Source: Meiothermus sp.
GTDB taxonomy: Bacteria > Deinococcota > Deinococci > Deinococcales > Thermaceae
Assembly (NCBI RefSeq): GCF_025056915.1
Contig: NZ_JANWVH010000017.1
Coordinates: forward strand, 1-39,908
DNA length: 39,908 bases
Reading direction: 5' to 3'
The notes beneath the pieces were generated by a model. It was not told where the DNA came from, ran no database searches, and was given only the letters and a program-made list of their open reading frames with translations. A program made the translations under genes and the position numbers. Numbering within the stretch: position 1 is the first letter of the stretch; every line of letters begins with the position of its first letter. Positions 1 to 39,908 of the stretch are shown here, in pieces.

Positions 1-369
1 CTCAACCTTTTGGACCCCCACCTGCGCCGGATTGCCCGGGCCGCTAACCACATCCGGGTTCACTTCCGCGAGCCCCTGGATGTGCGGGCCCTGGCCCGGC
101 TGGCCCACATGAGCGAAAGCGCTTTTTACGAGCACTTCAAGCGCGTAACCTCCCTAACCCCGTTGCAGTACCAGAAAGCCCTGCGCTTGCAGGAAGCGCG
201 AAAGCTCCTCTTGGATGGACTTTCTGTGGTGCAGGTGGCGCGAGAGGTGGGCTACGCGAGCCTTTCTCAATTTACCCGAGAATACCGCCGTTTCTTCGGT
301 GCGCCTCCCTCCAGGGATGCCGCCAGGCTGCGGGAGCAAGGTGGGCTGGTTGCCTCGCAGGCTGGATGA
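1..369 (+). CDS. AraC-family transcriptional regulator, C-terminal part (5' end outside the window)
   Basis: The frame is open to the left edge, so this is the tail of a longer gene; the TTG at 10 is not a convincing start. The visible 122 residues hold the two helix-turn-helix motifs of an AraC DNA-binding domain. The first is around LARLAHMSESAFYEHFKRVT and the second around VAREVGYASLSQFTREYRRF, ending in the typical FGAPPSRD segment. The pattern (HIRVHFREPL, TPLQYQKALRLQEARKLLL) is that of AraC proteins with the AraC_N type sensor domain, which would lie upstream. The gene ends 19 bp from the convergent ppsA stop codon. Target genes cannot be told from this fragment. Confidence 0.9.
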   Translation, partial: LNLLDPHLRRIARAANHIRVHFREPLDVRALARLAHMSESAFYEHFKRVTSLTPLQYQKALRLQEARKLLLDGLSVVQVAREVGYASLSQFTREYRRFFGAPPSRDAARLREQGGLVASQAG

Positions 370-388
370 ACAGCGCAGCTCGGGCGGT

Positions 389-2761
389 TTAGCCGCTTAC
401 CTTTTCCCTTTGCCCCTCGGCCAGGTAGAGCCAGGTCTCGAGCACGCTGTCGGGGTTGAGCGAGATGCTCTCGATGCCCTGCTCCACCAGCCACAGCGCA
501 AACTCGGGGTGGTCGGAAGGGCCCTGGCCGCAGATGCCGATGTACTTGCCCATTTTCTTGGCGGTTTGGATGGCGTGGGAGAGCAAGAACTTAACGGCTT
601 CGTCTTGTTCGTTGAAAAGCTCGGCCACCAGGCCCGAGTCGCGGTCGAGGGCCAGGGTAAGCTGGGTGAGGTCGTTGGAGCCGATTGAGAAGCCGTCAAA
701 AAGCTCCAGGAACTGCTCGGCCAGAATCGCATTGGACGGCACTTCACACATCATCACAATCTTGAGCCCGTCCTTGCCCCGCTCGAGGCCGTTGTTTTTG
801 AGGATTTCCAGCACCGCCTGGGCCTCCCTGACCGTTCGCACAAAGGGCACCATGACCCACACGTTCTGGAGGCCCTTGGTTTCGCGCACCTCGCGGATGG
901 CCGCACACTCCAGGGCAAAGGCTTCGGCAAACTCAGGCGAGCGGTAGCGCGAGGCCCCGCGGAAGCCAATCATAGGGTTTTCTTCCTTGGGCTCATAGCG
1001 GCTGCCGCCCAGCAGGTGGGCGTACTCGTTGGACTTGAAGTCCGACAGGCGCACAATCACCGGGTGGGGCGCAAAGGCCGCAGCAATCATGCTGATACCC
1101 TCGGCGAGCTTTTCGCGGTAGAAGGCCACCGGGCTCTCGTAGCCCGCCGTGCGCTGGCGGATGGCTTCCTTGAGGTCTTCGGGGAGTTGGTCGAACTCCA
1201 GCAGGGCCTTGGGATGGATTCCGATGGTGTTGTTGATGATGAACTCGAGCCGAGCCAGCCCAACCCCGGCATTGGGCAGGTTGGCAAAGCTAAAGGCCCG
1301 CTCGGGCGAGGCCACGTTCATCATGATTTTGGTGGGGATGGGGGGCATCTTGTCGAGCTCGATGCGCTGCATCTCGAAGCGCGGGCTGCCCTCGTAGACC
1401 CGGCCCACGTCCCCTTCGGCGCAGGAGACCGTGACCGTCTGCCCATCCTTGAGTACCTCGGTCGCCCCGGCGGCCCCCACCACCGCGGGAATACCCAGCT
1501 CCCGGGCCACGATGGCCGCATGGCAGGTGCGCCCGCCCCGGTTGGTCACGATGGCCGCGGCCTTCTTCATCACCGGCTCCCAGTCGGGGTCGGTCATGTC
1601 GGCCACCAGGACATCGCCCTCCTGCACCCGGTTCATCTCGCGGGGGTGCTGGATGACCCGTACCGGGCCGGCCCCAATCCGTTGACCTACCGCCCGGCCC
1701 GTGACCAGCACCGTGCCCCGTTCCTTCATCTCAAAACGCTCAATCACCCGGTTGGCCCGGCTCTGCACGGTCTCGGGGCGGGCCTGCAATATGTAGATTT
1801 GCCCGTCCAGACCATCTTTGGCCCACTCGATGTCCATGGGCCGTCCGTAGTGCTGCTCAATCAGCAGGGCTTGCCTGGCCAGCTCGAGCACCTCGGCATC
1901 GCCGATGGAAAAGCAACGACGTTCGGCCAGAGTGGTCTCGATGGCCTGAACCCCCCGCCCCTCCCCGGCGTAAACCATCTTCTGCAGCTTGCTGCCCAGG
2001 GTGCGCTGCAGGATGGTGTTGCGCCCCTCTGCCAGACCCTTCTTGTAGACGTAAAACTCATCCGGGTTGACCGCTCCCTGCACCAGAAGCTCGCCCAGCC
2101 CGTAGCTCGAGGTGATGAAAATCGCATCGCGGAAGCCCGACTCGGTGTCCAGGGTGAAGGCCACCCCGCTCGCGCCCAGGTCGCTGCGCACCATGCGCTG
2201 CACCCCCGCCGAGAGTGCGACCTCCTCGTGGGCGAAGCCGTGGTGGACGCGGTAGGCGATGGCCCGGTCGTTATAGAGCGAGGCAAAGACCTTCTTGATG
2301 TGCAAAAGCACGCTCTCGATGCCCTTCACGTTCAGGAAGGTCTCCTGCTGACCGGCGAAGCTGGCCTCGGGCAGGTCTTCGGCGGTGGCGCTGGAGCGCA
2401 CTGCAACGGAAAGTCCGCCCGGAGAGGCGGACTCGAGGCGAATGTAGGCATCTACGATGGCTACTTCTAGGGCTTTGGGTAGTTCGGCCTGCTCAACCCA
2501 GCCCCGAATCTCGGCCCCTACGCGGGCCAGCTCGTCCACATCCTCGATGTTCAGCTGGTGCAGGGCCGCATGGATGCGCTCCCTTAGCCGGTTGTGGTGC
2601 AGGAACTCCCGGAAGGCCTCCGCCGTGGTAGCAAAGCCCCCCGGAACCCGCACCCCGGCCTGGGAAAGGTTGGCCAACATCTCCCCGATGGAGGCGTTTT
2701 TGCCCCCGACCACTTCCAGGTCCTTCATGCCCAGCGTTTCGAACCAGCGGATATAAGCCAT
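389..2761 (-). CDS. ppsA: Phosphoenolpyruvate synthase (pyruvate, water dikinase)
   Basis: Converts pyruvate, ATP and water to phosphoenolpyruvate, AMP and phosphate, the first step of gluconeogenesis from pyruvate. The 790-residue protein matches the usual length of about 790. The N-terminal pyruvate-phosphate dikinase ATP-binding domain begins with [21 protein letters not shown]-type sequence. The swivelling phosphohistidine domain has [15 protein letters not shown] with catalytic His414, and the C-terminal PEP-binding barrel has [16 protein letters not shown] and [12 protein letters not shown]. Thr412, two residues before His414, is the site expected to be phosphorylated by the PpsR-type regulator encoded divergently next door. 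I chose the ATG at 2761, although the frame stays open 36 codons further, because GAGGTG lies 5 nt before it and the protein then starts like other PpsA enzymes. Confidence 0.97.
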
Positions 2762-2824
2762 AAGCGCACCTCGTTGCAGTTGATGGTAGTTTGAGTGGGG
2801 AGCAGAAAGGAGGGGTCGGTTTTG

Positions 2825-2878
2825 GTGTAGGTATGCCCCAGACTTCTGTGTAATAGTCGCTACACACATAAACTACAC
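2825..2878. promoter_or_regulatory. Cluster of GTGTA/TACAC half-sites between ppsA and ppsR
   Basis: The 146-bp divergent region holds GTGTA at 2825-2829 and 2848-2852 and its complement TACAC at 2861-2865 and 2874-2878. The middle pair forms the inverted repeat TGTGTA-N8-TACACA (2847-2866). The last three sites start exactly 13 bp apart. TACACT at 2874-2879 could also be the -10 box of ppsR. The layout suits a dimeric regulator controlling both genes, but no protein can be named. Confidence 0.45.
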
Positions 2879-2907
2879 TGTTATGGAGGGGCTTTGCGGA
2901 GAAAACC

Positions 2908-3723
2908 ATGGAACGAACGGTTTTTATCGTCTCAGACCACACCGGCCTGACCGCGGAGTCGGTGGCCAGGAGCCTGCTGGCCCAGTTTGAGGCTGTGCAG
3001 TTTCGCTATGTAACGCGGCCCTTTACCAACACCGAAGAAGAGGTTTATGGGCTGGTGTACGAAATTAACTCAATTTTTGAGCGGGAAGGGGTCAGGCCCA
3101 TTGTTTTCTCCACGCTGGCCAATCCAGTGCTAAACGACCAGCTCAAAACAGCCCCTGCCCTGCATTTTGACCTGTTTCGCAGCTATTTGGGGGAACTGGA
3201 GCGCGAGCTCGGCCAGCCCCCCACCGGGCGGGTGGGGCGGCTGCACAGCGTGAGCGACAACAACTACTTCACCCGCATTGACGCGGTGGACTTTGCCCTG
3301 GCCACCGACGATGGCCTGGGGGAGCGCTACTACCAGATGGCCGATGTGATTCTGGTGGGGGTCAGCCGGGCCGGCAAGACCCCAACCTGCCTCTTTCTGG
3401 GTATGCAGTACGGCCTGCGGGCCTCCAACTACCCCCTGGCCGAGGACGATTTTGAACGAGAAACCCTGCCCGAACCCATTCGGGCCTATAAGAACAAAAT
3501 CTTCGGTCTGACCATTCATCCCCAGCGGCTCAGCCAGATTCGCACCCAGCGCAAGCCGGGCAGTCGCTACGCCTCGGTTGAGCAGTGCGAGTATGAGGTG
3601 CGCCGGGCCGAGCAGCTCTTCAGGCGGGTGGGGATTCGCTATTTCGACACCACCAGTGCCTCCATCGAGGAAATAGCCGCCAACATTGTGCAGTCGGCTG
3701 GCTTGCAGCGGCGCTTCGCCTGA
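2908..3723 (+). CDS. ppsR: PEP synthase regulatory protein (bifunctional Thr kinase / pyrophosphorylase)
   Basis: A DUF299/PSRP-family protein of 271 residues, the normal size. Family members inactivate PpsA by ADP-dependent phosphorylation of a threonine near the catalytic histidine and reactivate it by phosphate-dependent removal. The N-terminus [17 protein letters not shown] and the P-loop [10 protein letters not shown] at residues 151-160 are diagnostic. The downstream segment GLRASNYPL is also typical. Related proteins regulate pyruvate phosphate dikinase, but the divergent ppsA neighbour and Thr412 in that protein point to PpsA as the substrate. GGAG at 2898-2901 supports the ATG at 2908. 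Confidence 0.95.
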
Positions 3724-3769
3724 TTGAAGGGAGATTGTGAGCCGGGTCGGAGAATCCCGACTAAACTAC

Positions 3770-3798
3770 TATACATTCTGGGGAACAAAACCTATACT
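3770..3798 (+). promoter_or_regulatory. Probable promoter of the suf operon
   Basis: A -35-like TATACA (3770-3775) is separated by 17 bp from a -10 box TATACT (3793-3798). Transcription would start near 3805, about 48 nt before sufC. The -35 box matches the consensus at only 4 of 6 positions, so the start site is a prediction. Confidence 0.5.
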
Positions 3799-3826
3799 CT
3801 TATTGCGAGTGATTCGCAGTAAGAGT
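3796..3826. promoter_or_regulatory. 31-bp inverted repeat over the suf -10 box (operator candidate)
   Basis: The arms ACTCTTATTGCGA (3796-3808) and TCGCAGTAAGAGT (3814-3826) are reverse complements with one mismatch, separated by 5 bp. The left arm overlaps the last three bases of the predicted -10 box, so a bound protein should block RNA polymerase. There is no T-run, so it is not an intrinsic terminator. Iron-sulfur operons elsewhere are controlled by IscR, SufR or Fur; none of these is encoded in the window and the site is not a clear match to any of their boxes. Confidence 0.6.
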
Positions 3827-3852
3827 CGGAACGCCAAAAAAAGGGGAGAAGC

Positions 3853-4611
3853 ATGGTCAACCAACTGGAAATCCGCAACCTGCACGCCAGAATCGTGGAT
3901 GGCGAAACCATCCTGAACGGGGTCAACCTGATTGTGCCCAAGGGGCAGATTCACGCCATCATGGGGCCCAACGGGGCCGGCAAAAGCACCCTGGGCAAGA
4001 TCATCGCTGGGGACCCCAGCTACGAGATTACCAAGGGCGACATCCTGATGGATGGGGAGAGCATCCTCGAGATGGAAGCCGATGAACGCGCGCGCAAAGG
4101 CTTGTTTCTGGCCTTCCAGTACCCTGTCGAGGTGCCGGGCGTCTCCAACGCCAACTTCCTGCGCCTGGCTTTGCAGGCCAAGCAGGGCGGCGAAGTCAAT
4201 ATGATGGAGTTTTACGGCAAGCTGCAGAAGGCCTTGAAGACCCTCGAGTGGGACGAGAGTATCTTGACCCGCTACCTCAACGATGGCTTCTCGGGCGGCG
4301 AAAAGAAGCGCAACGAGATTATGCACATGATGGTGCTCGAGCCCACCTACGCCATCATGGACGAGACCGACTCGGGCCTGGATATTGACGCTTTGAAGGT
4401 AGTGGCCAAGGGCGTGAACGCCATGCGGGGCCCCAACTTCGGCGCGCTTTTGATTACCCACTATCAGCGTCTCCTGAACTACATCGTGCCGGATGCGGTG
4501 CACGTGATGATTGATGGGCGCATCGTGACCTCGGGTGGCCCGGAGCTAGCCCTGAGGCTCGAGGAACAGGGCTACGACTGGGTCAAGGAACTGGCCGCAA
4601 CCGCCAGCTAA
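3853..4611 (+). CDS. sufC: Fe-S cluster assembly ATPase SufC
   Basis: This soluble ABC-type ATPase of the SufBCD scaffold complex powers iron-sulfur cluster assembly in the cytoplasm. The 252-residue protein shows Walker [10 protein letters not shown] (38-46), the SufC-type signature [10 protein letters not shown], and Walker [17 protein letters not shown], where SufC proteins characteristically have DETDSGLD. Length is normal. The start at 3853 is preceded by AGGGGAGAAGC, a good ribosome binding site. It is first in a four-gene series with sufB 30 bp downstream, and expression probably depends on the palindromic site upstream. Confidence 0.97.
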
Positions 4612-4641
4612 TGGGGCCCCTGGCCCCTCAAGGGAGCAAAC

Positions 4642-6051
4642 ATGTCCGAAAACATCCTGGTTGAAGACATTGGCAATGAATACAAGTACGGCTTTGTGGA
4701 CGAGGTTCAGCCGGTCTGGAAGGCCGAGAAGGGCCTCTCGAGGCGCGTGGTGGAGGCCATCAGCTACCACAAGGACGAGCCGGCCTGGATGCTTCAGTTC
4801 CGCCTGAAGGCCCTGGAAATCTACCAGTCCAAGCCGGTGCCCACCTGGGGGGCCGACCTCTCGGGCCTCAACATGGACGAGATTTACTTCTACGCCAAGC
4901 CCACCGAAAAGCGCGACGCCCGGAGCTGGGACGAGGTGCCCGAGGAGATTCGCCGCACCTACGAGAAACTTGGCATCCCCGAGGCTGAGCGCAAGGTGCT
5001 GGCCGGGGTGGGCGCGCAGTACGACTCGGAGATGGTCTACCACCAGGTGCGCGAGGAACTCCAGCGCCTGGGGGTAATCTTCGTCTCCATCGAGGAAGGG
5101 CTCAAGCACCACGAAGACCTCTTCCGCGAGTACTTCGCCACCGTGATTCCCCCCGAGGACAACAAGTACGCCGCCCTCAACTCGGCGGTCTGGTCGGGTG
5201 GGAGCTTTGTGTATGTGCCCAAGGGGGTCAAGGTCGAGCTGCCCTTGCAGGCCTACTTCCGGGTCAACACCGCCGAGCTGGGCCAGTTCGAGCGCACCAT
5301 CATCGTGGTGGACGAGGGCGCCGAGGTGCACTACATCGAGGGCTGCACGGCCCCCACCTACACCACCGACTCCTTCCACTCCGGGGTGATCGAGATTGTG
5401 GTCAATCAGGGGGCCAAGAGCCGCTACACCACCATCCAGAACTGGTCGCACAACATGTACAACCTGGTGACCCAGCGGGCTTTGGTCAAGAAAGACGCCT
5501 ACCATATGTGGCTGGACGGCAACCTGGGCTCCAAGGTGACCATGAAGTACCCCTCCAGCTACCTGGTCGAGGAGGGGGCCCGCTCGGACATCCTCTCGAT
5601 TGCCTTTGCCAATACGGGCCAGCACCAGGATGCCGGGGGCAAGCTCATCTTCGCGGCCTCGCATACTGGCGGCTCCATCGTATCCAAGAGCATCTCCAAA
5701 GGTGCGGGCCGCAGCAGCTACCGGGGTCTCATTAAGGTGTACGAAGGGGCCAAGCACGTCAAGGTGAACGTGGAGTGCGATGCGCTCCTCATCAACGAGG
5801 AGTCCCGCACCGACACCTACCCCTACATGGAAATTGAAGACGACACCGCCACCGTGGGCCACGAGGCCACCGTAAGCCGCCTGAACGACGAGCAGATCTT
5901 CTACCTGCAAAGCCGGGGCCTGCCCGAGGACGAAGCGGCGGCGCTGATCGTGCGGGGCTTCATCGAGCCGGTGGCCAAGGAGCTGCCGCTCGAGTACGCC
6001 GTCGAGCTGAACCGGCTGATCGAGCTCGAGATGGAAGGGTCGGTGGGCTAA
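4642..6051 (+). CDS. sufB: Fe-S cluster assembly scaffold protein SufB
   Basis: SufB binds the nascent cluster in the SufBC2D complex. The 469-residue product has the usual size and the diagnostic SufB core: LNSAVWSGGSFVYVPKGV, the beta-helix segment EGCTAPTYTTDSFHSGVIE, ARSDILSIAFANTGQHQDAG, and the C-terminal INEESRTDTYPYMEI followed by VGHEATVSRLNDEQIFYLQSRG. The Cys in EGCTAP and the Cys in VECDALL are conserved candidates for cluster handling. AGGGAG 9 nt before the ATG supports the start. sufD follows after a single base, suggesting translational coupling. Confidence 0.97.
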   Translation: MSENILVEDIGNEYKYGFVDEVQPVWKAEKGLSRRVVEAISYHKDEPAWMLQFRLKALEIYQSKPVPTWGADLSGLNMDEIYFYAKPTEKRDARSWDEVPEEIRRTYEKLGIPEAERKVLAGVGAQYDSEMVYHQVREELQRLGVIFVSIEEGLKHHEDLFREYFATVIPPEDNKYAALNSAVWSGGSFVYVPKGVKVELPLQAYFRVNTAELGQFERTIIVVDEGAEVHYIEGCTAPTYTTDSFHSGVIEIVVNQGAKSRYTTIQNWSHNMYNLVTQRALVKKDAYHMWLDGNLGSKVTMKYPSSYLVEEGARSDILSIAFANTGQHQDAGGKLIFAASHTGGSIVSKSISKGAGRSSYRGLIKVYEGAKHVKVNVECDALLINEESRTDTYPYMEIEDDTATVGHEATVSRLNDEQIFYLQSRGLPEDEAAALIVRGFIEPVAKELPLEYAVELNRLIELEMEGSVG

Positions 6052-6052
6052 C

Positions 6053-7387
6053 GTGGAACTGACCTCAACCCTCTCCCGCGACCTAATCTTGCAGGTCTCC
6101 AGCAAGCTGGGCGAACCCGACTGGCTCCGGGCCAAGCGCCTGCTGGCCTGGGAGACCTTTGCCAGGCTGCCCTATCCCACCCCCCGCACCGAGGAGTGGA
6201 AGTACACCGACATCACCGAGGTGCCCTTCGAGGAACTCTCCCTCGAGCTGCCCACCGGCCAGCCCCGGGCCATCCCCCAGGCCGTGCAAGACCGCCTGGC
6301 CCAGGCCCAGCTCTCGGGCTACGCGGTCTTTGTGGGCGCCGACTTGGTGCACGTTGAGCTGCCCGAGGCCCTTCGGGAGCAAGGCGTGATCCTCTGTAGC
6401 CTGCACGAAGCCATGGCCCGGCACCCCAGGCTGGTCGAGGAAAATTTGTTCAGGGCGGTGAACTGGTCGGATCTGGTCGGCACCCAGCAAAACCGCCCCG
6501 AGAACTCCAAAATTCCTGCCCTGAATGCGGCCCTCTTCACCCACGGGGTGTTTTTGTACATCCCCAGGAATGTGGAGTTCAGCAAGCCCATCGGGGTGTT
6601 CAAGTACCTGGAGGGCGGCCAGCTTTCAGCCTCGCGCACCCTGATTGTGGGCGATGTGAACAGCCAGGCGGTGTACATCGAGGAGTACATCTCACCGGCC
6701 AAGGTGGCCCCTTCGGTGAACACCTCTTCGACCGAGATCATCGTGGGCGACGGGGCCAAGGTGCGCCACGCCCACATCCAGCTTTTGGGCCAGGGCTTCT
6801 ATCACTTCCACCGCCAGCGGGCGCATCTCCAGCGCGACGCGGCCTTGAACGACCTGGTGGTCAACATGGGGGCCTCCCTGAGCCGGGCCGAGGTGCAGTC
6901 GGAGATGCTGGGGCCGGGCTCTTCCTCCGAGATGCTGGGCCTGTACTTCACCACCGGGCTCGAGCACGTGGACCACTACACCTTGCAGCACCACGTGGCC
7001 GACCACGCCTACTCGGATGTGCTCTACAAGGGCGCGGCCAAAGACCAGAGCCGCACCGTGTATGCGGGGCTCATCAAAGTGGAGCCGGGCGCCCAGAAGA
7101 CCGATGCCTACCAGACCAACCGCAACCTGCTCCTCTCCGCCGACGCGCGCAGCGATAGCGTGCCGCAACTCGAGATCGGCGCCAACGATGTGAAGTGCTC
7201 CCACGGCTCGTCCACCGCGCCGGTGGCCCCCGAGGAGCTCTTTTACCTGATGAGCCGGGGTCTGCCGCGCCACATGGCCCAGCAGATTCTGGTCAAGGGT
7301 CACATGACCGATGTGCTGACCCGCATCCCCATCGAGCCGCTGCGGCAGTACATCGAGAGCATCATCGAGGAGAAGGTCAGGGTGTAG
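6053..7387 (+). CDS. sufD: Fe-S cluster assembly protein SufD
   Basis: Paralogue of SufB that forms the heterodimeric scaffold with it. The 444-residue protein has the variable N-terminal helical part (TPRTEEWKYTDI motif near residue 45) and the beta-helix core with KYLEGGQLSASRTLIV, followed by a C-terminus with NRNLLLSADARSDSVPQLEI and DVKCSHGSSTAPV. That Cys-His pair is typical of SufD. Translation starts at a GTG one base after the sufB stop, with no strong separate ribosome binding site, so coupling to sufB is likely. A strong terminator follows the stop codon. Confidence 0.96.
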   Translation: MELTSTLSRDLILQVSSKLGEPDWLRAKRLLAWETFARLPYPTPRTEEWKYTDITEVPFEELSLELPTGQPRAIPQAVQDRLAQAQLSGYAVFVGADLVHVELPEALREQGVILCSLHEAMARHPRLVEENLFRAVNWSDLVGTQQNRPENSKIPALNAALFTHGVFLYIPRNVEFSKPIGVFKYLEGGQLSASRTLIVGDVNSQAVYIEEYISPAKVAPSVNTSSTEIIVGDGAKVRHAHIQLLGQGFYHFHRQRAHLQRDAALNDLVVNMGASLSRAEVQSEMLGPGSSSEMLGLYFTTGLEHVDHYTLQHHVADHAYSDVLYKGAAKDQSRTVYAGLIKVEPGAQKTDAYQTNRNLLLSADARSDSVPQLEIGANDVKCSHGSSTAPVAPEELFYLMSRGLPRHMAQQILVKGHMTDVLTRIPIEPLRQYIESIIEEKVRV

Positions 7388-7394
7388 TTCAAAG

Positions 7395-7439
7395 CGGAGG
7401 GCCGAAAGCTGGAAACCTACCTTTTGGCCCTCCGTTTTT
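7395..7439 (+). terminator. Intrinsic terminator between sufD and the Rieske gene
   Basis: A perfect 9-bp stem, CGGAGGGCC (7395-7403) with GGCCCTCCG (7426-7434), encloses a 22-nt loop and is followed directly by five T. It ends only 9 nt before the ATG of the Rieske gene, so that gene is either expressed by read-through or reduced relative to sufCBD. Confidence 0.85.
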
Positions 7440-7448
7440 GGCTTGCTT

Positions 7449-7751
7449 ATGTGGATTCCGGTTGCAACCCTCGACGAGTTCCGGAATGGCCGCCTGGTGG
7501 TCAGGGTGCAGGGCGAAAAAACCCCGGTGCTCCTCTTTTACACCGGCGAGGAAGTCTTTGCCATCGCCGACATCTGCACCCACGACAAGAACCCCCTCTC
7601 GGATGGCCCGGTTGAGGGCGAGACCATCCAGTGCACCCGTCATGGGGCCCGCTTCAACCTGCGCACCGGCAAGGCCACCCTGCCCGCCCCGCGTCCGGTC
7701 AAGGCCTACAAGACCAAGCTCGAAGCAGGGCAGGTCTGGCTCGAGGTATAA
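7449..7751 (+). CDS. Rieske [2Fe-2S] ferredoxin-like protein
   Basis: A 100-residue soluble protein that is essentially one Rieske domain, as in ferredoxin components of dioxygenases and NirD-like proteins. The cluster ligands are visible: Cys43 and His45 in CTHDKNPLSDG, and Cys62 and His65 in CTRHGARFNLRTG. There is no signal or membrane segment. The ATG at 7449 is preferred over the TTG at 7443 because the protein then begins like short Rieske ferredoxins; neither has a clear ribosome binding site. Its place after sufCBD suggests an electron-carrier role linked to cluster assembly, which is inference. Confidence 0.92.
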   Translation: MWIPVATLDEFRNGRLVVRVQGEKTPVLLFYTGEEVFAIADICTHDKNPLSDGPVEGETIQCTRHGARFNLRTGKATLPAPRPVKAYKTKLEAGQVWLEV

Positions 7752-7767
7752 CAAAACCCCGGGAAAG

Positions 7768-7789
7768 CGGCCCCTCGAGGGCCGTTTTT
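7768..7789 (+). terminator. Intrinsic terminator after the Rieske gene
   Basis: The stem CGGCCC (7768-7773) and GGGCCG (7779-7784) has a 5-nt loop CTCGA and is followed by TTTTT (7785-7789). It lies 16 nt after the stop codon and closes the suf transcription unit. Confidence 0.9.
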
Positions 7790-7851
7790 CTGTTTGATGG
7801 CCCTGCATTTGGGCCTTATGGTTCGTTGAGAATGCGCTATTTTGCGTATAT

Positions 7852-8098
7852 TACACAGCCTCAAAACCCATACACGCTCACAGAAGCGTGATAGCCCTCA
7901 ACCCCCTCTCTACCGCGTGGGGAGGGTTGGGGAGGGTTTATGCCAAGGCCCTCAATTCACATGATTGCATGGAGGGCCGGGTCAGCCACCCCGCCTGGCC
8001 TTCCCTGCAAGGTCGGGGGAAAACAGAGCGAGTGCAGGCTAAGATTGACTTGATTCGCTCGCCATGCGGGTGGGGTTGTACGGGCTTTTATGCGACAA
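7852..8098 (+). repeat. Dispersed repeat R1, copy 1
   Basis: About 247 bp of non-coding DNA, closely similar to 14070-14309 and more distantly to 35198-35410. Shared blocks include TACACAG, GATAGCCCTCAA, ACAGAGCGAGT and a 3' block ending ACGGGCTTTT. Two hairpins are visible: CACGCT/AGCGTG (7873-7878, 7885-7890) and CCCTCTCTAC/GTGGGGAGGG (7904-7913, 7917-7926, with two G-T pairs). No open frame is shared between the copies. It may be a MITE- or REP-like element, or an RNA-encoding element. Confidence 0.85.
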
Positions 8099-8560
8099 GG
8101 TAACATCAGGGCTGTCATTCCATCGCTTGAACTCTCTGCACACGGGAGGGGTGGTTGGGCAGAAGACAAGGATTTGGGGGCAGGGGGAGACCCACCACCA
8201 GCCTCTCTTCTACCCGTGCTTTGCCTTTCCTGCACGCCTGGAGCAGGTGCAAAGTGCAGCTTCCCTTTGGTTTCATTCACAGCCAAGTGATGCATTCCTG
8301 TAAGAAGCCTGTTTCCCCTCTGCCTGCTGGGCCCTCCATGGTTTAGACCGATACTTCGGGGGGCGTTAAGTCAAAAAAACGTGTTGGGTAGGGAGTATTC
8401 AGGAGGTTGTCGGCCAAATGCCGATCCATTGGCGTAACGAAAAGGGGCCTTTGATTAAGCATTTTTGCGCCACGTAACGGTCATTTACACGCCCTTGGCC
8501 CAGAGTTTCTCCTACTGTGGGTCTCAGTTGCTGGGCCCATCTATATAAGGAGAAAATGCC
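8099..8560. other. Gene-free stretch before the small-protein/GGDEF/CHAT cluster
   Basis: I see no credible gene here. A possible diverged R3 copy lies at about 8175-8250 (GACCCACCACCAG, then GCACGCCTGGAGCAGGT). Short stems occur at 8410-8424 (TCGGC/GCCGA) and at 8497-8503 with 8531-8537 (GGCCCAG/CTGGGCC), the second just ahead of the next gene's ribosome binding site. I looked for the conserved c-di-GMP riboswitch core and did not find it. Confidence 0.5.
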
Positions 8561-8929
8561 ATGATCACCGATAAAACACCTATCCGCCGCGAGGCCATCC
8601 TGGTCATGGATTCGCGCAATGCTTTGCGTGCCGTCCGAAACCACAGCGTTAACGGATCCTGGAGCAGGCTGTACAAGGTGGATAAACACTACCTTGACCT
8701 GAGCCTCAAGGTCGAGGGCACGGAACCCCTGCTGATAGGCAAGCTGGTCACACCGACCCAGAGCAGCGGCCAGGCCCGCTTGATGACCTGCGATGGGGGG
8801 GTGTTGCAGGAAGTGGAGTTGAGCGCTTCGGGGATGTTTCGTCTGCCGGTGCCGGCTACGGGGGTTTACCACCTCGAGATGAGTCTTGGTGAGCAGCACT
8901 TTGTGGTGCGCTCGGTGGATGTGTACTGA
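8561..8929 (+). CDS. Small beta-rich protein of a CHAT-type gene cluster, function unknown
   Basis: A 122-residue protein with no signal peptide or membrane segment. AAGGAG 8 nt before the ATG gives a strong start. The N-terminal half contains MDSRNALRAVRNHSVNGSW. The C-terminal half alternates short strands: LLIGKLVTP, QARLMTCDG, VLQEVELSASGMFRLPVPATGVYHLEMSL, then VVRSVDV. The G-x-F-x-L-P-(x)n-G-x-Y-x-L pattern is what one sees in carboxypeptidase-regulatory or transthyretin-like beta-sandwich domains. From memory, similar small proteins occur between ECF sigma factor genes and CHAT genes in other phyla; this was not checked. It is first in the cluster with the GGDEF and CHAT genes, so a shared role is likely but unproven. 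Confidence 0.75.
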   Translation: MITDKTPIRREAILVMDSRNALRAVRNHSVNGSWSRLYKVDKHYLDLSLKVEGTEPLLIGKLVTPTQSSGQARLMTCDGGVLQEVELSASGMFRLPVPATGVYHLEMSLGEQHFVVRSVDVY

Positions 8930-8977
8930 TGCAGGTTCTCGGGGATAGGTAGCGCATTGGGCCTGGAGAGTTTGGCT

Positions 8978-11005
8978 ATGTCCCAGGATCGCCCTCCCCG
9001 TCGTTTGCGTCTGGCTCGAGTGCCGCTGGAGGCCAAGGCGGGCCAGGCCCCAGGGCCGCAGGCAGTCTCGACCCAACTGATAGACCGTTTGCTTGCCGGA
9101 GGCGCTGCCCAGGCCTTCGAGCTGGGATTGGAGGAATTGCTGCGCGAACTGCCCGGGGTTGAACAGGCTTTTTTATGGGTACGGGACGCTCAGAACCGCT
9201 TTAGCATGCAGGCTTTTCGAGGGGTGCCCCAAGCCGCCCTCGAGGGCCTGGAGGCGGTCACGGAATCCTCCCTCAAGATGGCCTATCGGGGTTCATCCGA
9301 AGACTGGCTGGGTGGGCGGGCCCACCTCGACAGCGAGGAGCATGTGCTGCAACGGGTGCTGAGCACACGCGCCACCAGACAGGAACTCTCGAGCCCGGAG
9401 CCAGCCCACAACCTGACCCTGCCGCTGGTGGCCAATCGGCAGGTGTGGGCCGTTCTGCACCTGTACGGGCCTGCCCGAAGCCTGGGCCCGGCGGAGGTGG
9501 ACTGGGTTGCCCAGTTTATGGCCGGTGTGGCGCCCATCCTGCGCGAAGTGTACCTGCGCGAGGCAGCCGAGCGCCGGTCGTTGTGGCTGTCGGCCATTAA
9601 CGCCTTGTTGCGGGTTCCGCACGAGCAGCCCCTCGAGCTAGCGTTACAGGATGCCCTCGAGGAAGCCACCCGCCTCTCGGGGGCCGAAGGCGCCCGCCTG
9701 ATCGCCTTCGAAGGGCACGCCATTCGCACCATTGCCCAGGCGGGCTGGGGCTCGGGGCTGCCTGTAGAAGCAGCGATTACCCGCCAGCTAGGGGAGCGCC
9801 TGCGCGGTGGACAACAGGTGGGCATTCCCCGCTACGACCTGTATCCCGCCCATCGCCCGGAGTTGCTGGAGGCGGGGCTACGGAGCCTGTTCATCCTGCC
9901 CATCCTGCGGCAGAGCAGCGAGACCAGTGCCTTGCTGCTCTTCAGTACCCAGCAACACTGGCTGCCCGATGCCCAGACCCAGGAACTTCTCGGCGATATG
10001 GTGGCGGCTATTGGGGTGGTGCGGGTCGAGTGGACTTTGCGGCGGGAGCTGGCCTGGGCCGCCTTCACCGATCCCTTGACCGGGCTGGGCAATCGGCGGG
10101 CCTTCGAGCGCGACTTGGAAAAGCTGGCCAGCCGTGACAATGGCCGCGTGGTGGTGCTGGTGCTGCTCGACCTGGATGAATTCAAGGCCATCAACGATAC
10201 CTATGGCCACGTCCATGCCGATCACGTCCTGGTGCGGCTGGGCGGGGTGCTGCGCTCGAGGGCTCGAGCGGGCGACCGGGCGTACCGCCTGGGGGGCGAT
10301 GAATTCGCCCTAATCATCGAAGGCCCCAGCACCCTCAACCCGGCCCGCACGGCGGAGCGCTACCGGGCCTTGTTGGAGGATATTCGTGTATCAGACAGCA
10401 CCTTCTTGAGGGTTAGCCTGGGCTATGCGGTCTATCCGACCGAGGTGCCGGATATCCAAAGCCTGTGGCGCTTGGCCGACGATCAGATGTACAAGGACAA
10501 AGCCCAGCGCAAGAATCGCACCCCGCTGTTGACCCAGGGTCTGGAGAAGTCAGAGTTCATGCTTGAGCTTGAGACCCCTCTGTTCCGGCTGGCCCGTCGT
10601 CTGGCCGAGGCGTTGCAATTGAGGCCGGACGAGCAACGGGTTTTGCAAGCGAGTTGCTACCTGCTTCAAACCGCGCTTGGCGAAATTGGAACCACCCCCG
10701 ATGTGCAGATGCCTGAGATGTTGCTGCGGGAAGCAGCCCGGATGCTGATACTGGCACAGGGTCATTGGGACGGGAGGGATCAACCCCTGGCCCTGTCGGG
10801 CGAGCCCATTCCCAGGGTTGCACGTATACTGCAGGTGGCCCGGCATTTTGTTGAAGCCCTGCAACCGGTGAAAGAGCGGGCTGCCCTGAGCGTCGAGGAA
10901 GCGCTGGATTATGTTGCAAGAGAAGCTCCGAGCCGGTTCGACCCCGAGGTGGTCGAAGCTCTGCGCTCCATTCAGTCTTATCTAGGTGAAGATTTGGCCG
11001 CTTAG
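8978..11005 (+). CDS. GAF-GAF-GGDEF diguanylate cyclase with degenerate HD-GYP tail
   Basis: A 675-residue cytoplasmic protein. Residues about 30-190 and 200-355 look like two GAF-type sensor domains. A GGDEF domain follows from FTDPLTGLGNRRAF, with an intact active site GGDEF (439-443) and an inhibitory-site RAGD (430-433) exactly five residues earlier. It is therefore expected to make cyclic di-GMP from two GTP, with product inhibition. The last 150 residues resemble an HD-GYP phosphodiesterase: GHWDGRDQP (595-603) stands where HHExWDGxGYP is expected, then LSGEPIPRVARILQVA and RFDPEVVEAL. The metal-binding histidines and the GYP motif are missing, so this part is probably inactive. The ATG at 8978 is chosen over the TTG at 8957 because GGAGAG lies 7 nt before it. 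Gaps to the neighbours are 48 and 68 bp. Confidence 0.93.
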   Translation: MSQDRPPRRLRLARVPLEAKAGQAPGPQAVSTQLIDRLLAGGAAQAFELGLEELLRELPGVEQAFLWVRDAQNRFSMQAFRGVPQAALEGLEAVTESSLKMAYRGSSEDWLGGRAHLDSEEHVLQRVLSTRATRQELSSPEPAHNLTLPLVANRQVWAVLHLYGPARSLGPAEVDWVAQFMAGVAPILREVYLREAAERRSLWLSAINALLRVPHEQPLELALQDALEEATRLSGAEGARLIAFEGHAIRTIAQAGWGSGLPVEAAITRQLGERLRGGQQVGIPRYDLYPAHRPELLEAGLRSLFILPILRQSSETSALLLFSTQQHWLPDAQTQELLGDMVAAIGVVRVEWTLRRELAWAAFTDPLTGLGNRRAFERDLEKLASRDNGRVVVLVLLDLDEFKAINDTYGHVHADHVLVRLGGVLRSRARAGDRAYRLGGDEFALIIEGPSTLNPARTAERYRALLEDIRVSDSTFLRVSLGYAVYPTEVPDIQSLWRLADDQMYKDKAQRKNRTPLLTQGLEKSEFMLELETPLFRLARRLAEALQLRPDEQRVLQASCYLLQTALGEIGTTPDVQMPEMLLREAARMLILAQGHWDGRDQPLALSGEPIPRVARILQVARHFVEALQPVKERAALSVEEALDYVAREAPSRFDPEVVEALRSIQSYLGEDLAA

Positions 11006-11073
11006 ACATGGGCGATTTGCCACCTCGATTTTGTTTTTTTACATTTTTTCGCTAGCATTTAGGCGTTAATGCT

Positions 11074-13920
11074 ATGAACACCGCTGACCTGGCCCTATAC
11101 CTGCTGGACGAGCCCGACCCGCTCAAGCGGCTGGCGCGTTTAGAGCAGGCTGCGCCAGCGATAGATTTGATTGAAGTTCTCAAAGCTGAAGTAGACAACC
11201 AAAAGGATGTGGATACTGCCCGGGCCCTGCTGGCTGGGGAGCGCGCGGTCGAGGCCGCAGCCCACGTTCAGGACGCCAGGGCCCGTCCGCTGGCCCTGTG
11301 GGCCTACGCGGTGGGCCTGACCGTGCGCGGCAATTTCGCCGAGGCCATCCCGATGTATGAAGAGGCCCGCAGGGGGCTGCTGGGGCTCGGATACAAAGAA
11401 GATGCAACCCGGGCGGGAATGCGCCAGATTCAGGCGCTGGCCGTTATGGGCGACATGAACGGTGCGCTGGCCCTGGCCGAAGAAACCCGTGAGGCTTTTG
11501 TCCGGCTGGGCCTGTTCCGCGATGCTGCGCTGGTGAGCATCAATATCGGCATCATTCACTACCGCGCAGGCCGGATGCTCGAGGCCGAAGGGGCCATCAA
11601 ATATGCCCTGGAACAACTCTCCAGGGTAGGGGATGTGGTCGGTCAGGGCAAGGCCCACGGCAACCTGGCCCTCATCTACGAGGCCCAGGATCGCTACCGC
11701 GAGGCCGTGGCCCATTACCAGACCGCCCTGGAGATTTTTCGCACCCACAACCTGACCGAAGACTTTATCGGCAACAGCGTGAATCTGGCCCTGCTCTACC
11801 GCAAGGAAGGCCGCCTGAACCAGGCCCTCGACCTTCTGAGCCGGGTACGGGCCATGTACGGCAGGCTCGATGGGAACCCCAACGCTGCGTTTGCGCAGCT
11901 CGAGGAGGCCCGCATCCACCTCGATCTCAACCTGCTGACCGAGGCCCGCAAGCTCTCCCAGGAGCTGGTGGAGGTTTTTGCGGCGCGGGGGATGCAGATG
12001 GAGCAGGCCGAGGCCCTGACCACTTTGGGCAGCGCCCAGGCCAAACAGGGCAAGCTCGAGGAGGCCCGCCACACCCTGGAGCGTGCGCGGGAGGGCTGGC
12101 TCTCGCTGCAAAACGTCATCCAGGCGGCTTTGGTGGATGTTTCGGTGGCCTCCTTGTTTCTGGAGTCGGGGCGCCAGGGCCAGATTGCTGCCCTCGAGCA
12201 GGCGGTGCTGGTTGCGGGGCGGGCCATCGAGGCCCTGGGCGAGGTGCCCTCGGCCAAGGCCCTGGGGCTGAGCGTGATGGCCGAAGCCCTGCTGGACCTG
12301 GGCAACCGTCCCGAGGCCAAGCGCTATCTGGAAGAGGCGGCTTCGCTGGCGGTGGGGTTGGGCATTCCGGACCTCACCATTCGCATCGAGCGCTTGCGCG
12401 GCCAGATAGCCCTGCTCGAGAACCGTACCCAGGCCGCCGAACTGCACTTCAAACGGGCCATCGAGCGCCTCGAAGGGGTGCGGGCCAGCCTCAGCGTGGA
12501 TGAGTTCAAGTCGGCTTACCTGGGCGACAAGCTGGGCGTCTATGGCGACCTGGTCGATCTGTTGCTGGACACCCAGCGCGCCCGGGAAGCTTTTGAATAC
12601 GCCGAACGCGCCAAATCAAGGGCCCTGGTGGATCTGCTGGCCCGGGGGGGCGAAAGCCCGCGCAGGTCGGACGACCCCGAGGTCGAGCGCTTGCAACAGG
12701 AGCTTGCCCAGGCCCGCCAGGAGCTCAACCAGCACTTTCTGGCCATGGAAGCCGAATCGGCAGCAGGTACCCGCGGCAGCAACTGGGAAAAAATGGTGGC
12801 CCTCGAGGAACGGGTCACGCTGCTTATCCGCGAGCTCGAGCGCCTGCAACCCGAAATCGTCATGATCGAACAGGTGCAGGAGCCCCGCCTGCATGAGCTG
12901 CTGCAAATCCTCGAGCCTGGCACCATCCTGCTCGAGTACTTCCACACCCCCCAGGGTCTGATGGCTTTTGTGGTGAAGGGGGAAGAGGTCGAGGTGGTCC
13001 GAGGACTCGGCAGCCTCGAGCAGGTTCAGCAGCACGTCGAACAGCTCGAGTTCTTCCTCAGCCGGGTCGCTCAGGGCGGCATGATGCTGAAAATTTATGG
13101 CGAGGAGGCCCTGAAGCGCTCGGTCAACGACCAGCTCCAGGCCCTCTACCGGGTGCTCATAGAACCTCTGCCGCTTGAACTCTCGGGCCAGTCCCTCATC
13201 ATTGTCCCGCACGGGGTGCTTCATGCGGTGCCCTTCGCGGCCCTGTATGATGGCCAGCAGTACCTGCTCGACCGTGCCGAGATCTCCCTCTCGCCCAGTG
13301 CCGCCGTGTATGCCTTGTGCCGCAAACGCGTTCGGCACCACCCAGGCTCGCTGGTCGCTTTTGGGGTGCCGCTCGAGAACATTCCCCAGGCCATCCAGGA
13401 AGTGGAGCAAATCAGCCAGATTGCCCAGACGCCGCATAAGTTTGTGGGTGAGGCGGCCACCCTGCAAAACTTCTTCGCTATAGCCCCCCAGGCCGAGGTC
13501 TTGCACATTGCCACCCACGGGGCCTTCAGGCCCGACAACCCTATGTTTTCCGGGCTGCGCATGGCGGACGGCTGGCTGGCGGCCCGCGACCTCTACAACC
13601 TGCGCCTGGGGGCTGAGCTGGTCGTACTCTCGGCTTGCGAGACCGGCCTGGCCAAGCATGCCAGCGGTGACGAATTGATGGGCCTGGCACGGGGCTTCCT
13701 GTATGCGGGGACGCCGTGTTTAGTAGGCAGCCTGTGGCCGGTTCGCGACGATGCAACCGCCAAATTTATGACCACCCTCTACACCAACCTGCGGGCCGGA
13801 ATGTCGGTTGCTGCGGCTCTGCGCGAGGCCCAGCTGGCATTGCGCCAGGAGTTCCCCAACCCCTATTTCTGGTCTGCTTTTACCGTGACGGGCGACTCAC
13901 ACCGCACCGTGCAGATATAG
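11074..13920 (+). CDS. TPR-CHAT protein (caspase-like HetF-associated peptidase domain)
   Basis: A 948-residue protein without signal peptide. Residues about 30-480 are tetratricopeptide-type helical repeats, for example GKAHGNLALIYEAQDRYREA and QAEALTTLGSAQAKQGKLEEA. A linker with the family sequence FEYAERAKSRALVDLLARGG is followed by a coiled coil around 540-600. The C-terminal third is a CHAT domain, a clan CD cysteine-peptidase fold. The catalytic pair appears intact: His815 in HIATHGAF and Cys855 in LSACETG, then DELMGLARGFLYAG, GSLWPVRD and PYFWSAFTVTGD. CHAT proteins include the gasdermin-cleaving and Craspase (TPR-CHAT) proteases; substrates here are unknown. The start has only a weak AGGCG, and a poor promoter (TTGTTT 11031, TAGCAT 11053) may add to read-through from the GGDEF gene. 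R2 copy A overlaps the stop codon. Confidence 0.95.
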   Translation: MNTADLALYLLDEPDPLKRLARLEQAAPAIDLIEVLKAEVDNQKDVDTARALLAGERAVEAAAHVQDARARPLALWAYAVGLTVRGNFAEAIPMYEEARRGLLGLGYKEDATRAGMRQIQALAVMGDMNGALALAEETREAFVRLGLFRDAALVSINIGIIHYRAGRMLEAEGAIKYALEQLSRVGDVVGQGKAHGNLALIYEAQDRYREAVAHYQTALEIFRTHNLTEDFIGNSVNLALLYRKEGRLNQALDLLSRVRAMYGRLDGNPNAAFAQLEEARIHLDLNLLTEARKLSQELVEVFAARGMQMEQAEALTTLGSAQAKQGKLEEARHTLERAREGWLSLQNVIQAALVDVSVASLFLESGRQGQIAALEQAVLVAGRAIEALGEVPSAKALGLSVMAEALLDLGNRPEAKRYLEEAASLAVGLGIPDLTIRIERLRGQIALLENRTQAAELHFKRAIERLEGVRASLSVDEFKSAYLGDKLGVYGDLVDLLLDTQRAREAFEYAERAKSRALVDLLARGGESPRRSDDPEVERLQQELAQARQELNQHFLAMEAESAAGTRGSNWEKMVALEERVTLLIRELERLQPEIVMIEQVQEPRLHELLQILEPGTILLEYFHTPQGLMAFVVKGEEVEVVRGLGSLEQVQQHVEQLEFFLSRVAQGGMMLKIYGEEALKRSVNDQLQALYRVLIEPLPLELSGQSLIIVPHGVLHAVPFAALYDGQQYLLDRAEISLSPSAAVYALCRKRVRHHPGSLVAFGVPLENIPQAIQEVEQISQIAQTPHKFVGEAATLQNFFAIAPQAEVLHIATHGAFRPDNPMFSGLRMADGWLAARDLYNLRLGAELVVLSACETGLAKHASGDELMGLARGFLYAGTPCLVGSLWPVRDDATAKFMTTLYTNLRAGMSVAAALREAQLALRQEFPNPYFWSAFTVTGDSHRTVQI

Positions 13921-14066
13921 AGCGCTCTTCGCATATTACGAGCCATGCGAGTTCGAGAAAGCCTGTTTCTGAACAGAACAGTGGCCGCCGGTAAACTCGA
14001 GAACATGCGTCTCGGCCCGTACGCATTGTCGCTTTCGTGGGCGGCCACGTCTGTGATGCGCGCGAT
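13919..14066 (+). repeat. Dispersed repeat R2, copy A, overlapping the CHAT stop codon
   Basis: It starts with the perfect palindrome AGAGCGCTCT (13919-13928), whose first two bases are the AG of the CHAT stop codon TAG. Block 1 runs to about 13986 (GAGCGCTCTTC, GAGCCA, GAACAGAACAGTGG). Block 2 (GGGCGGCCACGTCTGTG to GCGCGATA) lies at 14039-14066. The same two blocks occur at 23478-23581 and, inverted, at 16141-16243. It abuts R1 copy 2 with three bases between. Confidence 0.8.
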
Positions 14067-14069
14067 AAG

Positions 14070-14309
14070 TACACAGTCGTAAAGATACCCATACACGCTC
14101 ACAGAAGCCTGATAGCCCTCAACCCCCTCCCTACCGCGTAGGGAGGGTTGGGGAGGGTTTATGCCAAGGCCCTCAATTCACATGAATACATGGGGGGGCA
14201 GGTCAGCCACCCCACCTGGCCTTCCCTACAAGGTCGGGGGAGAACAGAGCGAGTATTGACTTGATTTGCTCGCCATGCGGGGGGTTTGAACGGGCATTTT
14301 TTTGCGACA
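14070..14309 (+). repeat. Dispersed repeat R1, copy 2
   Basis: About 240 bp, aligning along almost its full length with copy 1 at 7852-8098. The stem CCCTCCCTAC (14125-14134) with GTAGGGAGGG (14138-14147) is perfect and has a 3-nt loop. The two differences from copy 1 in this stem keep base pairing in plus-strand RNA through U-G pairs. The left part, TACACAGTCGTAAAGATACCC, is shared with copy 3. There is no gene. Confidence 0.85.
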
Positions 14310-14314
14310 CCATA

Positions 14315-14752
14315 CTAAGGCATGGCCCACTGAACCACGATACTCTTCTGCTGATTGCAGTTGTTGTTGGTACAGGCTTTACCGTAGATGTAGAAAAAAG
14401 GCTTTTTCTCCTGCGGGTCAATGCCGCCATCCGTGATGGTAAACTGGGCCGTTTGAACGTTGCTGCTGCCGCGCACCACATCCTGTTCCCTGGGTGAACC
14501 CAGAACCCGGAGGGTGTTGGGCTGGAACTCCAGTCGAACCCGCGTAATTTCGCTCGAGTTGAACTTCACCTGCACCGTCAGCGTAGCGCTGCCGCCCCGG
14601 TTGAGCGTGAAGGGGTCGTTGCTCAGTTCAAAGGTATTGGTTGGCGGTGGGGTGGGGGGTGGAGACGAGCCGGGTGGCCGCAGGACGCCCTGACCACCAC
14701 AGGCTGCCAGGAGCAGAGGAAGCAGCAACATGGCCCAATAGCCAAAGCCCAT
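14315..14752 (-). CDS. Small lipoprotein, function unknown
   Basis: A 145-residue protein with a lipoprotein signal: a hydrophobic stretch MLLLPLLL followed by the lipobox LLAAC-GG, so Cys18 would be lipidated after cleavage by signal peptidase II. A proline-rich linker (PPGSSPPPTPPPT) leads to a beta-rich domain of about 100 residues with two cysteines near the end (GKACTNNNCNQQ), possibly a disulfide. The fold resembles an immunoglobulin-like domain, but I cannot assign a family. There is no clear ribosome binding site; the ATG at 14752 is kept because the internal ATG at 14731 leaves too short a signal peptide. It points towards R1 copy 2 and is divergent from the next gene. Confidence 0.8.
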   Translation of the reverse strand: MGFGYWAMLLLPLLLAACGGQGVLRPPGSSPPPTPPPTNTFELSNDPFTLNRGGSATLTVQVKFNSSEITRVRLEFQPNTLRVLGSPREQDVVRGSSNVQTAQFTITDGGIDPQEKKPFFYIYGKACTNNNCNQQKSIVVQWAMP

Positions 14753-14863
14753 ACCGAGTAGTTTAGGGAGCCAGGCTTCTGGAAAATCTTAGGGCAGGCT
14801 AATCAAACCTTTATGTAACTTTTGGGCTCCGATGGTTGCGCCGCTTTCAGGGGAAATCTCAAA

Positions 14864-14869
14864 TACAAT
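14864..14869 (+). promoter_or_regulatory. -10 box TACAAT 8 nt before the start codon (leaderless)
   Basis: TACAAT at 14864-14869 lies 8 nt before the ATG at 14878, and there is no ribosome binding site. This is the arrangement of leaderless transcripts common in Deinococcus-Thermus bacteria. No good -35 box is visible. Confidence 0.5.
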
Positions 14870-14877
14870 GTGAAAAT

Positions 14878-15351
14878 ATGAGTAAACAAATCGCGGTATT
14901 GCTGCTGCTGGGCTGGGGCCTGGTGGCCTGTGCCCAAAGCTCCAAGCCGTTTGCCGGGGCCAGCCTGGTGTTTCAGTGGGTGGAGGGCACCCCCCTCACC
15001 AGCCTGATGCTCCAGGCGGGCAGCTACAACTTTGGCGGAGGCTATGGGGCCAGGGCCAATGTGGGGATTGGGGTGAGCCCCAACTTTTTGGAACTCGGGG
15101 CCGACTTTTTGCTGCCGTTTGGGGCGGGTCGGCTGCTGCCCTACGGGGGATTTGGGGGTAACTGGGTGGGCCTGGGCGCCCTGAACTTTTTTGGCATTCG
15201 GGGTCTGGCCGGCATCAACTACAGCACCGCCAGCGACGCGGGTTTGTTTGCCGAAGCGGTTCCGACCCTCTATCTGGCCAGCGATGCCACCGGCATTTAC
15301 GGAACGGCGTTCGGAATCCAGATTCGCTTCGGGGTCAACTACCTTTTTTGA
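14878..15351 (+). CDS. Small exported protein, possible outer-membrane beta-barrel
   Basis: 157 residues from the ATG at 14878. The N-terminus MSKQIAVLLLLGWGLVACAQ is a signal peptide; the VAC-A context could be a lipobox, but cleavage at ACA-Q by signal peptidase I fits as well. The mature part alternates glycine-rich amphipathic strands (NFGGGYGARANVGIGV, LELGADFLLPFGAG, LLPYGGFGGNWVGLG) and ends in a strand with terminal Phe (IRFGVNYLF), as in outer-membrane barrel proteins. About eight strands would fit. No family can be named. A frame extending to 14836 exists but gives a poor signal peptide. Confidence 0.75.
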   Translation: MSKQIAVLLLLGWGLVACAQSSKPFAGASLVFQWVEGTPLTSLMLQAGSYNFGGGYGARANVGIGVSPNFLELGADFLLPFGAGRLLPYGGFGGNWVGLGALNFFGIRGLAGINYSTASDAGLFAEAVPTLYLASDATGIYGTAFGIQIRFGVNYLF

Positions 15352-15419
15352 GACGGCCCTGGATTTCTGTTGCGGGAGCTACACCAGGGTAGGAAAAAAG
15401 GGTCGTAGGCTGTAGCGAA

Positions 15420-15950
15420 ATGGACACCCGTCAGGCGCTTTTGCAAAAGGCCCGCAAAGCGTTTGCAGAGCGCGGGTATGCTGCAACCAGCCTGGAAGAC
15501 CTGGCCCGAACCCTGGGTTTGAGCAAAGCGGCGGTGTACCACCACTTCGCCTCCAAGCGGGCTTTGCTGGAGGCTTTGCTTGAGGAGGGTTTCCAGGAAA
15601 CCCAACGGGCGCTTTCGCGACCCGGTACCCTGCGCGAACGCCTGATGGCCATGGCCCTGGCCTACCGGGGGCAGGTAGAACCGCTGACCGCCCTCATGAC
15701 CGCCCACTCCAGCCGCCGGGGCGGCGATCAGGAGGCGGTACAGCTGGCTCGAGAAGCGATGCGGCGGGGCATTGAGCAACTCGCCAGGGTTCTGGACGAA
15801 GCGGCGCCCGGACACGGGAGGGCGCTGGCGGTGGTGTTTGCCTCCATTGTGCATGGGGCCTACATGACCGCCCAGCACATGCCCGGCTTCTCGGCGGAAG
15901 GGCTTGTGCAGGAGGGGGTCGAGCTGTTTGTGCGGGGGTTGCCAGGGTAA
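15420..15950 (+). CDS. TetR/AcrR-family transcriptional regulator
   Basis: 176 residues. The N-terminal helix-turn-helix is clear: ALLQKARKAFAERGYAATSLEDLARTLGLSKAAVYHHFASKRALLEALLEEG contains the TetR consensus T-(S/T)-hhDhA...G-h-(S/T)-x-(G/A)-x-hYYHF-x-(S/N)-K. The C-terminal ligand domain is helical and unrecognisable from sequence, ending in FASIVHGAYMTAQHMPGF. There is no obvious ribosome binding site. TetR proteins usually repress a neighbouring gene, but no transporter or enzyme is adjacent and no clear palindrome lies in the upstream 68 bp, so targets are unknown. Confidence 0.93.
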   Translation: MDTRQALLQKARKAFAERGYAATSLEDLARTLGLSKAAVYHHFASKRALLEALLEEGFQETQRALSRPGTLRERLMAMALAYRGQVEPLTALMTAHSSRRGGDQEAVQLAREAMRRGIEQLARVLDEAAPGHGRALAVVFASIVHGAYMTAQHMPGFSAEGLVQEGVELFVRGLPG

Positions 15951-16140
15951 GGCTATTGGGGCGCCTGTGGTTCGGGCTGCCGGATGGGCCGACCTCCAGA
16001 CATTGGCTCCCGACCTGCTTTTCCCTCGCGGAGCGTGTGGTCATACCGGTAGCGATGCTGGAGAGAGCGGGGGTGGGCCGGGTGAGGGGACTTGACCTGG
16101 ATTTGGCGGCCTGCGAACCGCGCCTGGGCCTTTGCCCGCG

Positions 16141-16243
16141 GGTCGCGCGCTTCACAGGCGAGGCTGCCCATCCAGGCCCACTGCTCTGTTCAGGACAAAG
16201 TTTTCGCGGACTCGAGTGGCTCACAATATGCGAAGAGCGCTCC
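16141..16243 (-). repeat. Dispersed repeat R2, copy C (inverted)
   Basis: Read on the minus strand from 16243, it begins GAGCGCTCTTCGCATATT, identical to copy A for 18 bases. It then has GAGCCA and CTGAACAGAGCAGTGG, and block 2 (GGGCAGCC...TGTGAAGCGCGCGA) at 16169-16141. It fills part of the gene-free stretch 15951-16280 upstream of the response regulator; I see nothing else recognisable in the remainder. Unlike copies A and B it does not touch a stop codon. Confidence 0.75.
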
Positions 16244-16280
16244 AGGCTCCTTTCCAGCCGGAGTCTGCCAGAATAGGCCC

Positions 16281-16928
16281 ATGGCCCTGGTGCTGCTAAT
16301 CGAAGACGATAGAGGGGTGCGTGAGGCGTTGCGTCTGGGGTTGGAACTCGAGGGCTACCGGGTTCTCGAAGCGGCCAGTGGTTCGGAGGGGTTGCGCCGG
16401 CTGGCCGAGGGCCCGGATCTGGTGGTGCTGGACGTGCTGCTGCCGGGGGGCGATGGATTCGGGGTGCTGCGCGAAATTCGCAGGGTCAGTGCGGTGCCGG
16501 TGCTGATGCTGACCGCCTTGGATGAGGTGGAGTGGCGGGTCAAGGGCTTGCGTGAAGGGGCCGACGATTACCTGGTCAAGCCTTACGCCCTGGCCGAGCT
16601 GGTGGCCCGCCTCGAGGCCCTGTTGCGCCGCAGCAAGCGCGACGAGGAGGTGCTCTCCTACGCCGATGTACGCGTTTTCCCGCGCAGGATGGAGGCCCGC
16701 CGGGGGGAGCGGCCACTGGAGCTCTCACCCAAGGCCCTCCAGCTTTTGCAGTGTTTTCTGGAGCACCCCGAGCACCTTTTGCCCAAGGAAACCCTGATGC
16801 AGCGGGTCTGGGGCGATGAGGTCGAGCCCAACACCCTCGAGGTGCACCTTTCGGCGTTGCGGCGGGCGCTGGGCGAGCCTCCGCTGCTGCACACGCTGCG
16901 GGGGCACGGCTATATCCTGAAGAAATGA
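16281..16928 (+). CDS. OmpR/PhoB-family response regulator
   Basis: 215 residues: a receiver domain (1-115) followed by a winged-helix DNA-binding domain (125-215). The acidic pocket is IEDD near the N-terminus, and the phosphoacceptor Asp is in DLVVLDVLLPGGDG (about residue 55). Thr is in MLTA and the conserved Lys in LVKPYALAEL. The C-terminal half has LSPKALQLLQCFLEHPEHLLPKETL and LSALRRALGE...LRGHGYIL, typical of the family. The frame is open back to 16092, but homology begins at the ATG at 16281. CAGAAT 6 nt before that ATG may be a -10 box for a leaderless mRNA. Its partner kinase follows after 55 bp. Confidence 0.95.
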   Translation: MALVLLIEDDRGVREALRLGLELEGYRVLEAASGSEGLRRLAEGPDLVVLDVLLPGGDGFGVLREIRRVSAVPVLMLTALDEVEWRVKGLREGADDYLVKPYALAELVARLEALLRRSKRDEEVLSYADVRVFPRRMEARRGERPLELSPKALQLLQCFLEHPEHLLPKETLMQRVWGDEVEPNTLEVHLSALRRALGEPPLLHTLRGHGYILKK

Positions 16929-16983
16929 TGCAGGCTTCCGGGCCGACTGCTGGCCCCGATCCCCGGCACCCCAACTTTTTCCC

Positions 16984-18246
16984 ATGACCCTGCGCCTACG
17001 CCTCCTTTTGTGGCTTCTGTTGGCCCTGGGGTTGCTCCTGGTGCCCCTGGGGGGTCTGACCGTGCAGCAGGCCCAGCGCACCGTGCAGGAGACCCTCGAG
17101 CGGGCGGCCCTCTCCAGGCTTGGTTTTCTGTTGAGCCAGGGGCGGGTGCGCATTCAGGATCTGGCCCAGGTGGTGCAGGAGTTCGGCGGGGTGGGGTTTA
17201 TCCTGAGCGCCCAGGGCCGCATCGCCTATACCGACCTGGGCGATTATGCGCTGCCCGAGGGCCTCGAGCAGGCGCTGGCTCGGGGCCAGAGCTTCCGCCA
17301 GATTCAAAACAACTGGCTGTGGGTGGCCCTGCCCGGCGAGGAGGGGGGATTGGGCCTGGGCACGCCGCTGGAGGAAGTGGCCGCCCTACCCCAGCGCTTG
17401 CTCCGGGCCTATCTGGGGATTGGCGGGGTGCTGGCCCTGCTGGCGTTTGCGGTAGGGGCCTGGGGCCTTTCCCGCTCGCTGCGCCCGCTGGACACGGTTT
17501 CGCGCGAGCTGGCCCGGCGCAGTGCGGAAAACCTCGAGCCGCTCCCAGCCCCCCGGCTGCCCGAGGCCCGCCCGGCGGTCCAGGCCATGAACGCCCTGAT
17601 GGCCGAACTCAAGACCGCCCTGCACCGGCTCAGGGTGCAGGAGCAGGCGGCCCGGCGCTTCGCCTATGGGGCTTCGCACGAGTTGCGCAACCCCCTGACG
17701 GCCCTCAAGGGGTATCTGGAGGTGTTGCAGCGCCGGCCCGAGGAACCCAGGGCCGCCGAAGGCGCCCTGCGCGAGGCAGGTCGCATGGAGTCGCTGCTGG
17801 AGGGTTTGCTGACCCTGGCCCGGTTGGAAGGGCAGGGTCGGGTTCCAGCGCAGCCCCTGGACTTGAGGGGTTTCCTCGAGCCATCCGGCGTGCAGGTTGA
17901 GGGAAGCGGGTGGGTGGAGGCCGAACCCAGGCTGCTCTCGATTGTGCTTGAAAACCTTCTCCAGAATGCCCAGAAGCACGCCGGCGGCCTGGAAAAGTGG
18001 GTGCTCGAGCCGGCCCAGGATGGCCTCTGGCTGTGGGCCTGTGACCGGGGCCCCGGCTTTGCACCCGAGGTGCTGCCCCGGGCCTTCGAGGCCTTTGTCA
18101 AGCACGACCCGAGCGATGGGGTGGGGCTGGGCCTGGCCCTGGTGGCGGCGGTGGCGCGGGTACTGGGGGGAACGGTGCGGGCCGAAAATCGCCCGGATGG
18201 AGGGGCCCGGGTCGGGGTCTGGTTGCCGGGGGCCAGGCCACCCTGA
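16984..18246 (+). CDS. Membrane sensor histidine kinase
   Basis: 420 residues. A membrane segment at about 5-28 (LLLWLLLALGLLLVPLGGL) and another at about 140-162 (LGIGGVLALLAFAVGAWGL) enclose a sensor domain of about 110 residues outside the cell membrane. A HAMP linker follows (SLRPLDTVSRELARRSAENLEPL). The HisKA domain has the H-box ASHELRNPLTALKGYL with the phosphoacceptor His. The ATPase domain has the N-box LENLLQNAQKHAGG, G1 CDRGPGF and G2 GVGLGLALV. It would phosphorylate the response regulator just upstream. The signal is not evident from sequence. No ribosome binding site is visible before the ATG. Confidence 0.95.
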   Translation: MTLRLRLLLWLLLALGLLLVPLGGLTVQQAQRTVQETLERAALSRLGFLLSQGRVRIQDLAQVVQEFGGVGFILSAQGRIAYTDLGDYALPEGLEQALARGQSFRQIQNNWLWVALPGEEGGLGLGTPLEEVAALPQRLLRAYLGIGGVLALLAFAVGAWGLSRSLRPLDTVSRELARRSAENLEPLPAPRLPEARPAVQAMNALMAELKTALHRLRVQEQAARRFAYGASHELRNPLTALKGYLEVLQRRPEEPRAAEGALREAGRMESLLEGLLTLARLEGQGRVPAQPLDLRGFLEPSGVQVEGSGWVEAEPRLLSIVLENLLQNAQKHAGGLEKWVLEPAQDGLWLWACDRGPGFAPEVLPRAFEAFVKHDPSDGVGLGLALVAAVARVLGGTVRAENRPDGGARVGVWLPGARPP

Positions 18247-18453
18247 CCGACTTCCACCTTCAACTGCGGAGCCCCCGGCCCGCAATGCCAAACCCCCACT
18301 GGCTGAAGCAGGAGGGTGTGCGCTGGTTTTCCCAAGCCCCTGGCTGATTCGGCCCTGGGAGATTGGGAATAAACCCCCGGCGTTCATCCTTTGGGGTTCC
18401 CAGGCCCGCCCCGCCTTGAGCTTTGGGCCTTCAGCCCTTAGCCTGAGGCCGGG

Positions 18454-19314
18454 ATGCAGACCGATACCACCGCGCGGCTTCTAATTACCTGCCCCGACCG
18501 GCCCGGCATTGTGGCCGCGGTCTCGAATTTCCTCTTCAACCACGGGGCCAACATCACCGCCCTCGACCAGCACTCCACCGACCCCGAAGGGGGGCTTTTC
18601 TTCATGCGGCTGGAGTTTCAGACCCCGCACCTCGATGTCTCGAGGGAAATCCTGGAAAAAGCCTTCGCCGAGCGGGTGGCGGCCCGCTTCGAGATGGACT
18701 GGCGCATCGCCTACGCCGCCGACTTAAAAAAGGTGGCCATCCTGGTTTCCAAATACGACCACGCCCTGCTCGAGCTTTTGTGGCGGCACAGCAACCGGGA
18801 ACTGCCCTGCCGGCTCACCCAGGTCATCTCCAACCACGACGACCTGCGCCCGGAGGTCGAGCGCTTCGGCCTTCCCTACCATTTTGTGCCGGTAGACAAA
18901 GACCGCAAAGAGGAAGCCGAGGCGAAGATGCTGGAGCTGCTCGAGGGCTCCGACCTGGTGGTGCTGGCCCGCTACATGCAGATTCTGACCGCCGGTTTTG
19001 TGGCCCGCTACCCCAACAAAATCATCAACATCCACCACTCGTTCTTGCCCGCTTTTGTGGGGGCCAATCCGTACAAACAGGCTTACACGCGGGGCGTGAA
19101 GATTATCGGGGCCACCGCCCACTACGTGACCGAGGAACTCGACCAGGGGCCCATCATTGAGCAGGATGTGGCTCGAGTCTCGCACCGTCACGACGTGGCC
19201 GAGCTAGTACGGCTGGGGCGGGATTTGGAGCGTACCGTGCTGGCTCGGGCGGTGCTGTGGCACTTAGAAGACCGCATCATCGTGTACGGCAACAAAACCG
19301 TGGTGTTTTCATAA
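18454..19314 (+). CDS. purU: Formyltetrahydrofolate deformylase
   Basis: Hydrolyses 10-formyltetrahydrofolate to formate and tetrahydrofolate, balancing one-carbon pools and feeding formate to purine synthesis. The 286-residue protein has the family layout: an N-terminal ACT domain ([20 protein letters not shown] at 9-28) and a formyltransferase-fold catalytic domain from about 90. The catalytic Asn and His are in [11 protein letters not shown], and the Asp in [13 protein letters not shown]. PurU is separated from PurN by the ACT domain and the N-I-H-H-S-F motif. TAGCCT 9 nt before the ATG may be a -10 box, and GAGG is nearby. The 207 bp upstream hold no gene. Confidence 0.97.
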
Positions 19315-19372
19315 TTGCACTTCACACCGTCTTCACCGTGCTTAGCTACACTGGGGGAAGGAGGTTTTTGAG

Positions 19373-20620
19373 ATGTCTATGAGAACTGCTTCGATTGCCC
19401 TGGGACTTCTGCTGGCCATAGGCGGAGGGGTGGCCTGGTTCAACCTGAGCAAGAGCCAGAGCCCACTCCCGGCCTCGAGCGAGCCGCAGGCGCAGGCCCA
19501 GGTGCCATCGCTTGACCAGAACCGAGCCTTGCTGGAGAACGAACGCAACACCGTGGAGGTGGTGCAGCGCAGCGGGGATGGGGTGGTGTTTGTGGCGGTG
19601 CGCAGTGCCCCCCAGGCCGGGCGCGACTTTGGCTTTTTCTCGCCGTTTTTGCAGCCCCAGCCGCAGGAGGGCTCGGGTTCGGGCTTCGTGCTCGACCAGG
19701 AGGGTCTGATCCTGACCAACTACCACGTCATCGAGGGGGCCGACCAGATCACGGTACGCTTTCACAACGACCCCAAAAGCTACCCTGCCCGGGTCGTAGG
19801 CCGCGCCGAGCCGCTGGACCTGGCCCTGATCCGGGTGCAGGCCCCGCGCGATCGGCTCAAGCCCATGCGCCTGGCCGACTCCGATCAGGTGCGGGTGGGG
19901 CAGAAGGCCATTGCCATGGGGAACCCCTTTGGGCTCGAGTTCACCGTGACCGAGGGCATTGTCTCGGCCATCCGGCGCAACCCCAACGACGGCAGCGGGA
20001 GCGGCAAGGGCGCGTTCGTGCCCACCGTGATCCAGACCGACGCGGCCATCAACCCCGGCAACTCGGGCGGGCCGCTGCTCAACTCCCGCGGCGAGGTCAT
20101 TGGCATCAACACCTTTATCTACAGCACCACCGGGGCTTTTGGCAGCGCGCAGTCGGCGGGCATCGGCTTTGCCATTCCCATCAACCTGGCCAAGCAGTAC
20201 CTGGCCGACCTCAAGGCCGGCAAGGATATCACCGCCGAGGAAATTCTGCGCTCCCGACCCCGGCTGGGCGTGACCCTCTCGGCCCTCTCGATGGGCGAGT
20301 ACCCCGAGAACGTGCGCCGCCAGAACCGGCTGCCGGATACCGGCCTGATGATTCAGCAGGTTGAGCGGGGCGGCCCCGCCGAGCGGGCGGGCTTGCGGCC
20401 CGCGACCCGCACGGTGCAGCTTCAGCTTCGCACCGGGCAGGTGATCGAGCTGGGGGTCAATGGCGATATCCTGCTCGAGGCCGACGGCAACCCCATCACC
20501 AACATCAACGACCTGCGGGCGGTGCTGCTCTCTAAAAAGCAGGGCGAGGCCGTGAACTTGAAGGTCTGGCGGGATGGCCAGACCCGCGAGGTGCGGGTGG
20601 TGCCGCAGGTGATTCGCTAG
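19373..20620 (+). CDS. HtrA/DegP-type serine protease with one PDZ domain
   Basis: A 415-residue membrane-anchored protease. The N-terminal segment SIALGLLLAIGGGVAWF is an uncleaved anchor or signal peptide, so the protein acts outside the cytoplasmic membrane in envelope protein quality control. The trypsin-like triad is visible: His118 in LTNYHVIEGAD, Asp149 in PLDLALIRV and Ser231 in NPGNSGGPLL. One PDZ domain follows (about 300-405), with GLMIQQVERGGPAERAGL and NGDILLEADGNPITNINDL. A strong AAGGAGG 8 nt before the ATG fixes the start; TACACT at 19347 may be the -10 box. It is like DegS or the single-PDZ HtrA proteins rather than two-PDZ DegP. Confidence 0.95.
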   Translation: MSMRTASIALGLLLAIGGGVAWFNLSKSQSPLPASSEPQAQAQVPSLDQNRALLENERNTVEVVQRSGDGVVFVAVRSAPQAGRDFGFFSPFLQPQPQEGSGSGFVLDQEGLILTNYHVIEGADQITVRFHNDPKSYPARVVGRAEPLDLALIRVQAPRDRLKPMRLADSDQVRVGQKAIAMGNPFGLEFTVTEGIVSAIRRNPNDGSGSGKGAFVPTVIQTDAAINPGNSGGPLLNSRGEVIGINTFIYSTTGAFGSAQSAGIGFAIPINLAKQYLADLKAGKDITAEEILRSRPRLGVTLSALSMGEYPENVRRQNRLPDTGLMIQQVERGGPAERAGLRPATRTVQLQLRTGQVIELGVNGDILLEADGNPITNINDLRAVLLSKKQGEAVNLKVWRDGQTREVRVVPQVIR

Positions 20621-20689
20621 CCCTTGGCTAGGGGCTCCACCGCCAGATAATCGCGCCGAAAAGGCGGCCAAACCCCGGATTTGACCCAT

Positions 20690-20726
20690 GCCCCACGGGC
20701 CTCGCGCCGTGGGGCGTGCGCCCCAC
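20690..20726. promoter_or_regulatory. Three-armed inverted repeat (two mutually exclusive hairpins)
   Basis: GCCCCACGG (20690-20698) pairs perfectly with CCGTGGGGC (20707-20715). The middle arm can instead pair, as GTGGGGC (20709-20715), with GCCCCAC (20720-20726). There is no T-run after either hairpin. It lies 70 bp after the htrA stop and just before the promoter of the next gene. It could end the htrA transcript, act as an operator or form a switch; the sequence does not decide. Confidence 0.5.
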
Positions 20727-20748
20727 ATTGGCTTTCGTCCAGGTTGCC

Positions 20749-20754
20749 TATACT
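20749..20754 (+). promoter_or_regulatory. -10 box TATACT 7 nt before the start codon (leaderless)
   Basis: TATACT at 20749-20754 ends 7 nt before the ATG at 20762, and no ribosome binding site is present. TTGGCT (20728-20733) is a possible -35 box with a short 15-bp spacer. Confidence 0.55.
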
Positions 20755-20761
20755 AAGGCCC

Positions 20762-23479
20762 ATGAGGCGCTTCCTGGCGGTTGTGGTGCTGGTCTGTGCG
20801 GGGGCCCTGGCCCAGTTCGACCCCACCCGGCAGTGGTTTACCCTGCAAACCGAGCACTTCGACCTGCACTACCATACAGGCCTCGAGCGCGTGGCCAGCG
20901 AGGCCGCCATCCACGCCGAAAACGCCTACCGGCTGCTCAAAACCGAGTTCGAGGAGCCGCCGGGCCGCATCAGCATTGTGCTTTCGGATGTGGGCGACGT
21001 GCTCAACGGCTTCGCCAACCCCGCCAACAACGTGGTGGGCATTTTTACCGGGCAATTCCGCAGCTCGGATTTTTTCAACCCCCGGCTTTCGTCCTGGTGG
21101 GAGACGGTCATCTTCCACGAGCTGGCGCACATGTTCGACCTCTCGCAGGTGCGGGGCCCCCTCAAAGACCGCACCCGCATCTTCGGGCAACTGCCCGCCC
21201 AAAGCGCCATCAAGCCCTTTCCCTTTGTGGAAGGCACGGTGCTCTACTTCAAGCACAAGAAGCTGGGCGAGTCGCGCCTGAACGACGCCACAACCCGCAT
21301 GGCCCTGCGCCAGATGGTGCTTTCGGGCCGGTTTCCCAGCCTGGACGAGATTCGCCAGTCTTACAGCAGGTCAAGCTGGCCCTACCTGGGCTTTCTGGTC
21401 TACAACTACAGCGCCTGGCTGGTGCAGTACCTGGAGGTGCGCTTCGGCGAGGATGCCTACCGCCGCTTCACCGAGGCCAACGCGGGCATGCTGGCCACCA
21501 AAGACTTCAACGAGCCCTTCCTGAAAGCCTTTGGGGTCTCGCTCGACCAGATTTACAGTGACTTCGTGCGCTGGCTGCCCGGCCAGTTCCAGGACGAAAT
21601 CGCCCGCATCCGGGCCGCAGGCCTGACCCCGGTGCAAAAGCTCAGCCACCTGGGCTTCTTCAGCGAGGGCGCCACCGACTCCGCCAATGGTCTGGTGTAT
21701 TCGCACGCCTCGCCCCTGCGGAGTGGGCTGCGCCTGATTGTGAACGAACGCGAGCGCGAGCTGCTGAGCGGCCCGGCCCAGTCCCCGCAGTGGTCGCCCG
21801 ATGGGCGTTACCTGCTCTTTACAGCCAGCCGCGCTGCCGGCCCCTATTTTGTGGGCAGCGACCTGTACCAGTACGACCGTCTGGAAGACCGGGTCAAGCA
21901 GCTGACCAAAGGGGAGCGGGTCTACTACGCCCGCTATGCTCCCGATGGCAAAAGCATCTTCATAGCCAAGAACACCCCGGACGGCTCCACCGAGCTAGCC
22001 CGCTATTTCATCGAGCTGGAGCGCACCCAGCCGCTGCGGCGTTTTCCCTTCCAGGACGGGGTGATTCACTCTTTTGCGGTCGCGCCCGATGGGGCGTCGC
22101 TCATCCTGTCGCTCTTGCGGCGGGGGGGCTTTCAAGACCTCTACCGCTACGTGCTGCAAACCGGGGCCCTCGAGGCCCTGACCCAGGACCAAAACGTGGA
22201 CAGCGACCCGGTCTTCAGCCCCGACGGCCAGTACGTGATCTACAGCAGCGATGTAAACCGGGTTTACAACCTGTACGCCTACCGCCTGGCGGACGGCGCG
22301 GTTTTCCAGGTGACCAACCTGCTCACCGGGGCCTACCAGCCCACCCTTTCGCACAGCCAGCAGCAGCTTATCTTTAGCGGCTACGACGAAACCGGCTACA
22401 ACCTCTACCAGACGCCCTACAACCCCAGCGCCTGGAGGCGGGTGGAGCTGAAGCGGGAGCCTCTGCCCCCCTTCGAGCCTGCCGGGCCCGCCCAGGGCCA
22501 GCGCTACGACCCCTTGCGTTACCTGCGCCCCCTGTACTGGCTGCCCCTGGCCGGGGTGGGGGTGGATGGCTTTGGTCTGAACGCTTTTTTGGGGGTTTCC
22601 TTTGGGGCTTCCGACCCGGTGGGCATCCACGCCTACTCGGTGGGGGCCGGGTTCGACAGCAACCTTCGGGGGATTTTCTACGACGCAGCCTACCAGTTTG
22701 CGGGCTTGGGTTTTCCCATCACCCTGCAAGCTGTGGGCTCGGGGCGCGATAATGCCCAGGGCATCGGCACGTCGTTCTGGTCGCCGCAGGGCAGCCTGGG
22801 CTTGCAGTACGTGCGAACAGATGTGCTCGAGCCCGCCCTCGACCCCAATCAGAACACCGTCACCCACGCTTTCTCGGTGCGCTTGAGTGGGGCCAGCAGC
22901 AGCGCCAGCGACCTGTTTCGCGCGCGCAGCAGTCTGAGCGCGGTGGGGACGGCCTTTGTGCGGGAGGGCAGCCCGGACTGGCGCTACAGTGTGCGCGGGG
23001 CTCTGGGGTTCCAGTTCCGCCTGCCGCTGGAAGCCACCCACCTGATTGGATTGCGGGTAGGGGGCGGTTGGACCAGCTCGCCCCTGGGCTTCGACGCCTT
23101 CGACCTGGGCTTCGTGCCGCTGGTGGTGGGGAGTGCGCCGGTGCTGGCGGTGCGGGGCTATGGGCCGGGCCAGCTGCGCGGGCAGCAGGCTCTGGTGGGG
23201 TCGCTGGAGTACCGCCTGCCGCCCTGGAGCATCGAGCGGGGGCTGGGCAACTGGCCGCTCTTTTTTGACGACCTGAGCCTCTCGGTCTTTGTGGACGCGG
23301 GGGTGGCTGGCTCGCCTGTGAACTGGAACCGAGTGCGTTTTGCGCTGGGCGCGGAGCTGCGGCTGGGCCTGACCCTGTTTTACCTGGCGCCGGGCTCGAG
23401 CGTGGCATTGGGAGGGGCCCAGGGGATAGGGGAGTCGGGGCCCCGGTTTTACCTGAACCTGATTTTGCCGGGGTTGTAG
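20762..23479 (+). CDS. Exported HExxH peptidase-like protein with TolB-type propeller and C-terminal barrel-like region
   Basis: 905 residues from the ATG at 20762; an upstream start at 20681 would spoil the signal peptide MRRFLAVVVLVCAGALA. Residues about 20-280 resemble gluzincin (peptidase MA-like) domains, with the zinc motif HELAH in WWETVIFHELAHMFDLS. The downstream VEGTVLYFKHK and the later Glu residues could supply the third zinc ligand. Residues about 300-580 contain TolB/PD40 propeller repeats (QWSPDGRYLLFTAS, YARYAPDGKSIFIA, VFSPDGQYVIYSS). The last 300 residues are glycine-rich amphipathic strands ending in FYLNLILPGL, as in outer-membrane barrel proteins. A cell-envelope metallopeptidase is the likeliest role. 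R2 copy B overlaps the stop codon. Confidence 0.88.
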   Translation: MRRFLAVVVLVCAGALAQFDPTRQWFTLQTEHFDLHYHTGLERVASEAAIHAENAYRLLKTEFEEPPGRISIVLSDVGDVLNGFANPANNVVGIFTGQFRSSDFFNPRLSSWWETVIFHELAHMFDLSQVRGPLKDRTRIFGQLPAQSAIKPFPFVEGTVLYFKHKKLGESRLNDATTRMALRQMVLSGRFPSLDEIRQSYSRSSWPYLGFLVYNYSAWLVQYLEVRFGEDAYRRFTEANAGMLATKDFNEPFLKAFGVSLDQIYSDFVRWLPGQFQDEIARIRAAGLTPVQKLSHLGFFSEGATDSANGLVYSHASPLRSGLRLIVNERERELLSGPAQSPQWSPDGRYLLFTASRAAGPYFVGSDLYQYDRLEDRVKQLTKGERVYYARYAPDGKSIFIAKNTPDGSTELARYFIELERTQPLRRFPFQDGVIHSFAVAPDGASLILSLLRRGGFQDLYRYVLQTGALEALTQDQNVDSDPVFSPDGQYVIYSSDVNRVYNLYAYRLADGAVFQVTNLLTGAYQPTLSHSQQQLIFSGYDETGYNLYQTPYNPSAWRRVELKREPLPPFEPAGPAQGQRYDPLRYLRPLYWLPLAGVGVDGFGLNAFLGVSFGASDPVGIHAYSVGAGFDSNLRGIFYDAAYQFAGLGFPITLQAVGSGRDNAQGIGTSFWSPQGSLGLQYVRTDVLEPALDPNQNTVTHAFSVRLSGASSSASDLFRARSSLSAVGTAFVREGSPDWRYSVRGALGFQFRLPLEATHLIGLRVGGGWTSSPLGFDAFDLGFVPLVVGSAPVLAVRGYGPGQLRGQQALVGSLEYRLPPWSIERGLGNWPLFFDDLSLSVFVDAGVAGSPVNWNRVRFALGAELRLGLTLFYLAPGSSVALGGAQGIGESGPRFYLNLILPGL

Positions 23480-23581
23480 AGCGCTCTTCACAAAATAGAG
23501 CCATCCGGCAGCAAGAGTCCTTTGTCCTGGACAGAACCATGGCCGTCTGGACGGGCGGCCACGTCTGTGTAGGGCGCGATA
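23478..23581 (+). repeat. Dispersed repeat R2, copy B, overlapping a stop codon
   Basis: AGAGCGCTCT (23478-23487) again uses the AG of the preceding TAG stop codon. Block 1 has GAGCCAT, GTCCTGGACAGAACCATGGCC, and block 2 has GGGCGGCCACGTCTGTG and GCGCGATA, ending at 23581. Between 23582 and 23790 I see no gene and no other recognisable element. Confidence 0.8.
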
Positions 23582-23790
23582 GCTCCGTCGGTCAAACAAG
23601 ACTTCTTCAAACGCCCTGACTTTCGATGCGGGCAATTCAGACGTGCCCTGGAGTCGCTGTGTTCTCCGTGAAGTTTACCGAACGGCTGCCCGGCGATGGT
23701 GGTGCGGGTTTTGGCGTCAGGTAAAGGTCAAACGGGTTCTGAAACTGCACTGATGCACTCGCGAAATGCTCTACAAGGCGAGGCATCACT

Positions 23791-24717
23791 GTGTCGGTAG
23801 AGCGACGAGAAACCCCTTGGATCAGAGCCAAACCCCAGACCCGCTTCAGAGGAGGGGAGGGCCTCGAGGCCACCCTGCTGGTGGTTCCGGGGGTGGCCCT
23901 GATGCTCCTCTTTATCGTCTGGCCCACCCTGAACGCTTTCTGGCTTTCTTTTCACCGCGAGAACCTGCTGGGTACGAGCCGGGAGTGGGTGGGTCTGGCC
24001 AACTACGCCGAGATGTTCCGCGACCCCGCCTTCTGGCGCTCGGTGGGGGCCACCTTTGTGTTTGCCGCCATCGTGGCGCCGGTGCAACTCGTCTTGGGGC
24101 TGGTGGCCGCGCTGATGGTGGCCCGGCCCTTTCCGGGGGTAAACCTCTTCCGTACCCTCTTCTTCCTCACCACCGCGGTGCCTACGGCGGTGGCGGCGGT
24201 GGCCTGGGGCTGGTTCCTGCACCCGGTAGGGGGCACCCTGAACCGTGCGCTCGAGGCCATTGGCCTCTCCCGCCAGCCCTGGCTCACCAGCCCCGAGCTG
24301 GCCCTGCCCGCCCTGGCCGTGGTGACCGCCTGGGCCGGGGTGGGCTTCACGGCCATCCTGCTCACCGCAGGCTTGCAGCAGATTCCCGAGGAACTCTACG
24401 AGGCCGCCCGCATTGACGGGGCGGGGAGCTGGACGCAGTTCTGGCGCATTACCCTGCCGCTGTTGTCGCCCACTTTGTTCCTGGTAGCCCTTCTGATTCT
24501 GCTCTCGAGCCTCACCGCCTTCGGCCAGATTCACCTGCTGACCCGCGGAGGGCCCATGGAGAGCACCACGGTCTGGATCTACCGGGTCTACCAGGATGCC
24601 TTCTTCAACTTTCGCTTCTATTACGCCTCGGCCCAGGCGGTGGCTTTGTTCCTGGTGCTTCTGCTGCTGGCGGCCTTGCAGTTCCGCTTCTTCGGACGGA
24701 GGGTGCATTATGGTTAG
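23791..24717 (+). CDS. ugpA: ABC sugar/glycerol-3-phosphate transporter permease (UgpA/MalF type)
   Basis: A 308-residue inner-membrane permease with six or so membrane segments, the first being LLVVPGVALMLLFIVWP. The cytoplasmic EAA loop that contacts the ATPase is clear: EELYEAARIDGAGSWTQFWRITLPLLSP. The family is carbohydrate-type CUT1 permeases. The substrate assignment comes from the binding protein two genes on. The GTG at 23791 has AGGCGAGG 8 nt before it, but the first 25 residues are poorly conserved in kind, so the start could be further in. It overlaps the next permease by 8 bp. Confidence 0.88.
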   Translation: MSVERRETPWIRAKPQTRFRGGEGLEATLLVVPGVALMLLFIVWPTLNAFWLSFHRENLLGTSREWVGLANYAEMFRDPAFWRSVGATFVFAAIVAPVQLVLGLVAALMVARPFPGVNLFRTLFFLTTAVPTAVAAVAWGWFLHPVGGTLNRALEAIGLSRQPWLTSPELALPALAVVTAWAGVGFTAILLTAGLQQIPEELYEAARIDGAGSWTQFWRITLPLLSPTLFLVALLILLSSLTAFGQIHLLTRGGPMESTTVWIYRVYQDAFFNFRFYYASAQAVALFLVLLLLAALQFRFFGRRVHYG

Positions 24718-25534
24718 CCTGCCCCGCTGGCTGGCGCGGCCCCTCTTTTACCTGGGGCTTGCGGTGTACGCCTTCCTGCTGGTCTTGCCCCTGCTGAACC
24801 TGTTTGCGGCCAGCTTCAAGAGCGACGGCGAACTGTTTGCACCTGGGTTCTGGCCGGCGAACCCCACCCTGGAGCCCTACCAGGAGGCCCTGCAAAAATA
24901 CCCGCTGGCCCGCTACCTGCTGAACAGCCTGGTGGTGGCCCTGGGCACCACGCTGGGCGTGCTGCTTCTCTCGGCCACCCTGGGCTACGCCCTGGCCCGC
25001 ATCCCCTTCACCGGGCAGGGCCTCCTGTTCGGCTTTGTGGTGGCCATGCTGCTCATTCCCGGCGAGGTGACCTTCCTGCCGCTTTACCTGCTGGTGCAGC
25101 AGCTCGGCTGGCTGAATAGCTACACCGCCCTGATTGTGCCCTTCATGGCCTCGCCGCTGGGCATTTTTCTGTTGCGCCAGTTCATCAAGAGCCTGCCCCA
25201 GGATCTCTTCGACGCAGCCCGGATTGACGGGGCAGGGCACTTGCGGATGCTCTGGCACGTGGCCCTTCCGCTCGCAGCCCCGGCCCTGGGGGCCCTGGCC
25301 GCCCTCACCTTTTTGGGCTCGTGGAACATGTACCTCTGGCCCCTGGTCACCATCAACCGCAGCGAGATGATGACCGCCCAGATTGCGGTGGCCCAGGTGC
25401 AAAACGTAGAGGTGACGAGCTGGAACGTGGTGGCGGCGACGGCCATCCTGGTTTTGTTCCCAACCCTGGTTGCCTTTCTGCTCGCCCAGCGCTTCTTCGT
25501 CCGGGGGATTGCCCTGGGTGGGCTAAAGGGATAG
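24710..25534 (+). CDS. ugpE: ABC sugar/glycerol-3-phosphate transporter permease (UgpE/MalG type)
   Basis: A 274-residue permease, second half of the translocation pore. Membrane segments include LFYLGLAVYAFLLVLPLLNLF and TLGVLLLSATLGYALARIPF. The EAA loop reads QDLFDAARIDGAGHLRMLWHVALPLAAPAL. The ATG at 24710 is preceded by GGAGGG with 6 nt spacing and overlaps the end of the upstream permease (ATGGTTAG), so translation is coupled. Length is normal for MalG/UgpE proteins. Confidence 0.9.
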   Translation: MVSLPRWLARPLFYLGLAVYAFLLVLPLLNLFAASFKSDGELFAPGFWPANPTLEPYQEALQKYPLARYLLNSLVVALGTTLGVLLLSATLGYALARIPFTGQGLLFGFVVAMLLIPGEVTFLPLYLLVQQLGWLNSYTALIVPFMASPLGIFLLRQFIKSLPQDLFDAARIDGAGHLRMLWHVALPLAAPALGALAALTFLGSWNMYLWPLVTINRSEMMTAQIAVAQVQNVEVTSWNVVAATAILVLFPTLVAFLLAQRFFVRGIALGGLKG

Positions 25535-25545
25535 AGGAGGCAATG

Positions 25546-26850
25546 ATGAAAAGAGTAATCCTGCTGTTGGCGCTGGCCCTGGGAAGCCTTTCCCTGGCCC
25601 AGCAACGGGTAACCATTGACTTCTGGCACTCCATGGGCGGGGTGCTGGGCGAGGCCACCGAGGCCCTGGTCAAGGACTTCAACGCCTCGCAGAACCGCAT
25701 CACCGTGCGCAGCCAGTTCGTGGGCTCCTACGACGACGGCCTCAACAAGCTGCGGGCGGCTTTGCAGGCCGGGGGCCAGGGGCGGCCCAATGTGATCCAG
25801 GTCTACGACATCGGGGCCCGCTTCATGGCCGACTCGGGCGCGGTGCTGCCCCTGGAAGACCTGGCCCGGGCCAACAACTTCGACCTCTCGCAGTTCGTGG
25901 CCCAGCCGCGCAACTACTACAGCGTGGACGGCAAGCTTTACGGCCTGGCCTTCAACTCCTCCAACCCCATCCTCTACTTCAACGCCCAGGCCCTCGAGCA
26001 GGCTGGCATCCCCTACCGCAACACCTGGAGCCTGGCCGACCTCGAGGCGGCAGCCCGCAAGCTGACCATCAAGGATGCCTCCGGCAAGACCACCCGCTTT
26101 GGCCTGACCATCCCGATTGATAGCTGGTTCATGGAGCAGTTCAGCTACAACTCGGGGCAGTTCTTCTGCAACAACGAGAACGGGCGCCGGGCCCGGGCCA
26201 CCGAGGTCACCTTCAACAACCCCGCCGCAGTGGCCTTCCTGGATACCTGGGCGCGGCTGGTGCGCGAGGGGGTGGCGGCCAACACCGGTCGCAACTGGGC
26301 CGACAGCCAGAGCCTCTTCGCGCAGGGCAACGCGGCCATCGCCATCTACTCCACCGCCTCCCTGACCGGGGTGCTAAGGCAGGTGGGCAACCGCTTCCCA
26401 CTGCGCACGGCTTTCTATCCCTACCTGAATGAACGCAACGGCACCGCCATCGGGGGGGCTGCGGTGTACCTGATTCGGGGCTTTGGCGAGGAGCAAACCC
26501 AGGCCTCCTGGGAGTTCATCCGCTATCTGCTGCGCCCCGAGACCCAGGCCAAGTGGATCATCGGCACCGGCTACTTCCCGGTGGTTCGGGGGGTGACGGA
26601 ACTCCCCAACGTGCGCCAGGCCTATGTGCGCCAGCCCAACTACACCACCGCCCTGCGGCAGCTCGAGACCTCCAAGGTTAACACCGCCTCGGCGGGCTGC
26701 CTGATGGGGGGCTTCACCGAAATTCGGCAGATCGTGCAGTCGGCCATCGAGGAAGCCTTGCGGGGCAAACCGGCCCAGCAAGCCCTGGACGAGGCCAAGC
26801 AGCGGGCCGACCAGGTGCTCGCCCGCTACAATGCCAGCGTGAGGCAATAA
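25546..26850 (+). CDS. ugpB: Glycerol-3-phosphate-type substrate-binding protein (UgpB-like)
   Basis: A 434-residue exported solute-binding protein with signal peptide MKRVILLLALALGSLSLAQ. It resembles UgpB: FWHSMGGVLGEATEALVKDFN near the start and NVIQVYDIGARFMADSGAV correspond to the WHSM and QVYEVGT regions of the E. coli protein. Glycerol-3-phosphate or its diesters are the likely ligand, but other CUT1 binders cannot be excluded. GAGGAGG sits 5 nt before the ATG at 25546; the ATG one codon upstream is too close. Two cysteines (FFCNNENG and SAGCLMGG) could form a disulfide. It is last in the operon; no UgpC/MalK-type ATPase is encoded nearby, so the ATPase must be shared. Confidence 0.9.
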   Translation: MKRVILLLALALGSLSLAQQRVTIDFWHSMGGVLGEATEALVKDFNASQNRITVRSQFVGSYDDGLNKLRAALQAGGQGRPNVIQVYDIGARFMADSGAVLPLEDLARANNFDLSQFVAQPRNYYSVDGKLYGLAFNSSNPILYFNAQALEQAGIPYRNTWSLADLEAAARKLTIKDASGKTTRFGLTIPIDSWFMEQFSYNSGQFFCNNENGRRARATEVTFNNPAAVAFLDTWARLVREGVAANTGRNWADSQSLFAQGNAAIAIYSTASLTGVLRQVGNRFPLRTAFYPYLNERNGTAIGGAAVYLIRGFGEEQTQASWEFIRYLLRPETQAKWIIGTGYFPVVRGVTELPNVRQAYVRQPNYTTALRQLETSKVNTASAGCLMGGFTEIRQIVQSAIEEALRGKPAQQALDEAKQRADQVLARYNASVRQ

Positions 26851-26868
26851 CCGAGATTTTCGTGTGGT

Positions 26869-26899
26869 CGTGGGGCGCAGAAGCCCCACGGCCCTTTTT
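26869..26899 (+). terminator. Intrinsic terminator of the ugp operon
   Basis: The perfect stem CGTGGGGC (26869-26876) and GCCCCACG (26883-26890) with a 6-nt loop is followed by GCCC and TTTTT (26895-26899). It reaches the stop codon of the convergent gene. Confidence 0.85.
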
Positions 26900-28394
26900 A
26901 TGGGAGTAGCTTCAGACCCAGCTTGGGTGGGTCGGTGGGGTAGAGGTTGCCCAGCGCCACCACCGCGATCCGAGCGCCGCCGCGCCTGCCGGAGAGCTGT
27001 GAGGCCAGGCTCACGAACTCCTCGAGGGCAATCCCCCCCTGGGCCAGCTTTTCGGGAACCCAGCCGGCCTCGGTGAGCCGGTTTTCGGCCACCTGGCTCA
27101 GGGCATTAAACTTGCGCCGCATCTCGCTCATGCTGGCCGGAAGCACCAGTACCGTGCTGGCCAGTATCTCGCCCTCGGCGAAGGCCTGCTCGCGGGCCCG
27201 GTACTCGATGACCACCCGCACCCGCCCCTCGGCGCTGATGCTCTGGATGCGGGCCAGAAACAGACCCGGCTTGAGGTTGCTCAGGTTGGGGTTTTCGACC
27301 ACCTCGAGGCCCCGCAACCCAATCAGGCGCACCCGGTTGTCGGCCCGTCGGGTGACCTCGCCCAGGGCTGCTTGTTCGTTGCCCGGCTGCACCAGCTCTT
27401 CGGCCAGCAGGTTCATGGACAGGCTTCTGTCCAGGCTGGCCACAATCAGCCGGTTGCGTTCGCGGAGCTGCTGTATGTCGCGCTGGGCCTCCAGCAGCTT
27501 GCTTCGAAGCTCACTGTTCTCGCGCTGGAGGCTTTCTAGAATTTTGCTGTCATCGCCCTGGGGTGCCTGGGTGGGGGCACCGCCTCCCAGTACGGCCACA
27601 TCGCCCTCGAGGTTGCGCTTGTCGGTCTCGAGCTGCCGCAGGCGGGCCTCGAGCGCCTGGGTTCGGCTCTGCAGGCTGGCCAGGCGGGCCTTGGCTTCCC
27701 GACGTGCCTTTTCCAGCTGTTCCTTTTCGGCTTGCAGGCTCAAAAGCCGGCTCTGGGCGTTGCGACTTGCGGTCTCGAGTTCGCTTAGCTGGCGCTTGGC
27801 CTGGGCCGCCTGGGCCAGCAGCTGGTCGCGTTCGCCCAGCAGCTGGGCCTTCTCTTGCTGCAAGGTGGCCAGGGCTTGTCGCAGCGGCGCCTGGGCCTGA
27901 CGAAGCGAGTTGCGCTCGGATTGGAGCTTTTCCACTTCCAGACGCAGCTTTTCACGCTCAATCAGGGCTTCCTCGAGCTCCTGGCGGGTTCGGCGCTGGA
28001 GCTCCACGTTTTGCTCGAGCTGCCGGGCCAGCAGGAGGTTGTTTTTCTCGAACTCATCGCGCTCGGTTTTGAGTTGCTCATTTTGAACGAAGGTGGAGGC
28101 AGCCCGGCTTTCCAGGCGCTCGACCTCGGTGCGCAGCCGGTCGCGCTCCTGCCGGACCGCCTCGGCCCGCAGGATGGTCTCGCGGGCATCCCGCACCAGC
28201 AAAAAGAAAGCGCCAAAAGCCCCCAGGCCAATCAGCACCCCCGTCGCCACCGCAACCAGGGTGGCCGTGGCCTTGGGACGCAGGCCCAGGAACCGCCAGT
28301 GGCGTTTGCCTACCCGTTTGGCCACCAGGTCGCCCACATAGGCCACCAGGCCCGCCACGAGCACCAGAAGAATGAGGATGGCCCAGAATGTCAT
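26898..28394 (-). CDS. DUF3084 family membrane-anchored coiled-coil protein
   Basis: 498 residues. Two N-terminal membrane segments (about 3-20, ILILLVLVAGLVAYVGD, and 45-67, VAVATGVLIGLGAFGAFFL) flank the family motif YVGDLVAKRVGKRHWRFLGLRPKATAT. A long coiled coil follows from about 70 to 330, with heptads of Glu, Arg, Leu and Gln. A globular C-terminal domain of about 160 residues begins near NRLIVASLDRSLSMNLLAEE. This layout is that of DUF3084 proteins known from cyanobacteria and Deinococcus-Thermus; their function is not established. It lies 58 bp downstream of lptB on the same strand, so an envelope role is plausible. Confidence 0.9.
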   Translation of the reverse strand: MTFWAILILLVLVAGLVAYVGDLVAKRVGKRHWRFLGLRPKATATLVAVATGVLIGLGAFGAFFLLVRDARETILRAEAVRQERDRLRTEVERLESRAASTFVQNEQLKTERDEFEKNNLLLARQLEQNVELQRRTRQELEEALIEREKLRLEVEKLQSERNSLRQAQAPLRQALATLQQEKAQLLGERDQLLAQAAQAKRQLSELETASRNAQSRLLSLQAEKEQLEKARREAKARLASLQSRTQALEARLRQLETDKRNLEGDVAVLGGGAPTQAPQGDDSKILESLQRENSELRSKLLEAQRDIQQLRERNRLIVASLDRSLSMNLLAEELVQPGNEQAALGEVTRRADNRVRLIGLRGLEVVENPNLSNLKPGLFLARIQSISAEGRVRVVIEYRAREQAFAEGEILASTVLVLPASMSEMRRKFNALSQVAENRLTEAGWVPEKLAQGGIALEEFVSLASQLSGRRGGARIAVVALGNLYPTDPPKLGLKLLP

Positions 28395-28452
28395 ACCGAT
28401 GTCTCAGGAAAGGGTTTGGATGGGCAATGCTAGACTCGAAACCTGCAATGGC

Positions 28453-29223
28453 TCACAACTCATACTCGTCACCCAGGTAGTGCATACGCACCCCCGAGTC
28501 GCGGGCGAACTCCTCCGGCGAGCCCTGGAAGGCCATCTGGCCGTCGTACATCAGGTAGATGCGGTCGGCAATGGCCAGGGTCTCGCGCACCGAGTGGTCG
28601 GTGATGAAGATGCCCACCCCCCGCCGCTCGCGCAGCTCAGAGATGAGCTTCTGGATGTCGTGCACGTTTTTGGGGTCCACGCCGGTGAAAGGCTCGTCCA
28701 GCAGGATGAAGTCGGGGTTGGTGCACAGGGCGCGGGCAATCTCGAGCCGCCGCCGCTCCCCGCCCGAGAGGGTGTAGGCGTACTTGTCCTTGAGGTGGGC
28801 GATGCCCAGTTCCTCCAGTAGCTCCTGGGCCCGTTTGGTTCGTTCGGTTTTGGAGAGGGGCTGAAACTCCAGCACCGCCAGCAGGTTTTCCAGCGCGGTC
28901 ATGCGCCGGAAGGCCGAGGGTTCCTGGGGCAGGTAGCCCAGGCCCTGCCGGGCCCGCTTGTACATGGGGAGCCGGGTGATGTCCTGCCCGCCCAGGCGAA
29001 TCTGCCCGGCGTTGGGCTCAATAAAGCCGACCAGCATGTAAAAGGTGGTGGTTTTACCGGCCCCGTTGGGGCCAAAGAGGGCCACAATCTCGCCGCGCGT
29101 GAGTTCCAGGCTCACGCCCCGCACCACCTCCCGCTTGCCGTAGCGCTTGACCAGCCCGGTGGCCTCGAGGCGGGTGGTCGGGCTGGAGAGGGGGCCAGCA
29201 CTCTTTTGCAATGCCGCTTCCAT
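28453..29223 (-). CDS. lptB: LPS export ABC transporter ATP-binding protein (LptB-like)
   Basis: A 256-residue ATPase. Walker A is [17 protein letters not shown], the Q-loop [21 protein letters not shown], the signature [15 protein letters not shown], Walker [14 protein letters not shown] and the H-loop [10 protein letters not shown]. The FYMLVG, PSAFRRM(T) and TDHSVRETL segments match LptB, the motor of lipopolysaccharide export. Thermaceae lack classical LPS, so the cargo may be another envelope lipid or glycan. The first 20 residues are an extra tail, so the start could lie further in. It is first in a minus-strand unit with the DUF3084 gene. Confidence 0.9.
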
Positions 29224-29491
29224 CTACCCCAATAGGGTAGCACCCCCCGCTAAGTCGGCTGTGAGAGGAATAACCCAAAGGGAGCCTGTGGCTGAGAGCC
29301 GAACGCCTAAAGCCGAGAGCGGAAGGCTGGTGCACACCATATGCCCACCGGGGCAGGGTTCTCTGAGGCTTGCCGTGAACTGAGACTCGCGACATGGGAC
29401 ATTGCTCAAAAGAGCGCCCATCCCCCCGCAGCGACCAGCAGACCGAACCCCTGGCTTTCCGCTTTGGGCCTGGGGCCTTAAGCTATCGGTT
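29224..29491. other. Divergent intergenic region between lptB and gltX
   Basis: 268 bp without a gene. TAAGCT (29479-29484) lies 7 nt before the gltX ATG and fits a leaderless -10 box, with TTTCCG (29456-29461) 17 bp upstream as a weak -35. The segment GCTTTGGGCCT...CCTTA before gltX resembles GCTTTGGGCCTTCAGCCCTTA before purU (18419-18440). Nothing else stands out. Confidence 0.4.
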
Positions 29492-30931
29492 ATGGTTGTG
29501 ACGCGCATCGCTCCCAGCCCCACCGGCGACCCTCATGTGGGTACGGCTTACCAGGCCCTGTTCAATTATGTTTTTGCCAAACAGCACGGGGGAAAGTTCA
29601 TCGTCCGCCTCGAGGACACCGACCGCACCCGCTACAACCCCACCTCGGAGCGGCGCATTCTGGAGATGCTCGAGTGGCTGGGGCTTTCCCCCGACGAATC
29701 CCCCACCAAGGGCGGCCCCAACGGCCCCTATGTGCAGTCGCAGCGCCTGCACATCTACCGGCAGCACGTGCAGCAGCTCCTGGAAAAAGGAGCCGCCTAC
29801 CGGGCCTTCGACACCCCCGAGGAGCTGGCCGCCGCCCGCGAGGCCGCCCGCCTGGCGGGAAAGCAGGAGCAGGGCTACAACCGCCGCTACCGCGACTACC
29901 CGGCCCAGGAGGCCGAGCGCCGGGCCGCCGCCGGAGAGCCGCACGTGGTGCGGCTCAAGGTGCCCCTGGAAGGCAAAACCGTAGTACACGACCTGCTGCG
30001 CGGCCCCATCGAGTTCGACAATGCGGCCTTAGACGACAAGGTGATCCTCAAGGCCGACGGCTACCCCACCTACCACCTGGCCGCCATGGTGGACGACCAC
30101 CTGATGGGCGTGACCCACGTGATCCGGGCCGAGGAGTGGATTACCAGCACCCCCTTCCACATCCTGATTCTGCGGGCCTTTGGCTGGGAGGAGCCGGTCT
30201 GGTGCCACACCCCCCTGCTGCGCAACCCGGACAAGTCCAAGCTCTCCAAGCGCAAGATGGACACCAGTGTGGACAGCTACCGCGCCCAGGGCATCCTGCC
30301 CGAGGCCCTCTTGAACTACCTGGGCACCATGGCCTGGAGCATGCCCGACGGGCGGGAAATTTTCAGCGTTCAGGACATGATTGAGCACTTCAGCCTGGAG
30401 CGCATCAGCCTGGGGGGGCCGGTCTTCGACCTGAACAAGCTCCGCTGGATGAACGGCAAGTACATCCGCGAGGTGCTGAGCCTGGACGACCTGGCCCAGC
30501 GGGTCAAGCCCTTTCTGGAGCGGGCCGGGCTATCCTACCCCTCCGAGACCTACCTGAAACAGGTGCTGGAAGCCATGCGGGCCCGCTTCGAGACCCTGCA
30601 GGAGTTTGTGGACAGGTCGCTTTACTTCTTCAGCGAAGCCTACCCCATGCAGGAAAAAGCCCTGGCCAAGCTGCGCGAGGGGGCCGCCTTCCTACCCGAA
30701 CTGCGCGAAAAGCTGGCCTCGCTGCCCGACCTGCTGCAAGACCACACCGAGCCCCTGCTCAAGGGCTTCGCCGAAGCCAAAGGGGTGAAGGCGGCGGCGG
30801 TGATGCAGCCCCTGCGGGCGGCCCTGACGGGGAGCCTCGAGACCCCCGGCATGTTCGACCTCCTGACCCTGCTGGGCAAGGAGCGGGTGCTGAAGCGGAT
30901 TGAAAAGGCCATGGAACTGCTCCAGAGCTGA
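29492..30931 (+). CDS. gltX: Glutamyl-tRNA synthetase
   Basis: Attaches glutamate to tRNA-Glu. The 479-residue class I enzyme begins MVVTRIAPSPTGDPHVGTAY, containing the HIGH-type motif HVGT, and has the KMSKS-type motif KLSKRK in NPDKSKLSKRKMDTS. The C-terminal helical anticodon-binding domain ends with QPLRAALTGSLETPGMFDLLTLLGKERVLKRIEKA. Similarity to the Thermus thermophilus enzyme as I recall it is high throughout, including SLGGPVFDLNKLRWMNGKYIREVLSL. The frame is open 30 codons upstream, but homology starts at the ATG at 29492. Confidence 0.98.
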   Translation: MVVTRIAPSPTGDPHVGTAYQALFNYVFAKQHGGKFIVRLEDTDRTRYNPTSERRILEMLEWLGLSPDESPTKGGPNGPYVQSQRLHIYRQHVQQLLEKGAAYRAFDTPEELAAAREAARLAGKQEQGYNRRYRDYPAQEAERRAAAGEPHVVRLKVPLEGKTVVHDLLRGPIEFDNAALDDKVILKADGYPTYHLAAMVDDHLMGVTHVIRAEEWITSTPFHILILRAFGWEEPVWCHTPLLRNPDKSKLSKRKMDTSVDSYRAQGILPEALLNYLGTMAWSMPDGREIFSVQDMIEHFSLERISLGGPVFDLNKLRWMNGKYIREVLSLDDLAQRVKPFLERAGLSYPSETYLKQVLEAMRARFETLQEFVDRSLYFFSEAYPMQEKALAKLREGAAFLPELREKLASLPDLLQDHTEPLLKGFAEAKGVKAAAVMQPLRAALTGSLETPGMFDLLTLLGKERVLKRIEKAMELLQS

Positions 30932-31010
30932 CCTTTCGGCTTCAGATTCTGCCACGACGAGCAGAGCCGTGCCCTAGCCGTAGGCGGGCAGACTGCCCAC
31001 TGGCCGCGGC

Positions 31011-31823
31011 CTACACATCCCAGTAGTCGTCGGGATACGGCAGCCCCACGGCCTGGGCGAAGGCTTGGAGCCCCAGCCGGTCGGGGGCTTCCAGGTGGTA
31101 GCGGAAGTTCCACAGGTAGTGCTGCATCAGCCGCTCGGGCACCTGCAGGCGCTGGGCCTCGGTGCCGGCCACGGCGGCCAGGTTGCCCAGCCCCAGCGAA
31201 CGGGCGGCCCGCAAGCGCCGGACGATTTCCGGGGGTGGGGGGGCCGTTTTGCGGGTGGCCCAGACCGCAAACACGAAGGGCAGCCGGGTCTGCTCGAACC
31301 AGCGCATGGATAGGTCGGTGATGCGAATGCCCTCGACCTGGGTGGGCACCTGGTGCACCGACTCGGGGATGATGGAGAGCAGGCCAAAGTAGGTGGTGAT
31401 GGCCCGGTCGCCAATCAGCAACACCCCGTCGTAGCGCTCCAGAAGCTCGAGCCCCCCCTGCTCGGGGGTGCACTGGGGCTTCAGGCCGTCGGCTTCCAGC
31501 AGGTACTGCAAGAGCCGCACCGAGGTGGCGCTCTCGGTGGTCAGGGCAATGCGTCTGAGCTCGCTCCAGGGCTTGCGGTGAAACAGGTTGACCGAGTACA
31601 CCGGCCCCAGGTCGGCCACGCTGAAGTCCGGCAGGGGCCTTAGCCGGTCGGCGTTTTCCAGGTAGAAGTACGAAGAAACCAGGCTCAGGTCCACCGAGCC
31701 TTCCAAAAGCCAGCGGTTGAGCTCGGTGGGCACGCCGTAGCGAAAGGCCACCCCGTCCCCTTCCTCCAGAAAGTGGTAGAGCGGCGCAGTGTTGGCGTAA
31801 CGGGGAACGCCCAGGATGTACAT
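31011..31823 (-). CDS. mqnA: Chorismate dehydratase, futalosine menaquinone pathway
   Basis: MqnA converts chorismate to 3-[(1-carboxyvinyl)oxy]benzoate, the first step of the futalosine route to menaquinone. The 270-residue protein has the periplasmic-binding-protein-like fold of the family, with PRYANTAPLYHFL near the N-terminus, DLSLVSSYFYLEN, SVNLFHRKPW, TTESATSVRLLQYLL, and VLLIGDRAI. The ATG at 31823 is preferred over the TTG at 31829. It follows mqnE by 17 bp on the same strand with no clear ribosome binding site, so the two are probably translated from one mRNA. The 79 bp to gltX hold only a weak hairpin. Confidence 0.95.
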   Translation of the reverse strand: MYILGVPRYANTAPLYHFLEEGDGVAFRYGVPTELNRWLLEGSVDLSLVSSYFYLENADRLRPLPDFSVADLGPVYSVNLFHRKPWSELRRIALTTESATSVRLLQYLLEADGLKPQCTPEQGGLELLERYDGVLLIGDRAITTYFGLLSIIPESVHQVPTQVEGIRITDLSMRWFEQTRLPFVFAVWATRKTAPPPPEIVRRLRAARSLGLGNLAAVAGTEAQRLQVPERLMQHYLWNFRYHLEAPDRLGLQAFAQAVGLPYPDDYWDV

Positions 31824-31840
31824 AAGCAAAAGGCCAAAAG

Positions 31841-33034
31841 CTAGCTGGAAGAGATGGCCCTGGGCCTTGGGCCGTCGGCTTTCGGCGGGGGGTCGTAGAT
31901 GCGTAGCTCGTTGTACAGCGCGTCCCGCTCCACCGGCACGCGCCCGGCGGCTCGAATGAGCTCCACCATCTTCTGGCGGGAGAGGCCCAGGGGCGAGGTG
32001 GCCCCGGCGGCGTGGGCAATGTGCTCCTCGATGATGGTGCCGTCAATGTCGGAGACGCCCCAGTCGAGCGCAACCTGCACCAGGTCGGAGGAGATCATCA
32101 CCCAGTAGCCCTTGATGTGGTCGAAGTTGTCGAGGTAGAGCCGGGCTACGGCCAGGTTGCGCAGGTCGTCTAAGCCGGTGGTGAACTCGGTCTTGCCCAG
32201 GTTGAAGGCCAGCGCATTGGCGTCGGGCTGGAAGGCCAGGGGGATGAAGCTGTAAAAGCCCCCGGTCTCGTCTTGCAGCCTGCGCAGGCGATCCATGTGG
32301 TCGAGGCGCTCCTCCAGGGTTTCGATGTGCCCGTAGAGCATGGTGGCGTTGGTGCGGATTCCCAGGCTGTGGGCCTCGCGGTGGATTTGCAGCCACTTCT
32401 CGGCCTTGACCTTGTTTTTGGCGATTTGCTTGCGTACCCGCTCGGCGAAGATTTCGGCCCCGCCCCCAGGGAGGGCCACCAGACCGGCCTCTTTGAGCTC
32501 GCGCAGCACCTCGAGGGTGGGTTTTTTGCTGATTTTGGAGAGGTGCTCAATCTCGGCGGCGGTGAAGGCCTTCACCTGGATACCGGGGAAGTTTTCGTTG
32601 AGAGCCCGCACCATCTCGGGGTAGTAGCTCCAGGGGCGGTTGGGATGGTGGCCGCTGGACATGTGCAGCTCGGTCAGGCCCGGCTCCCACTTCGCCCGCA
32701 CCTTGGCGACCACCTCCTCCACGCTATAGTCCCAGGCCCGCGCATCGCCTTTTTTGGCGGCGAAGGCGCAGAAGGTGCAACCCACGTAGCAGATGTTGGT
32801 GAACTCTAGCCGCAGCGAGTGCACGAAATAAGTCTTGTGGCCGTGCTTGCGCTCGCGCACCCGATTGGCCATCCACATCAGGGTGTTGTAATCGGGGGTG
32901 CGAAAGAGCACCAGGCCCTCGTCGAAGGTCAGGCGCTTCCCCGCCTCGACTTTCTTCAGGATGGGCAGGAGCTCAGGGTCGCGCACCAGGGGAGTCAACC
33001 TCGAGGCACTGTGGACGGTAGGGGCCGCACTCAT
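31841..33034 (-). CDS. mqnE: Aminofutalosine synthase, radical SAM enzyme
   Basis: MqnE joins the MqnA product to S-adenosylmethionine to give aminofutalosine. The 397-residue protein has the radical SAM cluster motif CYVGCTFC (Cys82, Cys86, Cys89), preceded by HSLRLEFTNI and followed by AFAAKKGDARAWDYS. Later family segments are ELHMSSGHHPNRPWSYYPEM, LPGGGAEIF, TNATMLYGHIE and DIDGTIIEEHIAHAAGA. CofH and MqnC are related, but this pattern and the mqnA neighbour fit MqnE. The ATG at 33034 is chosen over an upstream start at 33052; TAGGAT (33048-33043) 8 nt before it may be a leaderless -10 box. Confidence 0.95.
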   Translation of the reverse strand: MSAAPTVHSASRLTPLVRDPELLPILKKVEAGKRLTFDEGLVLFRTPDYNTLMWMANRVRERKHGHKTYFVHSLRLEFTNICYVGCTFCAFAAKKGDARAWDYSVEEVVAKVRAKWEPGLTELHMSSGHHPNRPWSYYPEMVRALNENFPGIQVKAFTAAEIEHLSKISKKPTLEVLRELKEAGLVALPGGGAEIFAERVRKQIAKNKVKAEKWLQIHREAHSLGIRTNATMLYGHIETLEERLDHMDRLRRLQDETGGFYSFIPLAFQPDANALAFNLGKTEFTTGLDDLRNLAVARLYLDNFDHIKGYWVMISSDLVQVALDWGVSDIDGTIIEEHIAHAAGATSPLGLSRQKMVELIRAAGRVPVERDALYNELRIYDPPPKADGPRPRAISSS

Positions 33035-33094
33035 CAGACACAATCCTAACACTGCCCGGTTGTGAAACCTGGTACTAGGCTGACGATTGCGGGG

Positions 33095-34123
33095 TCAACC
33101 GGCGTAGACGGGGTGAGGCTGGGTGGAACTCCGCACCACCAGGGTGGGCTCGAAACGCCGGGCTCGAGGGCTGCCTTTGTAGCCCCGGATGCGCTCCAGG
33201 AGCATGCGGGCGGCCTCGGCGCCCATCTCCTCGATGGGCTGGGCCAGGGTGGAGAGGCCCTTGGCAGCCGTCCAGGGGTGGCCGTCGAAGCCCAGCAGGC
33301 GCACCTGCTCGCCGATGGCGAGGCCCTGCCGTTCGGCCTCCTCCAGCACCCCCAAAGCCAGCAGGTCGGCCCCGGCGAAGATGTTGAAAGGGGGTTTGGC
33401 CAGCCGCAGAAAGTGTTGCAAGGCCAGCCGGCCCCCTTCGGCAGAGAAGCGCGAGACAAACACGTGGGCGCTGGGCAGGGGCTTGCCTGCTTTCCGAAGC
33501 CCTTCCCGGAAGCCCTCGATGCGCTCCTGGCCCACCGTGTTTTTCAACACCTTGTCGAGTTCTTCTTGGACCTGGATGGCAAACATGGCGCCGGGGAACT
33601 GGGCTAGGTGTAGGGCGGCCATCTGCCCGCCCAAGCGGTTGTCCATGAAGGCCGAGTCATATCGAGGGCTGTAGGCATCCACCAAGACCACCGGGCGCTC
33701 GGTGGGGAACTTCTGATCGGGCAGCAGGTGCGCGAGGCCCTGGGAGGAAACCAGCAGGCCATCGGTCTGGTAGGCCAGCGAGCGGCTTTCCAGATAGCGC
33801 TCGAGGCGGCTGGGCGAAAGAATAGGAAAAAGCGCGATTTCGTAGCGCTCTTCGGTCAGAATATGCTCGATGCCCTCGAGCAGGCGGTTGTAAAACTCGG
33901 TCGAAATCACCGGAAGAACAAACGAGACTGTGTAGCTTCGTCCTCCGGCCACCCGCCTGGCATGGGGGTTGGGGCTGTAGCCAAGGTTTGCCATCGCGGC
34001 GAGCACCCGGTTGCGGGTCTCGGGTCGTACCGAGGGGTGGTTGTTGAGCACCCGGCTGACCGTGCCAATACCGACCTTGGCAAGATGCGCGACTTCGTGG
34101 ATGGTAGGTTTGCGTTTGGCCAC
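33095..34123 (-). CDS. LacI-family transcriptional regulator
   Basis: 342 residues. The N-terminal helix-turn-helix and hinge are typical: TIHEVAHLAKVGIGTVSRVLNNHPSVRPETRNRV then AMANLGYSPNPHARRVAGGRS. The periplasmic-binding-protein-like effector domain follows (VSFVLPVISTEFYNRLLEGIE, LLVSSQGLAHLL, GQERIEGFREGL, FAGADLLALGVL). The start is a GTG at 34123 with AAAGGA 7 nt before it; the frame stays open further upstream without homology. Such proteins usually bind a sugar and control its uptake genes. No sugar gene is adjacent, so the regulon is unknown; the ugp importer 6 kb away is one possibility. Confidence 0.94.
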   Translation of the reverse strand: MAKRKPTIHEVAHLAKVGIGTVSRVLNNHPSVRPETRNRVLAAMANLGYSPNPHARRVAGGRSYTVSFVLPVISTEFYNRLLEGIEHILTEERYEIALFPILSPSRLERYLESRSLAYQTDGLLVSSQGLAHLLPDQKFPTERPVVLVDAYSPRYDSAFMDNRLGGQMAALHLAQFPGAMFAIQVQEELDKVLKNTVGQERIEGFREGLRKAGKPLPSAHVFVSRFSAEGGRLALQHFLRLAKPPFNIFAGADLLALGVLEEAERQGLAIGEQVRLLGFDGHPWTAAKGLSTLAQPIEEMGAEAARMLLERIRGYKGSPRARRFEPTLVVRSSTQPHPVYAG

Positions 34124-34143
34124 AGCACGTTCCTTTGGGGTAT

Positions 34144-34155
34144 GGAAGCGTTTTC
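34144..34155. promoter_or_regulatory. LacI-type operator candidate upstream of the LacI gene
   Basis: GGAAGCGTTTTC (GAAAACGCTTCC on the minus strand) is an imperfect 12-bp palindrome with a central CG, the usual shape of LacI-family operators. It lies 21 bp before the GTG start of the LacI gene, which suggests autoregulation. Confidence 0.4.
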
Positions 34156-34325
34156 TTTCAGAAACCGAACCATAGTTTATCACACCCTCTGGACTACGGA
34201 AACACCGCATAAAACCACGGTCTGACCAGGGAACGCCCTGTTCGGAGCGCCGCCTGCTCACCCGGCGAGTCCCGCTAAAGTTTCTGGGTTATTCGATGTT
34301 CTAAACCAACTTGGCTTGGACACTT

Positions 34326-34452
34326 TGCAAACATTGGGTAGGGCGTGTTCTGGGACTCGAGGGCAGGTTTTGAAGAGCCACTACCCACCTCCAACCACCT
34401 GCTCTCGCTTTGTGCATCCTTGCACGTTGCTTGTACGCCTGAAGCTGGTATG
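34326..34452 (+). repeat. Dispersed repeat R3, copy a
   Basis: Shares TTGCAAAC, ACC(C/T)ACCTCC(A/G)ACCACC, GCATCCTTGCA-type and ACGCCTGAAGCTGGT blocks with 37770-37888, and its 3' two-thirds with 35562-35660. A 6-bp stem CCCTCG/CGAGGG (34455-34470) follows directly. It lies in the 390-bp region between the divergent LacI and PlsY-like genes. Confidence 0.7.
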
Positions 34453-34498
34453 AGCCCTCGCAACCGAGGGAAAAGTGGCAAATGAGAAAGTCCTGGGA

Positions 34499-34504
34499 TA
34501 TAAA
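34499..34504 (+). promoter_or_regulatory. -10 box TATAAA 9 nt before the PlsY-like start
   Basis: TATAAA at 34499-34504 is followed after 9 nt by the ATG at 34514. TGGCAA (34476-34481) 17 bp upstream is a weak -35 candidate. This would give a leaderless or very short-leader mRNA. Confidence 0.45.
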
Positions 34505-34513
34505 GCGGTGGAT

Positions 34514-35083
34514 ATGGACGTTGGGTGGGTAGTGGTGGCCTATCTGGTGGGCTCACTCAGCTTTGGTCGAATTGCCGGTGTTCTGAAGGGGGTCAATCTG
34601 GCCGAGCGGGATACCCCCGGGGCCAGCGGCACTTTTCGCCAGCTGGGGGCCGGGTGGGGAATTGCGGTGGCCCTGGCCGATGTGCTCAAGGGGGTTCTGG
34701 TGGCTTACCTGGGCCAGTGGGCTCAGGCGGCCTGGGCCATGCCCCTGATGGGGGCGGCGCTGGTCGCGGGCCACAACTGGCCCATCTATTTTGGTTTTCG
34801 AGGAGGGGGCGGCATTGCGCCCACCCTGGGTTTTTTTGGCTTTTTGTACCCCAGCATTACCTGGGTGGCGGTTGGCATCGGTCTGGCCGTGGCGGGCCTG
34901 TACTGGCAGCTTTACTGGAAAAACCATCCGCAGCGCCTATACCCCATTCCAGTGGGGGCCATTGTGGGCTACCTTTATGCGCTGGTGGCCTTCTGGCCCA
35001 CAGGGGCGGGGTTCTGGTCGTTTTTGCTGGTAAGCCTGGTGGTGGCCGTGCGGGGCCTGGGGCTTCTGCGGCGAAGCCGATGA
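34514..35083 (+). CDS. PlsY-like membrane protein with altered catalytic motifs
   Basis: A 189-residue protein with about five membrane segments. Its layout is that of PlsY, which transfers acyl groups from acyl-phosphate to glycerol-3-phosphate. The N-terminus AYLVGSLSFGRIAGVLKG corresponds to the PlsY start. The motif GSGNxGATNxxR is replaced by TPGASGTFRQLG, and GHxxPxxxxFKGGKG by GHNWPIYFGFRGGGG, so the lysine of GGKG is glycine. The second motif region, LADVLKG, is kept. It is thus either a divergent paralogue or a family member with another substrate. The ATG at 34514 fits the family start better than the GTG at 34475, and the promoter supports it. Confidence 0.8.
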   Translation: MDVGWVVVAYLVGSLSFGRIAGVLKGVNLAERDTPGASGTFRQLGAGWGIAVALADVLKGVLVAYLGQWAQAAWAMPLMGAALVAGHNWPIYFGFRGGGGIAPTLGFFGFLYPSITWVAVGIGLAVAGLYWQLYWKNHPQRLYPIPVGAIVGYLYALVAFWPTGAGFWSFLLVSLVVAVRGLGLLRRSR

Positions 35084-35197
35084 TCCGGGCTCTTGCAAGG
35101 TTGCTGTGCAATTGGGTTCAGGGCCCCCTCACCCGGCGATGCCCATCGCCACAGCCAAAGCTCAGCCATTCAACACCGACCTGGAAGTGACTGCTTT

Positions 35198-35410
35198 TAC
35201 ACAGTCGTAAAGATACCCAACACACCCCCCACAGATTCCAAAGGGTGATAGCCCTCAAGCCCCTCCCTATCGCCCAGTAAGCGTTGGGGGGTATCGGACA
35301 AGACCCGCCATCTCCCCCACGAGATAGGGGCGGAACAGAGCGAGTCCAGGCTCGGATTTACCTGAATTGCTCACCGTGCGGGTGTGGCTGTACGGGCTTT
35401 TGTACGGCAC
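35198..35410 (+). repeat. Dispersed repeat R1, copy 3 (diverged)
   Basis: It starts TACACAGTCGTAAAGATACCC, as copy 2 does, and keeps GATAGCCCTCAA, ACAGAGCGAGT, AGGCT and TGTACGGGCTTTT; the middle is rearranged. The first hairpin is CACCC (35223-35227) with GGGTG (35243-35247) in place of CACGCT/AGCGTG in copy 1. It sits in the 622-bp gene-free stretch 35084-35705. That stretch also has a 7-bp palindrome GGCGATG/CATCGCC (35135-35150). Confidence 0.75.
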
Positions 35411-35561
35411 CGTTTTTACCTCTTTGATTGCGAAGCGGGGGTGTTGGGGATGGTCGTGCATCCAGGTTTCCGGGGCTTTGCCGACCGGGTTTCGCTGGGC
35501 TTTGCTCCTTGCCGATTGGTGAAATAGCTACTTTGCCTGCGGTACGAGCGGTGAGGGGGCA

Positions 35562-35660
35562 GGGCTTGGGGGTAGGGGACAGGTGTTGAGACCCATGGCC
35601 CACCTCCGGCCACCGGCTCTCGCTTGGGTATCCTTGCTTGCGCGCCTGAAGTTGGCATGC
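35562..35660 (+). repeat. Dispersed repeat R3, copy b
   Basis: It contains GGGGACAGGTGTTGAGACCC, CCACCTCCGGCCACCGGCTC, TCGCTTGGGTATCCTTGCTT and GCGCCTGAAGTTGGCATG, matching copies a and c in order. It ends about 45 bp before the start of the ABC-F gene. Confidence 0.7.
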
Positions 35661-35669
35661 CTGGCCCAT

Positions 35670-35698
35670 GTGACCCCAGAGGCCCCGCTTGCTAAACT
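35670..35698 (+). promoter_or_regulatory. Promoter of the ABC-F gene (leaderless)
   Basis: GTGACC (35670-35675), 17-bp spacer, TAAACT (35693-35698), then 7 nt to the GTG start. No ribosome binding site is present. The -35 box matches the consensus at 4 of 6 positions. Confidence 0.6.
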
Positions 35699-35705
35699 GG
35701 CGCTT

Positions 35706-37595
35706 GTGCGGATTGTTTTTGCCGAGAGTATCGAGTACACCCTGGGGGCCCGCGACTTGTTGAGGGGGGTAAGCCTGGAATTGCGCCACGGTGACCGCCT
35801 GGCCCTGGTGGGGGCCAATGGCTCGGGCAAGACGACCCTGATGCGCCTTTTGATGGGGGAACTCCAGCCCACCGCAGGCCGCATCCACCGCACGGAAGGG
35901 GTGCATCTGGAGCTGTTGCCCCAGGACCCCTATTTCAGCCCCGACGACACCGTAGAAAGCGTGCTCAGGCGCGGGCTGGCCCGAATACAGGCCATGGAAG
36001 CCGAGCTCGCCCGCTTGGAATCCCACCTGGCCGACCCCGAGGTTTACCGGCGCTGGGAAGTCCTGCACGGGCGCTACGAGGCCATTGGGGGCTACCAGCA
36101 GCGCTCGCGCTACGAAGCCGTTCTGAAGGGGTTGCGCTTCGAGGGACGAGAACAGGAGAAGGCCAGGGTGCTTTCGGGCGGGGAGGCCCGGCGGCTGGCG
36201 CTGGGCGCTTTGTTGCTCTCGGGCTCGGATGCGCTGCTCCTGGACGAGCCCACCAACCACCTCGACCTCGAGATGGTGGCGTGGCTGGTCAGTTTTTTGC
36301 AGTCCTTCGGGGGCGCTACGGTCACGGTCTCGCACGACCGGCAGTTTCTCGACCAGGTGACGGCGCGTGTGGCCTGGCTGCGCAAAGGCAGGCTCCGGCT
36401 CTACGAAGGCAACTACTCGGCCTTTCGCCGCGAACGGGCTATGCAGGAGGAGCAGGAAGCCCGCGAATATGCCAACTGGCTCAAGGAAAAAGAGCGGCGG
36501 GAGGGCATCCTGGAGCAGGCCCGGCGCTGGGCCCACAGCAGCGCCAAACATGCCAGGCGGCTGCACAGCCTCGAGGCTCGCCTGGAGCAGTTTATGCAGG
36601 AAGCCACAGAGGCGCCCGAGACCGACGACCCAGGCGTGCGGATTCGCTTTCCCATTGAAAAAGAGGTCACCGCGGAGCGCATCCTGGAAGGCTGGAACCT
36701 GGAAAAAAACCTGGGGGGGCGCTTTTTGTTCCAGATTCCCCATCTGCTGGTTCGGAATGGGGAGCGCATTGCCCTGATCGGGCCCAACGGCGCGGGCAAG
36801 ACCACTTTGCTCAGGGTGCTTCTGGGCCTGCTGCCCTCCGACCACCCGGCGGGCCGGGTCAAAACCGGGCCGGGGGTAAGGGTGGGGTACTACGACCAGA
36901 AGTTATCGGGTTTCGACCCCGAGCTCACCCTGTTCGAAACGCTCTACCGGGTGCTGGGTGAGAAGGCCCATGCCGCGCTGGGGGGCTGGAGGTTTCCTTA
37001 CGAGGCCCAGTTCAAGCAGGTCAAGCAACTTTCGGGGGGTGAGCGGGCCCGGCTGGCTTTGCTTGCGCTTTCGTTGCAGCAAGCCAGCCTGCTGGTGCTG
37101 GACGAGCCCACCAACCACCTCGACCTCGAGACGGTGGAAGCCCTCGAGCAAGCCCTGGGAAATTATCCGGGCACCCTGCTTCTGGTCTCGCACGACCTCT
37201 TTTTTCTCAACCAGCTGGCCACCCGCACCTGGCATCTATCTGAAGGGCAGTTTGCCGATTACCCTGGCCCACCCGGCGAGTACTTTGAGCGCCGCAAGGC
37301 CGCCCTGCCCAGGAAGCCCGAGCGCCCGGCGTCGGGCCTCGAGGGTCGAAACCCCACCAGGGCCCCCAGGGCCAAAGGGCGTTGGCACCTGGAACGCGAG
37401 AAGGAGCGCCTGGAATCCGAAATCGCCGAACTCGAGGCCCAGCTCCAGGCCGTCTCGGCCCGGGCCAACCAGCCGGGCCTGCACCACCGCGAGTACGCCC
37501 AGATTGCCCAGGAACAACAACAGTTAGAAGCCGCGCTCGAGCAGACTTTTACCCGCTGGGCCGAGGTGACCGAGGGGCTCGAGGGCCTGGCTTGA
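35706..37595 (+). CDS. ABC-F family ATPase (Uup/EttA type)
   Basis: A 629-residue soluble protein with two ABC ATPase domains and no membrane segment. Domain 1: Walker A GANGSGKTT (36-44), signature LSGGEARRL, Walker B LLLDEPTNHLDLE. Domain 2: [31 protein letters not shown]. The linker between them (ERAMQEEQEAREYANWLKEKE and following) is the helical P-site tRNA interaction region. A C-terminal coiled coil (about 560-629) is like that of Uup. Such proteins act on the ribosome or in DNA-related roles; which one applies cannot be told. The GTG at 35706 is where homology starts; a frame to 35583 lies in repeat DNA. Confidence 0.93.
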   Translation: MRIVFAESIEYTLGARDLLRGVSLELRHGDRLALVGANGSGKTTLMRLLMGELQPTAGRIHRTEGVHLELLPQDPYFSPDDTVESVLRRGLARIQAMEAELARLESHLADPEVYRRWEVLHGRYEAIGGYQQRSRYEAVLKGLRFEGREQEKARVLSGGEARRLALGALLLSGSDALLLDEPTNHLDLEMVAWLVSFLQSFGGATVTVSHDRQFLDQVTARVAWLRKGRLRLYEGNYSAFRRERAMQEEQEAREYANWLKEKERREGILEQARRWAHSSAKHARRLHSLEARLEQFMQEATEAPETDDPGVRIRFPIEKEVTAERILEGWNLEKNLGGRFLFQIPHLLVRNGERIALIGPNGAGKTTLLRVLLGLLPSDHPAGRVKTGPGVRVGYYDQKLSGFDPELTLFETLYRVLGEKAHAALGGWRFPYEAQFKQVKQLSGGERARLALLALSLQQASLLVLDEPTNHLDLETVEALEQALGNYPGTLLLVSHDLFFLNQLATRTWHLSEGQFADYPGPPGEYFERRKAALPRKPERPASGLEGRNPTRAPRAKGRWHLEREKERLESEIAELEAQLQAVSARANQPGLHHREYAQIAQEQQQLEAALEQTFTRWAEVTEGLEGLA

Positions 37596-37769
37596 GTGCG
37601 GTGTGCAGTCGAACTGCCGACGAGCGCAATTCCAGACTCGGTTTGCCGCCTTGGCCCGGCAGCGGCGGGCCATACCGCCCCTTGAATCGGGATGCGCTGG
37701 CTAGGCCGACCCTCCGGCGCACAAAAGATAGCCAGTGTATCGTATGTTTTTTGGAATCAACGCACCAGT

Positions 37770-37888
37770 GTTGCAAACGTTTGGAGCGGTAAGGCCGGGA
37801 GACCGGGGTCAAGACCCCCGACCTACCTCCGACCACCCAGGCTTGCCTTGGACATCCTGGAAAGTTGTTTGAACGCCCGAAGCCGATT
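37770..37888 (+). repeat. Dispersed repeat R3, copy c
   Basis: Blocks TTGCAAACGTTTGG, GACCGGGGTCAAGACCCCC, ACCTACCTCCGACCACC, CATCCTGGAAAGTTGTTTGAA and CGCCCGAAGC match copy a in order. It lies in the 384-bp gene-free stretch 37596-37979 and runs into the inverted repeat of the next promoter region. Confidence 0.65.
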
Positions 37889-37914
37889 GTGCTTGATTGT
37901 CCTAGCACAATCGG
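37883..37914. promoter_or_regulatory. Inverted repeat upstream of the MocR-type gene (operator candidate)
   Basis: CCGATTGTGC (37883-37892) and GCACAATCGG (37905-37914) are perfect reverse complements around a 12-nt spacer that contains a further direct copy of GATTGT (37895-37900). MocR regulators often bind a mix of direct and inverted repeats upstream of their own promoter. It lies 37 bp before the -10 box. Confidence 0.6.
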
Positions 37915-37950
37915 TTCACTTGTACCTTCCCCTGGCTCGAGGCCAGTGCA

Positions 37951-37977
37951 TATAATGCCCTCCATTCAACGGAGGGC
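37951..37977 (+). promoter_or_regulatory. Consensus -10 box followed by a hairpin covering the ribosome binding site
   Basis: TATAAT (37951-37956) is a perfect -10 box; no well-spaced -35 box is visible, so an activator may be needed. Directly after it, GCCCTCC (37957-37963) and GGAGGGC (37971-37977) form a perfect 7-bp stem with a 7-nt loop. The right arm is the ribosome binding site GGAGGG, 3 nt before the ATG at 37980. If the mRNA starts near 37963 the left arm is largely lost, so the role is uncertain. Confidence 0.55.
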
Positions 37978-37979
37978 CT

Positions 37980-39434
37980 ATGGGGATGCGGGTCAAGCTT
38001 CGGCATGACAAACATATGGCTTTATACCGCCACATTGCCGAGGAGTTTCGCACCCGCATCGCCAAGGGTGAACTGCCCCCCGGCACCCGACTCCCCACCG
38101 TGCGGGCCCTGGCCCGTGAGGTCGGCACCACCCGCCTGACCGTTCACAACGCCTACCGCGAGCTACAGACCGACGGACTCATCGAGTCGGTGGTGGGGCG
38201 GGGTACCTTTGTAAGCGCCCAGGTGCAGCCCATGGCCCAGCCCAGCTTTAGTGAGCGGCTGGAGCCCGACCTGGTGCTCTCTGACCTGCACCGCTTACAA
38301 CAGGCCAAGGTGCTGCACAACCTGGCCCTGGCCACCGCCGACCCGGCTTTGTTCCCCTATCAGGCCTTCTGGGCCTGCCTGGAGGGCCTCAAGCCTCTGG
38401 CCCGGGAGGTCTTTGGCTACGGTTCGGTGATGGGGGAGCCCGAGCTCAGGGTTTCCCTCAGCGAGCTACTGGAGCAGCGCGAGGTGAGGGCCGACCCCGA
38501 AGAGGTGCTGGTCACGGTGGGGGGCTTGCAGGGGTTGGCCCTGGTCTGCCGGGCCCTGGCCGAGCCGGGCGAGGAAGTGCTGCTGGAAGAGCCGACCTAC
38601 CTGGGCTTGCTGGGCATCCTCAAGCAGTTCCGCTTGAAGCCCTTGCCGGTGCAGCTCGATGCGGAAGGCCCCCGGCTGGAGGTGCTCGAGGCGCTTTTGA
38701 AGCGACACCGCCCGCGCTTTTACTACACCATCCCCAGTTACCACAACCCCACCGGGCTGCGCTTCCGGGAAGAGCGGCGGAGGCGGCTTTTGGAACTGGC
38801 CCAGGCCCATGGCTTTACCCTGGTCGAAGATGATACTTTGGGCCTTCTGAGCTACGAGAAGCTGCCCCCCACCCCGCTTCTGGCCCTGGCCCAGAAGATG
38901 GGTCTGGAGGCCCAGGTCGTTCATCTGGCCAGCCTTTCTAAAGCCCTGATGCCGGGGCTGCGCATCGGCTATCTGGTGGCCTCTCCGGCTCTGCTCGAGC
39001 GCTTCATCCCATTGCACAACGTTTCCGACATCACCGGCCCCCCGCCCCTGTTGCAGCGGGCCACGGCCCAGTTTATTCGTCAGGGCGGGCTCAAGCAGCA
39101 CCTGAGGCAGGTGGTGCCCATCTACCAGAAGCGCCGGGACGTGCTCTTGCGGGCGCTGAAGCGGCATATGCCCGAAGGCGTGACCTGGAGCTACCCCGAG
39201 GGGGGGTTCTCTTGCTGGGTCGGTTTGCCCCGGCTCTTCTCGAACCTCGAGCTGCACCACCAGGCGCTGGCCCGGGGGGTAGCCATCACCCCCGGCGAGG
39301 CTTTTCTGGTTCAGGCTGACCAAACCATGCACTTTCGGCTCTGCTTTGGAACCGAGACCGCAGAGGGCCTGGAAGAGGGGGTGAAAGAGCTGGCTGAACT
39401 CATCCGTGCGCGGGTCTCCAACGAACAGGCTTGA
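37980..39434 (+). CDS. MocR/PdxR-type regulator: GntR DNA-binding domain fused to a fold-type I aminotransferase domain
   Basis: 484 residues. Residues about 12-80 form a GntR winged helix (LYRHIAEEFRTRIAKGELPPGTRLPTVRALAREVGTTRLTVHNAYREL). Residues about 110-480 are an aminotransferase-like domain. The PLP lysine is Lys321 in SLSKALMPGLRIGYL, and other PLP contacts are YYTIPSYHNPTG and LVEDDTLGLLSYE. MocR proteins use this domain to sense amino compounds or PLP. The 25-bp gap to the permease gene suggests one operon, so it may respond to the transported amine. An inner ATG at 38016 would still keep the DNA-binding domain but lacks a ribosome binding site. Confidence 0.93.
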   Translation: MGMRVKLRHDKHMALYRHIAEEFRTRIAKGELPPGTRLPTVRALAREVGTTRLTVHNAYRELQTDGLIESVVGRGTFVSAQVQPMAQPSFSERLEPDLVLSDLHRLQQAKVLHNLALATADPALFPYQAFWACLEGLKPLAREVFGYGSVMGEPELRVSLSELLEQREVRADPEEVLVTVGGLQGLALVCRALAEPGEEVLLEEPTYLGLLGILKQFRLKPLPVQLDAEGPRLEVLEALLKRHRPRFYYTIPSYHNPTGLRFREERRRRLLELAQAHGFTLVEDDTLGLLSYEKLPPTPLLALAQKMGLEAQVVHLASLSKALMPGLRIGYLVASPALLERFIPLHNVSDITGPPPLLQRATAQFIRQGGLKQHLRQVVPIYQKRRDVLLRALKRHMPEGVTWSYPEGGFSCWVGLPRLFSNLELHHQALARGVAITPGEAFLVQADQTMHFRLCFGTETAEGLEEGVKELAELIRARVSNEQA

Positions 39435-39459
39435 AGCGAGCTGGCGGGAGGTGGCTCAA

Positions 39460-39908
39460 ATGGAAAACAAACCCAAAGAGGTGCGTGGGGCACACTACGT
39501 AGACGTAGACAACACCTATTTAGAAAAACGGCGCCTGCGCAAGAGCGCGGGCTGGGTGCTCTTGTGGGGCCTGGGGGTCGGCGCGGTCATCTCGGGCGAC
39601 TTCTTCGGCTGGAACTTTGGGCTGGCGGCAGGGGGCTTTGGCGGGCTTTTGCTGGCTACTTTGGTGGTGGCGGTGTTGTACGTAACCATGGTGCTCTCCA
39701 TCGCCGAGCTCTCCACCGCCCTGCCCCATGCGGGAGGCTTCTACTCCTTCACCCGCAACGCCTTTGGCCCCAACTGGGCCTTCCTCAACGGCGTCACCGA
39801 CCTGATCGAGTACGTAATCACCCCGGCGGTGATTGTGGTGGGGATTGCGGGCTACATGAACGCCCTGATTCCGGGGGTGCCGGCCTGGGTCTGGTGGGCG
39901 GTCTTCTA
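39460..39908 (+). CDS. Ethanolamine-type amino acid/amine permease, N-terminal part (3' end outside the window)
   Basis: 149 codons are visible before the window ends. The start ATG at 39460 has GGAGG 8 nt before it. A charged N-terminus (residues 1-28) leads into membrane segments of an APC-superfamily transporter: WGLGVGAVISGDFFGWNFG, then LLLATLVVAVLYVTMVLSIAELSTALPHAGGFYSF and LIEYVITPAVIVVGIAGY. VISGDFFGWNFG and GGFGG are typical of the ethanolamine permease group. Transport of ethanolamine is therefore likely, though other amines or amino acids are possible. It follows the MocR-type regulator by 25 bp. Confidence 0.88.
   Translation, partial: MENKPKEVRGAHYVDVDNTYLEKRRLRKSAGWVLLWGLGVGAVISGDFFGWNFGLAAGGFGGLLLATLVVAVLYVTMVLSIAELSTALPHAGGFYSFTRNAFGPNWAFLNGVTDLIEYVITPAVIVVGIAGYMNALIPGVPAWVWWAVF

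Follow-up and report, generated by a model that had tools for sequence, protein, structure and literature searches.

A TPR-CHAT module of Meiothermus with a small beta-sandwich protein as candidate partner and a neighbouring diguanylate cyclase

A locus of three genes was analysed in a window of 39,908 nucleotides from Meiothermus sp. (contig NZ_JANWVH010000017.1). Our preferred reading, put forward tentatively, is that the locus holds a TPR-CHAT module in which the small protein would be the dedicated partner, substrate or inhibitor of a caspase-like protein, with the cyclase encoded between them as an accessory neighbour. We infer the partnership, the direction of control and the protease activity from comparative sequence analysis and predicted structures. 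CHAT is better supported as a pair with the small protein than with the cyclase: the former pairing, with its recurrent S8 neighbour, has one example outside the genus and the latter has none, and the roles of the two neighbours are assigned accordingly.

The three genes and their products

The preliminary description placed three plus-strand genes in a row, and the ORF coordinates (Table 1) agree: the genes are co-directional within 8561-13920, with intergenic gaps of 48 and 68 bp. The start of the cyclase was assigned to the ATG at 8978, which is preceded by GGAG at 8965-8968; a TTG at 8957 could serve instead. A promoter scan of the GGDEF-CHAT gap yielded one weak promoter-like match, no better than those in shuffled sequences, and there were no RNA family matches around the three genes. 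The dN/dS ratios between species pairs were 0.08-0.19 for all three genes (except for one pair with identical small proteins), and this purifying selection indicates that all three are maintained proteins.

Table 1. Coordinates of the features of the locus (positions in the window).
Feature	Position	Strand	Evidence
Dispersed repeat of ~208 bp, left copy, direct orientation	7866..8073	not assigned	
AAGGAG ahead of the small gene	8547-8552		
Small Ig-like/CarboxypepD_reg-like beta-sandwich protein, 122 aa, subfamily a	8561..8929	+	ORF, fold model
GAF-GAF-GGDEF diguanylate cyclase with vestigial C-terminal HD-GYP	8978..11005	+	ORF, Pfam
GAF domain 1 (PF13185)	9110..9541	+	Pfam
GAF domain 2 (PF01590)	9632..10009	+	Pfam
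GGDEF domain, GGDEF motif and RAGD I-site intact	10061..10519	+	Pfam, alignment
Degenerate half HD-GYP (PF13487 positions 70-170), metal ligands lost	10619..10951	+	Pfam, alignment
GGDEF-CHAT gap, 68 bp, AT-rich	11006..11073	+	
TPR-CHAT caspase-like protein, 948 aa	11074..13920	+	ORF, Pfam, structure model
CHAT domain (PF12770)	13132..13896	+	Pfam, alignment
His815 codon	13516-13518	+	CHAT homologue alignment
Cys855 codon	13636-13638	+	CHAT homologue alignment
Dispersed repeat of ~208 bp, right copy, 89% identical to left	14087..14284	not assigned	

The small protein matched no Pfam family. Its model (pLDDT 85) is all-beta with Ig-like structural matches, in agreement with the 'beta-sandwich-like' label given earlier. 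Weak Pfam matches to CarboxypepD_reg were obtained for 5 of 27 members of its family (best E=0.011), and no signal peptide is apparent by eye. A string resembling the PilZ c-di-GMP motif (RNALR...NHSVNG; RxxxR/NxSxxG-like) was considered and discarded, as it is not conserved in orthologues.

The cyclase comprises two GAF domains and a GGDEF domain (Pfam, E=1e-35). The active-site motif is intact and an RxxD I-site (RAGD) lies five residues upstream, as expected of a diguanylate cyclase and as noted in the preliminary description, which had overlooked a vestigial HD-GYP at the C-terminus. Residues 555-665 form this partial domain (PF13487, E=5e-13, half of the profile aligned); compared with an intact HD-GYP protein, the HD, HHE and Asp metal ligands are gone, and the domain does not qualify as an HD-GYP phosphodiesterase. 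A full-length cyclase is present in 17 of the 18 genomes of the genus and in none of the other genera (61 relatives searched).

The third product matches the CHAT domain with E=4e-69 (234 bits, compared with a curated cut-off of 24), and TPRs were also matched. H815 and C855 are invariant across all 15 aligned homologues, which bears out the intact His/Cys pair proposed earlier. Csx29 and separase are the closest folds to the predicted structure in a PDB search, and we infer that the protein is a cytosolic cysteine protease of the separase/Csx29 type. The anti-sigma factor DdvA (PDB 8rot, 8rw5) was also among the structural matches of the model. Genome G017 encodes a further TPR-CHAT protein, distinct from this one, which has an apparent signal peptide and lies behind two co-directional genes (locus L138, 523-5628).

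The trio is flanked by direct copies of a non-coding repeat, and its interpretation as a mobile element was rejected: at least 41 dispersed copies occur in this genome. The left copy is at most 86% identical to any copy other than the right one, and many partial copies are found in genome G013.

Distribution of the genes and of the small-protein family

Genes in relatives were called with a simple codon-usage script, so that start sites are approximate. The CHAT protein occurs in 13 of the 18 genomes of the genus (the copy in G015 is cut by a contig end). At the search stringency used, it was not detected in the family's other genera, one of which has weaker CHAT proteins. Homologues on five plasmids have unrelated neighbours. 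Conserved adjacency, proposed in the preliminary description as a check on a functional link, holds inside Meiothermus: the cyclase lies directly upstream of CHAT on the same strand in 12/12 genomes with a complete CHAT gene, and a small gene is upstream in nine of them. It does not extend to the CHAT homologues of genomes G100 and G101, which have no cyclase beside them. In G101, which belongs to another Deinococcota family, an S8 lipoprotease, a small protein and a TPR-CHAT protein are encoded in a row without GGDEF; the two closer CHAT homologues (43%) of family f3, in G100 and G101, are solitary. Within Meiothermus, the order S8 - small b2 - small a - GGDEF - CHAT is found in G002, G003 and G013 (small-protein types are defined below).

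The flanks of the locus vary. Upstream are sufCBD-Rieske, mqn-type genes or others (named by sequence inspection); downstream, again by inspection, are homocitrate-synthase-like and LOG-like genes, an ABC binding protein or an SDR gene, and in the window a lipoprotein-like ORF. The CHAT tree agrees with the GGDEF tree, G001 and G017 being the outermost branches, and descent thus looks vertical.

The small family was searched for in Deinococcota genomes and plasmids. Between one and five copies are present per Meiothermus genome; outside the genus, two genomes of the order have members and a third gives a weak match, and none were found on plasmids. The family tree divides by genomic context (midpoint rooted; group supports 79-100). 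Type a adjoins GGDEF-CHAT; type b lies directly behind S8 subtilases; type b2 is found within the array described above or next to Rieske; type c (loci L083, L085, L087, L089-L094, L096 and L097) is next to a divergent Sigma70_r4 gene and a MASE9-HD-GYP gene; and type d is found elsewhere. In most Meiothermus genomes, type c adjoins the former gene and is followed a few hundred bases downstream by the latter, which is intact; G007 has two near-identical type c loci on different contigs (L089 and L090). In several Meiothermus genomes the S8 and small genes are immediate neighbours, the S8 proteins being subtilase lipoproteins. A lipoprotein signal is visible in several of the subtilases (L098 65-1963, L126 632-1929, L074 6412-8127); in those of Meiothermus, GFNSWAGG-like tandem repeats separate the N-terminal region from the catalytic domain, and many related S8 copies are present in G100 and G101.

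Five genomes are devoid of CHAT (G006, G008, G009, G011 and G014). All five keep the cyclase, near which no CHAT relics were found. Intact small genes of types a, b, b2 or d are present in 12 of 13 genomes with CHAT versus 0 of 5 without (Fisher p=0.0007, with the genomes treated as independent despite their kinship); the intact small genes of the latter five are of type c only. In G008, a decayed type a relic, missing the conserved W-S-R-L-Y stretch, lies upstream of the cyclase. The co-absence of small and CHAT genes may also reflect shared ancestry. Three genomes (G010, G012 and G016) have CHAT without a type a gene; two of these keep b2 elsewhere, and G012, which is 84% complete, shows none. 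The dN/dS of CHAT in this clade, which has lost type a, is 0.33-0.45 versus about 0.1, as calculated from few substitutions; the rise is counted in favour of the partnership.

Alternative readings of the locus

Under the preferred reading, the locus would be a TPR-CHAT protease module that belongs to the genus Meiothermus and is passed on vertically. CHAT would have the small protein as its dedicated partner, in a relation like that of Csx29 to Csx30: the small protein would most likely be a substrate or an inhibitor that binds in the TPR groove or on the surface of CHAT. The same family would also serve exported S8 subtilase lipoproteins. The GAF-GGDEF protein would be a sensory cyclase in its own right, whose gene came to lie upstream of CHAT in the ancestor of Meiothermus; it may be co-transcribed with CHAT without being a required part. 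Against the partnership, the clade without type a keeps CHAT, the closer f3 homologues stand alone, and members of the small family also adjoin non-proteases (Sigma70_r4 with MASE9-HD-GYP; leuS/oxidoreductase). The three genes could instead form no functional unit and be ordinary neighbours kept by vertical descent across short gaps that were never broken, which we regard as rather unlikely. The congruent trees fit plain vertical descent, a gap of ~100 bp offers little room for breakpoints, and the GGDEF-CHAT gap, which measures 24-152 bp in relatives, has no conserved sequence or common element; adjacency through descent alone is weak evidence of function because the gap is short. On the other hand, the GGDEF-CHAT core stayed unbroken while the flanks were rearranged in several ways, small and CHAT genes are absent together, and another family has an S8 - small - CHAT array of its own.

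The preliminary description suggested, from gene order, a regulatory link through c-di-GMP or through GAF-sensed signals that activate the protease, and named the small protein as the first substrate to try. In a fuller version of this reading, GAF-sensed signals would drive c-di-GMP synthesis, c-di-GMP or the cyclase itself would switch CHAT on or off, and the small protein would be receptor or substrate. We consider such gating unlikely. The unbroken adjacency within the genus and the purifying selection on GGDEF speak for it, as do the GGDEF motif, intact in 10 of the 12 CHAT genomes, and the proximity of one small-protein subfamily to an intact MASE9-HD-GYP. The two exceptions are an SGDEF in G010 and a frameshift in G016. 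The latter is a single base in a G7 run and is given little weight because it may be a sequencing error; the G010 gene was tried as a pseudogene and rejected as such, since the TAG in it is the natural stop, reached a few codons early. GGDEF is also a rare signal generator in conflict systems that use caspase-like peptidases (PMC7159879). The link is nevertheless not supported, because all five genomes devoid of CHAT still have the cyclase, the f3 CHAT homologues have no adjacent cyclase, and none of the papers searched joined 'CHAT domain' with c-di-GMP, or with diguanylate cyclase, GGDEF and TPR together. No c-di-GMP-binding motif was recognised either, the candidate string of the small protein not being conserved.

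A defence system against phage, or one acting through cell death, in which CHAT would be the effector seems improbable to us. It would fit the Csx29-like predicted fold, the absence of CHAT from several Meiothermus lineages and a PADLOC match to BovA, which is weak (E=1e-10) and confined to the CHAT part. Ten neighbours were scanned and no convincing defence gene was recognised among them; a response regulator and a trypsin-like protein gave partial matches only. Vertical inheritance, a conserved chromosomal site beside suf genes in part of the genus and the low score on the Csx29 model (see below) also argue against it. A wider role for the small family is conceivable, if quite unlikely: as a lineage-specific adaptor, it could offer one recognition module to two unrelated types of protease, TPR-CHAT in the cytosol and S8 lipoproteases outside, and to c-di-GMP/sigma-region-4 regulators, in a network of regulated proteolysis in Deinococcota with a logic like that of Csx29-Csx30-sigma.

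To our knowledge, Craspase apart, a partner or substrate is known for few of the TPR-CHAT proteases of bacteria. The small family, which accompanies both CHAT and S8 proteases, provides a definite candidate for a substrate or an inhibitor, in thermophiles that can be cultivated. A c-di-GMP switch on a caspase-like protease, if proven, would give this messenger a new output.

Comparison with known systems

Csx29 of the type III-E Craspase cleaves Csx30, which inhibits a sigma factor (PMC10028731). It shares with the Meiothermus protein the TPR and CHAT parts with a His/Cys dyad, and is the best PDB structural match of the predicted model (8eey, E=6e-17); it is encoded near its partner Csx30, as the Meiothermus CHAT is near the small protein. 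Sequence similarity is, however, confined to residues 704-907, and the score on the NCBIfam Csx29 model is 53 bits compared with a curated cut-off of 300, so that membership of Craspase fails. No Cas7-11, Csx30 or other CRISPR genes were recognised by eye among the neighbours in 17 genomes.

Separase (peptidase C50) is eukaryotic and controlled by securin. Helical repeats and a caspase-like domain are common to both proteins, and separase structures (9hn5, 7nj1) match the predicted model, at an identity of only about 12%. BovA of the Borvo system matches residues 776-926 of CHAT; the N-terminal part is unmatched, the similarity thus falling short of full length, and there is no defence context around the Meiothermus gene. 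In the VMAP-type conflict systems (PMC7159879), a peptidase and, rarely, a GGDEF domain are brought together in one system. No vWA, MoxR, VMAP or STAND was identified at the Meiothermus locus, where the domains are on separate genes. The GGDEF of these caspase-bearing systems is the nearest precedent for a combination of CHAT with c-di-GMP.
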